Assembly: GCA_017643495.1 (NCBI GenBank)
Contig: JAEPNK010000002.1
Location: 1,240,001-1,304,000 of the forward strand
Source: Rhizobiaceae bacterium
GTDB taxonomy: Bacteria > Pseudomonadota > Alphaproteobacteria > Rhizobiales > Rhizobiaceae
Direction: 5' to 3'
DNA length: 64,000 nt
Of the stretch, positions 1 through 64,000 are shown one piece after another. The translations under genes and the position numbers were made by a program. Position 1 is the first letter of the stretch. Every line of letters starts with the position of its first letter. The notes beneath the pieces were generated by a model that ran no database searches, was not told the DNA's origin, and was given only the letters and a program-made list of their open reading frames with translations.

Positions 1-55
1 ACATAAGCTAACAAAGCTCATATTGAGCCTTCAGTATATTGAGCATCTCAACTGT

Positions 56-1312
56 TTAATTTCGAATTTCTCGTATAGAAAAGTTGTCATCAGGCGATGG
101 AACAGCGTGATAATTCTCGTTGCTATTCATTATTAGGTTTAATCTTGCATCAATACCTAGCCCACCTTCTACCCATACGTGTTGCGAACAATTAAGCGTG
201 GTTCCAACAACGTCGACGCCTTTGCACCCGGGAGCCATCACAAAGCCGCGCCCATTTTCAAAATTTCGACAATTGAAAGAGGAAATCCTATTATGGGATT
301 TCTGGATAAAAAGGGCAGTGCAATCATTTTTAGTGCCGGCATACGGGCCTCCGGTATTGCGTAAACCGTCAATATCTAGCTGACCAATTTGGCAATGTGG
401 CGCTCCAACTCGAACACCAGAAGTTCCCCAATCCGCCCTCACTCTTGCTAGCCCAACCTGTGTGAACGGAGCTTCAATATCAAGCGCATAATCCTCTGGT
501 GAACCACGGGTCTTGAAACATTCGATCCTGTCAACGTAAGTTACATTCGACCCAGCGATCCTCACCCCGGATTTTCGACCTGTATCTCCTTGAAGGAATC
601 CCGCCTTTACTTTGGCTTTCAAATCAATAGCAATATCTTCGGTTCCATATGCATGACAGAACTCAATATCACAAGCACCGTTATATCTACCGTCAGTTTC
701 AACAGCCAGCCCACGCCCTTTACATAATGCGACTATTGCCTGTTTAACGATGGAATCGTGAGGACCACGCATTAGAAATCCGTCGCCACCACAACGTGAT
801 ATACGGACATCAAAAACAGCTTCAGGCTCATCCAGCCAGGTTTCTTGGCCACCACGCGCAGACCCCACCGAAACTAATCCATGCTTTTTCATGTGGCTTA
901 TTTGAACATTAACTATCTCAAAGCCTTTTCCATACAAATGCATCCCGCAACCACCGCCAAACGCATTACCGATATGGCCATTGGCTCCGTCAATCATTAA
1001 ATCACTGACACCGAACCTGACGGGCACACCTTCATTATGAAACCAAGAGTCTGTGTTAGCTAATTCTTCCGCATTGTTTGAAACTATGATCGAACTGTTT
1101 AGATCAGGAGTGGCAGCTAGTTGAGTTGCAGCTGCTCCGTTTCCACGCAACCGGACACCAGTCTTAAGAACTATCGGCTGATCGATCTGATATTTCCTTG
1201 CCCCCAAAACAATCTCACCACCACCCTGCTCATCACTCAATCGATTAATCCAGTGATTAATCAATGCGGCATCTGAGAGTCTGGCAATATGGTTTTCTTC
1301 GAGAAATAGCAT
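56..1312 (-). CDS. Right-handed beta-helix (pectate-lyase-like) protein
   Basis: The 418-residue product has the look of a right-handed parallel beta-helix. It opens with a pectate-lyase-superfamily type segment (GGGEIVLGARKYQIDQPI, about residues 30-47), followed by many short strand-turn repeats rich in Asn, Gly and Val. I see no signal peptide, so if it acts on glycans it would be cytoplasmic or exported by another route. Family members are polysaccharide lyases, epimerases or phage/surface depolymerases; no catalytic residues can be assigned here. The start at 1312 follows a very AT-rich gap with no clear ribosome site. It ends at 56 and is complete. It lies downstream of the sulfotransferase and glycosyltransferase genes on the same strand, so a role in surface glycan processing is inferred from position only. 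Confidence 0.6.
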   Translation of the reverse strand: MLFLEENHIARLSDAALINHWINRLSDEQGGGEIVLGARKYQIDQPIVLKTGVRLRGNGAAATQLAATPDLNSSIIVSNNAEELANTDSWFHNEGVPVRFGVSDLMIDGANGHIGNAFGGGCGMHLYGKGFEIVNVQISHMKKHGLVSVGSARGGQETWLDEPEAVFDVRISRCGGDGFLMRGPHDSIVKQAIVALCKGRGLAVETDGRYNGACDIEFCHAYGTEDIAIDLKAKVKAGFLQGDTGRKSGVRIAGSNVTYVDRIECFKTRGSPEDYALDIEAPFTQVGLARVRADWGTSGVRVGAPHCQIGQLDIDGLRNTGGPYAGTKNDCTALFIQKSHNRISSFNCRNFENGRGFVMAPGCKGVDVVGTTLNCSQHVWVEGGLGIDARLNLIMNSNENYHAVPSPDDNFSIREIRN

Positions 1313-1469
1313 GTTTATAATTGGGGTTATTTAAATAATTAAATAAAATACAATTAATTAAAAATTTTACTAGTAATTATCAATATTACTACAAGAGAAT
1401 TTTATTTTTAAATGACAAAATCAAAATTATTTTGATTATAAAATCATATAAACATATAATTAACTAGTG
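1313..1469. other. AT-rich intergenic spacer with hairpin
   Basis: Almost entirely A and T, in contrast to the genes further right. It contains a palindrome at 1420-1436 (8-bp arms ATCAAAAT/ATTTTGAT around one base). It could hold the promoter of the beta-helix gene or end the methyltransferase transcript; neither can be proven. The composition suggests that the left 2.4 kb was acquired separately. Confidence 0.4.
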
Positions 1470-2354
1470 TTATTGCTGCATGACCAATGACCAAGCAGAT
1501 CGCTTAGTACTGTCTTGATGGCCGCTAATCGCAGCGCCGGTCATAACCTCCCGTTCTAAGTCAAGCGGTTGATGATAGTTAAGTATACTCCAGCCACCTA
1601 AGGCGAGTGAAATTGCCATAGAACGAGGGGAGTAATGTTGGAGATGAACACCAGATGCCCCCCACATGTTCCATGTTCTGAAGTCTTGTTCTGCGTTTCG
1701 CGTATTGATCAGGTTAGGCACTTCAAATAGCAACATTGCGGGTTCAGCACAAATACGCCTAATTACTTTCATAAACTTGGGTGGATCAGGTATATGTTCA
1801 AGTACATGGAATGCTACGACAACGTCGACCTTCTCTTCAAAGTGCACGTCAGGGAAGAAACCCTCTTTCAAGTGTGCCTCAGGGCACAATTCCTTTTGAA
1901 ACTCCAATGCGACTGGGTCTGTATCAATACCGTAAACATCGAAACCTAGATCAGCGAAATACCGTAAAGACCCCGAAGCACCAAGCCCAATATCTAGCAT
2001 GCGTGGTTTACGCTCTTGCGAGACAAATGCGCCGCTCGAAAACCCTTCAATATAGTCTTTAAAAGACCCAAGGCGTTTACCGAAAACCTCACCATATTGC
2101 GACCCATTCTTAATTGAACCGTCGTCATCTAACTTCAGATGAAGCTTAGCTACGGTATATTTCTCCATGACAGATTTCTGCTGTGTATTTGAATTATATT
2201 CAGCACTAACATTTTGATTTTCATCAAAAACGTGATCGCATTCTGTGCACGAAATCATCCAAGATTGTCTCTTAGATCTTATCTTCAGATTTGAATTCGA
2301 AGCCACAGCTTTGCATACAGAACATATGGCTGCACCGTTCTTTTCAATTCCCAT
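1470..2354 (-). CDS. Class I SAM-dependent methyltransferase with N-terminal zinc-binding motif
   Basis: 294 residues. The N-terminus carries two Cys pairs (CSVC near residue 11 and CTEC near 36) that look like a zinc ribbon. A class I methyltransferase core follows: SAM motif I DIGLGASG (about 137-144), acidic motif II YGIDTDP, and a motif IV/V region with VVVAFHVLEHIPDP, which is typical of the Methyltransf_23 (UbiG-like) family. Such zinc-ribbon methyltransferases are common in sugar and surface-glycan clusters, where they methylate nucleotide sugars or glycan ends. Start at 2354 has an upstream AGGATTGG. Codon and base use are more AT-rich than the sulfotransferase gene to its right. The substrate is unknown. 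Confidence 0.75.
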   Translation of the reverse strand: MGIEKNGAAICSVCKAVASNSNLKIRSKRQSWMISCTECDHVFDENQNVSAEYNSNTQQKSVMEKYTVAKLHLKLDDDGSIKNGSQYGEVFGKRLGSFKDYIEGFSSGAFVSQERKPRMLDIGLGASGSLRYFADLGFDVYGIDTDPVALEFQKELCPEAHLKEGFFPDVHFEEKVDVVVAFHVLEHIPDPPKFMKVIRRICAEPAMLLFEVPNLINTRNAEQDFRTWNMWGASGVHLQHYSPRSMAISLALGGWSILNYHQPLDLEREVMTGAAISGHQDSTKRSAWSLVMQQ

Positions 2355-2433
2355 TCCAATCCTATACCTTTCATTATCAACTCATGCGGGCAAATATGAC
2401 TGCCAATAAACTGCTCTGAGGAAAACTCTGGGT

Positions 2434-3213
2434 TTAAGCGTCGCTAATTGACCGAGAGATTTCCACCCCACCCAAGGATACATTCCGCTGGAATCTAAAA
2501 AGCCTAAAATCATTCGCGAAAATTTCATCAACCAGCGCGACGGTTTCAGGCATGAAATAGAGACTTACCTTGGAATTCGCATCTGTAGGAGCGAAGTTAA
2601 CTTCATTTTGGGTGGGAAAATCCTTGCTACATCCCATCGCATGCAGGATAAGGGGAGCGTCTTCGGGCAGTGTTTCAAATCGACCGACATAATCAAACTC
2701 GATCTCTGGTTGTTGTAAAAGTGTCGATTGCGGAGCCCAGTGCTCATCTTTCGTGAACCATGATTCACCAGCTTGCAGCCAAAGAAGGAAAACCTCAAGC
2801 GTGATTTCGGGATAAGCTTCTGATCCCAGCTTATCGATCCGAAAGCCATCAATATCTCTGACAACTTTGCGAAAATGATCCTCATCATCTGTTTCGGCTT
2901 GTGGTGGAAGGCGGTTTTCGATCTTGTTCAGATACGCCGATAGCACTCTACTGTATGGGTCCCGTACCATCGTATACTTTTTAATGCCGGGATCCTTGAG
3001 CAGGGCATAATCGGACGGATTTCCAAAATCCAGATACCTCAGCCCTCCGTTTACTTTGTCATGCGCGAGTTTGTTATCAAGCCAATCGTCATAACCGGCC
3101 ATGTAGCGCATCAGAGACTTCCAGTTTGTACAAGCAACCTTGGGTACATAGGCAAAGATGAACTTGCGCTCCTCGTTATAAATGAAATTCTTGTACTGAA
3201 TTGTCACAATCAA
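2434..3213 (-). CDS. Sulfotransferase (Sulfotransfer_2 family)
   Basis: 259 residues. The N-terminal PAPS-binding loop (5'-PSB) PKVACTNWK is at about 24-32 and the 3'-phosphate motif VRDPYSRVLSAY starts at about 83. This spacing and sequence match the carbohydrate sulfotransferase family Sulfotransfer_2 (chondroitin/HNK-1 type), which moves sulfate from PAPS to a sugar hydroxyl. No transmembrane anchor is seen, so it probably acts in the cytoplasm on a lipid-linked or nascent glycan. The start is ambiguous: TTG at 3213, overlapping the stop of the upstream glycosyltransferase, or GTG at 3207, which is better spaced from AAGGA. The tight overlap implies translational coupling within the minus-strand operon. 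PAPS could come from the nearby cysD-cysNC. Confidence 0.85.
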   Translation of the reverse strand: MIVTIQYKNFIYNEERKFIFAYVPKVACTNWKSLMRYMAGYDDWLDNKLAHDKVNGGLRYLDFGNPSDYALLKDPGIKKYTMVRDPYSRVLSAYLNKIENRLPPQAETDDEDHFRKVVRDIDGFRIDKLGSEAYPEITLEVFLLWLQAGESWFTKDEHWAPQSTLLQQPEIEFDYVGRFETLPEDAPLILHAMGCSKDFPTQNEVNFAPTDANSKVSLYFMPETVALVDEIFANDFRLFRFQRNVSLGGVEISRSISDA

Positions 3214-5276
3214 AAATCCTTGCCGCTCATTTCAATTTTCATGGGGCTCGGTGAAAGCCGCATCGCCAGTTCAGAAAACGAACTCCAGCCGGACCCCAAA
3301 AGCAAGGGCGCTGTGCCAAGCAGCATTGCATCGGCCAGTGCATATTGCAGCTGTTCTGCTGAACGGTCATATAATTCCCTTGGCAAGTAGGCAACCCGGC
3401 TTCCGAATGTCTCCAGAAAAACGTCATATGTTTCTTGTTTGTCTGCCGCCAGAAAAATCCTTTCAGCACCGCCCTCTGCGATCAGCATGTCCAACCGTTT
3501 GATAAAATGGGAAAAATGGCTTTTCTCGCGCCAGTATTTTATTTCTTCGTGCCCCTCTTTCGTCCAGTTGTCCAAGGCTTCATATTCAAGATGCTCATAC
3601 TCGGCACCACCAACCATTCGCACGTGAACGGATACATCGTTCGGTTTGCGCACACTGCCTACAAGCGCCTGAACCTCTTCTACCGGTCTAAGTCCATTCA
3701 GAAAGTGGTTTTCGGTTTCCCATCTGGAGGGTGGCGCATTAAGCACATAAGCGGAACGTGCGTAAATATCGCCTGTCCACTCCATATCCAGAACGCGCCC
3801 CTTGTCCGCATCGGGCTCCACTTCCATGTAATTGTATACCTTGCAACCATCTCTCGACGCATCGCTAACAAAACTCTCTTCAATCACCGCACCTTGATAC
3901 CGGTAGAGATCGCCAAAGCGTCCCTCACAATGGGCATCGGGTTGCCAGACAATTACCAACTCCCTATCCGTCTCCTTCGCAATCGCCGCCGCTGATGCAA
4001 TTGCACGCAACCGGTTGCCAAGACCATGCTGGGCATCGATGAACAGTCTTGCTTTCAGGCGGACAGTCTGCGGTGCGTTCAGTTCAGCAAAATAGTCGGT
4101 AACAAGCTCACAGTTTTCAATTATGAGATCATGGCAAAGGTCTTCAAGACAATGCTTTTCCAGCAGACACTCAAAACGTGCCCTGGGAACATGATAGGCT
4201 TGCGTCCCTGAGCGCCAGGATATCAACTCCAGGGCAGCATAGTATCGACTGTCAGATTTTATATCCGAAGTCACATAATGAGGTGCTTCATTTACCAGTC
4301 GCCGCACCTGTCTGTAACGGGCACCATTTTCCAGTACCAATTCGAAAGGTGCAAGCTGCCTGCCTTCATTCCAGACGGGACAACAGTTTGATATGAACCT
4401 GTTCCGGCGGATGTGGAACATGGGGTCTGATTCCAATTCATCCCAGGCATTTATTGAAGCGGTGGAATTCCCTGTTCGCGAGGCGTTATCATGATCCAGA
4501 TGATGTATTGATTCGAGGCTCACAAGTTTCCTTTTGAGACCAATCCCGGAAAGCCTGCGGTAAATATCATCATCATCCCAGCCATAGGTTGTAATATACT
4601 CGTTAAATCCGTTGATGGCTGCCAGATGAGAGGTCTTGAGATAAAAGAACCCATTAATATGTTCTTGCCCCTTGGCCGCAGCTTCCCAGTTTCCTGCGAT
4701 AAAGTCTGCTTCACCCAAAATGTTCTTTGAGAAAAAATCAGGGTGGATTTGAATATCCGCGTCAACCTTCAGCACCTTGTCAAAGCGCACGTGCCGGAAA
4801 CCCAGATTGAATGCAGGGGACAGTATCCATCTGGGCTCATCCAAGACTTCAACTACTTCTATCTTGGCATCATCAATACCTGCATCAGCCAGTTCCTTTC
4901 GGATGAGAATATCCGACGTCCAGTCAACGATGACAATCTGATCAATTTCTTTGACTGCTAGCCAGGTTTCAAGGCACTGCATAAGGTTCTTGGTACGGTT
5001 TCTGACACATGTAACGAGTGAAACACCACTCTCTTCGGCACCAATCCTGCAGTCGACGCGGTTACCGGAATTTGGTCGGCTCACCTCTTTCAACCGAAAA
5101 GTCTCAGTGATTTTTGCCAACAACCTGATTTCACTTGAGCGAAGGCCGGATATGGTAAAATCTTCATAGAAGCGGGAAATCTCGCGCGACGCCGATACGG
5201 TTTGCCCAGATCGGGCCAACTGCAAAATACGGTTCAAGCGGGAATTTCTCGTGGTCCCGTAGATATCATTCTTCAT
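3210..5276 (-). CDS. Bifunctional glycosyltransferase: GT-A domain plus fucosyltransferase-like domain
   Basis: About 688 residues from the ATG at 5276; the frame stays open to 5396, but that would overlap the upstream gene by about 100 bases. The first half holds a GT-A fold glycosyltransferase: SLVTCVRNRTKNL nucleotide-binding strand, VDADIQ as DxD motif, and GWDDDDIYRRL, as in Glyco_transf_7C galactosyl/GalNAc-transferases. The second half resembles fucosyltransferase-like (GT11/GT23-type) domains: GLGNRLRAIASA, a W-Q-P-D-A-H-C run and a VHVRM strand. The fusion suggests two consecutive sugar additions by one polypeptide. It lies 19 bases after one sulfotransferase gene and overlaps the next, so glycan assembly and sulfation are probably co-expressed. 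Confidence 0.75.
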   Translation of the reverse strand: MKNDIYGTTRNSRLNRILQLARSGQTVSASREISRFYEDFTISGLRSSEIRLLAKITETFRLKEVSRPNSGNRVDCRIGAEESGVSLVTCVRNRTKNLMQCLETWLAVKEIDQIVIVDWTSDILIRKELADAGIDDAKIEVVEVLDEPRWILSPAFNLGFRHVRFDKVLKVDADIQIHPDFFSKNILGEADFIAGNWEAAAKGQEHINGFFYLKTSHLAAINGFNEYITTYGWDDDDIYRRLSGIGLKRKLVSLESIHHLDHDNASRTGNSTASINAWDELESDPMFHIRRNRFISNCCPVWNEGRQLAPFELVLENGARYRQVRRLVNEAPHYVTSDIKSDSRYYAALELISWRSGTQAYHVPRARFECLLEKHCLEDLCHDLIIENCELVTDYFAELNAPQTVRLKARLFIDAQHGLGNRLRAIASAAAIAKETDRELVIVWQPDAHCEGRFGDLYRYQGAVIEESFVSDASRDGCKVYNYMEVEPDADKGRVLDMEWTGDIYARSAYVLNAPPSRWETENHFLNGLRPVEEVQALVGSVRKPNDVSVHVRMVGGAEYEHLEYEALDNWTKEGHEEIKYWREKSHFSHFIKRLDMLIAEGGAERIFLAADKQETYDVFLETFGSRVAYLPRELYDRSAEQLQYALADAMLLGTAPLLLGSGWSSFSELAMRLSPSPMKIEMSGKDF

Positions 5277-5295
5277 GTTGTCGAACCGTGTGTTT

Positions 5296-6120
5296 CTAAC
5301 GCCCTGGCTGGATGGAATTCCCGCCCCTGCCGCTATCTCCACTAAAGCGGAAGGCATGGAAAGTCTGTTCAAAATCGGATGAAAAATCGAGATCAAGGGC
5401 TTTGCAGAGCGCCTTCATCACCTTGCTTGGGTTACGGGTGAGTTTTTCATAGGAAAACATCTCCGTTTCTCCAAAGCGCGCTTCAAACTGCCGGACCCGG
5501 CGCTCATATTCTTCGAACGTGGCCGGCTCAAAGTGACGGTGCCAGCCTTGCTTCTCCATCGAGGCAAAGGCATTTTCCGGCTTGCGTGTTGTCACGACCG
5601 AAACCACAGGAAACCGCTCGGCAACAATGTCACGCAACGTTGGCATCGCTTCATCCATTTCCCCATGGAGAAACTGGCTGTGACTGTGGTCCCTCAACAC
5701 CAGCACCCTCCCCGTCAACCAGCATTTTCTCCTGAGCACTGCGAGGTTGTCGAGAAACAGTTCCTTGATTGTATCGTGATCGGCCAGTGAGCGATCGCCT
5801 TGGCGAACCAGCGCAACCATGTCTGTCGGTGTAAACGCAGGCTTGCCCTTCGCTATCATCATCTTGCTGAACGGGTTGATTTCATTCAGCACGACAGTAT
5901 TCGGCATGGCGGCAATGCATTTGGTAAAAAGTGTGCCGCCCGTACACGAAAGATGGTGAATGGTGCGGATCGGCATTTCATCAAGCGAGGTCTGTTTGGG
6001 ACACCGGGCTTCAACAGCGCGCAATTGGTCAATCAACTTGCCGGAAATTCCGGGATTGAACACCCGGGCAGCAAGTTCATCAGCGATGCGGGGTATCCTG
6101 TTCTCGGCCACCATTTTCAC
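5296..6120 (-). CDS. Sulfotransferase family protein
   Basis: 274 residues with a P-loop-like PAPS site HHLSCTGGTLFTKCI (about 54-68) and a 3'-phosphate region VVTTRKPENAFAS (about 173-185), the layout of the Sulfotransfer_3-type families. It is cytosolic, with no signal peptide. Its start at 6120 overlaps the stop of the upstream gene by four bases (ATGA), a sign of translational coupling. It is not a close copy of the sulfotransferase further downstream, so the operon encodes two different sulfotransferases. Expected reaction: PAPS-dependent O-sulfation of a surface sugar; the exact acceptor is unknown. Confidence 0.75.
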   Translation of the reverse strand: MKMVAENRIPRIADELAARVFNPGISGKLIDQLRAVEARCPKQTSLDEMPIRTIHHLSCTGGTLFTKCIAAMPNTVVLNEINPFSKMMIAKGKPAFTPTDMVALVRQGDRSLADHDTIKELFLDNLAVLRRKCWLTGRVLVLRDHSHSQFLHGEMDEAMPTLRDIVAERFPVVSVVTTRKPENAFASMEKQGWHRHFEPATFEEYERRVRQFEARFGETEMFSYEKLTRNPSKVMKALCKALDLDFSSDFEQTFHAFRFSGDSGRGGNSIQPGR

Positions 6121-7307
6121 TTTTTTGCAGCTTTTCGTGTCGACTTCGTGACGCGGCGTTTCGAAGACGTATCCGCATCAGGTGCTTCATCTTCGGCACC
6201 ATCTGCCACCGCAAGAATGCGCCGTATGTCCCTGCCAAGGTTCACCAGTTTTTCCTCCGCCTCAAGGTGGACACTTGCCAGCATTTCGTATTTTTCACGC
6301 ATCTGCTCAAGACTGTTTTCAGCCACCTGTTGCCGTTTGCCGGCAATCTCTGCAGCTTCGCCGGCTGCCGAGATTTCAGACTGTGCACGGTCCCGGTCTG
6401 CTTCGACCTGTTTCAGGTTTTCTTCAACGCGGGAAAATTTCGCAGCAAGAGACTCCGCCTCAGCAAGCTTTTGAGAGGCCGCCTGAAGCTCATCCTGGTG
6501 CTTCTGCCTTGCTTCTGAGGCTTCCTTGTCCTTGGCCGCCAGTTCCTTGCGGTAACGCTCCCGGATGTTTTCCGCCTCTTCATCGGCAGCCTGAAGTTGG
6601 GCCTGCATCTCCCGCGTTGTTTCTGCAGTGCGTTGATGGGCGGTCATGCGCCAGTCGCGGGCATAGACAGCCATGCCGAGATTTTTGTTTCTTTCGGTTT
6701 CAACGCCCAGTTCCAGAAAACCGTGTTCCCGCATCAGCGACAAAACAGCCCGCCGCGACGAAGATGCCAGCCCGCTTGCTGCATCACCGGATGGTAGATA
6801 GACGCGTACAAACACAACATCGGCATTGACCAACACATCCTCACAGGCCTTGAGCATATCAACAGCTGGCAGGCAACCAATGACAAGCCAGTTGCAGGAG
6901 GACACTTCAAGGCCGGTAAGCGCCTTGTCTGCGAAAAGCTGCTTTGCTGTCTGTGGCTCGATCTGCTCTTGCCCCACAGCCTCTATGTTGGGCCAGACTG
7001 CGCAAAGGCTCCCGGCATCCACAAACCCGCTTTCGCCTTCCAGTGAATGGGTAAAAAATGTTTGCAACCCGCCCTGTTGGCCGATCGCTGCGTTCAGAAC
7101 AATTGTCGAGCGCACATCATGGTTCTGCGTTCTGAGCCGCTCGAACCTTTCCTGGTCAGCATCAACCAGAATGCTGGTCTGTGCGGTTTGTGCGAACGCA
7201 CGAAATGGCCCGGATGGTCCTCCGGCACCAACATGCAACAACAGTTTCGGGGGGTAGAGCTGCTGAAGCAGGGAAAGGCTTGAAGTGATGGAAATCTGCT
7301 CGGTCAT
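6117..7307 (-). CDS. Rossmann-like (FkbM-type) protein with C-terminal coiled coil
   Basis: 396 residues from the ATG at 7307; the frame extends to 7370, but the later start has a GGGAC upstream and begins just before the fold. Residues about 18-190 look like a degraded FkbM/SAM methyltransferase fold (LLLHVGAGGPSG then ILVDADQERF). Residues about 210-350 are a long charged coiled coil (repeated AEEKL, EARQKHQDEL type heptads), and the tail is basic (SSKRRVTKSTRKAAKK). Coiled coils in glycan clusters often set chain length or tether enzymes, as WbdD does. Methyltransferase activity is uncertain. It is the first gene of the minus-strand sulfotransferase operon. Confidence 0.55.
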   Translation of the reverse strand: MTEQISITSSLSLLQQLYPPKLLLHVGAGGPSGPFRAFAQTAQTSILVDADQERFERLRTQNHDVRSTIVLNAAIGQQGGLQTFFTHSLEGESGFVDAGSLCAVWPNIEAVGQEQIEPQTAKQLFADKALTGLEVSSCNWLVIGCLPAVDMLKACEDVLVNADVVFVRVYLPSGDAASGLASSSRRAVLSLMREHGFLELGVETERNKNLGMAVYARDWRMTAHQRTAETTREMQAQLQAADEEAENIRERYRKELAAKDKEASEARQKHQDELQAASQKLAEAESLAAKFSRVEENLKQVEADRDRAQSEISAAGEAAEIAGKRQQVAENSLEQMREKYEMLASVHLEAEEKLVNLGRDIRRILAVADGAEDEAPDADTSSKRRVTKSTRKAAKK

Positions 7308-7542
7308 GACGTCCCACTGCGTTTGTAAAACGGTTATCCCATGCCAGAACATTCGTAAAGGTTGCACCACCGGGGCAATCGGGGTTTGCCACAGGATGTC
7401 ACCCGGACAAGGGTGCGGCTATATCGAAAGCTGTCATCACCTGTAAGAATATTTTTCCCGGGCACCGATTAGATGATCCGGGTTGAAACCCGCCACATAT
7501 CATTATACCCACATATGCCAGATCAACCGGTTCCATGATGTC

Positions 7543-9213
7543 ATGTCTCTCATCATCACAACGTCTTATCTGAAATCCCACTGCAACATGGTTCAGCAGA
7601 TGCTGGTAACCGCGGGGGTAAATTCACCGGTACCGGCAACAGGTGACACACCCGACCCGCATGATCTGTGCAAAAAACTGCGTGCCGCATACGTCAAGCG
7701 GGAGGTGAATTCATCCAAGGCAATCCCGCCAGAAAAGATCGGCAAGGCATGGCAGATGAAAGCCGCCGAACTTGTCATTGCCAATGCGGAACAGGATCAC
7801 TGGGGCTGGACGGACAACCGGATACTCCCGTTGCTGGAATTCTGGGCTGAATTTGAACCCGGCGCCCGTTTTGCCCTTTTCTATTCCGATTCATGCCATG
7901 CAGTTTCAGGGCTTGATATCGCAAATGGTGAGAACGCCCGGGAACAAATGGACGCATTGCTCAGCGAATGGCAGGACTTCAACGATGCGTTGCTGCGTTT
8001 CTACAGTGACCATCAAGACCGGTGCCTGTTGGCAAACATCGACGCAATCAAGGCCGACCCGGACAAATTGAAGGCAGCTCTTTCTTCAAAACTCGAACTG
8101 GACACGGATACGCTCACGTTCGATGCTGTTGAAACCGGTGAACTGTCGCCGATCCTTTCGCTTGTCTCTCCTGCGTTTTCCGACCCCGACAGCCAGACTG
8201 CACGGGTGTTTGGCGAACTCGAGGCGATGGCGGATTGCCGTGGCACCCATGGCAGCAACACGCCCCCGGATTTCACCGGCATTCTCGCAGAGCATCTTTC
8301 TGCAGCACGCGAACTCGAGCAGGCACGATCGGATAACGAACTTCTCACCCTCCAGCTTGAAAACGTACAGGAAGAACTGGAAACGCTGTACCGGGAAGGG
8401 CAGGAGACCAGACAAGCATTGCAGGAAGCGCTGGATGAAAAAGAGGTGCTTGCCAAAGAAAAAGAGGCACTTTCCGAGGATAAGGACAAGCTTGCCAGGG
8501 AAAAGGAAACCTCACTGACTGAGGCAGAAGACTTCAGGCAGATCAAGGCTGAAAACGAACTCCTGCAACTCCAGATAGAACAGGTTCAGGAAGAGCTGGA
8601 ATACCAGTTCAAACAGACCCAGCAACTGTCTGCAAAAATCGGCAAGGAAGCGGATTCAGAAAAAAGTGAAACTGCTGCGGGGGACGCTGCTCCGCCCGCC
8701 GCACCTGCCCCTGCAACCAGGGATACAAACCGGCCGCCCCAATCAGGGAAAATCAGGATAGACATGCGCCAGTTCATCAATGGCATGAACTGGTATGATC
8801 CTGAACACGATGGCCGCTGGGCAGGACCGGGCACCCGTTCCACCGTTCGCCTGCCTTCCTTGTCTGAAGGGCGCTACAAGCTGACCATGAATGTCGTGTC
8901 CACCATGTCGAGAAAAATATTCGACCGGATGGAAATCTCGGTCGACAACGCCAAGCTTCGCACGAAGAGCAACCTGCGCACCAACCTGCACGGCCCTCTG
9001 GGTATGTGGAAGCGGACACGGGCAAAACTCGACTCCAGTGTTTCCCCCTTCCCGGCTGAGATAGAAGCCAGCTTCAAGGTAGGCAAGGCAACCGGCGAGC
9101 CGGGAGAACTGGTACTGGAGTTTCCCGAGGCCGTTTCACCGGCAGAACGGGGCGAACCGGATTCACGTCACCTCACTGCGAGAATTTCCGAAATCATCAT
9201 CGAACGGCAGTAG
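7543..9213 (+). CDS. Sulfotransferase-like protein with coiled coil and C-terminal beta-sandwich domain
   Basis: About 556 residues from the ATG at 7543; a TTG at 7483 would add 20 residues. The N-terminus (LIITTSYLKSHCNMVQQML) sits where sulfotransferases have the PAPS loop, and WGWTDNRILPLLEFW with ARFALFYSDS resembles the second half of that fold. The canonical loop and the Arg-Asp-Pro motif are not intact, so the enzyme may be inactive or altered. Residues about 255-365 form a coiled coil in which an ENELL.LQ-E.VQEELE unit occurs twice. The last 140 residues look like a beta-sandwich module often found in glycan-locus proteins. It is transcribed divergently from the sulfotransferase operon. 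Possible role: scaffold or modifying enzyme for the polysaccharide. Confidence 0.5.
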   Translation: MSLIITTSYLKSHCNMVQQMLVTAGVNSPVPATGDTPDPHDLCKKLRAAYVKREVNSSKAIPPEKIGKAWQMKAAELVIANAEQDHWGWTDNRILPLLEFWAEFEPGARFALFYSDSCHAVSGLDIANGENAREQMDALLSEWQDFNDALLRFYSDHQDRCLLANIDAIKADPDKLKAALSSKLELDTDTLTFDAVETGELSPILSLVSPAFSDPDSQTARVFGELEAMADCRGTHGSNTPPDFTGILAEHLSAARELEQARSDNELLTLQLENVQEELETLYREGQETRQALQEALDEKEVLAKEKEALSEDKDKLAREKETSLTEAEDFRQIKAENELLQLQIEQVQEELEYQFKQTQQLSAKIGKEADSEKSETAAGDAAPPAAPAPATRDTNRPPQSGKIRIDMRQFINGMNWYDPEHDGRWAGPGTRSTVRLPSLSEGRYKLTMNVVSTMSRKIFDRMEISVDNAKLRTKSNLRTNLHGPLGMWKRTRAKLDSSVSPFPAEIEASFKVGKATGEPGELVLEFPEAVSPAERGEPDSRHLTARISEIIIERQ

Positions 9214-9303
9214 TCAGGCACAGCAAACCGGAAGCCATGGATTTCCGCGCATAACCGCGGCAATACGATGACTTTCGCTCCCTGATCCGTAAACGGCAGT
9301 TTG

Positions 9304-10182
9304 TCAATTCTTCAGCCCGGACAACACTTCTTCAATGGCAGGACGGACGGGCCTTGCCTTGTATTCGTAATGGGCATGAAACTTGCCACTATCCAGGCTG
9401 GAATTCGCCGGACGGGTTGCTTTCGTGCGATACTGAGAGGAGGAAACGGAGTTCACCGGCACGGAAACTCCGCCATTGTTGGCGCTAACCTCCATGATCA
9501 TGCGGGCGAATTGGTCCCATGCCATCTGCTCAGGTCCAGCAACATGGTAAGTTTCGCCCCAGCGGCCTGATCCGTCGCGTGTGGCAAGAACAATTGCAAA
9601 TATCGCTCTGGCAATATCCAGTGCCGAGGTGGGATTGCCGGTCTGGTCGCACACAACATTGAGGTCATCGCCCGAACCGGCCCGCTTGAGGATGGTTTTC
9701 ATGAAATTTTTGCCATAGGGGCTGAAGACCCATGCAGTTCTCAGGATGACATGGTCATCAAGGGCAAGACGGATCGCATTTTCACCTTCAAGCTTGCTCT
9801 TTCCATAAACCGTGACCGGATTGACCGGCGCATCCTCCCTGTATGCGCCAGCCTGTTTGCCGTCAAACACATAGTCGGTGGAAAGATGAATGATCTTTGC
9901 CCCGACACCACATGCAGCAGCTGCCAGGTGGGCAGGTCCGTCACCATTCACCAACAGCGCCTGCCCGGGATTGTCTTCGGCTTCATCGACTTGGGTATAA
10001 GCTGCCGCACTGATGATAATGTCGGGCTTCACCTGCTTGACTGTCCTGTCAATTGACGCCGCATCCGCCAAATCAAGCATTTCACGCCCGGTGAAAACAG
10101 CTTCAACTCCCGCCTCGTCTTTCAAGACATGTTGAAGCGATCGCGCAATCTGGCCCTGCTTTCCTGTCACAAGAAGTTTCAT
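9304..10182 (-). CDS. rfbD: dTDP-4-dehydrorhamnose reductase
   Basis: 292 residues, the usual length for RmlD/RfbD. It has the short-chain dehydrogenase nucleotide motif VTGKQGQIA at the N-terminus, HLSTDYVFDG around the catalytic Thr, and the YGKSK catalytic pair. It reduces dTDP-4-dehydro-L-rhamnose to dTDP-L-rhamnose with NAD(P)H in the cytoplasm, supplying rhamnose for surface polysaccharide. An AGGAT ribosome site precedes the ATG. It is 61 bases downstream of rfbC on the same strand, so the two are co-transcribed. rfbA and rfbB are not in the window and must be elsewhere. Confidence 0.93.
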   Translation of the reverse strand: MKLLVTGKQGQIARSLQHVLKDEAGVEAVFTGREMLDLADAASIDRTVKQVKPDIIISAAAYTQVDEAEDNPGQALLVNGDGPAHLAAAACGVGAKIIHLSTDYVFDGKQAGAYREDAPVNPVTVYGKSKLEGENAIRLALDDHVILRTAWVFSPYGKNFMKTILKRAGSGDDLNVVCDQTGNPTSALDIARAIFAIVLATRDGSGRWGETYHVAGPEQMAWDQFARMIMEVSANNGGVSVPVNSVSSSQYRTKATRPANSSLDSGKFHAHYEYKARPVRPAIEEVLSGLKN

Positions 10183-10243
10183 TGCAATCCTGTCAACGAT
10201 TTCAGGTCAGAAAGCAGGCAGTTGCAAACAGGCATGGCCATCA

Positions 10244-10798
10244 TCAAAACCCGCTTTCAATTTCCGAAAACAGGGGAGCCTCCCTGTCCCTGTCGGACAA
10301 GATCACCTTTGAAAGGTCAACGCCCCAGTCTATTCCCAATAGCGGATCATCATAACGGATCGCATGCTCATGCTTCACGGAATAGGCTGCCGAAACCTTG
10401 TACAAGACTTCGGTGTCGGGTTCGAGGGTGACAAACCCGTGGGCAAACCCGGCCGGTATGTAAACCTGGTTCCATTTCTTGGCCGAGACTTCGACGCGCG
10501 CCCATTGCCTGAAGGTCGGGGAACGGGGGCGGATATCAACTGCCACATCCATCACACTGCCACGCGTAACGCGCACAAGTTTTGCCTGGGCAAATGGCGG
10601 AGACTGGAAATGCAGACCACGCAACACTCGATTAGAAGCAGAGAATGAATGATTGTCTTGGACAAATTCACAATCGATTCCTGCCTGTTTCAAGGCTGCC
10701 TCATTGTAAACCTCGGAGAAAAAACCCCGTTCGTCAGAAAATCTCTCAGGCGTGATTTCCACCACATCGGGAAGCGAGGTCGGTGTGATTTGTGGCAT
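10244..10798 (-). CDS. rfbC: dTDP-4-dehydrorhamnose 3,5-epimerase
   Basis: 184 residues, standard for RmlC/RfbC. Recognisable family segments are the N-terminal PERFSDERGFFSEVYNEA, the FVQDNHSFS stretch, RGLHFQSPP with the active-site His, and YIPAGFAHGFVTLEPDTEV in the cupin barrel. It epimerises C3 and C5 of dTDP-4-keto-6-deoxyglucose. It is first in an rfbC-rfbD operon and divergent from cysD, with about 300 bases between them that must hold both promoters. No strong ribosome site is visible before the ATG at 10798. Confidence 0.93.
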   Translation of the reverse strand: MPQITPTSLPDVVEITPERFSDERGFFSEVYNEAALKQAGIDCEFVQDNHSFSASNRVLRGLHFQSPPFAQAKLVRVTRGSVMDVAVDIRPRSPTFRQWARVEVSAKKWNQVYIPAGFAHGFVTLEPDTEVLYKVSAAYSVKHEHAIRYDDPLLGIDWGVDLSKVILSDRDREAPLFSEIESGF

Positions 10799-11094
10799 AT
10801 TGGCTTCAGTTTCCCTGCAGGCGTCTCACAGTGCATTGCACTTGTTGAACGCATTGGAATGCAGGAATTCTCCCCTTGATTGTATGTCCCGAATCTTTGC
10901 CTCAACCAGATGATCACCTGTACTTGGCATTTTCAAGACCATCGGGCAGTCATTCCCGGGAACCCTGATTGCCAGTCCGGTTGGCCCGGCAATACTACAC
11001 TTTCGCAGCAAAAGTCTCATTAACTGTTGCCCAAGCACCGTACTTGGCGCTAAACCTCCCCTGCCCTTTCCGGTCTGAACCAATCGATCATCCC
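10799..11094. promoter_or_regulatory. Divergent promoter region between rfbC and cysD
   Basis: About 296 bases with no convincing gene. It separates the minus-strand rfbC from the plus-strand cysD, so promoters for both must be here. I could not pick out clear -35/-10 boxes or an operator. Confidence 0.4.
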
Positions 11095-12000
11095 ATGACA
11101 TCACATCTGACCCATTTGCAGCAGCTTGAAGCAGAGAGCATCCACATCATGCGTGAAGTGGTTGCCGAAGTTGAACAGCCGGTCATGCTTTACTCTGTTG
11201 GCAAGGATTCCGCAGTCATGCTGCACCTTGCCAAGAAAGCCTTCTACCCCTCAGTGCCGCCATTTCCGCTGATGCATGTCGACACGACATGGAAATTCCG
11301 CGAGATGATCGAGTTCCGTGACCGAATGGCAAGTGATACGGGAATGGAACTCATTGTTCACATCAATGAGGAAGGTGTACGTCAGGGTGTCGGCCCGTTT
11401 ACCCACGGTTCGGCCCTCCATACGGACATCATGAAGACTCAGGCGCTCAAACAGGCTCTGGACAAATACCGGTTCGACGCAGCCTTCGGCGGAGCGCGAA
11501 GGGACGAGGAAAAGTCCCGCGCAAAGGAACGCATTTTCTCATTCCGCTCCGAGCAACATCGCTGGGATCCGAAAAACCAGCGGCCCGAGCCCTGGTCGCT
11601 TTACAATGCACGCAAACAACCCAAGGAAAGCATTCGGGTATTTCCCCTGTCAAACTGGACCGAGCTTGATATCTGGCAGTATATTTATCTTGAGAACATC
11701 CCCATCGTGCCCCTGTATTTTGCAGCAGAACGCCCTGTGGTGGAACGCGATGGTGCATTGATCATGGTCGATGATGAACGCATGCCGCTACGTGACAATG
11801 AAGTGCCACGGCAAGAGATGGTACGGTTCCGGACCCTGGGGTGCTATCCGTTGACGGGTGCAATCCGCTCTTCGGCTACCGATCTGCCCGGCATCATTCA
11901 GGAAATGCTGCTGACCACGCAGTCCGAACGCCAGGGCCGGGTGATTGACCACGATGCGAGCGCTTCAATGGAAAAGAAGAAGCAGGAAGGCTATTTCTGA
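11095..12000 (+). CDS. cysD: Sulfate adenylyltransferase subunit 2
   Basis: 301 residues from the ATG at 11095, where the protein begins with the family's usual [13 protein letters not shown]; an in-frame start at 10969 would add an unlike leader. The PP-loop SVGKDS is at 34-39 and the C-terminus ends with the family-typical QEGYF. With the CysN GTPase it forms APS from ATP and sulfate. The stop overlaps the cysNC start by one base, so the two are translationally coupled. Its place between rhamnose, sulfotransferase and capsule-export genes suggests that it feeds PAPS to glycan sulfation rather than only cysteine synthesis; this is inference. Confidence 0.95.
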
Positions 12001-13928
12001 TGGCCCACAAATCCGACCTGATTGCCAGTGATATAGACGCATACCTGAAGGCGCATGAAACAAAGGACATGCTGAGGTTCATCACCTGCGGTTCTGTGGA
12101 TGACGGCAAGTCAACCCTGATCGGCCGCCTGTTGTATGAATCGAAAATGATCTTCGAGGACCAGCTGGCCGCGCTGGAAAGTGACTCAAAGAAAGTGGGC
12201 ACCCAGGGCAAGGACCTGGATTTCGCCCTGTTGGTCGACGGGCTGGCTGCCGAAAGGGAACAGGGCATCACGATTGACGTTGCCTACCGGTTTTTCTCAA
12301 CAGACCAGCGCAAGTTCATTGTCGCCGACACCCCCGGTCATGAACAATATACAAGAAACATGGCAACCGGTGCCTCGACTGCTGATCTTGCCATTCTGAT
12401 GGTGGATGCCCGGCATGGCATACTTACCCAGACCCGGCGCCATTCCTACATTGTCAACTTGCTTGGTGTGAAAAACCTCGTCCTCGCCATCAACAAGATG
12501 GATCTGGTCGACTACAGCCAGGAACGTTTTGACGAGATTGTTTCCGACTATCTCGGTTTCGCTGACGAAATCGGCATAGCTCGAGAAAACGTGCTTGCCA
12601 TACCGCTGTCAGCACTGCGGGGTGACAATGTCATCGAGAAAAGTGAATCACTTGATTGGTATCACGGCCCCACCCTGATGGCCCATCTGGAAACGGTGCC
12701 GATTGAAGATGATGCCCGTGCCAAACCGTTTCGCATGCCAGTCCAGTGGGTAAACCGGCCCGATCTGGATTTTCGCGGGTTTTCAGGACGCATAGCAAGT
12801 GGAACAATCCGCCCGGGCGATGAAATACGTGCACTGCCATCAGGTAAAACCAGCACGGTCAGGGAAATTGTTTTTCCTTCAAAGTTTGACCAAACGGACC
12901 GTATGGATGAAGCGGTTGCCAACCAGTCTGTTACCCTTACGCTGAATGACGAGATCGACATTTCCCGTGGTGACATCATTTGCGGCAAGGATGATCCGAC
13001 AGAGGTCGCCAACCAGTTCCGGGCTACCATTCTGTGGATGGATGATGAAGAAATGCTTCCTGGCAGGGCCTACCTCATGAAGGCGGGTGCCCGGACTGTC
13101 CAGGCAACAGTCGCGGCACCACGCTATGTGCGGGATGTCAACTCTCTCGAGAAGCTTGCTGCCAGCACACTGTCACTCAATGATATCGGTTCCTGCAATC
13201 TTTCCCTGGACCAGAATATCGCATTTGATGCCTACGGGGATAACAGGACCACTGGCAGCTTCATTCTCATTGACCGGATAAGTAACCGGACGGTTGCCAT
13301 GGGCTTCCTGAAATTTGCATTGAGACGTGCAGCTAACATTCATTGGCAATCCCTGGAAATCAACGAGCAGGCCCGTGCAGAACAGAAGGGCCAGCAGCCG
13401 GCATTGTTGTGGTTTACCGGTCTTTCCGGCTCGGGCAAGTCAACCATTGCCAACGCACTGGAGAAGAAACTGTTTGCAATGGGCAGGCACACCATGTTGC
13501 TTGATGGTGACAATGTTCGCCACGGACTGAACCGGGATCTCGGTTTTACCGAAGCCGATCGCGTGGAAAACATCCGCCGTATCACGGAAGTTTCACAGCT
13601 CATGCTTCAGGCCGGCCTGATCACGCTGGTTTCCTTCATCTCTCCATTCCGGTCCGAAAGGCGTATAGCCCGTGAGAAGGTGGCAGATGGCCATTTCATC
13701 GAGATCTATGTGGACACCCCTCTGGCTGTGGCCGAAGAACGGGATGTGAAGGGCCTCTACAAGAAGGCACGCCGCGGAGAGTTGAAAAATTTCACCGGTA
13801 TCGACAGCCCGTATGAGGCTCCGGAAAACCCGGAAATCAGCATCAATACCGTCGAGCAGTCGGCAGACGATGCTGCAGACCGGATTATCGAACACCTGTA
13901 TGAATTCGGAATATTGCCCCGGAGTTAA
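12000..13928 (+). CDS. cysNC: Bifunctional sulfate adenylyltransferase subunit 1 / adenylylsulfate kinase
   Basis: 642 residues. The N-terminal CysN part is an EF-Tu-like GTPase: P-loop GSVDDGKST at 31-39, DTPGHEQY, and NKMD. The C-terminal APS kinase (CysC) has its own P-loop GLSGSGKST at 474-482 and the FISPFRSER motif. The protein therefore makes APS with CysD and then phosphorylates it to PAPS, the sulfate donor for sulfotransferases. Fused NodQ-like proteins of this kind are frequent in alphaproteobacteria, including in nodulation-factor sulfation. No cysH (PAPS reductase) follows, which fits a sulfation role. Confidence 0.95.
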
Positions 13929-14168
13929 CTGGTTCCAGGCCGACTATACCATGATCAAGTGAGTTGAAAGCCCGGAAGACAAGCCCTGCAACAGATTAAT
14001 CCTTTACAAATCCTTAGTCCAAAAATTGCTATGATTTGAAGTTAGGCATCACAGGTCTTTGCATTCCCGACACCGTCGGGTTTGCTTCAAAACCAGAAAA
14101 TTGCTTTGTTTGTCCAAAGCTACAACTGTGATACCCGTAAAAAGCAGCCAAGGCGTGGTAGTGAAAAC

Positions 14169-15440
14169 ATGAACAAGCATGTTGAAGCAATGCTCAATTC
14201 AAACCAGAGCAAGCATAAGGTTACAAACGAATCTTCTTCCAAGATCGTACCGATGCCCGGCAAGACCGCTGATGTGGTTTCGAACGCCCCCAAGGCAGCG
14301 AAAAACGCACTGCGTCTTACCTTTCGAAAGCCGAAACTGCTCTTCCGGAAAATGGTTCTGGCCTCTTTTCTGCTGCTCGTTCTGCTTCCCGGCGCATTGG
14401 GAAGCATCTATTTTCTGATGATTGCTTCCGACCGCTATGTCTCAAGCGCAGGTTTTTCAGTCAGAACCCTCGAAGGCGGGGCAATCAGCACGGATTTCCT
14501 TGGCGCACTGACCGGAGCCAGCACATCCGGCAGTACCACAACGGATTCCTATATCATCATGCGGTATCTGGAGAGCCGGGAACTGCTGGAAAAACTGATC
14601 AACGAGGCGGATTTTCTCAACGCCTACAGTGCTGACCATGCCGATTTTTTCTACCGTCTCGATCCCGAGGACCCGATCGAAGACATTCTCGAATACTGGG
14701 AATGGATGATTGAGCCTTCCTATGACAACACATCAGGCCTGATCGAGTTTCAGGTTGAGGCATTCACGAGGGAAGATGCTCTCAAGGTCGCCAACCTTGT
14801 TGTCAAATACAGTCAGGAACTGGTCAATGAACTGTCCGACCAGGCCCGGCGGGATGCCGTTGCCTTTTCAAAGGAAGAAGTCGCAAAGGCGGAACTTCGC
14901 CTGAAATTCATTCGCAACAAGCTGCGTGAATTCCGCTCCGAGACCAAAGCGGTTGATCCGGAATCTTCGGCCGGTGCCCAGGTATCGCTGACGACGGAAC
15001 TTGAACAGCAGCTTATCTCCCTGAATGCCCGTCTGACTGCTGCGCGAAACGGCCAGCTTGACGAGGATTCACCCACGGTTCGTGAACTGAAACGCCAGAT
15101 CAAGGCACTCGAGGAGCAACTGGTCCTGAAAAAGGCGGAAATTGAATCAAGTGGTTCCGGTGCCAGCCTTTCAGAAATTCTGTCTGACTTTGAACGTTTG
15201 CAGGTTGATCTCGAATTCGCACAACAGGCCTATACAGCGGCCATGTCGTCACTCGAACGCTCCCGCATAGACGCCGACCGGCAGCAACGCTTCCTTGCAG
15301 TTTATCAAAAACCGTCACTCGCACAGGATGCGATCTACCCGACCCGCATTTTGAACAGCATTCTGGTCTTCGTAATTTGCCTGATGTTGTGGTCCATAGG
15401 CCTGTTGCTGGTCAATTCGGTCAGGGATCATATTCGGTAA
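14169..15440 (+). CDS. kpsE: Capsule polysaccharide export inner-membrane protein, KpsE/CtrB-like
   Basis: 423 residues from the ATG at 14169; an upstream frame to 14082 is open. There is a cytoplasmic N-terminus, a membrane segment at about 63-86, and a large periplasmic part with SDRYVSSAGFSVR and coiled-coil stretches (about 225-330). A second membrane segment lies near the C-terminus (SILVFVICLMLWSIGLLLV). This matches the polysaccharide copolymerase (PCP-3) family that links the inner-membrane ABC exporter to the outer-membrane channel of group 2 capsules. kpsM and kpsT follow directly. No outer-membrane Wza/KpsD-like gene is seen in the window. Confidence 0.85.
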   Translation: MNKHVEAMLNSNQSKHKVTNESSSKIVPMPGKTADVVSNAPKAAKNALRLTFRKPKLLFRKMVLASFLLLVLLPGALGSIYFLMIASDRYVSSAGFSVRTLEGGAISTDFLGALTGASTSGSTTTDSYIIMRYLESRELLEKLINEADFLNAYSADHADFFYRLDPEDPIEDILEYWEWMIEPSYDNTSGLIEFQVEAFTREDALKVANLVVKYSQELVNELSDQARRDAVAFSKEEVAKAELRLKFIRNKLREFRSETKAVDPESSAGAQVSLTTELEQQLISLNARLTAARNGQLDEDSPTVRELKRQIKALEEQLVLKKAEIESSGSGASLSEILSDFERLQVDLEFAQQAYTAAMSSLERSRIDADRQQRFLAVYQKPSLAQDAIYPTRILNSILVFVICLMLWSIGLLLVNSVRDHIR

Positions 15441-15458
15441 GGCTGGCCCTCGAACATC

Positions 15459-16250
15459 ATGGCAAGCGCGCGATACAGATTTGACGAAAACCCGTTGACC
15501 GTGCAGTCGCGCGTTATCTGGGCCCTGATCCTTCGTGAAACACGGGTGACTTTCGGTAATGCCCAACTCGGATATCTCTGGGCAATAGCAAACCCCATAC
15601 TGACCACCACAATCATGGTGCTGATCTTTTCCTTCATCAGCCGGATGCCGCCAATCGGCACCAGTTTCATCCTGTTTTTTGCAACCGGGATCATACCTTT
15701 CGAGATGTACAACAAGCTCGCGAATTCGCTGATGGCCGTCTTTACACAGAACAAGGGCTTGATGACGTATCCTCTCGTCAAGGAAACCGATGCCGTGTTT
15801 GCCAGATACCTGCTCGTGATCGCGACCTATTTCCTCGTCCTGCTGGTATTCTTCTCAACCTTGATCATAACCGGGTTTGCACCCTGGCCTCACAATCCCG
15901 GCAGTGCGATTGCCGCAATTTTCTGTCTTTCCCTGTTCGGTTTGGGAGTTGGGGTGACCAATGCAGTTGTAAAGTGCCTCTGGGGTACCTGGCCACAAAT
16001 TTACGGAATCATATCAAGACCGCTGTTTTTCATTTCCGGGATATTTTTCATTCCAACCACTTTCCCGCCCTATATAACAGATTGGTTGGCATGGAATCCC
16101 TTGCTACACTTCATTGATTGGTTCCGTGCCGCATATTACATCAACTATGAAAGTGTGATTTTTGACGGTCCGTTCCTGTTCTACGTGACAACGGGCCTCT
16201 TGCTTACAGGTTTTGGCGGTGCACGACTGTTCAGGAAAAAACTGGCCTGA
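15459..16250 (+). CDS. kpsM: Capsule polysaccharide ABC transporter permease, KpsM-like
   Basis: 263 residues with the six hydrophobic segments of an ABC-2 permease. The cytoplasmic entry is VIWALILRETRVTFGNAQLGYLWAI, typical of KpsM/BexB. It forms the inner-membrane pore with the KpsT ATPase and moves lipid-linked polysaccharide to the periplasm. It begins 18 bases after kpsE and stops 5 bases before kpsT, so it is a single operon. Confidence 0.92.
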   Translation: MASARYRFDENPLTVQSRVIWALILRETRVTFGNAQLGYLWAIANPILTTTIMVLIFSFISRMPPIGTSFILFFATGIIPFEMYNKLANSLMAVFTQNKGLMTYPLVKETDAVFARYLLVIATYFLVLLVFFSTLIITGFAPWPHNPGSAIAAIFCLSLFGLGVGVTNAVVKCLWGTWPQIYGIISRPLFFISGIFFIPTTFPPYITDWLAWNPLLHFIDWFRAAYYINYESVIFDGPFLFYVTTGLLLTGFGGARLFRKKLA

Positions 16251-16255
16251 CGACA

Positions 16256-16912
16256 ATGATTGAATTTGAATCTGTTCGAAAATCATATCGCCTCGGTGGC
16301 GTCGAGAAGGTCATCCTGGAAGACCTCAACATGACGTTTCCATCCGGTGTCAGCGTAGGCATACTTGGCCATAACGGGGCCGGAAAATCCACCATGATGC
16401 GGCTGATAGCAGGGGCAGAACTGCCTGACGCCGGCAAGATACGCAGATATGCAAATGTTTCCTGGCCGCTGGGTTTCAGTGGCGGCTTCAATGGCCAGAT
16501 GACGGGCATGGAAAACATCCGGTTTGTTGCGCGCATGTATGGTCAGGACATTGCCGAAATGATCGATTTCGTTGAGGATTTCTCGGAACTCGGCCCTGCC
16601 CTTCGCGCCCCGATCAAGACCTATTCCAGCGGCATGAAGGCCCGGCTGGCTTTTGGTGTCAGTATGGCTGTTGAATTCGACTATTACCTGATCGATGAAA
16701 TAACGGCGGTTGGAGACACGCGCTTCAAGAAAAAATGTGCCGAGGTCTTTGAGCAGAAGCTGCGTACTTCAAACATCATCATGGTGTCGCACAGTTCAGG
16801 CTCACTCAAGCAATATTGCCAGCATGGCTGCGTACTCGACTCCGGCAGGCTCGACTATTATGAAGACCTTGATGAAGCGATCGCCCATCATGATGCAAAC
16901 CAGGCCAAATAA
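16256..16912 (+). CDS. kpsT: Capsule polysaccharide ABC transporter ATPase, KpsT-like
   Basis: 218 residues, the short length of the KpsT/BexA group. Walker A is GHNGAGKST (38-46), the signature is YSSGMKARLAFG, and Walker B is YYLIDEI followed by the H-loop region MVSHSSG. It lacks the C-terminal carbohydrate-binding extension of Wzt-type O-antigen exporters, which points to capsule export. It powers the KpsM permease. Confidence 0.93.
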   Translation: MIEFESVRKSYRLGGVEKVILEDLNMTFPSGVSVGILGHNGAGKSTMMRLIAGAELPDAGKIRRYANVSWPLGFSGGFNGQMTGMENIRFVARMYGQDIAEMIDFVEDFSELGPALRAPIKTYSSGMKARLAFGVSMAVEFDYYLIDEITAVGDTRFKKKCAEVFEQKLRTSNIIMVSHSSGSLKQYCQHGCVLDSGRLDYYEDLDEAIAHHDANQAK

Positions 16913-16976
16913 GCCCTGGTGCAATGGCTTCGGTTGATCCTTCAATGCTGTTGCCAAGATCAACCGGACCCTGAAC

Positions 16977-18602
16977 TTGTTTCCTTCCCTGACAAAAAAC
17001 CTGGCCATTGCGAGAAGGGTTTTCACCCTGGAAGGCCCCGAAATTCTGGCCCGCATGGCTTGGTCACAATTCCGCAGGAAAGCAGGTATCAGGAAAGGGA
17101 GAAGCGATTATCCCCAAAACAGGCTTTGGCAGGAACATTACAACCGGCTGGTTCTGGCAGCCTGTCTCCTGTTTGCAAAATTCCGGAAGGCCACCTGCCC
17201 AACCATCGGGTTTGCTCTTGATGGAAGAGAGGCAAGTACCAACGCTGCAATGGCAACGCTCAACAGCCTGGTCGGGCAGACATCTCCCGGTTGGCATCTG
17301 ACCGTAATTGTTTCCCAGCCCGATGATTACGAAAAGCTGTCGGTTGAATTGGCCAGTTTGCCGCCTTCCGTTCAGGCAAGGATAACCTTGCTGACAGAAA
17401 AGCGCATGGCTGAGATGCCCGTCTATCCTTGGGCGTCATTTCCTGTAGCCGGGGCAAAACTGAACAGGGATTATTGTGCAGCATTTTTCCGCGCATTCAG
17501 CAAAAACAATGCCCTGAAGCTGTTTTATGGACATGATGATATCATCAATGACGCAGGTGAGCGTTCTCTCCCTTTCTGGAGACCGGAATTTGATCCGGTC
17601 ATGCTGGGAGAAACAGATTATCTTGTCCAAACAGCCACTTTTCATACGGAAAGTTTCAGCCTAGAAGGAGCCCTCTCTCCGTCCGCAGTGACATACGGGA
17701 AAATCAGGCCACGGCAAACTCACCGCGAAAACATGGTCCTTGTCCACCAGCCGGCGACAAAGGCCTTGCAAACGCCCACCAGTATTCAGCAGATACAAGA
17801 GACAACCGAACCGCCCCGCGATGAAACGGTATCGATCATCATCCCGACCCGCGACCGGCTCGATCTGTTGCGCAAGAGTGTTGAAGGGTGTCTTGAACAA
17901 ACCGCTTATCCGGCGATTGAACTGATCATTGTCGACAATGGTTCGGTCGAAAAAGAAACCCGGGATTTCTTCAACACGGTCTCTGATCGCCCGAACGTCC
18001 GCATTCTGCCGGCACCCGGCCCCTTCAATTTTGCAAAGCTGATAAACCTGGCGGCCAGGGAGGCGCAGGGCGAGTATTTGCTCTTGCTCAACAATGACAT
18101 CGAGGTCACGGAAAAAAACTGGCTTTCAGCCATGATGCATTTTGCAAGGCAAGGCGGAGCCGGTGCAATTGGCGCACGACTTTGGCATCCGGACGGCAGG
18201 GTGCAACATGCCGAGCTGACGCTTGATGTGCTTCGCATTGCTTTCTCGCCCTTTGACGGCCTGCCTGCAAGCGAGGTCGAAACAAGATCCATTGCGGCTT
18301 ATACGCATGACGCACAGGCAGTCACCGGAGCATGCATGTTGTTGCGCAAAAAGCTTTTCCACACCGTCGGCGGCATGGATGAAACCAATCTTGCCATTGC
18401 CTTCAATGATGTGGATTTGTGTCTGAAGATACGCAAGGAAGGACTGGCCAATATTTGTTGCGCGCAGGCAAATCTGGTTCACAATGAATCTGCAAGCCGT
18501 GGTTCGGACGCCGATCACAATGAACGCTTTCTGCGCGAACGGGCATACATGCGCAGGAAATGGGACAAAGAACTTCGACAGGCAAGCCGCCGTTATGAGT
18601 GA
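16977..18602 (+). CDS. Family 2 glycosyltransferase
   Basis: 541 residues from a TTG at 16977; an ATG at 17055 is an alternative. Residues about 285-500 are a clear GT2 domain: VSIIIPTRDRLDLL, ELIIVDNGS, LLLLNNDIEV as the metal-binding DxD equivalent, and the FNDVDLCLKIR acceptor motif. The first 250 residues resemble a second GT-A-like segment (AMATLNSLVGQTSPGWHLTVIV), as in rhamnosyl- and O-antigen transferases. It probably adds a sugar to the capsule repeat unit. It follows kpsT by about 65 bases and precedes galE. Confidence 0.85.
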   Translation: MFPSLTKNLAIARRVFTLEGPEILARMAWSQFRRKAGIRKGRSDYPQNRLWQEHYNRLVLAACLLFAKFRKATCPTIGFALDGREASTNAAMATLNSLVGQTSPGWHLTVIVSQPDDYEKLSVELASLPPSVQARITLLTEKRMAEMPVYPWASFPVAGAKLNRDYCAAFFRAFSKNNALKLFYGHDDIINDAGERSLPFWRPEFDPVMLGETDYLVQTATFHTESFSLEGALSPSAVTYGKIRPRQTHRENMVLVHQPATKALQTPTSIQQIQETTEPPRDETVSIIIPTRDRLDLLRKSVEGCLEQTAYPAIELIIVDNGSVEKETRDFFNTVSDRPNVRILPAPGPFNFAKLINLAAREAQGEYLLLLNNDIEVTEKNWLSAMMHFARQGGAGAIGARLWHPDGRVQHAELTLDVLRIAFSPFDGLPASEVETRSIAAYTHDAQAVTGACMLLRKKLFHTVGGMDETNLAIAFNDVDLCLKIRKEGLANICCAQANLVHNESASRGSDADHNERFLRERAYMRRKWDKELRQASRRYE

Positions 18603-18647
18603 ACAAACGGGAACAGGACATCTCGGATCCAACTGCAGGAGAAAGAC

Positions 18648-19655
18648 GTGAAAATTCTGGTAACAGGCGGTGCAGGATACATTGGCTCTCATACATTTGT
18701 GGAACTTGTCAGGGAAGGTCATGAGCCGGTTATCTTTGACAATTTCTCCAATGCAAGTCGTGAAATTCTGCCTCGCCTGGAACAATTGACCGGCAAAACT
18801 CCGGTAATGATAGAAGGCGATATCAGGGACACTGTCCTGCTGAGCCGTACACTTTCCCAACAAGGAGCGGAGGCTGTCATTCACTTTGCCGGTGCCAAGG
18901 CAGTTGGCGAAAGCATGAAAGACCCGCTCAAATACTATTCAAACAATGTAACAGGCACCCAGTCACTGCTTGAGGCCATGCAGGAAAACGGGGTCAGGAA
19001 AATCGTGTTCTCGTCCTCGGCCACTGTTTATGGCGACCCGGAGCAATTGCCGATACCTGAAACCCACCCCCTGTCGACAGCCAACACCTATGGCGAGACA
19101 AAGCTGGTAATCGAAAACATGTTGAGGGCCGTTTCAAGTTCCGGGCCGGGCTGGTCGGTGATACTGCTTCGCTATTTCAATCCGGTAGGCGCACATGAAA
19201 CAGGCCTGATCGGGGAATCGCCTGACGGCATACCGAACAATCTCATGCCGTATATTTGCCAGGTGGCAGTTGGCCGGCGGGACAAGCTGCAGGTTTACGG
19301 AAATGATTATGACACACCGGACGGTACTGGGGTCCGTGATTATATTCATGTGAAGGACCTGGCAGCAGGTCATGTTGCTGCAATCAACCGGATTGAAGCC
19401 CCGCAATGCACTGCAATCAATCTCGGCACAGGCCGCGGAACAAGTGTTCTGGAAATGGTTGCCGCCTTTTCCGAAGCGGCAGGAAAGCCCATACCTTATG
19501 AAATCATGGGGCGCCGTGAAGGCGATGTTGCATCCTGCTATGCAGACCCCGGCCTGGCCCGTGAATATCTCGGCTGGGAGGCACGGTTTGGCATCGGGGA
19601 AATGTGCCGGGACGCATGGAACTGGCAGTCGAGAAACCCGATGGGATATGAATAG
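18648..19655 (+). CDS. galE: UDP-glucose 4-epimerase
   Basis: 335 residues, the normal GalE length. The NAD-binding motif TGGAGYIGSH is at the N-terminus, and SSSATVYG plus YGETK (catalytic Tyr and Lys) follow, with the conserved NPVGAH and DGTGVRDYIHV stretches. It interconverts UDP-glucose and UDP-galactose (or the GlcNAc/GalNAc pair), supplying galactose-type sugars. The start is GTG at 18648, preceded by GGAGAAAGAC. It ends the plus-strand capsule operon, tail to tail with the M24 peptidase. Confidence 0.95.
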   Translation: MKILVTGGAGYIGSHTFVELVREGHEPVIFDNFSNASREILPRLEQLTGKTPVMIEGDIRDTVLLSRTLSQQGAEAVIHFAGAKAVGESMKDPLKYYSNNVTGTQSLLEAMQENGVRKIVFSSSATVYGDPEQLPIPETHPLSTANTYGETKLVIENMLRAVSSSGPGWSVILLRYFNPVGAHETGLIGESPDGIPNNLMPYICQVAVGRRDKLQVYGNDYDTPDGTGVRDYIHVKDLAAGHVAAINRIEAPQCTAINLGTGRGTSVLEMVAAFSEAAGKPIPYEIMGRREGDVASCYADPGLAREYLGWEARFGIGEMCRDAWNWQSRNPMGYE

Positions 19656-19677
19656 CCCTCCACCGCCGCAAGTGCGC

Positions 19678-20865
19678 TCAAAGAACGGGCAGCTCTGATG
19701 GTGCGCGAGCCGTGATAAGTTCCGCGCCACCGGAACGCACAATGATGTTTTCCTCATGCACCATCATCAGCTCGTCTCCGTAGGAAACTGACGGTTCAAT
19801 GGTCAGCACCATGTTCTCCTCAAGCACTTTTCGCTCAAAACCTGCAAGTGAGGGCTGTTCGGTCAGTTGCATACCGAGCCCGTGACCAAGCCGGCCAATG
19901 TCACCCCCAGCATCACCCAGTTCTGCAAGCACCCTGGACATGGCATGAAAAACGTCACTGCAGGTATTCCCCGGGCGGGCCGCTACAATACCTGCATCGG
20001 TTGCCCGCCAGAGAACATCATGGGCCCGTTTGGCCGGATCACCCGCATGACCGATAGCCCAGTTGCGGTCAAAATCGCAATAATAACCGTCCCAGGTACA
20101 ACCGGTATCCAGCATCAAGACGTCCCCGTTTTCCAACGGACGGCGGGAAGGCGGGGAAATAACATCGGTATAGCCACCCGGACCGGCACCTCCCACGAGA
20201 TAAGGCACATCATCGGCTCCTGTGGCGAGTGCAAGCCGGCGAAACTCGCGGAAAACTTCCTCCAGCGGAAACCCGTTCCCTGCAATTTCCGGAACCCTGG
20301 CAAAGGTTGCTGAACCGATTGCACAAATATGGCGCAGTTTTTCCAGTTCGGCTTCCGACTTCACCATCCGCAAACCCTGAACCAACCCGGTCACATCAAT
20401 GATCTCGAGTCCGGGCAAGGCTTTGGTTAAACGTTCCCAGTCTCCCAGCGGCATGCGCAGACCGGTTTCATGCCCCTTCATGATGCCAAGTCCTGCTTTC
20501 GCATTTGCAAGTGGCGTCAACAATTCGGTCAGCAGACTGATCCCGTCATCCTGTGGTGCGGGCGCGCTCCAACTGCGAATGTCTTCGATCCACGTCTTGC
20601 GCATCAGGTCTGCGCCAATTTCCGGAATGATCGCAACCGGCTTGCCATCAACAGGCACATATACAAACCACGGACGGGTGGGGCTTTGCCAAAAGAGTGT
20701 ATGGAAGCCGGTGAAATAGCGCACCTCCGGCTCACTCATCAAAAGGAGGCCGGAAACCCCTTGTGCCGCCATGAGTGCCTGCGCATTTTTCAACCGCATG
20801 ACAAACTCGGCTTCTTCAAAGCCCCGCGAGAGCATGGACGGCATCAGGGAAAGTTCAGCATCCAT
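19678..20865 (-). CDS. M24-family metallopeptidase (Xaa-Pro aminopeptidase/creatinase-like)
   Basis: 395 residues from the ATG at 20865, which is spaced nine bases from GGGGAG; an ATG at 20874 touches that site and is unlikely. It has the N-terminal creatinase domain and a pita-bread catalytic domain. Metal ligands are visible: Asp in LMLDTGCTW, Asp in CDFDRNW, His in LGHGLG, Glu in TIEPS and Glu in HEENI. The family includes prolidases, aminopeptidase P, creatinase and ectoine hydrolase; the exact substrate cannot be told here. It is a single gene between galE (convergent) and the exported-protein operon (same strand). Confidence 0.85.
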   Translation of the reverse strand: MDAELSLMPSMLSRGFEEAEFVMRLKNAQALMAAQGVSGLLLMSEPEVRYFTGFHTLFWQSPTRPWFVYVPVDGKPVAIIPEIGADLMRKTWIEDIRSWSAPAPQDDGISLLTELLTPLANAKAGLGIMKGHETGLRMPLGDWERLTKALPGLEIIDVTGLVQGLRMVKSEAELEKLRHICAIGSATFARVPEIAGNGFPLEEVFREFRRLALATGADDVPYLVGGAGPGGYTDVISPPSRRPLENGDVLMLDTGCTWDGYYCDFDRNWAIGHAGDPAKRAHDVLWRATDAGIVAARPGNTCSDVFHAMSRVLAELGDAGGDIGRLGHGLGMQLTEQPSLAGFERKVLEENMVLTIEPSVSYGDELMMVHEENIIVRSGGAELITARAPSELPVL

Positions 20866-20925
20866 GTTTTGCATCTCCCCTTTGATTGCAGCTCGTCATG
20901 GCCAAGTTCCTGTTATGTCGTGATG

Positions 20926-23841
20926 TTACCACTCACATATTTTCTTGAGCTGGGCGACACTTTCGCGTCCCTCAGATGGACAGGAAAGGTAAGAACTGCA
21001 ACAGCGGGCCGAGCATCGCAGGAAATTGTCCGGCGCCCGCTTGAGTTCTTCAAACTGGATTGCCTGTTGGGAGAGCGCCCCGCAAGAACATGAACACGCG
21101 CTGTTCGATCCGGCACCAGCCTGTGATTGAGGAACCGTAATCTTGTTCTCGATTATTCTGCCAAACGGATCAGCTTCTTTACCGCGGTATTCAAACTGCT
21201 GCTCATTTCGCCACCGCTCAAGGTAAAAAGCCTGCGTTTTTGTTTCGACAAGCTCTCGCCTGCTGTCCCAGGTAAAATATTCAAGCGCGGGCAGTACCAC
21301 TTCAAAATTGCGATTGGCACCGTCATCAGAAGTGATGACAAAGCGCAGTCTCACCCAATCATCACCGCGTTCCAGAACGTCAACACTCCCGCGTTCCAGC
21401 GTCTCGCCAAGTCCTATATGCGAGAGCGATGTATGGGTAACTTTGTGAACCTGAAGCGGGTAGCGGCTTCCAATCGAAAGCTCTCCCCACCTTTTGGGGC
21501 GAAAGCCTTTCCAGCGTTCACCTTCAAATTCGGAAAAGAAGACAAAGTACTCCACTTCACCTTCCTTGGAGGCACTCGGATCATCGTCATTGAACCCGTT
21601 GCAATAGCCATATTCCGACGTTTCCAGGGAAAACCCCAGCACCACATCATCCTGGTCACGGAAAGCATCTATCCGTCGTCCCGTTTCCTCATTGGCCAAT
21701 AGCGGGTTGGCGAACTGCTCAAGCATTCTCACATCATGCTGGTAAACACCCGCAGCAACAGTGAAATGAAGGGCACCGCCACTTCTGCCAGCCATTTCCG
21801 AGCGTTTGACATTCTGACCGATAAAGGGTGAGCGCTCCCTGCCAAGCTCACTGTTCGGGTCGGAGCGGATGTCATCCGGAAAATCAAACGCGTTCCAGTC
21901 CGCCACGCCAAAAGACCGCGTGATCGCGTTGATGCGGGCAATCCGTGTCATTGCCATTGCTTCATCACAGGGAGAAACTTCTGGCACCGGTTTCGGTTCA
22001 ATGTTTTGCGCAAGTTCAACAGGTGTTTTGTCGAGATCGGCAACCAGCCGCAATGAAGTGCTTACCCGCACTTTTGCGTCAGACAAACGTGTATAGGCCT
22101 CCCGTGCTTGCGGCCCGAAACGGGTATCACGTGTAGGCACATACGCAAGAACTGCAGATGTTGTCACCGAGTTTCTCAACATCGGTGTGGGCAAGGTCCA
22201 GCGGACTACATATCGTCCGTTTGCCTGCCTGATCGGACCATCGCGTACCGGCATGCAATGCTTGCTCGCCTTTTCAATCGACTCATCTTTCAGGGCATCA
22301 AGCGTCGCTGCGCAGGAAAAAAGCCTCTTCTCAGGATCCCATGGTTTGGCAATACCGAAATCGATCTCAATACTTTTTGCCTTGCTGGTTTCAGCCTCCT
22401 GCTTGTTTTCGGGATGGGGCGGCACTCCCTCCATCACCTGGACAATGCCGAGATGCAAACCGTCTGCCTCCCTCAAGGACCGGGCCGAGGCTTCAATGTA
22501 AATCTGGGCATGGACATTGTTCTGCTCTGCCCGGTCATCTTCAATTGCAATATCCAGGCAGCGGACACCATAGGGGACAATGTCTACCTGTTTACGTTTC
22601 ACAGGCTCTGACGCGCTCAACTCACGCAACTGGCAACTGGCAATGTAATCACGCCAGATATGACCGGGTGGGGAAGGTTCGGTTTCAAGTCTTGTTCGCC
22701 CGTCAAAGGACGTATCCGGCCATGAAGCGATGTCGGCATAAGCAAGTGTCAGGGTCGGACCAAGCGGCCCGGTTCCCAGCATCAGTCCCAGCTTTTGTTC
22801 AAACCAGCGCACAATATCACGGTCCGAAGCCGGATGACTGGCATCGTCTGGACTGAAAAATGCGTTGTGCAACAACACCGACCCGTCAAGATATCGCTCG
22901 GACAAATGGCGGAAGAAAGAACTGGTCTGGTAGGCGATTGACGGATTGAAGAAACCTTGCCGGTAGGCCGCCCATCCATGATACTTGGCATACTGGCTTG
23001 CCGTAAGGCCCGAACCCAGAACCCGGTCTTTCCAGATGTCACGGATCGGGTAACGCATCTTTTCACCCTTGAGCAGGTGCCAGCGTATATAGCTGTTTTT
23101 GACAAAATCTGCCAAGCCTTCAAACAGGAAGGGTGCACGGCTGTACACATTTCTCGGGTCGCAAGCGGTGGCATAACCGGCGGCTTGGTAAAATGCACTG
23201 TCCTGAATTGCGTGGCTCAGTTCATGCGCAAATATGCCCTGAAGGGCCCATTGCGGAACAACTGTCTCATCAGCCAGAATTGTCTCGGCCGGTCGGTCCG
23301 TTACGTCATCGGGCTTTTTGCCGTCTTTGTCTTTTGGAAATTCACGCTTTTCGTCATCGGGAACATTCCACTGCAATGCAACAGCCTTTCCCTCGCTGAG
23401 ATTTTCTCTGCAGGAAAGTTCCTGTGCAATTGCATTGTCGAGCTTTCCGGTAAACACCAGCAACGATTCAGTTGAGCCGGAAGCATTGGGTGTAACCACC
23501 GGACCCAGCAGTTCAGGGCTTGGTAAACCCTGCTTCTCTAGCCAGTGCATGGCGTCCCGGCCAGCCTTCTCTATGCGCGGACCATTGGTCACGTCCCATT
23601 GCGGGCAATCTTTATTGTCGCGTTTACTGTTGTCAGGATCCATGCACGTAAGTGTAATGTTTTTAGGAGACCAGCCTGCGATGGTTTTCCACCCGCCGGC
23701 AGGCACGCCATACTTGCTTGGCACGTGACCGGCATTAGGCTCCAGCTTGAGCAATTCGTGGGAGAATGCTGAATGGGTCAAAACCATCATGCAGGCCAAC
23801 AAACCGGAGACGGAAAGTCCCAACGGGTTCAAAAATCTCAT
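20926..23841 (-). CDS. Exported zinc metallopeptidase of unknown family
   Basis: About 971 residues. The start is the ATG at 23841, with AGGAGAAC upstream and a signal peptide directly after it (LNPLGLSVSGLLACMMVL, then SAFS-H). Its ATG overlaps the preceding stop (ATGA). The zinc motif HELSH is at 206-210, with a likely third ligand Glu at 241 in LFEGLADF, a gluzincin layout. The remaining 700 residues are beta-rich and unrecognised, ending in a Cys-rich stretch (CSCSCG and CSARCC). It would act in the periplasm or outside the cell. It is the last gene of a four-gene operon with VWA and beta-sandwich proteins, which may be partners or substrates. Confidence 0.6.
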   Translation of the reverse strand: MRFLNPLGLSVSGLLACMMVLTHSAFSHELLKLEPNAGHVPSKYGVPAGGWKTIAGWSPKNITLTCMDPDNSKRDNKDCPQWDVTNGPRIEKAGRDAMHWLEKQGLPSPELLGPVVTPNASGSTESLLVFTGKLDNAIAQELSCRENLSEGKAVALQWNVPDDEKREFPKDKDGKKPDDVTDRPAETILADETVVPQWALQGIFAHELSHAIQDSAFYQAAGYATACDPRNVYSRAPFLFEGLADFVKNSYIRWHLLKGEKMRYPIRDIWKDRVLGSGLTASQYAKYHGWAAYRQGFFNPSIAYQTSSFFRHLSERYLDGSVLLHNAFFSPDDASHPASDRDIVRWFEQKLGLMLGTGPLGPTLTLAYADIASWPDTSFDGRTRLETEPSPPGHIWRDYIASCQLRELSASEPVKRKQVDIVPYGVRCLDIAIEDDRAEQNNVHAQIYIEASARSLREADGLHLGIVQVMEGVPPHPENKQEAETSKAKSIEIDFGIAKPWDPEKRLFSCAATLDALKDESIEKASKHCMPVRDGPIRQANGRYVVRWTLPTPMLRNSVTTSAVLAYVPTRDTRFGPQAREAYTRLSDAKVRVSTSLRLVADLDKTPVELAQNIEPKPVPEVSPCDEAMAMTRIARINAITRSFGVADWNAFDFPDDIRSDPNSELGRERSPFIGQNVKRSEMAGRSGGALHFTVAAGVYQHDVRMLEQFANPLLANEETGRRIDAFRDQDDVVLGFSLETSEYGYCNGFNDDDPSASKEGEVEYFVFFSEFEGERWKGFRPKRWGELSIGSRYPLQVHKVTHTSLSHIGLGETLERGSVDVLERGDDWVRLRFVITSDDGANRNFEVVLPALEYFTWDSRRELVETKTQAFYLERWRNEQQFEYRGKEADPFGRIIENKITVPQSQAGAGSNSACSCSCGALSQQAIQFEELKRAPDNFLRCSARCCSSYLSCPSEGRESVAQLKKICEW

Positions 23842-24623
23842 TGCTGTTCTCCTGAAAGCGGCTTCAGCAATGGACCACCGGGCTTGAACACCGGTTCCCC
23901 GCTTTCCGCAGTATTTGCTGCACAATCCCCATCTGCCATCACCTTCACTTCCTGTTCGGCAATCGGCCGGTACACCGCCATGCTTGACTGGGTGAAGTAA
24001 CCGAGACGGTAGATGCCAGGTTCATCCGGCACATCAATAAAGACTGTGGAGGGGCTTTCTGCATTCAGTGTCTTGATGACGCTTGGCTGCACATATCCGT
24101 TATGCGGAGAGGCTGTGGCGTTTGTCGGCAAAAGCTCCAGCCTGTCAAACCGGGATCTGGGCCCCTTGAAGCGAACCGGGAACTGCTTCTCGCAAAGACC
24201 GACTTCCGTCGGCGCAAGCAGTTTTGCCAGCGGGGCAACAACCTCGATTGTTGCAGCCACACCGTTATTGCCGTCATGAACCTGATACCTGCCTGCCACG
24301 GGAGGCGCCTGAAAGCGATAGAGGGTCCTGTCAGCCTCCTCGGTTGTTTCAACTGGAGGAAAGGTCAGCAGCGTCCCGCCCAGGTTTTTCATCTTGAGCG
24401 TCAGCCCGGCATTGTTGTCCGCTGACAAGTCAAACATCTCGCCAGCCGGAATGCGCAAGACCTCTGTTCCGGAGCGGTCGCCAGCAATTTGGTTGTCCGC
24501 CTTCTCAGCCTCCTTGAAAAGGTCCACGCTTTGGGCAATGGCGTTGTCACATACACCAATTGCCAAGACCACAAGCCCGAGACGAGAGACCCGTCTTGAG
24601 AAAGTGGCGAAGCGGGCCCGCAA
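23838..24623 (-). CDS. Predicted exported protein, beta-sandwich type, unknown function
   Basis: I place the start at a TTG (24623-24621), because it lies six bases after GGGAGG and one base after the stop of the upstream gene, giving 261 residues. Upstream ATGs would overlap the VWA gene by about 70 bases. The TTG start gives a basic N-terminus and a hydrophobic segment (RLGLVVLAIGVCDNAIAQ), a signal peptide. The mature part has alternating short strands (GRYQVHDG, GIYRLGYF) like an Ig-like or beta-sandwich repeat. No catalytic motif is seen. The stop overlaps the metallopeptidase start, so production of the two is coupled. Confidence 0.6.
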   Translation of the reverse strand: MRARFATFSRRVSRLGLVVLAIGVCDNAIAQSVDLFKEAEKADNQIAGDRSGTEVLRIPAGEMFDLSADNNAGLTLKMKNLGGTLLTFPPVETTEEADRTLYRFQAPPVAGRYQVHDGNNGVAATIEVVAPLAKLLAPTEVGLCEKQFPVRFKGPRSRFDRLELLPTNATASPHNGYVQPSVIKTLNAESPSTVFIDVPDEPGIYRLGYFTQSSMAVYRPIAEQEVKVMADGDCAANTAESGEPVFKPGGPLLKPLSGEQQ

Positions 24624-24624
24624 T

Positions 24625-26628
24625 TCAGCCTCCCTGCGGAGGCACTTCAATCGCAAACCGGTCGAGTTCGAATATGCCTTCATGTGAACGCGCACGCTTG
24701 GACTGGCCGACGAGGAAAGCCGGTTTGCCTGAAAGTCGCAGCATGGAAACAGGTTCCGTGGCCTTGGTCATTCTTGTGGATGGCTCGCCTTCGGCACCGG
24801 GAACATCCATCGAAAACTCTGCCGTTATTTCACGACCTCGCCGTTTCAGCCTTACTGTAGCACCATTCTCCACAAGGGACTGGAGGATCAGGTCAGCATG
24901 TGCCCGCCCCTTCTTGCTGCAGATGCCATCCGTGAAAGGGCCATCGAACAGGTTGTCCGTGAAAAGTTTGCGTGTGACATCGCCTTCCGTTCCACTGTCC
25001 TGCACGAGTGAAAGCTTGATGGTTGAACCGCAACCTTGTGTCTCTATCCACGCGACGGCAGAAACCTGGTTGAATGCATCCGTAAACAGCGACACGGAAA
25101 CCTGTTCTGCCAGTGATTGCATGTCGTGGCTGAACTCAAGAACGAGATCAAAATCGCCGTCAGGCAACGGTGTATCGACCACATGCCGGTTGCTGGCATC
25201 AGCCGCATCATAGCGGGGTGCGCCGGCGACCGAGACAAAGCGCGTACCCTGGCCGGTAAACGTGACATACTCGGGCACCGGGTTCTCAACCATGATTGCA
25301 GGGTCAAGATCCGGACCGTCAAACAATTCCTCGAAAACCGCTGTTGCAGTTTCGGGCTCGGGTGGTGCCGGTGGGGGTGGCGGTGGTGGAGGGGCGCTTG
25401 CTTCTTCAACTGCATCATTTACCGCCTGGACAAATTCATCTGCCGTATTTGCGTTGAAATACCGGCCATTGCCATTGTCGGCTATACATTGAAGCGCCGC
25501 TGCTTCCTGTTCACTCAGATCAAACCCGACAACATGAACACGGGTATCAATTCCGCGGGCCGCAAGTTGTGCAGCCGCAGCGCACGGATCCCCGCCACAG
25601 GTTTCCAGGCCGTCGGAAATCAAAAGGATGCTTGAAGGACGCTCTGCAACGGAAAGAACTTCCCCGGCTTCCATCAGTGAACGGGCGATCGGCGTTTTGC
25701 CGCGCGGCGTGATGTTGTTGATTGCGGCCTGTATGTTGCCCAGCGCATGATTGCCGGGCTGAAGGATCATCTCGGTGTCACCGCAATCACCCTCCCGCCT
25801 GTGGCCATAGACCATCAGCCCGATATTCCTCTGCCCGTGCAGATCGGAAACCAGTCCGGAAAGAGCGGTTTTGGCGGTACTGATTTTGGCTACACCGTTA
25901 AGCTGGCCCCACATGGAGCCGGAACCATCCAGCATGAACAGGATGTCGGATGAAGAGGGTGCCGAAACAGCATTACCAGCTCCGGCAGTTCCGGACGGGG
26001 CAGAAGCAGGATTGCTGCCGGATGAAGTGTTTTGCGCAGTGTTGAAGCCGGGCGTATCTCCCTGCTCCATGCCGATGTTTTCTTCGTTTGAACCGCCTGG
26101 CTGCTGATTGTACAGCGTCACATCATTGCTTCCCGTCGGGCGGCCAACAAAATTCTGGCTGAGACGTGCCAGGGACCAGCCATTCGCCTCGGAATAAATG
26201 TCGTTTATCTGCCAGTCATTGTGCGGCGGCACCTTGACCAAAGTATAGAGCAGACGTTGGGGCTGGCCGAAATTGGTAAAACTTGCCACGATCTGGGCAG
26301 CGCCGCGCAAGACGGGCGTCTGGGGATCGGGACCAATGCTGATATTGCGGATATCAGCATCCTGCGCATCAAAAACCGGATCAAAACCGAGCTTTCCCTG
26401 CAATCCCGGCACGGCATAACTGTCTACAAAATAAAGCATTGTCGCATCCGGGTCGTTCAACACCGGAGGCCTGCCTGAATTGAAGCGGTCCAGATGGTCA
26501 AACATCATGGATTCCACCAGATCGGTTGCCTGCTCAAGATTGTCCTGCGCATGCACAGGTGCAAATGCCAGCCCGCCAAACAGGAAGACGGCCAGCAATC
26601 CTTTCACCAGCCTTGCTGAAAATGTCAT
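24625..26628 (-). CDS. Exported von Willebrand factor A domain protein
   Basis: About 667 residues from the ATG at 26628, preceded by AGGAGAGG; a signal peptide follows (LVKGLLAVFLFGGLAFAPVHAQ). Residues about 30-160 resemble an NTF2-like/DUF3828-type module ending DWQINDIYSEANGWSL. The VWA domain (about 226-420) has an intact MIDAS: DGSGS at 234-238, Thr312 and Asp339. A proline run near 440 links it to a C-terminal beta-sandwich (about 465-660). Both flanking modules resemble those of the neighbouring 477-residue protein, so this gene looks like the same architecture with a VWA insertion. VWA domains bind ligands through a metal; the likely partners are the other exported products of the operon. 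Confidence 0.75.
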   Translation of the reverse strand: MTFSARLVKGLLAVFLFGGLAFAPVHAQDNLEQATDLVESMMFDHLDRFNSGRPPVLNDPDATMLYFVDSYAVPGLQGKLGFDPVFDAQDADIRNISIGPDPQTPVLRGAAQIVASFTNFGQPQRLLYTLVKVPPHNDWQINDIYSEANGWSLARLSQNFVGRPTGSNDVTLYNQQPGGSNEENIGMEQGDTPGFNTAQNTSSGSNPASAPSGTAGAGNAVSAPSSSDILFMLDGSGSMWGQLNGVAKISTAKTALSGLVSDLHGQRNIGLMVYGHRREGDCGDTEMILQPGNHALGNIQAAINNITPRGKTPIARSLMEAGEVLSVAERPSSILLISDGLETCGGDPCAAAAQLAARGIDTRVHVVGFDLSEQEAAALQCIADNGNGRYFNANTADEFVQAVNDAVEEASAPPPPPPPPAPPEPETATAVFEELFDGPDLDPAIMVENPVPEYVTFTGQGTRFVSVAGAPRYDAADASNRHVVDTPLPDGDFDLVLEFSHDMQSLAEQVSVSLFTDAFNQVSAVAWIETQGCGSTIKLSLVQDSGTEGDVTRKLFTDNLFDGPFTDGICSKKGRAHADLILQSLVENGATVRLKRRGREITAEFSMDVPGAEGEPSTRMTKATEPVSMLRLSGKPAFLVGQSKRARSHEGIFELDRFAIEVPPQGG

Positions 26629-26677
26629 CGCTACCTCTCCTCTGGTTGTGCGAATGGTTCCACGATAGGGGATGTTG

Positions 26678-28111
26678 TTACTGTGCATTTGGAATCAGCT
26701 CGAACCGGTCAAAATATGCAACGGTTTCGCCACTCTTGGCGCCTCTAAGCTGTCCGAGTTGAAAAGCCGGTGCACCAAACGGTTCGATCCGGCTGACACT
26801 GTCCGTTTCGATTGTAGCGGGACCTCCCGGCTCGTCACCTGCAGCAGGTACATTGAGAGCAAGTGAACCACTGTAGCGGAACCCTTCCCGCTTGAGAGTC
26901 AGTTCAAAACCCTGGTTTTCCAGCTCCGCCAAAATCCGGTCACCCAGTCCGCGTCCCATCTCGCTTTTCGAGCAGACACTTCTGACAATGCTTTTGTCAA
27001 AGAGGTTTTTGGTAAACGATGTTCGTACCGGTTTTTCCTGCGAGGCCACCATTCTTTCATTGACGATGTCGAGATAAAGGGTTGGTCCGCAGCCGGTAGT
27101 CTGGACACGCAAGGTCAATGCCACATAGTCATTGTCATTGGCGTGCATTCCCAGCCACACGGTCTCATAGCCGGTCTTGGCTTCAAGCCTGCCTTTCAAG
27201 CGCATCGTGAAATCACCGGCACCGGCAAATTCGCCATGCTTGAACAGATTGGTGGATTCAGGGTTTTCAAACCCGGCTTTGTCGCCCGTCGCAATCGCCA
27301 GAATGGCACCTTTTTCAAGCAGGAAACTGTTCAGGTCTTCATTCACGATCTGCCAGCCGCCGCCAAGCTTGCTTCCATCGAATTCTTCCTCGACTGCTGC
27401 AATGCCCGGCACCTGGGCCTGTCCGGCATTATTGTCGGCCCCGTCATTGTTCGCGGTTTCATCCGCTTTCGTTTCTTCGCCGGTTTCGGCATCTGCTGCA
27501 CCGGAACCAGCCGATCCATCCGTATTGGTTGTCGCATTACCGGCAGCAGCTTCACCAAACAGGTCTTCACCTGACGAGTTTCCAGAACCGCCGCCATGAC
27601 GAACCGCAATTTCGGCAAGGTTCCAGTCCTGTCCGCTGATTGCCGATATCCTTTGCTGATCGCCGTCATAGAAATTGACAGTAAGTGAAACAATCCTTGC
27701 CGGGCCGCCTGAACGTACTGCGACTTCGATCGTAACGCCCTGGTCCGGCTGGTTTCCCGCAACCCGGGTCTGGAACGCATCGATCTTCTCCGGAGCAGCG
27801 CCTGTAAGCAGGTCGAACTCACCGGATACCAGTTCGCCGGTTTCCGCAATTTCCGGCTGAAAGAATGTGGATCGCAATTCGGCATTTTTCCAGATGCCGC
27901 CAAGTCCCGCATCCCTCAAGGATTTGTGCGCGCTGTAAAGTGATTGCACAAACCCGAGGGCAAGCGCTTCAGTCTGATTCTGTGCATTTGCAGGAGCCGG
28001 GCCGGAAAGCACCAGTGTGAAACAGGCCAGCATCAAAAGTGAGCATCTTTGCAACACGCGCAATTGTGTTGCCAGACCCTGAAATCTCAAGGCCATCATC
28101 CAGTTAGACAT
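26678..28111 (-). CDS. Exported protein with DUF3828-like and LamG-like modules
   Basis: 477 residues; AGGAGG upstream of the ATG at 28111. An N-terminal hydrophobic segment (about 22-43, ending ANAQNQ) is a signal peptide. The N-terminal module (about 45-170) ends in GQDWNLAEI, and an acidic Ala/Asn/Gly-rich linker follows (about 175-235). The C-terminal module (about 240-475) contains LTLRVQTTGCGPTLYLDIV, NLFDKS and SVCSKSE, which line up with matching stretches of the VWA protein (STIKLSLV, NLFDGP and GICSKKG). The C-terminal module is probably a concanavalin/laminin-G-like carbohydrate-binding fold. It is first in the four-gene operon. Confidence 0.6.
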   Translation of the reverse strand: MSNWMMALRFQGLATQLRVLQRCSLLMLACFTLVLSGPAPANAQNQTEALALGFVQSLYSAHKSLRDAGLGGIWKNAELRSTFFQPEIAETGELVSGEFDLLTGAAPEKIDAFQTRVAGNQPDQGVTIEVAVRSGGPARIVSLTVNFYDGDQQRISAISGQDWNLAEIAVRHGGGSGNSSGEDLFGEAAAGNATTNTDGSAGSGAADAETGEETKADETANNDGADNNAGQAQVPGIAAVEEEFDGSKLGGGWQIVNEDLNSFLLEKGAILAIATGDKAGFENPESTNLFKHGEFAGAGDFTMRLKGRLEAKTGYETVWLGMHANDNDYVALTLRVQTTGCGPTLYLDIVNERMVASQEKPVRTSFTKNLFDKSIVRSVCSKSEMGRGLGDRILAELENQGFELTLKREGFRYSGSLALNVPAAGDEPGGPATIETDSVSRIEPFGAPAFQLGQLRGAKSGETVAYFDRFELIPNAQ

Positions 28112-28511
28112 GCATTATCCTCCTCGGCTCCAAACTGGCTCCGGACGAATGCATATACCGGATAACCGTAATACTTGCCCCGCAGGCAGGATAGCCAATC
28201 AGAACTGATGTACAAGTGGATCAATCATGCAAACCGGATTTTTTGTGAATTCTTTGCTGCTGTGCCTGAAATGGCACAGGTACCGTTTTGTTGGATTGCA
28301 TCAAATAATTCATTGCTAATGAAGATGCCAATAACTAGATTGACTTCTGCTACATCCGCTCAGGAATCCGGTCACCAGGCCGGTTTGGGTAGCTGTGAAA
28401 TGGTCTGCATGCGCCGGACCTGATATCGCGAGTTCATTAATCATTTCCGGAAATCCACTGCCAGGCTTTCCCGTTACAATATTCATTGCTGCCCTTTAGA
28501 AAGAACCGGTT
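28112..28511. promoter_or_regulatory. Divergent spacer between exported-protein operon and efflux genes
   Basis: About 400 bases without a convincing gene. It must contain the promoter of the minus-strand exported operon and the promoter of the efflux pair. No regulator gene (TetR/AcrR type) or clear palindromic operator was seen here. Confidence 0.4.
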
Positions 28512-29636
28512 TTGTCTTTTTCCTTGAATGCAGTTTTTACAGCCGCCCTGTTGACCAGCCTCACATTTGTCGCCCCTGCCCTTGCCCAGGAAGGCAGGCC
28601 GCCGGCTGCGGTGACCGTACAGTCCCTTGAACCCCAATCCGTTGTGCTCAGTTCAACCCTGCCCGGAAGGGTCCGCGCCTCCGCTGAAGCAGAAGTTCGG
28701 CCACAGGTTAACGGCATTATCACGGAACGCCTTTTCACCCAGGGCTCGAAAGTGAAAATGGGAGAGGTTCTCTACAAGATTGATCCCGGTTCGTACAAAG
28801 CCGCTGTATCGCAGGCACAGGCCAGTGTGCGGCAGGCAGAAGCATTGCTGAAGGCTGCCGAACGGGAAGCCACCCGCGTATCCACATTGCTCGAACGCGG
28901 CATCAGCAGTGCGGCAACAACAGACAATGCGATTTCGGAACGCGATTCGGCCGCAGCCTCGCTCGAACTGGCAAAGGCCCAGCTTGAATCTGCACAACTG
29001 GAACTCGACCGTACTGAAATTCGCGCCCGTCTGTCGGGTGAAATCGGCTTCTCACAAGCCAGCAAGGGTGCCCTTGTGACAGCCAGTCAGGCAACCCCCA
29101 TGGCGGTAATCCGCAACATCGACCCTGTTTATGTCGACGTCACCCAGTCAGCAGCAGAAATGATCGAGTGGCGGCGTCATCAGGCAAGTTCAAAAAGCCC
29201 TCCTCCCCGCGAGGTGCGGCTGACACTTGCCGACGGGTCCTCCTACGACCATACCGGAGAACTGACCGCAGCCGAACCATACGTGAACGAGGAAACCGGC
29301 GTGGTTGCGCTGCGTCTGGAGTTTGCCAACCCGGACGGACTGCTTCTTCCGGGAATGTATGTACAGGTTGAGATGCCGACCGGTTCAATGGACGGGGTGT
29401 ATCTCGTTCCCCAGCAAGGGGTCTCGCGCGACCGGCGCGGCAATCCGACAGCGCTGGTTGTCAACCAGGACAATGTAGTGGAGCAGCGCCAGTTGACAGT
29501 CCTGCAGGAACGCGGGTCGGACTGGATTGTGAGTGACGGCATCAAGTCTGGTGACCGCGTCATTCTTGAAGGCCTGCAAAAAGTTTCACCCGGTGCGACC
29601 GTCACGCCGGAAGAAAAAACAGTCACGGGAGACTGA
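28512..29636 (+). CDS. RND efflux periplasmic adaptor (AcrA/MexA-like)
   Basis: 374 residues. The start is a TTG at 28512 (a TTG at 28524 is also possible), because an in-frame TAG lies at 28497-28499 and no ATG precedes the signal peptide (VFTAALLTSLTFVAPALAQ). It contains the HlyD/AcrA lipoyl half-motifs, the alpha-hairpin (QAQASVRQAEALLKAAEREA, then SLELAKAQLESAQLELD) and the beta-barrel LDRTEIRARLSGEIGF. It connects the inner-membrane pump to an outer-membrane channel. The pump gene follows after four bases. There is no N-terminal lipobox Cys, unlike AcrA of enterobacteria. Confidence 0.92.
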   Translation: MSFSLNAVFTAALLTSLTFVAPALAQEGRPPAAVTVQSLEPQSVVLSSTLPGRVRASAEAEVRPQVNGIITERLFTQGSKVKMGEVLYKIDPGSYKAAVSQAQASVRQAEALLKAAEREATRVSTLLERGISSAATTDNAISERDSAAASLELAKAQLESAQLELDRTEIRARLSGEIGFSQASKGALVTASQATPMAVIRNIDPVYVDVTQSAAEMIEWRRHQASSKSPPPREVRLTLADGSSYDHTGELTAAEPYVNEETGVVALRLEFANPDGLLLPGMYVQVEMPTGSMDGVYLVPQQGVSRDRRGNPTALVVNQDNVVEQRQLTVLQERGSDWIVSDGIKSGDRVILEGLQKVSPGATVTPEEKTVTGD

Positions 29637-29640
29637 CCGG

Positions 29641-32600
29641 ATGGCAAGGTTTTTTATTGACCGCCCGGTATTTGCCTGGGTTGTTTCCATATTGATCATG
29701 GGGATCGGCTTCCTGTCGATCCTCACATTGCCGGTTGCCCAGTATCCGACAATTGCGCCACCCTCTATTTCTGTGAACGCCACCTATCCCGGCGCATCTG
29801 CCCAGACGGTGGCAAACACGGTTACCCAGTTGATCGAGCAGCAGATGACCGGGCTCGACGGGCTGCGCTATTTCAGTTCGAACTCCGCCTCAAACGGTTC
29901 CTCGCAGGTAACCCTGACATTCGAGACGGGAACAGATGCGGATATCGCGCAGGTTCAGGTCCAAAACAAGCTGGCCCAGGCAACACCCCTGCTGCCCGAA
30001 CCCGTGCAACGCCAGGGCATCAGCGTCCGAAAGTCGTCCGCCGGCTTTCTCATGGTTATCGCCCTCATTTCCAAAGACGGGAAACTGAACCAGGTTGACC
30101 TGTCGGACTATCTCAGCAGTAACCTGGTTGATGAGTTCAGCAGGATCAGCGGCGTTGGCGAGGTTCGTGTATTCGGCTCTAAATATGCCATGCGCATCTG
30201 GATCGATCCGGCAAAACTCGCCGCCTACAAACTCGCACCATCAGATGTGGTTTCTGCGGTATCAGCAGAAAATGCGCAGGTTTCCGCAGGTTCGTTTGGC
30301 AGCCTTCCCTCTCCCGAGGGGCAACAGCTGAATGCGACCATTACTGCCCAGTCCCTGTTGCAGTCACCGGAAGATTTTGAACAGATCGTCCTGCGTGCCG
30401 AAACAGATGGCGGCCTTGTCCTTTTGCGGGATGTGGCACGGGTGGAGATCGGGGCGGAAAACTACACGACAATCGCCAAATACAACCGCCAGCCGTCCTC
30501 CGGCATGGCCATCCAGCTGGCATCGGGCGCGAATGCCCTGCAGGTATCGGATGCAGTAAGGGCAAAAATTGAAGAACTTTCAGAGTTCTTCCCCGAGGGC
30601 GTCGAATATACCATTCCGTATGACACGACACCGTTCGTCCGCATTTCAATCGAAGAGGTCATAAAAACCCTGTTCGAGGCAATCGGGCTGGTCTTCCTGG
30701 TCATGTTGCTGTTTCTGCAAAACCTTCGTGCCACCCTGATTACCACGCTGGTGGTGCCGGTCGTCCTGCTTGGCACATTCGGCGTTCTTGCTGCAGCCGG
30801 CCTCAGCATCAACACACTGACCATGCTTGCCATGGTACTGGCCATCGGTTTGCTTGTGGATGATGCCATTGTGGTTGTCGAAAATGTCGAGCGGCTGATT
30901 CACGAGGAGGGGCTGGAACCGCGGGAAGCAACGCGAAAATCGATGGACCAGATCACGAGCGCACTAATCGGCATTGCGATGGTGCTCTCCGTGGTGTTCG
31001 TCCCGATGGCATTTTTCGGCGGCTCAACCGGCGTCATCTACCGTCAGTTCTCAATCACCATTATTTCCGCGATGGCGCTCTCGGTCATCGTTGCCCTTTC
31101 GCTGACACCGGCACTTTGTGCAACCTTCCTGAAACCCAAGAAAAACCACGACAGCAAAAAAGGGTTTTTCGGACTGTTCAACAGGGGTTTCGAGGCAACA
31201 CAGAACGGTTACACTTCGCTGGTCAGGTGGATCATCCGCAGTCTGTTTCTTGCCGGCCTTGCCTATTTCGCACTGGTTGGCGCCATGGGCTGGATGTTCA
31301 ACAAGACGCCCACCGGCTTCCTGCCCAATGAGGACCAGGGCATCATGTTCACATTGATCCAGGCTCCAACCGGTGCCACAGCCGAACGCACACGCAAATC
31401 AGTGGCAAAGGTCGAGGATTATTTCCTCAACCAGGAATCCGAAAATGTAGCCTCGATATTCGGCATTGTCGGATTCAGTTTTGCCGGCAGCGGACAGAAC
31501 ACAGGTCTCGCCTTTGTCCGGCTCAAGGATTGGGATGAGCGGCAGCGCCCGGACCAGTCGGCACAAGCCATTGCAGGCCGGGCTTTCGGAGCCCTTTCGC
31601 AAATCCGGGATGCCACGATATTCCCGATCGTGCCGCCTCCTGTTCTGGAACTCGGCAATGTCGACGGGTTTGATTTTTATCTTCAGGCACGTGCCGGCCA
31701 GACCCAAGACGAGTTGCTGCAGGCGCGCAACCAGCTATTGGGCATGGCAGCCCAAAGCCCGCTCATAGCATCGGCCCGGCCCAACGGTCTGGAAGATGCT
31801 GCCCAGTACAATCTCGACATTGACTGGCGGGCCGCCGGGGCGCTCGGCATTACTGCAGTTGACGTCTCACAACTGCTGTCCATCGCCTGGGCCGGTTCCT
31901 ATGTGAATGACTTCATAGACCAGGGCAAGATCAAGCGCGTTTACATACAGGGCGAAGCAGATGCGAGGTCCGGACCGGAAGATTTCAGCAAGTGGCGCGT
32001 GCGCAATGCCACAGGCGGACTTGTTCCCTTTGCCAACTTTGCAACCGGTAGCTGGAACTACGGCCCACAGGGGTTGTATCGCTATGGTGGCATTCCCTCC
32101 ATGCAGATCCAGGGTTCACCGGCCCCCGGTGTCTCGACAGGTGAAGCAATGGCGGAAATGGAACGGCTGGTATCCCAACTTCCGTCCGGTTACCAGATAG
32201 CCTGGACCGGTCTTTCACTCGAAGAACGCGATTCCGGCAATCAGGCTCCGATGCTTTTCGCCCTGTCCATCGCGGCAGTGTTTCTCTGTCTGGCTGCATT
32301 GTATGAAAGCTGGACCATTCCCTTCGCAGTCATGTTGGCCTTGCCGATCGGTGTGTTCGGCGCCCTGATCGGCGCCTGGCTGGGCAATTTCGAAAACGGT
32401 GTGTTTTTCCAGGTGGGACTGCTGACCGTTATCGGCCTAACCGGGAAAAACGCAATTTTGATTGTGGAGTTCGCGCGCGACAAGCTGAATGACGGAATAC
32501 CGTTGCTTACCGCAACAAGGGAAGCAGCCCACCAGCGCTTCCGCCCGATTGTCATGACATCCATGGCATTCTCACTCGGTGTCCTGCCACTTGTACTGAG

Positions 32601-32763
32601 TACCGGCGCAGGATCAGGCGGGCGCAATGCAATCGGCGCAGCCGTGCTTGGCGGAACCCTGTCCGCGACCATTCTGGGCGTTCTTTTCGTGCCGCTCTTC
32701 TTCACCATTGTCGTGCGGCTGTTCTCTCGCGCAAAACTCTCCGAACAATCAGGTACAACATAA
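29641..32763 (+). CDS. RND multidrug efflux pump, AcrB/MexB-like (HAE1)
   Basis: 1040 residues from the ATG at 29641 (GGGAGA upstream), close to the normal length of about 1045; the frame opens earlier inside the adaptor gene. It begins MARFFIDRPVFAWVV, typical of HAE1 pumps. Proton-relay residues are present: the Asp pair in GLLVDDAIVVVEN (transmembrane helix 4) and Lys in GLTGKNAILIVEFA (helix 10). It exports hydrophobic compounds across both membranes by proton exchange, with the adaptor and a TolC-type channel. No TolC gene lies next to it. A terminator follows. Confidence 0.96.
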   Translation: MARFFIDRPVFAWVVSILIMGIGFLSILTLPVAQYPTIAPPSISVNATYPGASAQTVANTVTQLIEQQMTGLDGLRYFSSNSASNGSSQVTLTFETGTDADIAQVQVQNKLAQATPLLPEPVQRQGISVRKSSAGFLMVIALISKDGKLNQVDLSDYLSSNLVDEFSRISGVGEVRVFGSKYAMRIWIDPAKLAAYKLAPSDVVSAVSAENAQVSAGSFGSLPSPEGQQLNATITAQSLLQSPEDFEQIVLRAETDGGLVLLRDVARVEIGAENYTTIAKYNRQPSSGMAIQLASGANALQVSDAVRAKIEELSEFFPEGVEYTIPYDTTPFVRISIEEVIKTLFEAIGLVFLVMLLFLQNLRATLITTLVVPVVLLGTFGVLAAAGLSINTLTMLAMVLAIGLLVDDAIVVVENVERLIHEEGLEPREATRKSMDQITSALIGIAMVLSVVFVPMAFFGGSTGVIYRQFSITIISAMALSVIVALSLTPALCATFLKPKKNHDSKKGFFGLFNRGFEATQNGYTSLVRWIIRSLFLAGLAYFALVGAMGWMFNKTPTGFLPNEDQGIMFTLIQAPTGATAERTRKSVAKVEDYFLNQESENVASIFGIVGFSFAGSGQNTGLAFVRLKDWDERQRPDQSAQAIAGRAFGALSQIRDATIFPIVPPPVLELGNVDGFDFYLQARAGQTQDELLQARNQLLGMAAQSPLIASARPNGLEDAAQYNLDIDWRAAGALGITAVDVSQLLSIAWAGSYVNDFIDQGKIKRVYIQGEADARSGPEDFSKWRVRNATGGLVPFANFATGSWNYGPQGLYRYGGIPSMQIQGSPAPGVSTGEAMAEMERLVSQLPSGYQIAWTGLSLEERDSGNQAPMLFALSIAAVFLCLAALYESWTIPFAVMLALPIGVFGALIGAWLGNFENGVFFQVGLLTVIGLTGKNAILIVEFARDKLNDGIPLLTATREAAHQRFRPIVMTSMAFSLGVLPLVLSTGAGSGGRNAIGAAVLGGTLSATILGVLFVPLFFTIVVRLFSRAKLSEQSGTT

Positions 32764-32794
32764 GAACTGATAATATATCGAGTGGCAAACACCC

Positions 32795-32817
32795 CCCCGC
32801 ACGCTGTACGGGGTTTT
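32795..32817 (+). terminator. Terminator after the efflux operon
   Basis: CCCCG (32795-32799) and CGGGG (32809-32813) form a five-pair stem followed directly by TTTT. It lies 32 bases after the pump stop codon and marks the end of the chromosomal block; mobile-element genes begin right after it. Confidence 0.55.
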
Positions 32818-32834
32818 CAGGCTTGAAAGACTGG

Positions 32835-32987
32835 ATGGTGGAGCTTGACGGAGAAAGTTTGAACACTTCATTCGGTGAGGTCTACGATAAATTTGACGAC
32901 ATTTTCGATGAGTTAGAGGACTGGAGTGAGTGTCTGGAGGAGCATGAGTTCGAGCTTCGCCGGATTATGGGAGGGCCGAAGCCATGA
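32835..32987 (+). CDS. Small acidic protein upstream of mobC
   Basis: A 50-residue frame, not previously noted because of its size: it starts MVELDGESLN and ends RRIMGGPKP. About one third of the residues are Asp or Glu, in a helical pattern (DKFDDIFDELEDW). Its TGA overlaps the ATG of the MobC-like gene (ATGA), which strongly suggests translation and coupling. A TTG at 32823 could be an earlier start. Function unknown; its position suggests a small relaxosome accessory or a regulator of mobilization. Confidence 0.55.
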   Translation: MVELDGESLNTSFGEVYDKFDDIFDELEDWSECLEEHEFELRRIMGGPKP

Positions 32988-33556
32988 GAGATTTCGACCC
33001 ACGTGATAAGAAGAAGCTCAAGCGTAGTATTGGCGATATCGGTAATGGGAACGCCACTCTATCTTCTCAATCCAAGAACAACCATCCTTCCGATGTCGAC
33101 AAGCCGACTGATAGTGGCGTCAAAATCCGTTCCACAAAGGCCAAGCCATTTGCCATTCGCTTGACGGATGATGAGCGTAAGGAGCTTGAACGCCGCGCCG
33201 GGGAAATGGCGCTCGGCACCTATATCAAGATCGCCTTGTTCGCCGAGGGTGTGAAGCCTCGTGCGCGTGGCATGCGCGTTCCGGTGAAAGATCATGTGCG
33301 GTTGGCAGAACTACTCGCCCTGCTTGGGTCGTCGCGACTAAGCGAGAGCATGCATAAGCTGTCGGAGGCGGCTTCGACTGGAACGCTTTACGTCGATGAC
33401 GATGTGCCGATTGCGATCAAGAAAGCCTGTAATGATATTTGTGTGATGCGCTTGATGCTCATGCAATCGCTCGGCTTTCGGATCGATGAAGATCAGCTCA
33501 AGAAGGAGTCATTGACCCATACATTCACCCGCCATGCCCGCACCAAGGATTGGTGA
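32984..33556 (+). CDS. MobC-like mobilization accessory protein
   Basis: 190 residues. A basic, low-complexity N-terminus is followed by a ribbon-helix-helix-like segment (KPFAIRLTDDERKELERRA, about 54-72), then a helical domain with LAELLALLGSSRLSESMHKL. Such MobC proteins bind next to oriT and help the relaxase to nick. It overlaps the small acidic ORF and ends 15 bases before the relaxase, as expected for a mobCA pair. DNA binding is inferred from the RHH pattern and context. Confidence 0.8.
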   Translation: MRDFDPRDKKKLKRSIGDIGNGNATLSSQSKNNHPSDVDKPTDSGVKIRSTKAKPFAIRLTDDERKELERRAGEMALGTYIKIALFAEGVKPRARGMRVPVKDHVRLAELLALLGSSRLSESMHKLSEAASTGTLYVDDDVPIAIKKACNDICVMRLMLMQSLGFRIDEDQLKKESLTHTFTRHARTKDW

Positions 33557-33571
33557 GACTGGCGGTTTAGA

Positions 33572-34861
33572 ATGATCCTTAAAGGTTCACAGAGAAGTGG
33601 TGCGTCGAACTTGTCAGCGCATCTGATGAATGATCTGGATAACGATCATATTGCACTGCACGAGCTTCGCGGCTTTGTCGGTCGGGATTTACATGAAGCT
33701 TTGGCAGAAGCCCATGCCATCTCCAAAGGCACGAAGTGCGAGCAATATCTGTTTTCACTGAGCCTTAGTCCGCCCAAGGATGCGGATGTGGGTGAGCAAG
33801 CGTTTATCGATGCCATCGATAAAGCGGAACAAGCATTGGGGTTAGATGATCAACCCAGGGCCATCGTCATTCATGAAAAGGAAGGCCGTCGCCATGCACA
33901 TGCGGTGTGGTCACGCATCGATGGCAAAGAGATGAAGGCGATCAACCTCCCGCACTTCAAGAACCGGCTGATGGGATTATCCCGAGAACTCTATCTGGAA
34001 CATGGCTGGGACATGCCCGATGGACTGCGCCGGGACGGTGGTCGCTCGCCTCTGAACTTTACCTTGGATGAGTGGCAACAAGCCAAGCGACTGAAGCTCA
34101 ATCCAAGAGAGATCAAACAAAGTTTCCAAGAGGCGTGGCAACGCTCGGATAATCTTGAGTCTTTTGAACATGCGCTCGAAGAGCGCGGCTACTTTTTAGC
34201 CCGTGGTGATCGGCGCGGCTTTGTCGCCGTCAATATCGACGGGGAAGTGTTCCCCGTCCCAAGGATGGTTGGGATCAAAACGAAGGAAGTCAAAGCGAAG
34301 CTTGGTGATCCTGACATGTTGCGTTCCGTCGAAGGTACGCAAGCGATGATCGCGCGCAAAGTCACCGACAAACTGCGAGAGTTTATCAATGATGTGGATC
34401 GCAAGCATGAGAAGGATTTCGAGCCGCTCGAAGTCAAACGTGATGCGATGTTCACGCAGCACAGAGAAGAGCGTCAACGTATGCTTGAAGGTCAAAAGGA
34501 GCGATGGCAGGCCGAAACACGCGCGCGTGCCTTACGGCTTAATACGGGACTGAAAGGGTTATGGGACAAGCTCAGAGGCCAAACGGCCAAGATCAAGCAT
34601 GAAAATCAAATCGAAGCATGGGAATGCGCGCAACGCGACCAACGCCAACGTCATGACATGATCACCGCACAGATGCGCGACCGCCGATTGCTCCAGACCG
34701 ACATCGATGCCCTGCGTCGCAAACACGGTCATGACCGCAAATTGCTCATGAAAGAAGTTCAACAGGCGACGGAGTATCAGGAACGTGAACGAGATCGAGA
34801 TGATGCGCATGAGCTCGATTTGGATCGGACGCGGCACATCCGTCGGGATTTAGGACTTTAG
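33572..34861 (+). CDS. mobA: Relaxase/mobilization nuclease
   Basis: 429 residues. The N-terminal nuclease part begins MILKGSQRSGASNLSAHL and has the metal-binding His motif HEKEGRRHAH at 101-110 (His101, His108, His110), as in VirD2-like/MOBP-type relaxases. The C-terminal half is highly charged and helical (repeats of Arg, Glu, Gln), probably DNA or coupling-protein binding. It would nick oriT and pilot the strand through the VirD4 protein encoded next. The catalytic Tyr cannot be named with certainty. This relaxase type is widespread on alphaproteobacterial mobile elements. Confidence 0.85.
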   Translation: MILKGSQRSGASNLSAHLMNDLDNDHIALHELRGFVGRDLHEALAEAHAISKGTKCEQYLFSLSLSPPKDADVGEQAFIDAIDKAEQALGLDDQPRAIVIHEKEGRRHAHAVWSRIDGKEMKAINLPHFKNRLMGLSRELYLEHGWDMPDGLRRDGGRSPLNFTLDEWQQAKRLKLNPREIKQSFQEAWQRSDNLESFEHALEERGYFLARGDRRGFVAVNIDGEVFPVPRMVGIKTKEVKAKLGDPDMLRSVEGTQAMIARKVTDKLREFINDVDRKHEKDFEPLEVKRDAMFTQHREERQRMLEGQKERWQAETRARALRLNTGLKGLWDKLRGQTAKIKHENQIEAWECAQRDQRQRHDMITAQMRDRRLLQTDIDALRRKHGHDRKLLMKEVQQATEYQERERDRDDAHELDLDRTRHIRRDLGL

Positions 34862-34885
34862 ATATTTAGCCAGTAGCGCGTATGG

Positions 34886-34901
34886 CGGCGTTCGCCGTTT
34901 T
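34886..34901 (+). terminator. Terminator-like hairpin after relaxase
   Basis: CGGCG (34886-34890), two T, CGCCG (34893-34897), then TTTT. It lies 25 bases after the relaxase stop. The stem is short, so it may be weak. Confidence 0.4.
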
Positions 34902-34965
34902 GGTAAGAATGATCGATGCAGTTTAGATTCAATAATGCCACTTTAATAATATAAACTTTTTCATT

Positions 34966-35118
34966 TTATTGAGAGCACCTAGCCAATAAGAAAAGCAGGG
35001 GTAAAACAAAACCTAAAATACCTACAAACTTGTAGGTTGTTTCTGCCACCAATTTCTCACCTACCGTTGCCCAAACGAAAAGAAATATGACAGTGAAAAT
35101 TCCAATAAAAAATTCCAT
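34966..35118 (-). CDS. Small two-helix membrane protein, doubtful
   Basis: A 50-residue frame (MEFFIGIFTVIFLF..., ending LLARCSQ) with two hydrophobic segments separated by a short polar loop. The frame can be extended to 35166. There is no convincing ribosome site. It sits alone in the gap between relaxase and coupling-protein genes on the opposite strand. It could be a small hydrophobic protein or a chance frame in AT-rich DNA. Confidence 0.3.
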   Translation of the reverse strand: MEFFIGIFTVIFLFVWATVGEKLVAETTYKFVGILGFVLPLLFLLARCSQ

Positions 35119-35395
35119 ACTTCTGTTATCAAACCATTGGCATTTTATGTTTAGAGAACCTATCAACGTTTATTTTAGTTTACAATGCTTATTGAGGCGC
35201 TTAACCGCATAACTGCAGAGATGTAAGATAATTGTTTCGAATTGCACTTCGCTTTGTGTGTGTACTGCTTGCATTGTAATCATTGTTTGCCTTGTAATTC
35301 ATACACTTTACCCGTTTTACCCGTCTGCTTACCCGATCCTCACCTGAAAAGGCATGTCAAAACCCTTTCGAGTTTCAAACTTGAAAGGAAAACTC
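35119..35395. promoter_or_regulatory. Upstream region of coupling-protein gene
   Basis: AT-rich DNA ending in the triple-ACCCG repeat (35304-35337, listed separately). It probably holds the virD4 promoter. The words CATTGTAATC, CATTGTTTGC and CTTGTAATTC occur in quick succession at about 35271-35300, a loose direct repeat. Confidence 0.4.
35304..35337 (+). repeat. Triple-ACCCG operator-like repeat, copy 1
   Basis: Three ACCCG units at 35310, 35319 and 35331 (spacings 9 and 12) inside a 34-base block that begins CACTTTACCCGTTT and ends TTACCCGAT. The copy at 62150-62183 matches at 29 of 34 positions with identical unit spacing. It lies upstream of the coupling-protein gene, so it may be an operator or protein-binding array. 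Confidence 0.6.
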
Positions 35396-37279
35396 ATGTC
35401 TCAGAAACTGGAAAATAAGCCTCCGGCGGTGTCATTGCCGGAAAAAATCAGTGCGGCCTGCGCCGTGTTCATCAACAAATATATGCCGGGCTTTATTGAT
35501 AGTCCACGTATGCAAGTGCTGTGCGGTTTTGGCATCGGCATGGTCGCCATGATCATCGCCTATCAAATCGGCGCGCTTGAGCGGTTCATGCACTACCCGC
35601 TTCACTTTAACCCGCACGAAACCGGACACGGTGTCTATCGCCACGTGATCATGGCGTTCTCCGGCCTGCTCGGCTTCGCGCTAGGCTGGATGATGACGCC
35701 GCAAGCAGGGCCTGTCCGCAAGATTGCCATTGGCCTATTCCTTTCAGTGATCAGCTTTTACACGATCTTTGATCTGGCGATACCGGGGAATCTGGCAACC
35801 ACCATTGGTGCCTGGATCGCATTCTTTGCAGGCGTGGGTTATTGGCTCCGTCAAGCGGCGAGCAAATTCATGAGCCTGCCGAATTTCTTCGGTGATGCAA
35901 AATGGGCGACACTTGTCGAGCTGATCAAAGCCAAGGTCATCGGCAAAACCGGTCTGCGGATCGGTGCATTCGAACATCGTAACGGCGTGGCGCCGATCCA
36001 TTATGACAGAGATCGGCACGCCCTGACCATCGCGCCCAACCGTTCAGGCAAGGGTACGACGGCGATCATCCCAAACCTGTTGACCTATGAAGGGTCGGCT
36101 GTTGTGATCGATCCGAAGGGTGAGAACGCGATGATTACGGCAGCACGCCGCAAGGCAATGGGGCAAGAAGTGCATGTCATCGATCCCTTTAAGATCACAG
36201 GATTGGACACGTCCCGCTACAATCCAATGGACACGCTTGTCTCAGGTGATCCCGAGATTGCGGATAAGGCGATGCTGCTTGCGGAAGCGCTCATCATCGT
36301 GACCGAGGGTGAAGGGCGTTTCTGGGACGAGGAAGCCAAGTCTATGCTGCTCGGCGTGATCCTCTATGTCGCGACCGAGAAGAGCGAGGCCAAGCATCGC
36401 CACCTTGCTCGTGTCCGTGATCTGCTGACCCTCGATGGCGTGGAACTTCGAAAGCTGTTCGGTAACATGCAGAAATCGACGCATCGCACGGTGCGGTCAA
36501 TCGGCGCGATGAGCCTCCAGAAGGATGAAAAGCTACTCGCCAATGTGATGGCGTCCGTGCAGGCGCAAACGCACTTCCTCGAAAGTCCTGCGATCCGCGA
36601 GAACCTCAGCGCGTCGGATTTTGGCTTTGCCTATTTGAAGTCCAAGCAAGTCTCGGTCTACCTCGTGCTGCCTTCCGACAAGCTCGACTCGCATGCCAGA
36701 TGGCTGCGCCTGATGATCCAATGCGGATTGAGCGTATTGACGCAAAACATTGCAGTGCAACCGGACAAGCCTGTGCTGTTCATCCTCGATGAACTGCCTG
36801 CCTTGGGTAAGCTGCCGATGATCGAGAAAGCTTTTGGCCTGATGGCCGGGTACGGAATCAAGCTGTGGGCGATCGCGCAAGATGCTTCGCAGTTGAAGCG
36901 CATTTACGGTGAGGGTTGGCAGACCTTCGTGTCGAATGCGGGCGTGATCCAGTATTTCGGATCACGGGACAAGTTCACGGCGGAGTATTTTTCATCCCTG
37001 TGCGGGGTGACGACGGTCTGGACGTTCTCGAACGCGCTCGCGCGCACGATGGGGAGTTCCTATGGTGGGCAGGCGTCGCACTCGACGAGCAGCGGCACGA
37101 CCGAGACGATCTCTCCGGCCAAGCGGCAGCTCGTGAACCCGGATCAACTGATGCGGATGAAAGACCATCAGCAGCTCGTGTTCATCAACAATATGAATCC
37201 GATCATGGCGACGAAAACGCCGTGGTTCAAGGATGATGAGCTGAAAGACCTCGGCGTCAATCTGCACGAGAAAAAATAA
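35396..37279 (+). CDS. virD4: VirD4/TraG-family type IV coupling protein
   Basis: 627 residues from the ATG at 35396, which has AAGGA upstream; an in-frame ATG at 35354 is the alternative. Four hydrophobic segments lie in the first 150 residues. The soluble ATPase follows, with Walker A PNRSGKGTT at 214-222 and Walker B VLFILDELPALGKLP at about 460. It links the relaxase-DNA complex to the T4SS channel and drives DNA transfer. It is the third transfer gene after mobC and mobA. The channel it serves is only partly present in the window (TraY-like gene at 48-50.8 kb). Confidence 0.92.
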   Translation: MSQKLENKPPAVSLPEKISAACAVFINKYMPGFIDSPRMQVLCGFGIGMVAMIIAYQIGALERFMHYPLHFNPHETGHGVYRHVIMAFSGLLGFALGWMMTPQAGPVRKIAIGLFLSVISFYTIFDLAIPGNLATTIGAWIAFFAGVGYWLRQAASKFMSLPNFFGDAKWATLVELIKAKVIGKTGLRIGAFEHRNGVAPIHYDRDRHALTIAPNRSGKGTTAIIPNLLTYEGSAVVIDPKGENAMITAARRKAMGQEVHVIDPFKITGLDTSRYNPMDTLVSGDPEIADKAMLLAEALIIVTEGEGRFWDEEAKSMLLGVILYVATEKSEAKHRHLARVRDLLTLDGVELRKLFGNMQKSTHRTVRSIGAMSLQKDEKLLANVMASVQAQTHFLESPAIRENLSASDFGFAYLKSKQVSVYLVLPSDKLDSHARWLRLMIQCGLSVLTQNIAVQPDKPVLFILDELPALGKLPMIEKAFGLMAGYGIKLWAIAQDASQLKRIYGEGWQTFVSNAGVIQYFGSRDKFTAEYFSSLCGVTTVWTFSNALARTMGSSYGGQASHSTSSGTTETISPAKRQLVNPDQLMRMKDHQQLVFINNMNPIMATKTPWFKDDELKDLGVNLHEKK

Positions 37280-37283
37280 CAGC

Positions 37284-37310
37284 ATTGGCGGGGCGCAACG
37301 CCCCGCCAAT
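37284..37310. terminator. Perfect 12-bp hairpin after virD4
   Basis: Arms ATTGGCGGGGCG (37284-37295) and CGCCCCGCCAAT (37299-37310) pair perfectly around CAA. It lies just after the virD4 stop. No T-tract follows, so it may be an attenuator, an mRNA-stabilising element or a Rho-related stop rather than a strong intrinsic terminator. Confidence 0.5.
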
Positions 37311-37342
37311 TCCCGATATTTGACAAGAATTGGAGAACGATC

Positions 37343-37603
37343 ATGAGCCATGATCAAACGCATGACGCGACCTTTCTGGTCGTCCCGCTCTCAACAAGTC
37401 AAGTGTTTCAAGCTGCCCGTTTGGCGGGTCTTGAAGTGCACCTTGAGACCGATTGGAACGCACTCTCGAACGAAGAGCGTGAATGCATTCAAGACTATGC
37501 CCGCTACGGCGTTCTGGAAGCGATCAGGGAGAGTTTCGAGCGGCGCTGTCCGGAATATTACCCGGATGATTTCGAGCAGGCATTCTGGGGTGACGCGCCA
37601 TGA
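37343..37603 (+). CDS. Small conserved-looking acidic protein, unknown
   Basis: 86 residues, soluble and acidic (LSNEERECIQDYARYGV, EYYPDDFEQAFWG). GGAGAACGATC precedes the ATG. Its stop overlaps the next start (ATGA), so it forms a coupled pair with the following 180-residue gene. No domain recognised. The location behind virD4 suggests a mobile-element housekeeping role. Confidence 0.65.
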   Translation: MSHDQTHDATFLVVPLSTSQVFQAARLAGLEVHLETDWNALSNEERECIQDYARYGVLEAIRESFERRCPEYYPDDFEQAFWGDAP

Positions 37604-38142
37604 GCAAACGCCCGCAACGTGACTTCACAAACGCACATGAGAATAACGAGCAATCGCAAGGGGTTGATCCCCTTGCGATCAATCCTGACCGCAAGGAAGG
37701 AAATACAGCACCCGAACCCAAACCGCAGGGCATGGGACAGAGTACGCGTGTGAACCAACGCCCGCCTGGCATAGGCGAATATGTGCTTTCTCCTCGTGAA
37801 CAAGATGCTCCCCAAAAGCCGTATTTCGAGGAACTCTCGCATACGGATAATTGGGTCAACGGTATTGTTCAAACCGAAAGCCGCTATGATGTTGCCATTG
37901 CAGTGGACGAGTATCGTTCGATTCACAATCTTGATAGCGGACGCATATCAGCACTTTTGATTTACAAGGATGGCGAGCCTGTCGCCAATTTCGAGCAAGG
38001 GTGGGAATTGGAACCCAAATCCAGAGCAGACAAAGATGTGGTGAAAGCCGTTCTTCAATGGGAAGGCGATATCGAACGCGAATTCAAACCCATTGCATCG
38101 CCCGATCATGACAAGGATCGCGGTCATGGATTTAATCGCTAG
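37600..38142 (+). CDS. Unknown mobile-element protein
   Basis: 180 residues. The first 75 are polar and probably disordered (many Asn, Gln, Pro). Residues about 84-160 form a compact domain with NWVNGIVQTESRYDVAIAV and GRISALLIYKDGEPVANFEQGW, a small alpha/beta pattern seen in hypothetical proteins of mobile elements. Function not recognised. Coupled by ATGA to the upstream small gene. Confidence 0.65.
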   Translation: MSKRPQRDFTNAHENNEQSQGVDPLAINPDRKEGNTAPEPKPQGMGQSTRVNQRPPGIGEYVLSPREQDAPQKPYFEELSHTDNWVNGIVQTESRYDVAIAVDEYRSIHNLDSGRISALLIYKDGEPVANFEQGWELEPKSRADKDVVKAVLQWEGDIEREFKPIASPDHDKDRGHGFNR

Positions 38143-38191
38143 GACTATATTCAAATAGCGGATCAGGTCGCTGGTCTGCTATTCTGATCCT

Positions 38192-38500
38192 ATGGATCAA
38201 ATGGAGTTCGAAGCCTATCTCAAAAGCCAATCGCAACATGAGGGAACCGACCCCGAAGGGCGGTTTATCAAAAACGCGTTCTGCATCGAAGAACGTGTCG
38301 TTCTGCCTGCCAGCTATTGGCGCTATTTTGATTGGCTTTTGGATCGCTACGTGATCGATGTTGATCGCTATTGGGCGGATTGCGACAAGGATCGTGGCGA
38401 TATGACATTCTCCGAAAACGCCATGCGTTGGGTTTACCAAGATATGCTGGATCGCAAGGAAGCGGGTGACCCGCTTCCCGATTTCCTCGGACGATTGTAA
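38192..38500 (+). CDS. Small unknown protein
   Basis: 102 residues, soluble, rich in aromatic and acidic residues (SYWRYFDWLLDRYVIDVDRYW). It follows the previous gene by 49 bases on the same strand and ends 10 bases before the stop of the convergent gene. No domain recognised. Confidence 0.55.
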   Translation: MDQMEFEAYLKSQSQHEGTDPEGRFIKNAFCIEERVVLPASYWRYFDWLLDRYVIDVDRYWADCDKDRGDMTFSENAMRWVYQDMLDRKEAGDPLPDFLGRL

Positions 38501-38510
38501 AGCGATTGAC

Positions 38511-39128
38511 TTATCGATTGTCAGGATGAAACCGTGCGCTGATTGCAACCAATTTGCCCTTTAATTCTGTGTCAATATAATCAGCGATGACCATTCCGAC
38601 AAAATCCTTCGGTGTCATGCCTTCTTGGGGCATAACGGAGCATCCAAGGAAGCTGCGATATCCTGTCTCAGAGATAAAAGGTCTGGCCCAATCAACAGCT
38701 TTTACACTGAAGCCCGCATACATCATGGATGTAGCGCCAATGCCGAATATACCGTTCATTGAGACGGCGCATGAAACGCCGCGCACGATGATTCTGAATT
38801 TTCCATCCTGTCCCCATAGCGGGAATGTACCATGTTTGGATGCGCACTTTCTTGCCAGAACACAACCCGGCGCGTTCTCATGGGCGATAATGCCGCTTTT
38901 ATTGTTATTGAGTTTTAACGCCAATAAACGCGCTTCTTCGCGTATTGCGACAGCTTTATCAAACTCACAATCAAGCATGGCTTGATGATGTTTGGCAATC
39001 TGCTGGCGATGAAAGGTGATTGCGCCATCCATCGTATCGGGCAGATGCGAGACCGTTTTATCAAACCGCTGTTTCTCGTTGATCTTGTCCGTGTCGGCCA
39101 AAAGCGTGTCAAAGAGTGTCTGTTCCAT
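38511..39128 (-). CDS. Unknown protein linked to ardA
   Basis: 205 residues from the ATG at 39128 (GGGGGC upstream); the frame opens at 39206 inside ardA. An N-terminal helical part (MEQTLFDTLLADTDKI, HHQAMLDCEFDKAVAIREEA) is followed by a beta-rich part with GKFRIIVRGVS and GFSVKAVDWARPFISETGYRS. The latter resembles proteins encoded beside antirestriction genes on alphaproteobacterial plasmids, but no named family is certain. It starts 10 bases after ardA, so the two form an operon. Confidence 0.6.
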   Translation of the reverse strand: MEQTLFDTLLADTDKINEKQRFDKTVSHLPDTMDGAITFHRQQIAKHHQAMLDCEFDKAVAIREEARLLALKLNNNKSGIIAHENAPGCVLARKCASKHGTFPLWGQDGKFRIIVRGVSCAVSMNGIFGIGATSMMYAGFSVKAVDWARPFISETGYRSFLGCSVMPQEGMTPKDFVGMVIADYIDTELKGKLVAISARFHPDNR

Positions 39129-39138
39129 GACTGCCCCC

Positions 39139-39693
39139 TTACGCTGCGCGAAAGGTGTAGGTGACACCTGCAATCGTGATTTCGGTATAGTCATAACCAA
39201 GGTCACGGGCGATCAGGTCATAATCCAGATACATGAGAATGTTGTCCGAGATATCGCCGAATAAGCCTTCATCGACGAACATGTACGCCAGATCGGATAA
39301 CGTCATATCCGCATAGATATCAATCTCATAATCATCGGGTGACCCTGTCTTGAAATCGAATGCATAGCCCACTTCGCCAACGGCAATGATCAGCTTGATT
39401 TTATCTTGTTCTTCCCATTCATCCAGCTTGTCGATAAAGTCCAGTATCGTGGCTTGCGAAATGTCCAAGGCATTGAACAGGTCATAATCCAGATCACTCC
39501 CGTCGATAAATTGTATTTCGAACTCTTCGACAGGCTCTCCATAGCTATTGCGGCACTGGCCAAACTTGGCCTTGTAATCCTCTTTCCCGACAAAAAAGAA
39601 CCCTTGCGCACAGATGTCATAGGGCTGCGCATAGAACCGCGCGTCACTTGTAAATGTTGTTTGTCTTTGTGTTTTGTCTCCTGTGGTTTCCAT
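39139..39693 (-). CDS. ardA: ArdA-like antirestriction protein
   Basis: 184 residues, highly acidic, as expected for a DNA-mimic. ArdA-type signatures are the N-terminal RFYAQPYDICAQGFFF, VGYAFDF and the C-terminal YLDYDLIARDLGYDYTE followed by YTFRA. ArdA proteins imitate bent B-DNA and block type I restriction enzymes when mobile DNA enters a new host. AAAGGAG precedes the ATG. Assignment rests on pattern recognition; a structural search would settle it. Confidence 0.7.
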   Translation of the reverse strand: METTGDKTQRQTTFTSDARFYAQPYDICAQGFFFVGKEDYKAKFGQCRNSYGEPVEEFEIQFIDGSDLDYDLFNALDISQATILDFIDKLDEWEEQDKIKLIIAVGEVGYAFDFKTGSPDDYEIDIYADMTLSDLAYMFVDEGLFGDISDNILMYLDYDLIARDLGYDYTEITIAGVTYTFRAA

Positions 39694-40031
39694 CTTTCAA
39701 TCTCCTTTGGGTATGGGTTGCACATGCAACCTTGCCCTTCGGCGAGAACGGAGATGGGAGGGGCAAAGGGAATTCGATGTGAGGGGTGCGGGCAGCGATT
39801 GGCACAATCGCAACACGGTCATGTCTAATTCACTTGTGGGGAGAGAAGAGGCAGATGCCTCTCGGCTTCCCCTGACACTCAATGTAATGAAGTCAAAGGG
39901 ATTAACTTCAATTGATATTTGATAGCATTCAAGCGCTCGCTAGAAAGTGAGTAGGTCTATTTATGTCCACAAGACAGATTAAATCCCTTGGAGTGGCACG
40001 CTAATCTAAATAAAAGCACGAATGAGACTAT
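39694..40031. promoter_or_regulatory. ardA promoter region with two palindromes
   Basis: No gene seen. Palindrome 1 is GGTTGCA-CA-TGCAACC (39715-39730), 22 bases upstream of the ardA ATG. Palindrome 2 is AGAGGCA-GA-TGCCTCT (39847-39862). Both have 7-bp arms around two bases and could bind a regulator or form single-stranded promoter-like folds during transfer. The right part borders the AT-rich cargo. Confidence 0.45.
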
Positions 40032-40733
40032 TCAGTTCTCTTGTCTACGCTGATTTTTACGCCATATTAAGAAGCGATTACTGCCTTTAGGAATTGACAT
40101 CCGAACACGTTCGATATCCGTAAGTTGGTCGAACTGAAACCTCATTCCGTCACTAGCTTCTAGAAAATCAACAAGATCTCGACCGAATTGCTTGAAGTGG
40201 TCGACCTGACCGAATTTAGCTAACCGCTCCTCGGGGCTAGACAGGTGCTCCCCCCCTTCTTCGGTCAACTTGCTCATGGAGGGCCCAGGGATCGAAAAAA
40301 TCATTGCCCCACCTGGTGCAAGAATTCGCTGAAATTCATGCAGGTGGTCAATATATGAACCGGGTATGTGCTCCATTACGTGGTTATGCAGAATGAAATC
40401 AAAATAGTTATCGTCAAATATCTTGAAGTCATTAGGCAGATAAAGCTTAAGCAGCCTCATCCAATTGTAACTCTCCGTTCTTGGGTCTGAGCCGAAGTAA
40501 CTTAGGTCCCTATTCGCCATTAATTTTTCTGAAAGTATACGCTCGGGTGCAAGATGCAGAACATATCGCCGTCTACCCTCTTCGAATAGTCCTTCATTTT
40601 TGTATATTTGAAATGCTATTCTATGGCGCTCTAAACTACTACATGAAACACATTTGACGTTTATTCTCCCATTGAAATCCACGAAAGTCTCACCCTCGCA
40701 TATGGGACATTTTGTTTTAATATCTTGGTTCAT
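40032..40733 (-). CDS. Zinc-ribbon class I methyltransferase
   Basis: 233 residues from the ATG at 40733 (a GTG at 40742 is possible). The N-terminus has two Cys pairs (CPICEG and CVSC), followed by a short class I methyltransferase core in which FDFILHNHVMEHIPG is motif IV/V and LAPGGAMIFSIPG motif VI. The architecture matches small glycan-locus methyltransferases. It is AT-rich compared with the mobile-element backbone and opens the glycosylation cargo, divergent from the next gene. Confidence 0.75.
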   Translation of the reverse strand: MNQDIKTKCPICEGETFVDFNGRINVKCVSCSSLERHRIAFQIYKNEGLFEEGRRRYVLHLAPERILSEKLMANRDLSYFGSDPRTESYNWMRLLKLYLPNDFKIFDDNYFDFILHNHVMEHIPGSYIDHLHEFQRILAPGGAMIFSIPGPSMSKLTEEGGEHLSSPEERLAKFGQVDHFKQFGRDLVDFLEASDGMRFQFDQLTDIERVRMSIPKGSNRFLIWRKNQRRQEN

Positions 40734-41029
40734 AGCAAACACTCAGAATCAATCACTATTTAGCCTTTCATCGCTGTAATTAAGGTATACAACTTTCATA
40801 GAACTGCGGCCAAACACATCTATAGCTCTCATTAACTTTCTTTGTTCAATTCAAGCAAAGAATTTAAGGGGGTGCCTTTTTTGAATTTGCACATGTCCGA
40901 TGATTCCCGGTAAATATGTGCTTAAATAGAACATCAACAAACCCTTTGTAATGTCGTATTGGTGCAGACTTGCAACTAACACGAATGCGTCATAGGTCAA
41001 AACATAGACCATCGTAACCGTAGTTAGGA
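40734..41029. promoter_or_regulatory. Divergent spacer in cargo cassette
   Basis: About 300 AT-rich bases between divergent methyltransferase genes. No gene or RNA was recognised; it must contain promoters for both directions. Confidence 0.4.
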
Positions 41030-41695
41030 ATGAGAATGAATAAAGAAAAGCAGGAAAGACTCCAAAAATTGGAAGTTCTGCGAAAAACGTTTGGTATCGA
41101 AATTCAGCGGTTTGAAAAAGATTTTGGCGTTAACTCATACCTGAATCGCGCACCGCGGATAGTTGACGATTCGAAGCTAGAGGGCGCTGTTTTGCTAAGT
41201 GACCGCTATCAATTGCTCGAACGTTTGCCCAGAAGAGGTATCGTGGCAGAGATTGGTGTCGATCAGGGTCACTTCTCTAAATCTATCATTGAAATTTGCT
41301 ACCCAGACGAACTTTTTTTGATAGATATCGATTTGTCTCGCTTGCATCCTGAGAATGAAGAACTTCTAAGAGCCTCCAAATGTGTTCGCTTAATAGAAGG
41401 GAGGTCTGAAACATCAATATCTAATATTAATAAAACCTTTACTTGGATATACATAGATGGAGATCATAGTTATGAGCAAGTGAAGCGCGATATTATAGAA
41501 TCTCATGAAAAAATCGTTCAGGGGGGCTACCTTGTGTTCAATGACTATACTTTGTGGAGTCCTGCCAACATGATGAATTACGGTGTCTCACGAGCAGTTA
41601 ATGAGTTTTTGAATTCGACCACCAATTGGGAGTTGGCGTATTTCGCTTTTCAAGGTGGGGGGTATCATGATTTGGCTTTAAGACGTAGAGCGTAA
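41030..41695 (+). CDS. Class I SAM-dependent methyltransferase (Methyltransf_24-like)
   Basis: 221 residues. SAM motif I VAEIGVDQGHFSKSI, acidic LIDIDLS, and TWIYIDGDHSYEQVKRD, which is typical of Methyltransf_24 proteins acting on sugars or glycans. It has a helical N-terminal tail. TTAGGA precedes the start. It is the first gene of a plus-strand run with FkbM and glycosyltransferase genes in the cargo cassette. Confidence 0.82.
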   Translation: MRMNKEKQERLQKLEVLRKTFGIEIQRFEKDFGVNSYLNRAPRIVDDSKLEGAVLLSDRYQLLERLPRRGIVAEIGVDQGHFSKSIIEICYPDELFLIDIDLSRLHPENEELLRASKCVRLIEGRSETSISNINKTFTWIYIDGDHSYEQVKRDIIESHEKIVQGGYLVFNDYTLWSPANMMNYGVSRAVNEFLNSTTNWELAYFAFQGGGYHDLALRRRA

Positions 41696-41795
41696 CGAGC
41701 TAAGGATATCATGCGCGACCCTAAGTCCGTACGGATCCGGAAGAAAAATATGCATTTGAGGACTTCAACGTTCACGATATATCAGGGCCAAATTA

Positions 41796-43352
41796 ATGTC
41801 TGAATTCTCACGTTTTCTTAAGGAGTTCCGACCTCTGATTGGTTATCGCCGTGTCCGTTATATCGGCGTTGGTGAGCACAAAGGGGATTGCTTTCTGGAT
41901 TTCGTCAACAGTGGATGGCCTGTATTTGATTCCTATTTGTTTGAGCCAAATCCTAACGCCTTGGAAGTTTTACGGAAGCGTACGGAAGCGATCCATGATA
42001 AATATAAAATCACAGTAATTCCAAAAGCGCTCAGTAACACACAAGGCACTGCTAAGCTCAAAATTCTCGATGATATGTCTTATCTGATGTCTGACGTGGA
42101 GAATGGTGAAAATGGGGAACTGATTGTTAATACGAGCACATTAGATCAAGAGTTGGTCTGTGGTGAACCGGTAATAACATTTCTCAAGATTGATGTAGAA
42201 GGGCATGAATTGAATGTGCTTGAGGGTGCCAAACAGCTACTCAACTTAGGTAAAATTCATATTATTCATATAGAAGCCGGTCGATCAAAACTAAGAAACC
42301 AACAAACCCCTGAGCAAGATATTGATCCTGTGTTGCAGGAATTCGGGTTCGATCTATTTAGGCGATACGAACAAATGCACGACTGGATTTTGGATCGTCT
42401 AAGCCTGAGACGAAATGATCTTGTCTACGTTCATAAGAAATTTGTCGATGAGACACCTTTCAAGCTCTCTCAGATCGCCTTTGAGAGCGAAAACGTCATT
42501 AAAAATAAAGAAGCCTTAATTCAGGATTTGCACAAAACAATTGACGAGAAAGCTCAAGAAGTATCTGCGTTAACTTTTGAGCGCGATGAAAATCACTTAC
42601 ATGTAGAAACATTAAAAGATCAAATTGAATCGTTAAAGCGGCAGCTTGAAGTAGAGCGAAAAGATGCAGTTTCAGCTCGTGAATATCAGGATAGTGTTAA
42701 TGGAAATTTAGTTCAAAATTTCACCGCTTCATTAGAAGAGCGAGACTTAAAAATTTCTATGATTCGCTCTAGTTACAAGAAAAAAAATAAAGACCTGAAA
42801 AAATCAAAGAAAATTTTAAAAGGGGCAATAGATGAGCTTGAGCACAAAAATTGTGAACTGTTGTCGACTATCGAAAAAATTAGCGACCACGTAGATGATA
42901 ATGACAGGAAAGTAAGCGCTTTACAGCGAGATAAAATATTATTGCAAAATGAAGTTCGGGGGCTTGTAAAACTGATTGATGACCAGTCCAATATAATTTG
43001 TCATTTGGAAAACAAAATTTGTGTAGGTGAGGACAAATTATATTTGAGCTCACTAAACATGGAAAAAAAGAGCAGTAGCTACATGAAGGAGTCCCGTCAA
43101 ATTGTGGAGGAAAACATTGCTTTGCGTAAGTATAACCGCGCCCTGAAAGTATGTAATAGTGCGGACTTGATATTGAACAAAATTACTCAATCGAAATGGA
43201 ATGAAAAAAAAATAACTATGCGAAGACTGCGAGTAGCTTTGCATGCCACCGAAGTCCGCAATAGTTTAAAAATTACATCGCACTCTGGAAGTCGTTCCCA
43301 CACTATATTCCCGTTTTCAAGATTTTGGGCTCGGGAACGAAATGGTGCATAA
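41796..43352 (+). CDS. FkbM-family methyltransferase fused to long coiled coil
   Basis: 518 residues. Residues about 15-215 are an FkbM methyltransferase: YIGVGEHKGDCFLDFV, SYLFEPNPNALEVL, and TFLKIDVEGHELNVLEGAK, the FkbM hallmark. Residues about 225-450 form a long coiled coil with Lys/Glu heptads. The C-terminus is basic and Ser/Thr-rich. FkbM enzymes O-methylate sugars; the coiled coil could tether glycosyltransferases or measure chain length. Its stop region overlaps the next start by 11 bases, so it is coupled to the dual glycosyltransferase. Confidence 0.8.
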   Translation: MSEFSRFLKEFRPLIGYRRVRYIGVGEHKGDCFLDFVNSGWPVFDSYLFEPNPNALEVLRKRTEAIHDKYKITVIPKALSNTQGTAKLKILDDMSYLMSDVENGENGELIVNTSTLDQELVCGEPVITFLKIDVEGHELNVLEGAKQLLNLGKIHIIHIEAGRSKLRNQQTPEQDIDPVLQEFGFDLFRRYEQMHDWILDRLSLRRNDLVYVHKKFVDETPFKLSQIAFESENVIKNKEALIQDLHKTIDEKAQEVSALTFERDENHLHVETLKDQIESLKRQLEVERKDAVSAREYQDSVNGNLVQNFTASLEERDLKISMIRSSYKKKNKDLKKSKKILKGAIDELEHKNCELLSTIEKISDHVDDNDRKVSALQRDKILLQNEVRGLVKLIDDQSNIICHLENKICVGEDKLYLSSLNMEKKSSSYMKESRQIVEENIALRKYNRALKVCNSADLILNKITQSKWNEKKITMRRLRVALHATEVRNSLKITSHSGSRSHTIFPFSRFWARERNGA

Positions 43353-45387
43353 GTCTGTTCAAATTCAGGAACTAAGTTTGTCGAAGAGGTCCGATTCTTA
43401 TATTGCTCTGCACGGTACAAACATATGGGACATTGTAGAAAATAATAGTAAATTTGATACTGAATGGTATCGTGAAGCCTACGGCGATTTATTCACAAAG
43501 GATATGAGCCCCGCCAAGCATTTTTCTTTGACTGGGCAAGGGGTTGAAAGACCGATAAATAACACCCCTGACGGCCTGACAGATGCTAGAAATTTGTTAG
43601 ATACTGCCAGTGCCCGCATTAAGGTTTCTTTTTGCATACCAATTCTAAATAGACTGTCTGACTTGGAGCATACGCTTCGCTCGAATCTTCAAGAGAATGA
43701 GGATTATCAAAACGATATTGAATTCCTTGTTAGCGTTTTGAGTGACTCTGATCCCAGCTTTGATTGGATAAGGGACAATTTTTCTGACTATCTCAACCGT
43801 GGATACCTTAGAATAATCCAACCCAGATGCCTTGAAAATTGGCATTTTTCCATCGCGAAGAATTCCTTTAAGGGATATTTGAGAGGTAAATATTATTCCA
43901 GTTTAGACGCTGATAATTTTGTGGACCCCAGTGACGTCAGAGAGCTTCTAGACATCATGCATAAGGAAACTGGACCACTTATAATACATCATTTTTCAGG
44001 AGTTTGGGGAGATGGAACAAGTGGTAGAGTGACCCTGCCTAGAGCGATCTATAATGAGGTGGGTTATGACGATCGCCTTTTATGGCGGCAATTTGATGAA
44101 ATGGATATGATAATTTCAACGATTTGCGCGTTTCCTGGTATCTCATTTTATAGGAAACCAACTTTAGATCACGCCTTATCTAGTGTTGAGTCATCTCGCT
44201 TCGCAGAAAATCTCCATTTTGAAGAACGGTTCTTACAAGAATACGAAACCCAAAAAACGAGAGCCATAAACCAGAAAAAAGTAAGCTATGTCCAGGACAA
44301 TCCGCATCTTTCATCGATGACGTTATTCAACATGTATGCTTCTTTTGAAAAGAATGAACGAGACCCTAAAAGACAAGAAGATTACAGAACGAAAGCGAGA
44401 AATGCTGGCTTTCGATATTTGGAAAGAGCAGGAGAAGATGAAGTGAGGAGTCTTATGAGACTCCAAGGATCTAATGCACCTAAAGGACCCGTTCGGGGAA
44501 TAGCGTTATTTGCGTGTATGAAAAATGATGAGCGTTTTCTTGCTCCGTTTTATGATCACTATTCGATGCGCGGTGTAGAGCATTTCTTTTTTGTAGATGA
44601 TGGATCGGATGTGAAGGGATGTGAGGCTTTTTCTCGAGATAATGTGTACTGGTTTGAGCCAAAATTTGGCAGATTTGGTACATCTAAAGTGCTTTGGCTA
44701 AAGGCTCTGATGTCTCGTTTTGTGGTACAAGGGGCCTGGACATTAATGGTAGATGCAGATGAGTTTGTCGACCTTCCTCCCAATTGTCCATCATTCAAGG
44801 AGTACGGTCAAAGGCTGCAAAACTCTAGTTCGAGATATGCCCAAGGAATCTTGCTAGATTTAGTTCCAGACATCGATAGCAAGCAAATTGATGGAAATTT
44901 TGTGAGCAGATTTGACTCATTTCTTAAGTTAAACACAAGTCCTAGCTCCGAATATTTAGATAGAGTTAGTTGGGCGTTTGGAGACCTTTCCCAAGTTAGC
45001 TGGTCCATCGACGTAAGATTTCATTTATTGGGTACAATAGATTGCCTACGAAAAGTTCCCTTTTTTAGGTATTCACCGCAACTTATTTTCAATCAAGGCT
45101 TCCATAATTTACAATTTGGAGAGAAAGCGAGTGACGGGATGGTGCCAGCTATTACCGGGACTGAAAATCTGTTGCCGGTGAGGCATTACAAGCTATCCAA
45201 GTATGAACGGGATATTGTACTTTCTAATGAAGAAAGATCTATAGAGGGATACTACTATGAAACTAGGAAAAATATAGAGAAGTTATATAGGGAGAATATT
45301 TTTTGTAAGCTTGAAAAGCTGGAGCCCGGTCTCTTAACCAAGTACACACCAGATGCCTTTTTCGATATGTTTTTAAACGCCAAATGA
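43342..45387 (+). CDS. Dual-domain glycosyltransferase (GT2-like plus Glyco_tranf_2_4/GT92-like)
   Basis: 681 residues. After an N-terminal segment, the first GT-A domain (about 90-300) has KVSFCIPILNRLSDLEHTL and the DxD-like YYSSLDADNF. The second (about 385-640) has GIALFACMKNDERFLAPF, EHFFFVDDGSD and LMVDADEFVDLP, the Glyco_tranf_2_4 pattern. Two sugar-transfer sites on one chain suggest processive or sequential addition. No membrane segment is seen. It follows the FkbM gene with overlap; the acceptor is unknown. Confidence 0.8.
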   Translation: MVHKSVQIQELSLSKRSDSYIALHGTNIWDIVENNSKFDTEWYREAYGDLFTKDMSPAKHFSLTGQGVERPINNTPDGLTDARNLLDTASARIKVSFCIPILNRLSDLEHTLRSNLQENEDYQNDIEFLVSVLSDSDPSFDWIRDNFSDYLNRGYLRIIQPRCLENWHFSIAKNSFKGYLRGKYYSSLDADNFVDPSDVRELLDIMHKETGPLIIHHFSGVWGDGTSGRVTLPRAIYNEVGYDDRLLWRQFDEMDMIISTICAFPGISFYRKPTLDHALSSVESSRFAENLHFEERFLQEYETQKTRAINQKKVSYVQDNPHLSSMTLFNMYASFEKNERDPKRQEDYRTKARNAGFRYLERAGEDEVRSLMRLQGSNAPKGPVRGIALFACMKNDERFLAPFYDHYSMRGVEHFFFVDDGSDVKGCEAFSRDNVYWFEPKFGRFGTSKVLWLKALMSRFVVQGAWTLMVDADEFVDLPPNCPSFKEYGQRLQNSSSRYAQGILLDLVPDIDSKQIDGNFVSRFDSFLKLNTSPSSEYLDRVSWAFGDLSQVSWSIDVRFHLLGTIDCLRKVPFFRYSPQLIFNQGFHNLQFGEKASDGMVPAITGTENLLPVRHYKLSKYERDIVLSNEERSIEGYYYETRKNIEKLYRENIFCKLEKLEPGLLTKYTPDAFFDMFLNAK

Positions 45388-45414
45388 TTTAAGAGATTTG
45401 AATGGAGCTCCTTG

Positions 45415-45975
45415 ATGCATTCCGAATTCGGAAACGATAAACCTACCGTTGAGTTATCTCCGCATTTAGAAAAACTCTTCGACCCTAAATTCTTTGATGC
45501 AGCTGAGGTCATCCCGTATAAGCATGTGTGTGAAGAGGTATGGTTTGGTATTAAAGAAGAAGAGGTAGGCCAAGTTGATGTATCAACAATAGTTGTTTCT
45601 CCTTCGAGACAGGTTATCGAGATAGATAACACAGGAGACGAGCTTTCCTGGTTAACTGTTGAGTGTGGCTTTCCAGCGGCGCAGCTTATCGAGCTTACAA
45701 GTTTGGAAATTTGCTTTGTTAGTGAAGCGGATGAAGACTTAAATATTAGCTTTCAAATATTTTATTTTCCGGGGAATGGAGACAGGCAAGACTTGCTTCC
45801 CGGTCATCAAAAGACGTTACTTGAGAAAAACCAATCCACTCATGTTTTTAAACTAGACTTGAAGGATATAAAAAATGTATCGCCATCGCAAAAAGACAAG
45901 GCGGCATTGGCAATATTCTTGGATACAAAATTAAAGAGTATAACAATTGGTGGTATTTTCGTGAATCTAATATAA
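45415..45975 (+). CDS. Unknown protein of glycosylation cassette
   Basis: 186 residues from the ATG at 45415 (GGAG seven bases upstream; a TTG at 45412 is also open). The first third is helical and acidic, the rest beta-rich (QVIEIDNTGDELSWLTVEC, ISFQIFYFPGNGDRQ), as in a carbohydrate-binding sandwich. No named family. It ends the plus-strand cargo run. Confidence 0.6.
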   Translation: MHSEFGNDKPTVELSPHLEKLFDPKFFDAAEVIPYKHVCEEVWFGIKEEEVGQVDVSTIVVSPSRQVIEIDNTGDELSWLTVECGFPAAQLIELTSLEICFVSEADEDLNISFQIFYFPGNGDRQDLLPGHQKTLLEKNQSTHVFKLDLKDIKNVSPSQKDKAALAIFLDTKLKSITIGGIFVNLI

Positions 45976-46031
45976 TTAATATTATTCGATAAGCAAAATT
46001 TTAATGAGCTACTTTAGCTACAATGAACACC

Positions 46032-46616
46032 TTACAGCTCAAGACCTAACGTTGTTCTTTGCCAACATTCTTCTCTCCAAGCCACAGATGTAATCCACCT
46101 ATGGGTAGGATTCCAGCCAGCGCGATCTCTACCAATTTGCTCGAAATGGATGCACTGAAACCCTGTCTCGAGCATCGACAAGACTTCTTTATATTTTTGC
46201 CCTGCACCTGATATACGCTCGGTATTATCAAAGACTATAACTCCGCTTTCGGACAAGCAATTTGATTTAAGAACTTGATCTAGACAGGAAACTCGATCAC
46301 GTCCATCAATACAAATCACGTCAAACTGTTCGCCACCAACAATTTCTTCGATAAATCTAGAGTATGGACGTTCTAAGAGATGGAGCTCAGCGTGGTGGCA
46401 ACCTAATAAACGCAATTGTTCTGCTACTCTTTCATACCAGTGTAGCTCGTGTTCAAATCCAATGATCTTGCTCGTCTTATCCTGAAAGAAAAGAGTGCTA
46501 TCTCCAATCCCAAATTCTAAGAGTTTGGGCGCAATTCCATATTTAGAAATACGATCTGCAATGAAGTTTTCTATAAATGTTATAGCATGGTCCGTTAGCC
46601 AAGGAATAACACGCAT
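46032..46616 (-). CDS. SAM-dependent methyltransferase-like protein
   Basis: 194 residues. LLEFGIGDSTLFF is a modified motif I, then IGFEHELHWYERVAEQ and FDVICIDGRDRVSCLDQVL. This resembles short class I methyltransferases in glycan clusters. AGAGGGT precedes the ATG. It is convergent with the previous gene and closes the AT-rich cargo. Confidence 0.72.
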   Translation of the reverse strand: MRVIPWLTDHAITFIENFIADRISKYGIAPKLLEFGIGDSTLFFQDKTSKIIGFEHELHWYERVAEQLRLLGCHHAELHLLERPYSRFIEEIVGGEQFDVICIDGRDRVSCLDQVLKSNCLSESGVIVFDNTERISGAGQKYKEVLSMLETGFQCIHFEQIGRDRAGWNPTHRWITSVAWREECWQRTTLGLEL

Positions 46617-47013
46617 TTCTACCCTCTTGAAAAAATCGGCAATCTAGCGTGCTGTGTTAATTAAATAGCTTCGCGCTGATTACCAAACGGTTTTCGCTGG
46701 CCGAGAGGCCCGCGATAGCCCTTTCAGTGGTGATTGGGCTGTGATACAGTAGGAGACTAATCTAGTGAAAATGTACACTTTCATCAAGTACTGAAGACTA
46801 CTCTGCTATATATAGGCAGTCTTCATTTTTATTTTCAATTCAATCATATAATTATATTCAATCGCCATTAGCCTAAGTCAGCGCAAGGCTACTCGAAGAA
46901 AGTATGACCTTCTTTAGGGTGAGACGTCTTCCTGGATGCAAAGCCCAGCGTTAAAGTGGGTTTCAAATCTCCAGCACGATCTGGATTGGCCGGATCGAGT
47001 CAAGGAGAAACCA
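46617..47013. other. Non-coding gap with inverted repeat
   Basis: About 400 AT-rich bases between the cargo and the next backbone genes. GAAGACT (46793-46799) and AGTCTTC (46818-46824) form a hairpin followed by ATTTTTATTTT, a terminator-like fold on the plus strand. No plus-strand gene lies directly before it, so it may end a short untranslated RNA or stop transcription entering from the cargo. Confidence 0.35.
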
Positions 47014-47217
47014 ATGATCCCGTTACCATCGATATATGAATTACAAACCATGACACGAGATGAATTGGATATTTTGCATCGCACGCTTGTTGAGGACTTA
47101 TCGACGCTCGATCCCGAGAGTGACGATTATAACGCCATCGTTGAACTGCTTGATCAAATCGAACGCTTTTTATCCAATGCGCCGATTTCTTCCCATGCCT
47201 GCTTTAGAGCGCCTTGA
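47014..47217 (+). CDS. Small helical protein, unknown
   Basis: 67 residues from the ATG at 47014, which has AAGGAG with good spacing; the frame opens at 46936. The sequence is helical and acidic (ELQTMTRDELDILHRTLVEDL). Its last 64 bases overlap the 3' end of the opposite gene. Function unknown. Confidence 0.5.
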   Translation: MIPLPSIYELQTMTRDELDILHRTLVEDLSTLDPESDDYNAIVELLDQIERFLSNAPISSHACFRAP

Positions 47218-47348
47218 TATTCGGTGAGCTTGTCAGCCGATAGGTTTTCAGATGTCGCAAGGAGATATCCAAACCCTTCAATCGTGGTCAGCAATGTCCG
47301 CCGATCAAAATCATGCCAGCAATATTCGTGAAATAATTCTTCTTCCAT
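47154..47348 (-). CDS. Small acidic protein, unknown
   Basis: 64 residues from the ATG at 47348, preceded by AAGGAG; the frame opens at 47405. Acidic and helical (MEEELFHEYCWHDFDRRTLL). It overlaps the opposite gene tail to tail by 64 bases. It follows the 169-residue gene on the same strand and is probably co-transcribed with it. Confidence 0.5.
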   Translation of the reverse strand: MEEELFHEYCWHDFDRRTLLTTIEGFGYLLATSENLSADKLTEYQGALKQAWEEIGALDKKRSI

Positions 47349-47376
47349 GAGATTTTGCTCCTTCGCAACAAGTAAC

Positions 47377-47886
47377 TCAATCATCTGACCTATTCCGCGC
47401 AGCATTATAGAGACGTAATTCTCTTTTCAGCCCGTCATAATAGCTCGGATAAGGCAGTCTTTGGCCTTTATTGATACCAATCTGGTTTAGATCGCGATCA
47501 TTGATTTCCTTTTTCGTTGGGAGATCGAGCCATTCGGGCATTTCGTTTTTAATCAACCAGCAGCACAGAGCGTGATAAAGCGGTTCGTCAAGTTTCAAAA
47601 GGTGGTGTCTCGCCAAGCCCTGACCGTGCCAATCGGCGTAAACCCGGCCGATAAAATTAGCAGGCTTCTCTGATTTGTCTTTTCGCTCCCTATACAGCTC
47701 TGGTGCTGTATCAGGAAGAAAAAATGCCTTTTTCTCGGGCGGCAGAACCTCAGGTGCTAGCAGGTGATCAAGTCCCAGCTCTATAGCCAAATATACAAAC
47801 ATATCCGCGCGCTGTGATCCGTCCATGTCGGGTGGCAGCGCTGATTTTATACTCAGAACAACATCTGATAACTTCTCTTTATTCAT
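47377..47886 (-). CDS. Unknown soluble protein
   Basis: 169 residues. No signal peptide or membrane segment. Contains PDTAPELYRERKDKSEKPANFIGRVYADW and LPYPSYYDGLKRELRLYNAAR. The latter resembles the C-terminus of small uncharacterised proteins of alphaproteobacterial elements. It is divergent from the TraY-like gene across an AT-rich 74-base gap. Function not recognised. Confidence 0.6.
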   Translation of the reverse strand: MNKEKLSDVVLSIKSALPPDMDGSQRADMFVYLAIELGLDHLLAPEVLPPEKKAFFLPDTAPELYRERKDKSEKPANFIGRVYADWHGQGLARHHLLKLDEPLYHALCCWLIKNEMPEWLDLPTKKEINDRDLNQIGINKGQRLPYPSYYDGLKRELRLYNAARNRSDD

Positions 47887-47960
47887 AAATAATATAAAAT
47901 ATTAATCAAATTTTATTAAATATAGTATAATATATTTTTATAACTAGTAGAAATATATTT

Positions 47961-50774
47961 ATGGATAAAAGCAATCAAAGCAGAACTATAAACTCAAAAA
48001 TTAACGGAAAAGCGATCGCTCGCTACGCGATGCTGCCCGGAATTATCCCAAGAATTCGTGGCCTGGGTTTTCATTTTGGCCATTTCGCATACCTGATCGC
48101 AATGGTCCTGTCCTCGGCCCGCCTCATTCCGCTCGGGCATTCTGTCTGCAACGCGAGTAATATTGGGCGGTACGGAGTGCGCCAAGTCCTGGCGGTGGCC
48201 GCAAACAATATTCAATGGTCGTGGAAAAACACCGATCAGATTGCCGTTTTCTGTGCGGTCGCTATCGGTCTGGTTTTAATCGTTTTGCAAGTCATCACGA
48301 TAGCGGCCTTAGCCCTGGTGGAGCCTGCGTCAGCACAAGCCGATCCAGCGAGTTTCTTCGAGACGCCGAATGAAGATCAAGATTTGGCGTTTATCTTTCT
48401 ATCTCAAGTTTTTGGAACAGAACTTGAGTTGTTCGGTGCTGGCGGCATCGACAGTGAGGGTAATCCTCTTTTTGGAACCACAGGAAATCCTCTCCACGTG
48501 GCGCTTCGTACTATGCTCAGCATCTACAGCATGGCAACAATGGTTATCGCGGTGATCATCGTCCTCTACTATATTTTGACAGTGATCGGAGAAGCAGCCA
48601 AAACTGGAACGCCTTTCGGGCAACGCTTCAATGCTCTTTGGGCGCCGATAAGATTGGTAGTTGCACTTGGTCTCTTAGTGCCATTGGCCTCGGGATTAAA
48701 TAGCGCTCAGTACATTACCCTTTGGATGGCGAAACAAGGATCGGGGTTAGGGTCGCAAATCTGGTCGAGACTTGCAGATCAAATCAAAGAAGCACCAGAG
48801 ACTCTGTACAACATCAAACTATCCGAACCGCTCTTTCTCCAAAATATGGTCGAAAATGCCTTTATTGCTTCGGTCTGTGCCAAAGCGCATACGGAGCATG
48901 AAGCCGAAGGAGGTAGTGGCGAAGAATGGACACGGTTGTTGATGTCGGGAGATTCGGAGAACTCATTCGTTTATGACTGGCGCGGCCCGGACAGCGCACC
49001 CCACCATCGACGCAGTTGTGGTGCAGTCAGTGTCAGTTTCCCCGATGGACAAGAACGGGTTGGTTTGGGAACCAATATATTTGGAATACCGGAGCGAGAA
49101 AGTCCGCTCCCAACAGGCAAACTGCTTACCACTGTACGACCTGTTATTGATCGGGCATTAGGAGAAGTCGATGCCGTGGCTGCCACTTATGATGGCGGGC
49201 TAAAGGATGAAGAAACAATCAACAAGCTTAAGGAAATCGCCGAAGAATACTCCAAGGAACTTACCGATTCAGTCAGTGATCTTTACACTAGTGAAACGAA
49301 TGCAAATCTCAAAAACCTGTTGCAAGGTGTCGATGATAAAGGTTGGTTGTATGCAGGTATTTGGTACATTCAAATCAACCGGACGCTACAAAGCGCTTAT
49401 CAACAACGCTCAAAGGTCGTGCCTGGTGTTATTATTCCTCAAAAATACCGTGATCCTGAAAACGCCTCATTTTGGGAGGCTCTCACAGGAAGTTATGCTG
49501 GTACGGATGCGCAGGTACGAGCCGCTAGGACGCTTGTTCGAACGTATGGCCTAGTACCCTCCCTAGTTTCTCAAGCGACAGATTCGGCCAACAATTCTTA
49601 TGACAATTCATGTCTTGCGGCCAAGACCGAGGGCGGTGCCGATCTGCCAATCATGGAAAAGTTGCAGTGTATTATCAACGCCACATTTGTGCCTGGGGAA
49701 TTGACGGCGCTTTCAAGAGAGCCAAGCCTTGATCCAATGGGGGTATTGGTTTCTGCGGGCGGTAGTATTCTGGCCCGATCTTACGAACTCGCCGTGTGGG
49801 GATTTGGTGCTCAGGTGACCGGCGGAATTTTATCTGGCATACCATTCGTGGGAGGCATCGGTGCTGTGGCGGAGCAAATCGGTGGCATGCTGATCACCAT
49901 TGCTTTTATTGGTTTTGGTGCCGGCGTGGTCTTGTATTTTCTATTGCCGATTTTTCCATTCATGTATTTTTTCTTCGCGGTTGTTGCGTGGGTGATGGAA
50001 ATATTTGAGGCCATCGTTGCAATGCCGCTTTGGGCTTTGGCGCATTTGAGAATACATGGCGACGGAATGCCGGGTGAGTCCGCTATCCAAGGATATTACT
50101 TACTTCTAGCGATCTTCCTACGACCCGCATTGATTATCTTTGCTTTGCTCGGAAGCTCACTAATTTTCTTTGGCGCTATCTACCTACTACAGATTCTCTT
50201 TACACCTCTTTTGGAGATAACTAGGGAAGATGGCCTTTATGGTCTGGAGACGATGATTTTCACGGTGATTTTCGCGTTTATTGCCTATCTGCTTGGAATT
50301 AGCACGTTCAAGATGGTCGACACTGTTCCGAACCAAATCTTGAGGTGGATCGGTAGCGGTGCACAAACCTTTTCCGATAATCGAGAAGATCCCGTTGGCA
50401 GTTCTCAAACTGCGTTTTTGGGTGGTGCTGTGATTGGTCAAACACTCGCAAGCAACGTCGGTGGTGTCGGCTCCGGGCTTGGGCGCACTGCAGGTTCAGC
50501 AGCAAGACAAGCAGGCTCATGGTGGCGGTCAAATCGACAACCGGGCGGAGAAGATGGCGACTCCACATCAGGACGCGGAGGTCCTAATCAACCTTTGAAC
50601 CCAATGGGAGGCGATGGTTTGCGAAACGACGGAGACACGGCCTCAAATGAGGGTTCACAACAAGATCAATCATCATTCTTCGGAAACCAGACAATGGGCA
50701 ACTCAAAGGCTAGCTCTGACAATTCACCTGATATTGAATCCGAAAAGCAGGATAAAGATACCGACAAAAAATGA
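47961..50774 (+). CDS. DotA/TraY-family type IV secretion membrane protein
   Basis: 937 residues. A long N-terminal part has hydrophobic segments near residues 92-118 (FCAVAIGLVLIVLQVITIAALAL) and 190-210, followed by VRLVVALG-like and LVPLASGLNSAQYITLW stretches. Several more membrane helices lie between about 600 and 790. A Gly/Asn/Asp-rich hydrophilic tail (about 845-937) follows. This matches DotA/TraY of IncI-type (type IVB) transfer systems, where the protein is a large inner-membrane channel component. No other T4BSS genes (DotB, DotC, DotD, IcmE-like) are in the window, so the machine is incomplete or split. Confidence 0.75.
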   Translation: MDKSNQSRTINSKINGKAIARYAMLPGIIPRIRGLGFHFGHFAYLIAMVLSSARLIPLGHSVCNASNIGRYGVRQVLAVAANNIQWSWKNTDQIAVFCAVAIGLVLIVLQVITIAALALVEPASAQADPASFFETPNEDQDLAFIFLSQVFGTELELFGAGGIDSEGNPLFGTTGNPLHVALRTMLSIYSMATMVIAVIIVLYYILTVIGEAAKTGTPFGQRFNALWAPIRLVVALGLLVPLASGLNSAQYITLWMAKQGSGLGSQIWSRLADQIKEAPETLYNIKLSEPLFLQNMVENAFIASVCAKAHTEHEAEGGSGEEWTRLLMSGDSENSFVYDWRGPDSAPHHRRSCGAVSVSFPDGQERVGLGTNIFGIPERESPLPTGKLLTTVRPVIDRALGEVDAVAATYDGGLKDEETINKLKEIAEEYSKELTDSVSDLYTSETNANLKNLLQGVDDKGWLYAGIWYIQINRTLQSAYQQRSKVVPGVIIPQKYRDPENASFWEALTGSYAGTDAQVRAARTLVRTYGLVPSLVSQATDSANNSYDNSCLAAKTEGGADLPIMEKLQCIINATFVPGELTALSREPSLDPMGVLVSAGGSILARSYELAVWGFGAQVTGGILSGIPFVGGIGAVAEQIGGMLITIAFIGFGAGVVLYFLLPIFPFMYFFFAVVAWVMEIFEAIVAMPLWALAHLRIHGDGMPGESAIQGYYLLLAIFLRPALIIFALLGSSLIFFGAIYLLQILFTPLLEITREDGLYGLETMIFTVIFAFIAYLLGISTFKMVDTVPNQILRWIGSGAQTFSDNREDPVGSSQTAFLGGAVIGQTLASNVGGVGSGLGRTAGSAARQAGSWWRSNRQPGGEDGDSTSGRGGPNQPLNPMGGDGLRNDGDTASNEGSQQDQSSFFGNQTMGNSKASSDNSPDIESEKQDKDTDKK

Positions 50775-51074
50775 CGCAATAAAAAGCAGCCGAACGGCGA
50801 TGTTTGCTAATTGATGTCCAAGGTAATCGATGAAACCATTGACCATGACACTTCCATGTTTCGAGGTGCGCCGCACGTTCAAGAGATAATGGACGGGATA
50901 TGCCAGTAAAATTGGCATCATGATCATCACCGCACCGATGATTGTGGCGGGGCGCCATGCCCATATTGCTGCTATGGCCGTAAAAAGCTCTCGCCAAAAG
51001 CCCCAACTAAACCAGAGGAAAAATACTGCGCCGAGGGAAAGGGCTACGCTTTTCAGATGATTTGCTTTCGACAT
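50724..51074 (-). CDS. Small membrane protein with three hydrophobic segments
   Basis: 116 residues from the ATG at 51074 (a TTG is at 51077). Hydrophobic stretches are SVALSLGAVFFLWFSWGFW, TIIGAVMIMMPILLAYPV and IAVRLLFIASFFVGIFILL. Its last 51 bases overlap the 3' end of the TraY-like gene on the other strand. A perfect palindrome covers its start codon, so it may be self-regulated or controlled by another factor. It could be a T4SS accessory or exclusion-like protein; unproven. Confidence 0.5.
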   Translation of the reverse strand: MSKANHLKSVALSLGAVFFLWFSWGFWRELFTAIAAIWAWRPATIIGAVMIMMPILLAYPVHYLLNVRRTSKHGSVMVNGFIDYLGHQLANIAVRLLFIASFFVGIFILLFGFNIR

Positions 51075-51095
51075 CAAAAGGCTTGCCTTTTGATG
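51072..51095. promoter_or_regulatory. Perfect 24-base palindrome over start codon
   Basis: CATCAAAAGGC (51072-51082), TT, GCCTTTTGATG (51085-51095). It includes the ATG of the minus-strand membrane-protein gene. A near copy of its right half (GGCTTGCTTTTG) lies at 51110-51121. It could be a repressor site or an RNA hairpin that hides the start codon. Confidence 0.5.
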
Positions 51096-51270
51096 ATATT
51101 ACCATAATCGGCTTGCTTTTGCGCTAACTTATTGATTCACTAAGACGTGGGTTAAATAGATTTCTTCTCGAATCCGCTGTCACCAACCGTTTCAAAAAGG
51201 AACCCTTTTGAGGGGTGCGAATGCATGTATGCAATTTGCACAGATCGCTGAAAACATTAGGATTTCGGGG

Positions 51271-51855
51271 ATGAAATGCGCGGCGAAACGGAAACAAAAA
51301 ACACCAAGAAAAATCGGCTATGTTCGTGTCTCGGATGCCGAACAAACCGAGGATTTGCAGATAGATGCGCTCAGAGCCGCAGGATGCCATGTGATCTACG
51401 GCGATCATGGCGTGTCTGGTAAGATCACTAAACGCAAAGGCTTGGATGATCTGCTTGCCTCGCTCAAAGCTGGCGATACACTTGTGGTGTGGAAACTCGA
51501 CCGTTTGGGAAGATCCACAATCCACCTTTTGCAATTACTGGATGATCTTCGAAATCGCGGGATCGACTTCCAAGCCCTCACGCAAGGCATCGATACCACC
51601 ACGGCAGTAGGACGGATGCTCTACGGCCAACTCGCAGTCTTCGCTGAATTCGAACGCGAACAAATCTCCGAACGCACAAAGGCCGGAATGAAAGCCGCCA
51701 AAGCCAGGGGCAAACATATCGGCCGACCTCGGAAACTGACTAGCCGCCAAATCGCTCGCGCCAAAACAAAACTCGCCACCCGATCCGACACCATCACCCA
51801 CCTCGCCAAATCCTACGGCGTCGCACCACTCACACTCTCAAGAGCGTTGCGGTAA
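51271..51855 (+). CDS. Tn3-type serine resolvase/invertase
   Basis: 194 residues from the ATG at 51271; the frame opens at 51208. The catalytic Ser is at position 21 in IGYVRVSDAEQ. The family motifs LDRLGRSTIHLLQLLDDLRNRG and FEREQISERTKAGM follow, with a C-terminal helix-turn-helix (ITHLAKSYGVAPLTLSRAL). It recombines short paired sites, for example to resolve dimers or flip a segment. It is distinct from the large recombinase at the window edge. No transposase is next to it. Confidence 0.92.
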   Translation: MKCAAKRKQKTPRKIGYVRVSDAEQTEDLQIDALRAAGCHVIYGDHGVSGKITKRKGLDDLLASLKAGDTLVVWKLDRLGRSTIHLLQLLDDLRNRGIDFQALTQGIDTTTAVGRMLYGQLAVFAEFEREQISERTKAGMKAAKARGKHIGRPRKLTSRQIARAKTKLATRSDTITHLAKSYGVAPLTLSRALR

Positions 51856-51926
51856 CACTGCAGAAATTAAGTGTTGAGTTGTCAACCTTTCTAAATCATC
51901 ATGAGAGTATTGATAGCGATGTACAT

Positions 51927-52304
51927 ATGAAAAAAATTCTACTTATTACCTTTTTGTTGTTCTCTAGATATGAAGCTTCTGCTCAAGATCAGTCGTATGA
52001 TGCAGAGCAGGCATATTATTTACTGAATCTTTGTCTGGGTACGCAGATTGAAGAGTATTTCTTTACAGGCTCCGACGCGGAAACAGCGGTGCTTGCTGCG
52101 TTACCAGATTGTAGCGATTTCATTGATATGTATTCGGAACGTCTGTTGATCGAAGCTAGTCAAGAAATTGGACGTTCAATGTCTCAAGAAGAAAAGCTGA
52201 ATGCAAAGGCACAAACCGTTCGCAGAGTGTATGAGAAAACTTTGCGAACAATGACTGGGAAATTGAAGGAAGATGATAATGATGCAGCGACCTCTACAGA
52301 ATAG
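51927..52304 (+). CDS. Small exported protein
   Basis: 125 residues from the ATG at 51927; the frame opens at 51879, but the later start gives a signal peptide (KKILLITFLLFSRYEASAQ). The mature part is helical and acidic with two Cys (LNLCLGTQIEEYFFTG, LPDCSDFIDMY). The stop overlaps the next start region by 26 bases. Function unknown; possibly a periplasmic T4SS accessory. Confidence 0.6.
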   Translation: MKKILLITFLLFSRYEASAQDQSYDAEQAYYLLNLCLGTQIEEYFFTGSDAETAVLAALPDCSDFIDMYSERLLIEASQEIGRSMSQEEKLNAKAQTVRRVYEKTLRTMTGKLKEDDNDAATSTE

Positions 52305-53193
52305 AGTGAGAGCTTCCTTTATTTCGCTATTTGTCCTTGGAACATCACCCACTTTTGCGCAAGTTTTCGAATATGATACGGGCGATAGCGGCGTCGATAC
52401 CGCTTTAGAGAAAGTTACCAACAAGGCTGTAGAAAAAGCATCGGCAGAAACGGCCAAAGGCCTGGCTAACAAATATGGCGATGATCTCTTAAAAAATATT
52501 GCAAACACAAGCCTGAAAAATGCTGGGAAGTTGAGTGGTGGCAATCTAGTAACAAGCATCCTGCTTTCGTCAACTCCAACCGCCAAATTTGATGATATTG
52601 TTCCAAAAGATGGAAGCGTTCAGATTATTCCAAATAACATCATTAACGAAGCGCTAGACACTGTCGGAATAAACCAAGCTGTTTTAGCAAATAGCAAATC
52701 ATATGATCTGCGTTCGCCAGGAGGTTTGGCCCGTTTCAATTCCGATCTTCGCAAAGAACTTCTTCAGCGACTGAATGGCACAGAGTACATTCAGTTAGCT
52801 TATCCGCTACTAGCAGAAATTGATGCTTACACGCAGCTTGCGAAGGCACAGAATCGAGAAGCCTCAGATCAAGAAACTTCCAAATATGATGAGACTGAAA
52901 AACGAGAAACGCAAAATGACTCTCGGATAAGCGTCAATGATTCTCTGTTTGATAATACTAAGGCTTCCATCATCTCGGAGCTTTCGGAGTTTTGTCGAAG
53001 CGGAAGCCGTATAACTGGTGAAGCAAAAGCATTTTCGACGAATGCAGCAGGAAATTTGATTGCGGAATTAGGACATTTGCAATGTCAATGGCAATTCACA
53101 AATCATCCCTTTTGCGGTGCAAGAGCATGTGAGGTGAGAGAGTACCAGGTCGAAGGTTCTGATGATCGGCTGCTACGTACCTATTTGGAATAA
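52279..53193 (+). CDS. Exported protein, unknown
   Basis: 304 residues from the ATG at 52279, which is spaced correctly from GGAAG; other ATGs are at 52273 and 52282. A signal peptide (RVRASFISLFVLGTSPTFAQ) is followed by a helical part (VDTALEKVTNKAVEKASAET), a mixed part, and a C-terminal Cys cluster (LQCQWQF, NHPFCGARACEVREY). It overlaps the upstream exported-protein gene, so the two form a coupled pair behind the resolvase. No family recognised. Confidence 0.6.
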   Translation: MMQRPLQNRVRASFISLFVLGTSPTFAQVFEYDTGDSGVDTALEKVTNKAVEKASAETAKGLANKYGDDLLKNIANTSLKNAGKLSGGNLVTSILLSSTPTAKFDDIVPKDGSVQIIPNNIINEALDTVGINQAVLANSKSYDLRSPGGLARFNSDLRKELLQRLNGTEYIQLAYPLLAEIDAYTQLAKAQNREASDQETSKYDETEKRETQNDSRISVNDSLFDNTKASIISELSEFCRSGSRITGEAKAFSTNAAGNLIAELGHLQCQWQFTNHPFCGARACEVREYQVEGSDDRLLRTYLE

Positions 53194-53226
53194 AAATCGC
53201 GTAACTGGCTATTCGAACATTACGCG

Positions 53227-53580
53227 CTAGCAGACGTTAACAGAATTTCTTTCTAACTCCTTGCATTGATACTGCGATTGCCTAATAACATTAGAATATA
53301 TAACTGTTTTATCAATATTGATTTTGTCACGATAATAATGAGTCATTTTCTCAATTTCGTTCCACTCCCACTTTCCCGTGCAAGCATAAAGCCCATCAGA
53401 TTGATTTTTGCGTAGGAAATTTACAACAATCCTGCACCCATCATTTTGATATACTTTCATGTGTAAATCCGTATCTGACCATACATATCTTCCATTGACG
53501 ACAACCATATCAGCGTGAGTGAATGTCGACATGGCTAAGGTAAATATGGTGGCTAGACAAACGAATTTAAGTTTTTTCAT
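53227..53580 (-). CDS. Small exported protein with Cys residues
   Basis: 117 residues with a signal peptide (KKLKFVCLATIFTLAMSTFTHA). The mature part is beta-rich with four Cys (GCRIVVN, YACTGKW, QCKELER, final VNVC) that may form disulfides. GGAG precedes the ATG. Convergent with the previous gene. Unknown function; entry exclusion or surface roles are possible but unsupported. Confidence 0.55.
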   Translation of the reverse strand: MKKLKFVCLATIFTLAMSTFTHADMVVVNGRYVWSDTDLHMKVYQNDGCRIVVNFLRKNQSDGLYACTGKWEWNEIEKMTHYYRDKINIDKTVIYSNVIRQSQYQCKELERNSVNVC

Positions 53581-53798
53581 CTCTCAACACTCCAGCCCAT
53601 GATCACTAAAACTTGCAGCTTCTATCTAGAAAGGCAATCTCCACATTGAAACAATACAGGTTTGATCATAGTTTAGATGGGTGTTTGTGCAATGATGTAG
53701 AACTGAGATGTCGCTATTAACATTACAATGCGTCTGATTATGAAAACCATTGCCAGTTTTCCTGAGTGTCACTTATCAGAGAGGCAAATCTAGCAATA
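53581..53798. other. Non-coding gap
   Basis: About 220 AT-rich bases between the small exported-protein gene and the TIR gene end. Nothing recognised. Confidence 0.3.
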
Positions 53799-54755
53799 TC
53801 ACTGCAACGGCTGCATGAGCATAGACCAATAGTATTCAGCGGCGCCTTCGAACGAAAGTTGACTTAGTTTTCGTTGCGACGCTATAGAAAAACCGAGCGG
53901 CTTCAAAAACAGGTGTTGGTCATCGAAGTCGACACTGAGATTTTCATTGAAACTATTGTCAGATGCTTGATCACTCATGGAATAGGCAATTCCGTTTCCA
54001 AGCATGCCGCCGAGGCGAATTTTGCAGTATGATACCGAGCGGCCGTTCTCGTAGATCGAAGCGGTGAAACTTCCGTTATCGACTCGCTTAAAGCGTGTAG
54101 CTAAGTCGTTATTGCGCTTTTCGAGTTCGCTCAACGAGTTCTCGAAATAGCTTGCTATATACTCGAATGCCTCATCCAAGAAATTGTCACGATCAGCGTC
54201 ATTGAACGTCTTTCTGGTTCGAAGGTTTGCGGACCGCGGACGCCTCTCGTTTGTCGTAATGTGCTGTGGCATCACAGGTTCAAGGCTTTCAAACGTGCCG
54301 CTTTCCGCATTTGTCAAGGTTGTGCGTCTAAGCGTTTCCTTGATGGACTTTACAACATCCATGAAGGCAGCATCGATATCGTGCCACGCTCGAATAGGCT
54401 TTCCGTCTTTTGGAGCAGCCATGAGCCTCCCAAAGGGCGTATCGTGCCAATCGCAGGCTCTTAAGATCACCGGAATGACGCGAGCCTCTCCTGCCTCATG
54501 GCGTTCAAGCGCACGTTTCATTTCAATGTCGTAGCAGTATTTTGAAGCGATAAAGTCTGAAGAAACCAAAAGCAAAATGATCGAAGCGGTTTCCAGGTTT
54601 TGATCGATCTCACCGTCTAGTTCATCGCCAACTTGGATACGGCGATCATACCATGTTTCGATCAATCCTTGATGTTTGAGCGCGGCGAGATGTTTTTCAA
54701 GCATATCTCGAAGGTCTTCATCCGCATGACTGTATGAAAAGAAAACCCGGTTCAT
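53799..54755 (-). CDS. TIR-domain effector, candidate anti-phage protein
   Basis: 318 residues. The TIR domain (about 1-135) starts VFFSYSHADEDLRDMLEKHL, continues WYDRRIQVGDELDGEI, and holds a likely catalytic Glu at 78 in SKYCYDIEMKRALE, the position used by NAD-cleaving TIRs. A linker with basic residues (about 165-190) leads to a C-terminal alpha/beta domain (about 195-315: DRDNFLDEAFEYIASYFENS, CKIRLGGMLGNGIAYSM), which may sense a trigger or oligomerise. Bacterial TIR proteins often deplete NAD+ or make signal nucleotides during abortive infection. The start overlaps the stop of the partner gene. Confidence 0.8.
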   Translation of the reverse strand: MNRVFFSYSHADEDLRDMLEKHLAALKHQGLIETWYDRRIQVGDELDGEIDQNLETASIILLLVSSDFIASKYCYDIEMKRALERHEAGEARVIPVILRACDWHDTPFGRLMAAPKDGKPIRAWHDIDAAFMDVVKSIKETLRRTTLTNAESGTFESLEPVMPQHITTNERRPRSANLRTRKTFNDADRDNFLDEAFEYIASYFENSLSELEKRNNDLATRFKRVDNGSFTASIYENGRSVSYCKIRLGGMLGNGIAYSMSDQASDNSFNENLSVDFDDQHLFLKPLGFSIASQRKLSQLSFEGAAEYYWSMLMQPLQ

Positions 54756-55279
54756 GTGCTGCTCTTAATGCTTGTGGCGTTGAACTCGAAAATCCTGTGC
54801 TGCCCTGTCTCAGGCCGGTTCTTGTCCTGCAACGAAAGTGACCACGAACCAAATGCGCAAATTTCACCGTAATTGTCGTGTCCCGGGAAATCTAAGTCTC
54901 CCGAGCTCAACCCATATCTTTTTCCCGCATAACGATCTGAGCTGCCAAATCGCGCGGCGTTGAGAAACCAACCTTGGCGTGTACAAACAAGTGCTCCCTG
55001 CTGCTCGTACAGTTCTCGGAACGGCGGTTCAATCGCCCCCGCGTGATCCACCGTCCAAACCAACTCGTCGTCAAAGACCAATACCGGAAAATCACTTCCG
55101 TGCTGAAAGCTGCGGTAACTTATACCTTTCTGCTCCAAAAACACGAGACCCGGATCTTTGTCATTGCCGCACTCAGCGACCAAAGCCAACGGACTTCCAT
55201 TATGTTCGAACTTTCGTACCAATTGTCCTGGACGACACTCCTGGAAATTTTTGACAATGCTTCTTGGAAAAATCTGCAT
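54752..55279 (-). CDS. Partner protein of the TIR gene, unknown
   Basis: 175 residues from the ATG at 55279 (a TTG at 55309 is possible; neither has a clear ribosome site). No membrane segment. Beta-rich, with LALVAECGNDKDPGLVFLEQ, FPVLVFDDELVWTVDHAG and a Gly/Arg-rich stretch GSSDRYAGKRYGLSSG. Its stop overlaps the TIR start (ATGA). The arrangement suggests a sensor, immunity or regulatory partner of the TIR effector. No named family. Confidence 0.55.
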   Translation of the reverse strand: MQIFPRSIVKNFQECRPGQLVRKFEHNGSPLALVAECGNDKDPGLVFLEQKGISYRSFQHGSDFPVLVFDDELVWTVDHAGAIEPPFRELYEQQGALVCTRQGWFLNAARFGSSDRYAGKRYGLSSGDLDFPGHDNYGEICAFGSWSLSLQDKNRPETGQHRIFEFNATSIKSST

Positions 55280-55359
55280 ATGGATATTATGGCATTTGAG
55301 ATCGCTCAAGCTAAGCGGTACATGACGTTATCCCCGAAGATCACGCCGTATCCGATGTG

Positions 55360-55790
55360 ACGTGATAATTGAATTGTATGACCCAAGGGAATTGTGAAAG
55401 GGATATCTTGAGCGAGGGGCGTATCTATTCCTCTGGTCAGGGTATCGGGGTAGGAACGCCCTGGCCTGTGGTGCAGCGGCTGAACGCTAGCGAGTGGGTT
55501 TCGAGGGGCGCGGTAGCTCCTGGATCGTGATCCATCTTCGACAAGATGGCGGCATTCAATCCGCGTAGGGTTGAACAGGATTGCACAAGGGCAGGAACGC
55601 TCTTTGCTTGATGGGTTGAAAGGGAGAGCAATATCTCCCTTCGCGTGTTGAAACGGCAAGACGTTTTGCTGGTGGTGACAGGCTAAATGCCAAATCACCG
55701 CCACGGCACGGGGGATGCAACGGGGGTGCGCAGCAACCCCCTTGCCAAGATGTACGGTGTTATACCGTACACATCTTGCATTCTGTTCTT
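55360..55790. other. Structured non-coding region, candidate oriT or RNA
   Basis: About 430 GC-rich bases with several hairpins and no credible gene (the frames here are open by chance). Seen: CCATCTT-cgac-AAGATGG, GGGAGA-gcaata-TCTCCC, and near 55737-55777 the run GGTGCGCAGCAACCCCC followed by the imperfect inverted repeat AAGATGtACGGT / ACCGTacACATCTT. An inverted repeat next to a G/C-rich nic-like stretch is the layout of many relaxase oriT sites. It lies far from mobA, so the alternative is a structured RNA. Confidence 0.35.
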
Positions 55791-55982
55791 AATTACGTTT
55801 TTCCTGAAAGATTCTCTTTTTAGCTGAAGCCTTGCTCTACGGATGTAATATTGCGGTGTCCGCCTAGTGCTGTTGCGTCAATTTTGACTGACCGCAGTAC
55901 CAGGGCACTATTATTGGAAAATAGAACCTCGCTCAAAGCGTACCGTCTTTTGACAAGACCTCCTCCAATTCATGTGGAATTA
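55791..55982. other. Non-coding gap upstream of nuclease stop
   Basis: About 190 bases without a gene. The stretch near 55865-55895 (GTGCTGTTGCGTCAATTTTGAC) loosely recalls IS6-type ends, but no transposase or second end is seen. Confidence 0.25.
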
Positions 55983-57305
55983 TTATGATGTTTCTGATGG
56001 CACGTCTTGACCGTGTTCCTTGAATGAAGTCAAAACTTCTGCCACTGATTCGAACTCTTTCTCAAAATTTTTGACTAAAGTAGTTATTCCCAATTCAATT
56101 TTTTCTACTTCATGGACATCTGTTAGTTTTTGAGAATTGTTCTTCAAGAAACGAGAATATTTTTTTCCCGCCTGTGAGGCGTTTTTTTGGAATTTGATAT
56201 TGCTCAATTTGTTCTTACTAGCAACCTCTTCGATTGCATTAATTAAGTTTGCTCGAAATTGTGGATCAGCGAGTGGCCCAACTTCGGCTGTTATGCGAAG
56301 TAATCCTTCTGTACCTTCATTGTTTTGATTTATTGTGACGTACACAATAACGGGAAATCCAAACCACCAATTTTCGCATCCGTGCCAGTAGTGTTGCGTT
56401 CCACCAAGTGCGTCGAACCATGATTTCGGTAGGAATGAAAATGTGTCCTTTGAAATCGACGAAAATACAATTTGCGAATTTCCGAGCTGAAAGATTTCCT
56501 TTTCATCGGGGTTTTCACTCGTGATGTTTCTTGCTGCGAAGGCAAAGTCTGTACTGGCTCCATGTTCGATTATAAAATCCAGTGTCTTGCGATGCTTGCG
56601 ATACAAGTCCCTTGCTATCAGTTCCATTTCTGTAAATTCTGAACTCATTCCCACAGCCTCCGCAATGACATCAAGATAGTGGTGAATGAATACACTGATC
56701 TCATCCGCCATTTGAAATTTGGTACTCTCAACCACATGCGACAGCAATTCAAAGACTGAAAGATACTGAATTGTAGCGTAACGTGGGTGGTTTGCATCTG
56801 CATCATTCAAGGTCAGATAAATGCCTTGAATAGTGGGTTTGTCTTTTTTGGATGGATAGAGTTTTTCGACCGTTTCCATGTATCGTGAGAGTTGATCGCT
56901 ATGTTGTCCGCTATAAAATTTGTTCTCAATCACAAAGACCCAATTCTCGCGCTGACAAAAAATAAAGATGTCTATGTTCTGCCATTCTAATCGGACTTCA
57001 GCATCATTGAGATCGCTTTCGATGATTTTTAAAGCCGATAGCATGTGTCCATTTTCAGAACCTCTGAGAGCTTCGCTCAGGAATGCACGTAGAAATTTGT
57101 CGCCTAGTCCATGTGTTTCTCTTGGATCAAGTAGCCATGCCAATACGGCAGAGTGGCGAATTTCCATCGCTTCCATACGCATGATTTTAATGGGATTAAA
57201 CTTATTGAGATAAGCACCAATTTTCTCGAACTGAGGATTGTTGACGAGCAATGCCTCTAGTTCGATTTGATCTGGAACTTTTGAATGTACCTGAATGACC
57301 GTCAA
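55983..57305 (-). CDS. PD-(D/E)XK nuclease superfamily protein (PDDEXK_4-like)
   Basis: 440 residues from a TTG at 57305 with AAGG eight bases upstream; no nearby ATG. The N-terminal third has MEIRHSAVLAWLLDPRETHGLG, a typical start of PDDEXK_4 proteins. The catalytic strand pair is VRLEWQNIDIFIF and NWVFVIENKFYSGQHSDQL, giving D-(x)n-E-x-K. The remaining 300 residues are helical and of unknown role. Solitary members are widespread on defence islands and mobile elements and may cut foreign DNA. It neighbours the TIR module. Confidence 0.78.
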   Translation of the reverse strand: MTVIQVHSKVPDQIELEALLVNNPQFEKIGAYLNKFNPIKIMRMEAMEIRHSAVLAWLLDPRETHGLGDKFLRAFLSEALRGSENGHMLSALKIIESDLNDAEVRLEWQNIDIFIFCQRENWVFVIENKFYSGQHSDQLSRYMETVEKLYPSKKDKPTIQGIYLTLNDADANHPRYATIQYLSVFELLSHVVESTKFQMADEISVFIHHYLDVIAEAVGMSSEFTEMELIARDLYRKHRKTLDFIIEHGASTDFAFAARNITSENPDEKEIFQLGNSQIVFSSISKDTFSFLPKSWFDALGGTQHYWHGCENWWFGFPVIVYVTINQNNEGTEGLLRITAEVGPLADPQFRANLINAIEEVASKNKLSNIKFQKNASQAGKKYSRFLKNNSQKLTDVHEVEKIELGITTLVKNFEKEFESVAEVLTSFKEHGQDVPSETS

Positions 57306-57383
57306 TCAATTGCCTTCGGCTTAATGATCCATTTTCTCCCAATTTGAGACAATATGTGTCGTTAATCAACCTTCATCGAACAA

Positions 57384-57403
57384 GCATGGCCGAATGGCCA
57401 TGC
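57384..57403 (-). terminator. Hairpin between nuclease and small gene
   Basis: GCATGGCC (57384-57391), GAAT, GGCCATGC (57396-57403). It lies 30 bases after the stop of the minus-strand 82-residue gene and upstream of the nuclease start, so it would separate the two transcripts. No long T-tract. Confidence 0.5.
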
Positions 57404-57433
57404 GTTTCTATTTTACAGATATGATCTTTCAGA

Positions 57434-57682
57434 TCAGGCGTTTTCATCTCGCGGTGAAACAGGCACGAGGAACATCACGCCTTGGCGGCTCACAAGATCG
57501 GTTGGGATGATGTCGAGGGCGATTACTGCGCCTTGTTTGTCGCCTTTGCGAGACCAGGCTGCGCCGATTTCTTTTGGCCGTGCAAGAATGTCATTGCCTT
57601 GCTCGTCCTTGCCGGTGAAGCGCGAGAATGTCACGCGGTAAAGTGGCAGTTCGGTGTTTGATTTTTGAGTTGTATTCGTCAT
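57434..57682 (-). CDS. Small conserved mobile-element protein, unknown
   Basis: 82 residues with PLYRVTFSRFTGKDEQGNDIL, GAAWSRKGDKQGAVIALDI and a hydrophobic end GVMFLVPVSP. The single-domain layout recalls small DUF736-like proteins of alphaproteobacterial plasmids but is not a clear member. GAAAGGAAAG precedes the ATG. Function unknown; it is probably a backbone gene. Confidence 0.6.
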   Translation of the reverse strand: MTNTTQKSNTELPLYRVTFSRFTGKDEQGNDILARPKEIGAAWSRKGDKQGAVIALDIIPTDLVSRQGVMFLVPVSPRDENA

Positions 57683-58022
57683 GGTTCTTTCCTTTCGTTA
57701 TGCGACCGGACGATCCAGCCGTTACTCGGAAAAAACCGAATCCAAATCGCGCGCGCATGACCCACACGGGAGAAAGCGTTCACACTTTCGAACGGAGCGG
57801 GCAGCGTCATTGCGCGCATAAGCGGTGTAGAATGCGGTACGCGTCACGGAAACTGGATGGATCGTTTGGGGTTCGTAGAACGCAAACTGGCAAGGCCAGA
57901 CTGGACCACAAATAGACTACAACGGGCATCTCACCTTGATTGGCCCTAAACCCGTAACTTGACCTGCATTTGGATTCGAACCATCCTAGCTCTGTGGGCG
58001 CTGAAACTGTGGGTGGAGAGGT
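57683..58022. promoter_or_regulatory. Divergent spacer
   Basis: About 340 bases between the small minus-strand gene and the SH3-domain gene. Nothing beyond expected promoters was recognised. A tRNA T-loop-like string near 57974 was examined and rejected. Confidence 0.35.
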
Positions 58023-58751
58023 ATGGCAAAGAGACGATCGGGATGGCTCTGGATCGCGGGCGCCCTGTTTATCGGATATTTGCTCGGCGATGATGATACG
58101 AATTCGAACTACAAGCCGTCGAATTCGATCGTCCAAACCCAGCCCGAACCGCAACCCGTCTCCATAACACCTCAACCACAGACGCCTGCAGTTACCGTAG
58201 TTCCGCGATCGTCTCCATCGAAGTCGAAACCAACGACATTGCAACGAGCACCCAAGTCGGCCACGAAGCCTGCGACCGCTCCGCCTTCAAAACCCGTTAT
58301 CTTGCCAACGCTTGAGACCATGTATGTCGATGCCTCGCGCCTCAATGTACGTAATGGCCCTTCAAAATCCGATAAAGTCATCTGGACGCTCAAGCGTGGT
58401 CAGAAAGTCACGGTTGCCAAACACTCAGGTGATTGGTCATTCGTGAAAGGGGGCCGTTTCGAAGGATGGGTGTTCTCAACCTATCTCACGCCGAAACCGT
58501 CTCCGCCTAAGCAGCAGATCGCATCCGTTCCCAAAGCGACCGGCCCAAGCGTTGCGCAGATCAAACAATTACTGATCCAGCGATCACATGCGTACTATTC
58601 CGGGAATTGTCCGTGTCCGTACAACACCACCGCTAGCGGTCGTCGCTGTGGCGGTCGGAGCGCCTATTCTCGTCCTGGTGGGGCATCTCCGCTTTGCTAT
58701 CCATCCGATGTCAGCGAAGCTATGGTCGCGGAATATCAAGCGAGACAGTGA
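58023..58751 (+). CDS. Membrane-anchored bacterial SH3-domain protein
   Basis: 242 residues, start at 58023 after GGAGAGG. One N-terminal membrane segment (WLWIAGALFIGYLLG) is followed by a Pro/Thr/Lys-rich spacer (about 30-98), then a bacterial SH3 domain (about 100-162: DASRLNVRNGPSKSDKVIW, GDWSFVKGGRFEGWVFSTYL). The C-terminal part has paired Cys (GNCPCPYN, RRCGG, PLCYPS) found in secreted or surface proteins. SH3 domains of this type bind peptidoglycan, so it probably faces the periplasm. Its role in the element is unknown. Confidence 0.75.
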   Translation: MAKRRSGWLWIAGALFIGYLLGDDDTNSNYKPSNSIVQTQPEPQPVSITPQPQTPAVTVVPRSSPSKSKPTTLQRAPKSATKPATAPPSKPVILPTLETMYVDASRLNVRNGPSKSDKVIWTLKRGQKVTVAKHSGDWSFVKGGRFEGWVFSTYLTPKPSPPKQQIASVPKATGPSVAQIKQLLIQRSHAYYSGNCPCPYNTTASGRRCGGRSAYSRPGGASPLCYPSDVSEAMVAEYQARQ

Positions 58752-58845
58752 TTTAAGATTCAAGCGGATAGAAGAAATTATTGTGACTTGCCAAAATTCG
58801 TAATTAACTATTTTCTATGCACGCAAACAAGTAAAGGTGATATTG

Positions 58846-59286
58846 ATGGTTCATATTCCAATTGAAATTATTCCAGATGAAGAAACAATAGAGCGCTTTA
58901 AGCGCGAGGAAGAGCATTTCACTGAATTGGTAGAATTACTATCCCCTTTCTGGAGAAATAGACTCAACGGTCGCCAGCTAAGTCAAAAAGAAATATGGGA
59001 TTTAATCAATCATCTACTCTTAATTTTGATGAAAGGAGAATTTAACAACAGGGATATATATGTTCGTGTATCGTACGTATACGCGAAAAGCGTTAGAAAA
59101 CCGCAGAGAGGTTCTTTGAAAATCGATGAAAGACTTCGAAATTCGCACCGCCGCCTAATCGAATCTTTAGGGTCTTATTCTCAGGCCGGTTTCAATAGAT
59201 CACAGGTTCGTAAAATCTCGCGAATGACATTGCCTCATGTGGTGGAATTTGTGAACCGCTATGACGCCGATTCCGAGAAGCGCTAG
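58846..59286 (+). CDS. Helical unknown protein, first of a pair
   Basis: 146 residues from the ATG at 58846, spaced eight bases from AAAGG; a GTG at 58837 is the alternative. Helical and charged (EETIERFKREEEHFTELVELL, RNSHRRLIESLGSYS), no membrane segment. Its TAG is directly followed by the ATG of the next gene, which implies coupling. No family recognised. Confidence 0.55.
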   Translation: MVHIPIEIIPDEETIERFKREEEHFTELVELLSPFWRNRLNGRQLSQKEIWDLINHLLLILMKGEFNNRDIYVRVSYVYAKSVRKPQRGSLKIDERLRNSHRRLIESLGSYSQAGFNRSQVRKISRMTLPHVVEFVNRYDADSEKR

Positions 59287-59865
59287 ATGAAGATGCAAAT
59301 TCCCTTTGACTGGGTGCGTATCAATGAAATTGTGAACAATCAAAAGCGCGCTGCTGTTTTCGTTGTTCTAACAGCCTCACCGCTAATAGCTACAGTTTCT
59401 GAATTAATGGGCCGCACTCTTCCCATAAGCTTCTTCTTATCTTTCTTCAGCGGCATACTCTTGCTGCTTGCCACCGGTGTAAATTATCTTTTTGCACCAC
59501 CAGCGGTTATAAAATATAGAAACAAAGATAATATTCGTCGTAGCCTATCAGACCTAATTTCTAATATTAACAAACACGACGAAGAGCATCTAAATATATC
59601 GGCTGGCAAATTGACAAAATTTTTAAAAAATAAACTTCCAAGTAAAAATATTGGAGTTGAGGAGGTTAGAGATGCAATCAATGAAAGTGCAACAAAAGAA
59701 ATAGATCCTGAGGTGCGGCAGATCGAATCGCAAATCAGAGAATGGAATTCCTCTATTTGTGATTACAACAAAAATTACCTATTGATATGTAACTTTCTTA
59801 TAATTTTTGGTTTTTTCTTGTTTTTTATCTGGGCCGTTACTCAAATTTGGATTGTCATTTCCTGA
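59287..59865 (+). CDS. Membrane protein with central coiled part, second of a pair
   Basis: 192 residues. Two hydrophobic segments near the N-terminus (AVFVVLTASPLIATVSEL and FFLSFFSGILLLLATGVNYLF), a long polar helical middle (about 75-160), and one C-terminal segment (LLICNFLIIFGFFLFFIWAV). The two-gene cytosol-plus-membrane layout is common among abortive-infection or toxin/antitoxin systems, but no motif proves it here. It overlaps the opposite gene by 87 bases at its 3' end. Confidence 0.55.
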   Translation: MKMQIPFDWVRINEIVNNQKRAAVFVVLTASPLIATVSELMGRTLPISFFLSFFSGILLLLATGVNYLFAPPAVIKYRNKDNIRRSLSDLISNINKHDEEHLNISAGKLTKFLKNKLPSKNIGVEEVRDAINESATKEIDPEVRQIESQIREWNSSICDYNKNYLLICNFLIIFGFFLFFIWAVTQIWIVIS

Positions 59866-60024
59866 CTTCGCTATCCCATTCTCAACAATGTTGTCGAAAT
59901 TCGAATCAATTATATTCTGAAGTAATCCGATTAATTCTTTATCCGAGTGGTCTTGTAAGTTGAATGCTACCTTTATATTTTTCAAAATTTTTGCATTGCT
60001 TTTAGTTTGATCCTTTTGTGTCAT
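59779..60024 (-). CDS. Small polar protein
   Basis: 81 residues with AGGAG spaced six bases before the ATG at 60024. The first half is helical (ILKNIKVAFNLQDHSDKELIGLLQNIIDS), the second polar and Asn/Lys-rich. The good ribosome site supports translation, although the 3' end overlaps the membrane-protein gene. Unknown function. Confidence 0.45.
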   Translation of the reverse strand: MTQKDQTKSNAKILKNIKVAFNLQDHSDKELIGLLQNIIDSNFDNIVENGIAKSGNDNPNLSNGPDKKQEKTKNYKKVTYQ

Positions 60025-60326
60025 TGCTATCTCCTAAGTTCAGGTGTACATTTTGCCCCGACGCACGGATAATCACAAACGAAACTATGTGGTGACTACA
60101 GATAAATTTCTGTCTTTGATAAAAATACAACACAAGCAAGTAAACACTCTAGTTGTTTAGACAGAAAGTTATCCTCCGCAACATTTTTTGCCCAAAAGGT
60201 TAATGCATCCTTATCAAAACGCGTAAAAGAATTGTTCGCATAGTATTCCAATAAATCATTTCAGAAGCAGTACGTTTATAGGTGAAAGTTTGGAAGCATG
60301 GTGGTTGAACCTTCAAAGGATGAACG
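60025..60326. promoter_or_regulatory. Divergent promoter region
   Basis: About 300 AT-rich bases between a small minus-strand gene and the metallopeptidase gene. No gene or structured RNA recognised. Confidence 0.35.
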
Positions 60327-61358
60327 TTGAGCTTGTTAGTCACAAATTTGCTCAAGTGCGGCAGTGAAACTCTCAACCGCTACAAGAAATGCACCGACGA
60401 AGCGTTTCCCGGTGCGGTGGAATGGGATTTTCCGATCACTGACCAATTCATCGCCTTGGCTGAGCCGCACCTTGGCGAAGACGGTGAAGACGGTATTCGG
60501 GTGGTGATCAGTTCTGGCGTTGTGGACCGGTTGACGGATGCGTGGAATGCGGCGATGGAATATTCCGGTCAGTCTTCTGATCCGCATTTTTTGAATGTCG
60601 GCGATGTGGATGAGGCGATTGAACGTTCGATGCATTGGCTGATGTTGCATGAGCTGCATCATTTCCAGATGGGGCACTTTAAACTCAAGGGCGGGATGGG
60701 CTTAGTGGAAACATCTCAGTCTGTCGCCTACTCGCTAGCGTCACGATCTGAGAGTGATACGCCATCCCTTATTGAGGCTTTGCCACCGGAAGAACGCAAA
60801 CCCGCTGAGCGGTGTTTGGAACTCCAAGCTGATCACGACACCATCGATATGATGTTGGATGGGTATTCCAATACGAACTGGCCAGAGCTTCGGTTTTTGG
60901 CCGCATGCAATTTCATGATCATGATATTGATTGAACAGGAAGAGCAAATCGCAAAAAGCAATTTGACCAGAACACATCCCAAAGCCGCGACGCGGATATT
61001 CCAATTGCTCGGTCATTTGGCGTCCATGTATTTGATCCCTGCCAAGATCAAGGCGCAAGAAAAAGGGCTTGCTCGGATTGATCCAAATGATCTGCCGCCT
61101 GATGAGGAAATAGCCGCCTTTCAAACCGAAGTCGTTTATCCGGCCTTTGCCGACGCGGCCTTGATTGCAAAAGCCAATAGCGCGGACGCCATCGTGCGAG
61201 AGCTTGGCGATTTTACGGATTTGATTGCGGATATCGGGGCTTTGCAAATACCGAGTGACAATGTGGCTCTGAAGACCGAAGGCGCGATCGAATATGCGGA
61301 GTTGGAAGCTTTGAATTTCAAGCTCATGCAGATGCTCGATCTTCCGCGCTATGTTTAA
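60327..61358 (+). CDS. Cytoplasmic HExxH metallopeptidase, possibly Lit-like
   Basis: 343 residues from a TTG at 60327 with AAAGGA seven bases upstream; no in-frame ATG nearby. The zinc motif HELHHFQMGH is at 108-117, and a downstream ligand segment ELQAD is at 165-169, as in gluzincin-type peptidases such as ImmA/IrrE and the phage-exclusion Lit group. No signal peptide, so it is cytoplasmic. One hydrophobic helix-like stretch (FLAACNFMIMILI) follows. In mobile elements such peptidases cleave repressors or act in phage defence; the target is unknown. Confidence 0.65.
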   Translation: MSLLVTNLLKCGSETLNRYKKCTDEAFPGAVEWDFPITDQFIALAEPHLGEDGEDGIRVVISSGVVDRLTDAWNAAMEYSGQSSDPHFLNVGDVDEAIERSMHWLMLHELHHFQMGHFKLKGGMGLVETSQSVAYSLASRSESDTPSLIEALPPEERKPAERCLELQADHDTIDMMLDGYSNTNWPELRFLAACNFMIMILIEQEEQIAKSNLTRTHPKAATRIFQLLGHLASMYLIPAKIKAQEKGLARIDPNDLPPDEEIAAFQTEVVYPAFADAALIAKANSADAIVRELGDFTDLIADIGALQIPSDNVALKTEGAIEYAELEALNFKLMQMLDLPRYV

Positions 61359-62143
61359 GCACTGAACAGGACATTGATGCCGTGCACGGCATAGTTTTCC
61401 TGATCAAGCTCTTCGAGCGCATATGCGAGTTTATCCAGGCTCTCAAGCTGTGCGGCTTTTCCAATGATCAGGTCATCTTGATGTTTTTCAAGAACGCGCT
61501 CTGGTGCGATGATAAAAACGAAACGATGTAGGCCGGGGCTTTCATCATCCCGTAAAGGGTCAATCGTTACGTCATCTGCCTTGGTCGGAAGTTCGTTCAT
61601 TCCCACATTGACTGTAGTGAGCTTTGAATCGCGGTCGTGATGCAAGCCCATCGGATACCAATCTCCCTCATAGCCTTCAAAGGCCAAGAGACTACCGGCG
61701 ATCTTGCTCTTGAGCACAAAGTAATAATCATCTTTGGACAATCGAAGCGTTGGTTCCGCAATCGGCAAACCCTCGCTCCGGGTGGTTAATCCGCGTTGGT
61801 TGAAGATTCGTGCATTCAATGCGCCGTATTGAAGATGGTTTTCCAGAAAATTCATCCAAGGTGTGAGCATGGACGGATCAAAGGTGTTTGCTGCGACTTC
61901 TGTCGCGAGCTTCAGGTGGTTTTCAACGACCCATTCAAACAGTGGCTTGGCAAGTTTCTTGCTCAGTTCACCCCTTCGGAAATTACCGCGCAGATGCGGG
62001 CTGAGAGCGACCTTCTTTTTATTGGCTCGTTGGAATGCAACATCCATCGTTATCCCGCGCGTTTTCTCAAGAGAGCGAATGACCTGATAGAGGTCTTTGA
62101 TCTCTTCGTTCGTCGCATCCGACCAGTCACATGTGTTGTTCAT
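61355..62143 (-). CDS. Unknown protein convergent with metallopeptidase
   Basis: 262 residues from the ATG at 62143; the frame opens at 62227, but that start is a TTG in poor context. Soluble, mixed alpha/beta: GITMDVAFQRANKKKVALSPH, YYFVLKSKIAGSLLAFEGYEG, RFVFIIAPERVLEKHQ. The last four bases overlap the metallopeptidase gene end. The triple-ACCCG repeat sits immediately before the ATG and may control it. No family recognised. Confidence 0.55.
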   Translation of the reverse strand: MNNTCDWSDATNEEIKDLYQVIRSLEKTRGITMDVAFQRANKKKVALSPHLRGNFRRGELSKKLAKPLFEWVVENHLKLATEVAANTFDPSMLTPWMNFLENHLQYGALNARIFNQRGLTTRSEGLPIAEPTLRLSKDDYYFVLKSKIAGSLLAFEGYEGDWYPMGLHHDRDSKLTTVNVGMNELPTKADDVTIDPLRDDESPGLHRFVFIIAPERVLEKHQDDLIIGKAAQLESLDKLAYALEELDQENYAVHGINVLFSA

Positions 62144-62149
62144 GGGATT

Positions 62150-62183
62150 CACTTTACCCGTTTCACCCGCAGGATTACCCGAT
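62150..62183 (-). repeat. Triple-ACCCG operator-like repeat, copy 2
   Basis: ACCCG at 62156, 62165 and 62177, spacings 9 and 12, identical to copy 1 at 35304-35337 (29 of 34 positions match). It lies 6 bases upstream of the minus-strand ATG at 62143 and about 145 bases upstream of the plus-strand gene leading to the large recombinase, so it could regulate either. Confidence 0.6.
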
Positions 62184-62328
62184 TTGTACGCGAGACAACA
62201 CCCTAAATAATTGATAGATAGAAACAAAATACACTTTTAGGTTGTAATATGTCTATACTTTCGGATACACTGAAAGTGTTGAATAGGGAAAACAATAAAA
62301 AGTATAGCGTAAATCGAAAGGCGGCCCT

Positions 62329-62679
62329 ATGGACGATCAATTAAAGGAAATATTCAAAAACAACGCTCGTGATAAAGAACCAGCACTCAGCATCGATTGG
62401 GACTTGTACGAGCACATGCTTGCAGAATCCGATCTGACCGATGCGGAAAAGAAAGAGTTCATCGAAACCCTCTGGTCAATCGTCGTCGCATTCGTCGATC
62501 TTGGATTTGGGGTTCATCCTGTGCAGCAGGCTCCGGAAAGTTCGGGACAAGATGCAGATATCGCGCTGATCATCCAGCGGCATGTGCTATCCTCAGAGGG
62601 AACATTACCAAACAATCAAACGACAAAACCCGTGGGCGCGGTGACGCGCAGCCCCGGAGCAAGGAGGAGTAATGAGTAG
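62329..62679 (+). CDS. Small protein coupled to serine recombinase
   Basis: 116 residues, acidic helical (IDWDLYEHMLAESDLTDAEKKEF, FVDLGFGVHPV), GAAAGGCGGCC before the ATG. Its last eight bases overlap the recombinase start, so the two are coupled. Small partner genes are common before large serine recombinases and may be directionality factors or regulators; this is inference. Confidence 0.65.
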   Translation: MDDQLKEIFKNNARDKEPALSIDWDLYEHMLAESDLTDAEKKEFIETLWSIVVAFVDLGFGVHPVQQAPESSGQDADIALIIQRHVLSSEGTLPNNQTTKPVGAVTRSPGARRSNE

Positions 62680-64000
62680 AAAAGGAGAAGAAACCCAGTC
62701 GGCACAAAAGGCAATAATTTATTGCCGTGTATCGACCAAGAAACAAGCGAGCGATGGTGGCGGCCTTGAAAGCCAGGAGCATCGCTGTCGAGATTATGCA
62801 GCGGATAAGGGATATGTCGTCGAGGCAGTGTTTCCTGACGATGTGTCAGGCGGCGGCGACTTCATCAATCGTCCAGGCATGGTGGCGTTGCTCGCCTACT
62901 TGGATGCCAAGCCGGATGAGAATTACGTCGTCATCTTTGATGATCTAAAGCGCTACGCACGGGATACGGAGTTCCATTTGAAGCTACGCAGGATCATGAA
63001 TGAGCGCGGTGCAACGCGTGAATGCCTGAACTTCAACTTTGAGAACTCGCCAGAAGGCAAATTCATCGAAACCATGCTTGCGGCACAAGGCGAACTTGAG
63101 CGTGAGCAAAATGGGCGGCAAGTTATTCAAAAGATGCGCGCCCGAATAGAGCAAGGGTTTTGGGTCTTCCAAGCTCCGATTGGGTACAAATATCAGAAAT
63201 CCAAATATGGCGGCAAGGAACTTGTCCGTGACGAGCCTGCCGCAAGCGTCATACAAGAGGCGCTTGAGGGCTTTGCGTCTGGCAGGTTTCAGACACAAGC
63301 TGAGGTCAAAAGATTTTTGGAAAACCAACCGCTCTATCCCAAAGGCAGGGATGGCCGCGTACATCCCTCGCGTGTGACAGAACTATTAGAGCGAGTTGTC
63401 TATGCTGGATTCATTGATGCTCCCAAATGGGGCATTGCGATGCGCGAAGGACGGCACGAAGGATTAATCTCATACGAGGTATATCATAAAAATCAGGCTC
63501 GCCTGAAAGAAGGGAGTCTTGCTCCGGCGCGTAAGGACATCAACGAAGACTTTGTGCTTCGCGGTTTTGTCGAATGCGCTGATTGCACACGGCCTTTGAC
63601 CGCCTGTTGGTCAAAGGGGCGCAATGCCCATCATCCTTACTATCGTTGCTATTACAAAGACTGTGAAAGCTACGGAAAATCTATCCCACGCGCCAAGATC
63701 GAAAATCAATTCGGTACGGTTTTGCAGTCGCTCCAGCCCAAGGCAATTTTCTCGGATTTGATCAAGCACATGTTCAAGCAAGCTTGGACGATACGCAGTG
63801 CACAAGCCAAAGAGTGTGCGCAAGCGTACAAAGCCGAAATAAGCCGCCTAGATACGCAAGTGGAACATCTGCTGAACCGTATCATGGAAACTGACAATAC
63901 ACGCGTGATAGAGGCTTATGAGGCAAAGGTTGCGAAACTGGAACGTGACAAGATTATCTTGCGCGAAAAAGTATCAAACCAGGGGCAACCAAAGGGGAGC
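62672..64000 (+). CDS. Large serine recombinase (integrase), truncated by window edge
   Basis: Open for 443 codons and unfinished at 64000. It starts at the ATG 62672 after GGAGGAG. The catalytic domain has Ser21 in IIYCRVSTKKQ, then EHRCRDYA and a conserved Arg region DDLKRYARD. A recombinase domain (about 165-290) follows, then a zinc ribbon with Cys302, Cys305, Cys326 and Cys331, and a coiled-coil segment near 395-440. This is the full layout of phage/ICE-type large serine integrases, which insert elements at att sites. It is the most likely integrase of the element in region C. Confidence 0.9.
   Translation, partial: MSRKGEETQSAQKAIIYCRVSTKKQASDGGGLESQEHRCRDYAADKGYVVEAVFPDDVSGGGDFINRPGMVALLAYLDAKPDENYVVIFDDLKRYARDTEFHLKLRRIMNERGATRECLNFNFENSPEGKFIETMLAAQGELEREQNGRQVIQKMRARIEQGFWVFQAPIGYKYQKSKYGGKELVRDEPAASVIQEALEGFASGRFQTQAEVKRFLENQPLYPKGRDGRVHPSRVTELLERVVYAGFIDAPKWGIAMREGRHEGLISYEVYHKNQARLKEGSLAPARKDINEDFVLRGFVECADCTRPLTACWSKGRNAHHPYYRCYYKDCESYGKSIPRAKIENQFGTVLQSLQPKAIFSDLIKHMFKQAWTIRSAQAKECAQAYKAEISRLDTQVEHLLNRIMETDNTRVIEAYEAKVAKLERDKIILREKVSNQGQPKGS

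What the first reader, a model, noticed from the sequence alone, without database searches (positions are those of the whole stretch)
20926..28111. Four-gene exported operon: paralogous sensors, VWA domain, beta-sandwich protein and HELSH metallopeptidase
All four products have signal peptides, and the last three genes are joined by stop/start contacts. The first two share N- and C-terminal modules, and one has a VWA domain with intact MIDAS inserted between them. The last is a large gluzincin-like peptidase of no known family. This reads as a self-contained periplasmic or surface system that I cannot match to any described one.
Basis: partly seen in the sequence, partly recalled or inferred. 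Interest (0 to 1): 0.75.

Follow-up and report, generated by a model that had tools for sequence, protein, structure and literature searches.

The report
Exported VWA–lectin-like–metallopeptidase four-gene operon
Four exported bacterial proteins, including a metal-dependent grip domain and a large probable protein-cutting enzyme of no named family, travel together as a rare conserved gene set that probably catches and trims other proteins in the cell envelope or just outside it.

Summary
The minus strand at 20926-28111 carries four tightly packed genes with export leaders. g1 and g2 are paralogues; g2 has a VWA domain with intact MIDAS inserted between the shared modules. g3 is a small two-module, probably Ig-like protein. 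g4 is a 971-aa protein with HELSH, a downstream EGxA glutamate and a Cys-rich tail. The four genes recur in the same order in Ahrensia marina and two distant members of the order (g4 29-31% identical): 4 of 4 confirmed g4 genomes. Flanks differ, so the set is a unit, though rare. Apart from VWA, no Pfam, NCBIfam or PADLOC match, nor a PDB profile search, names it.

It is not fully isolated. The g1-g2 pair also occurs without g3-g4 in Hyphomicrobiales, often beside a divergent LemA and a LemA-partner gene. The g1/g2 C-terminal module is weakly concanavalin-A-like; repeats resembling g3 are fused to a VWA in a related locus. 'Sensors' is unsupported.

Best mechanism (inferred): an extracytoplasmic 'capture-and-cut' assembly in which VWA holds a peptide, lectin-like modules dock, and g4 cleaves. 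Structure prediction failed, so folds and function are unproven. New variant of a known kind; moderate interest.

The parts
26678..28111 (-). g1: exported 477-aa protein, N-terminal module + linker + C-terminal ConA-like module
   Evidence: conserved in A. marina (81%) and two distant genomes (34% each)
27608..27985 (-). g1 N-terminal module (possibly NTF2-like)
   Evidence: weak DUF3828 (1 of 15 members, E 0.0086) and PDB 2qgu (E 0.024) similarity
26681..27403 (-). g1 C-terminal module, possibly a concanavalin-A-like beta-sandwich
   Evidence: GH43_C2 in 7 of 33 members (best E 0.0023), 3keto-disac_hyd in 1 of 33 (E 6e-6); the window's g1 copy itself matched no family
24625..26688 (-). g2: exported VWA protein, ORF 687 aa; likely start ATG 26628 (667 aa)
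   Evidence: 90, 48 and 52% identity to A. marina, G136, G298
25432..25947 (-). VWA domain of g2 with intact MIDAS (DGSGS at 25915-25929)
24628..25344 (-). g2 C-terminal module, paralogous to that of g1
23838..24623 (-). g3: exported 261-aa protein of two probable Ig-like modules; likely TTG start
   Evidence: hhalign to the repeats behind the VWA of a protein in L064, 82% over 53 columns (module 2) and 67% over 36 columns (module 1), five shuffles each at 0.5% or less; 'Ig-like' is my reading, no fold was obtained
20926..23841 (-). g4: exported 971-aa gluzincin-like metallopeptidase
   Evidence: in the same order in 4 of 4 genomes
23212..23226 (-). HELSH zinc-binding motif of g4; presumed third ligand Glu codon at 23119-23121
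   Evidence: HExxH and EGxA invariant in 4 of 4
20929..21159 (-). C-terminal Cys-rich tail of g4 (eight Cys invariant in 4 of 4)
   Evidence: no Pfam or PDB match

Best explanation
An exported protein assembly that captures and cuts other proteins in the periplasm or at the cell surface. Shown: four co-directional, tightly packed genes under purifying selection, with order kept across distant genomes; export-type leaders; intact MIDAS; HExxH...E; g1 and g2 paralogous. Inferred: g1 and g2 sit together, dock to glycan or envelope material through their ConA-like C-terminal modules and assemble through their N-terminal modules; the MIDAS of g2 grips an acidic side chain or peptide of a client protein; g3, a detached module of the kind fused to a VWA protein elsewhere, bridges g2 and g4; g4, a zinc gluzincin with a probably disulphide-rich tail, cleaves the held client. 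In related loci a LemA and its partner probably supply the inner-membrane side; the window lacks them nearby. Client unknown.
For: Four-gene order in 4 of 4 confirmed g4 genomes. g4 not found without the set: confirmed in 3 of 397 order genomes (a fourth, weak, stop-bearing match in G336 has no hit to any of the four profiles in its 18-kb neighbourhood and is doubtful); 1 of 61 relatives and 1 of 385 class genomes, the own one each time. Catalytic and MIDAS residues invariant. VWA MIDAS domains generally bind extended peptides (passages of PMC7159879). Gluzincin-type core suggested by hhalign to two Peptidase_MA_2 proteins (56%, ten shuffles at 0.5% or less; one of the two is above the family cut-off, and both were picked by the HExxH/EGxA motif, so the shared motif carries much of the score). 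g3-like repeats fused to VWA in L064. A divergent LemA at VWA loci.
Against: No structure: both AlphaFold models failed (pLDDT 29.8 and 32.4). No physical interaction shown. The HExxH-to-E spacing (29-30) is longer than in the two Peptidase_MA_2 proteins compared (21 and 15). The gluzincin assignment is below every family cut-off, and the ConA one rests on a minority of homologues, not on the window's own g1 copy. g1-g2 exist without g4, so cleavage cannot be the pair's general role. Leaders were judged without a predictor, and g1 and g4 may be lipoproteins.
Confidence: 0.38

Rival explanations
1. An extracellular scavenging system: g4 is a secreted digestive protease and g1/g2 are glycan- or particle-binding adhesins that hold it on algal or detrital material, so the VWA is an adhesion domain rather than a client-capture device.
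For: ConA-like hints, VWA as an adhesion fold (established knowledge), a probably marine close relative (A. marina; habitat recalled from its name), no membrane helix after the leader in any of the four, patchy distribution.
Against: No outer-membrane secretion gene among the four; the g1-g2 pair lies near LemA and its partner gene in 5 of 8 loci, which suits an envelope role better. Neighbourhoods were not annotated systematically for carbohydrate-active genes.
Confidence: 0.25
2. An envelope-processing or remodelling complex of the LemA-linked VWA group, in which g4 matures or trims one dedicated envelope protein, with g1/g2 as structural subunits and proteolysis secondary.
For: Six of seven weaker-scoring (divergent) LemA copies in 16 genomes lie at VWA loci, none of 13 strong ones; in G136 the operon itself carries a truncated lemA and a LemA-partner gene between g2 and g3; MamQ, a LemA-family protein, is required for wild-type-like magnetosome membranes (passages of PMC4902198).
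Against: The window genome's only LemA is unlinked (G000:C10); L009 and L011 have the four genes and no LemA match nearby, and G298 has no LemA hit at all (89% complete).
Confidence: 0.22
3. A contact- or competitor-directed system (defence or antagonism) using a secreted metallopeptidase effector and VWA/lectin recognition modules.
For: Patchy distribution; transposase/integrase genes near both sides of the operon in G136.
Against: No PADLOC match, no toxin-family Pfam match among the four, no sign of fast evolution of g4 (dN/dS 0.12).
Confidence: 0.07

Closest known systems
LemA-linked VWA gene clusters of Hyphomicrobiales (found here in L046-L049 and L064; not found described in my paper searches)
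   Same: homologous g1 and g2 (L046-L049), or VWA-CTD and VWA-repeat proteins (L064)
   Different: no g4 or g3 profile match in L046-L049; L064 has g3-like repeats fused to a VWA; the window lacks a linked LemA
Peptidase MA clan gluzincins (Peptidase_MA_2 PF13485, M61 PF05299)
   Same: HExxH and a downstream Glu in an EGxA motif; weak profile similarity (M61 E 0.087 in 1 of 4 members)
   Different: below every family cut-off, longer HExxH-to-Glu spacing, about 510 further residues and a Cys-rich tail
MoxR-vWA ternary systems (PMC7159879, passages seen)
   Same: VWA with MIDAS, thought to capture a peptide
   Different: AAA+ ATPase partner there; here all four exported and no AAA+ among them
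Concanavalin-A-like domains (GH43_C2, 3-keto-disaccharide hydrolase)
   Same: weak family matches of some homologues of the g1/g2 C-terminal module
   Different: no glycosidase family match in g1-g4

Membership tests
VWA domain (MIDAS type) | Profile match above cut-off | tested here: met
   PF00092 44.9 bits, cut-off 23.8
VWA domain (MIDAS type) | DxSxS, T and D metal-site residues | tested here: met
   invariant in 4 of 4; motif rule recalled
Gluzincin (MA clan) metallopeptidase | HExxH plus downstream Glu ligand | tested here: met
   motifs invariant in 4 of 4; the ligand role of the Glu is inferred
Gluzincin (MA clan) metallopeptidase | Fold of the clan | tested here: inconclusive
   hhalign 56% to two PF13485 proteins; structure model unusable; no PDB hit
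Peptidase M61 / Peptidase_MA_2 | Score above the family cut-off | tested here: not met
   no hit for the window's g4
Concanavalin-A-like lectin/glucanase | Family score or fold match | tested here: inconclusive
   7 of 33 homologues touch GH43_C2 (best E 0.0023) and 1 of 33 3keto-disac_hyd (6e-6), the window's g1 copy none; cut-offs not shown in that table; no fold model
MoxR-vWA ternary system | Linked MoxR AAA+ ATPase | tested here: not met
   none among the four genes or the four flanking genes scanned (M24 peptidase, epimerase, two RND pump genes)
LemA-linked VWA cluster | lemA gene at the locus | tested here: not met
   no LemA match in the window at E 1e-3; the one LemA of the genome is on another contig
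Known defence system | PADLOC profile match | tested here: not met
   0 of 4 proteins at E 0.01
Gluzincin (MA clan) metallopeptidase | Proteolytic activity | not testable with these tools
   needs purified protein

The most novel reading that the evidence does not exclude
g4 founds a new exported gluzincin family that works only as part of an ATP-independent 'capture-and-cut' machine: the MIDAS of g2 selects the client, a detached Ig-like subunit (g3) presents it, and paralogous lectin-like subunits anchor the complex. It would be a derived, protease-armed branch of a wider, undescribed VWA/LemA envelope system.
Probability: 0.25. Interest if true: 0.7.

Novelty: new variant of a known kind. 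Interest (0 to 1): 0.48.

Why it matters
If right, it gives a testable example of an extracytoplasmic VWA domain that feeds clients to a protease without an ATPase, and it ties LemA proteins, whose functions are mostly unknown, to a defined partner set of VWA and lectin-like proteins.

Tried and rejected
Homologue searches in viral contigs (g2 protein, A1, A3) and plasmids (g4) found nothing. AlphaFold models of the first 402 residues of mature g4 and of mature g1 (435 residues), from two-sequence alignments, were unusable, so no fold search was run. PDB profile searches with A1, A3, A4, A7, A8, A9 and A10 gave no credible relative; A2 was not searched. Rejected there: MCM4 for A1 (E 0.12) and a kinesin-light-chain-like TPR protein for A10 (4y6c, E 0.0015, four weak repeat matches, none passing alone). 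PF13485 members: none in 21 relatives, 2 of 200 phylum genomes. The weak g4 match in G336 (E 8.8e-4, with stops) was dropped: no hit to the four profiles in its neighbourhood. Similarity between the g3 modules themselves was weak (12, 5 and 29%), so 'two Ig-like modules' rests on the L064 repeats; the best whole-profile alignment to them (89%) lies in a third module present only in the longer g3 of G136 and G298. My first statement that none of the four has a lipobox was wrong for g1 and g4 and was corrected. 'DUF3137-like' was dropped as a label for the LemA-partner genes of L010 and L046-L049: the true DUF3137 of L064 did not match them. Promoter/terminator scans were uninformative. An empty-site test in same-genus genomes was given up because their best matches to the adjacent efflux adaptor were only 23-30% identical.

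Full report
What is there. The minus strand at 20926-28111 carries four co-directional genes. g1 (26678-28111, 477 aa) is followed by g2 (ORF from ATG 26688; likelier ATG 26628, after GGAG), g3 (likely TTG 24623 after AGGGAGG, one base after the g2 stop) and g4 (ATG 23841, overlapping the g3 stop as ATGA). All four begin with an export-type leader by inspection; no dedicated predictor was available. g1 and g4 have a lipobox-like motif (LMLAC, GLLAC) besides a later AxA/AxS-type site; it is present in 3 of 4 homologues of each and absent in G136, so they may or may not be lipoproteins; g2 and g3 have none in 4 of 4. No transmembrane-like window follows the leader in any of the 16 sequences. The downstream neighbour is an M24 peptidase on the same strand (19678-20874), and upstream an RND efflux pair is divergent.

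Modules. g2 has a VWA domain (PF00092, 1.9e-11) whose MIDAS residues are invariant in 4 of 4 sequences. Outside the VWA, g1 and g2 share a C-terminal module (hhalign 99.9%) and an N-terminal module (90.5%, five shuffles at 0.3% or less). I aligned 33 of 34 copies of the C-terminal module taken from the loci, a truncated one in L064 being left out. Scanned one by one, 7 of 33 touch GH43_C2 (best E 0.0023) and 1 of 33 touches 3keto-disac_hyd (6e-6), both concanavalin-A-like by name or recall; the window's g1 copy matched nothing, and eight other families were touched by 1 or 2 members each. The PDB gave nothing credible. The N-terminal module has only weak NTF2/MlaC-type hints (PDB 2qgu E 0.024; DUF3828 0.0086 and MlaC 0.13, each in 1 of 15; that 2qgu is MlaC-like and that these are NTF2-like folds is recalled). 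g3 matches no family (three weak hits, each in 1 of 4 members), but its second module aligns with tandem repeats behind the VWA domain of a 770-aa protein in L064 (82% over 53 columns; first module 67% over 36 columns; five shuffles each at 0.5% or less). g4 matches no Pfam family whole or in pieces. HE[LM]xHAxQ and EGxA, 29-30 residues apart, are invariant in 4 of 4, and so are eight Cys of its tail. Its core aligns to two Peptidase_MA_2 proteins at 56%, ten shuffles at 0.5% or less; these two were picked by the same motif and one is below the family cut-off. NCBIfam gave Hvo_1808 at E 0.018, far below cut-off, over the same region.

Conservation. One scan of 84,980 species genomes by short peptide patterns, which reaches close relatives only, found Ahrensia marina LZD062 (g4 87%), with all four genes in order. 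Among 397 genomes of the order, g4 matched the own genome, G136 and G298, plus a weak stop-bearing match in G336, where no profile of the four genes hits in the 18 kb fetched. With the alignment, 2 of 10 genomes of the family of G136 matched, the same two, and 1 of 385 class genomes, the own one. None of 60 other relatives, 11 of them same-genus, had it. In G136 and G298 g1, g2, g3 and g4 lie in the same order, so the order holds in 4 of 4. In G136 a 110-aa truncated LemA and a 340-aa partner gene sit between g2 and g3. Flanking genes differ between window, A. marina (iron-type ABC genes by eye; a LuxI-type synthase), G136 (transposase genes) and G298. Between window and A. marina dN/dS is 0.14, 0.06, 0.22 and 0.12 for g1 to g4. 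The set is a conserved but patchy unit.

The wider group. A g1 profile matched 26 of 397 order genomes at E 0.01 and 6 of 289 class genomes at E 0.001, the own genome counted in both. I fetched 20 regions from 19 of the 23 order genomes not already in hand; four were left unread (G049, G085, G135, G172). With window, L009, L010 and L011 that makes 24 loci, of unequal length (7.5-20 kb of each examined for ORFs). Eight have a g1 (N- and C-terminal modules) next to a VWA gene with the C-terminal module: the four g4 loci and L046-L049; in L048 and L049 the VWA gene lacks the N-terminal module. In four more (L051, L053, L055, L057) a C-terminal-module protein without VWA sits beside a VWA-CTD gene. 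A LemA match lies in 5 of the 8 g1-g2 loci (not in window, L009 or L011), in L064, and in 0 of the other 15 loci. A scan of 16 of the 25 non-own matched genomes for LemA found 20 copies in 13 genomes: 13 strong ones (E about 1e-51 or better), none at these loci, and 7 weaker ones, 6 of them at these loci, the seventh elsewhere in G136. Linked LemAs of L046-L049 are 41-98% identical to each other and 30-36% to three free ones, but that of L064 is no closer to the linked ones (27-31%) than to the free ones (28-34%). The gene after the L064 LemA is a true DUF3137 (1.6e-34). The LemA-partner genes of L010 and L046-L049 are related to each other but not detectably to it, and those scanned gave no credible family match (L010; L046 and L048, NCBIfam only; part of L049). 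The window's own genome has one LemA, on another contig.

Mechanism. VWA MIDAS sites mediate binding of extended peptides (PMC7159879, passages). Together with an exported HExxH...E protein found only in company with that VWA protein, possible lectin-like docking modules and a detached Ig-like piece, the most economical reading is capture of a client by g2 and cleavage by g4, outside the cytoplasm. Shown: gene order, motifs, paralogy, selection. Inferred: complex formation, glycan docking, protease activity, client. The LemA link points to the inner-membrane side of the envelope for the wider group; MamQ, a LemA-family protein, acts in magnetosome membrane formation and was the only family member tied to a known process when that paper was written (PMC4902198, passages). 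Against it: no usable structure, weak family assignments, three of eight g1-g2 loci without LemA, and g1-g2 living without g4.

Known or new. Searches of the open full-text library showed nothing on such a set; I saw listings only, apart from the passages of the two papers named. Searched: LemA/DUF3137/VWA (148 papers with two or more terms, 20 listed); von Willebrand/LemA/operon/periplasm (78, 15 listed); DUF3137 (2 papers, one mention each); LemA family/von Willebrand/gene neighbourhood (28, 10 listed); VWA domain/metallopeptidase/Alphaproteobacteria/periplasmic/operon (24, 12 listed); two searches with no paper. Subscription papers are mostly not held, so this is no proof of absence. Built of known domain types in an undescribed combination, it is a new variant of a known kind.

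Noticed in passing
L010:4495-5316 and 14764-15596: An rve-type integrase/transposase gene and an IS4/5-type transposase lie on the two sides of the operon in G136, suggesting mobility.
   Followed up: partly
L010:11038-11370: A LemA gene cut to its C-terminal half (110 aa), start overlapping the g2 stop, sits inside the operon of G136 with a LemA-partner gene after it.
   Followed up: partly
L064:3664-9260: An operon-like LemA - DUF3137 - VWA with tandem repeats - VWA-CTD array in G167; nothing on it appeared in my paper listings.
   Followed up: partly
L009:4823-5437: A LuxI-type autoinducer synthase gene (Autoind_synth 1.1e-16) lies just upstream of the operon in A. marina, divergent from it.
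   Followed up: no
L011:13816-15492; L046:13465-15288; L047:12858-14693: LuxR-type HTH joined to an alpha/beta-hydrolase domain, in two different domain orders, beside g1-g2 loci; the HTH match in L011 is below cut-off.
   Followed up: partly
L046:11688-12785: A 365-aa exported repeat protein follows g2 in G163 where the window has g3; a similar repeat stretch (33% over 198 aa) lies in the G167 locus L047.
   Followed up: no
window 6001-38000: G+C is about 49-57% across this stretch against 38-50% on both sides, so the high G+C is not special to the operon.
   Followed up: no
window 28512-32763: The divergent RND efflux pair next to the operon is also distinctive: the best same-genus matches to its adaptor are only 23-30% identical.
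   Followed up: no
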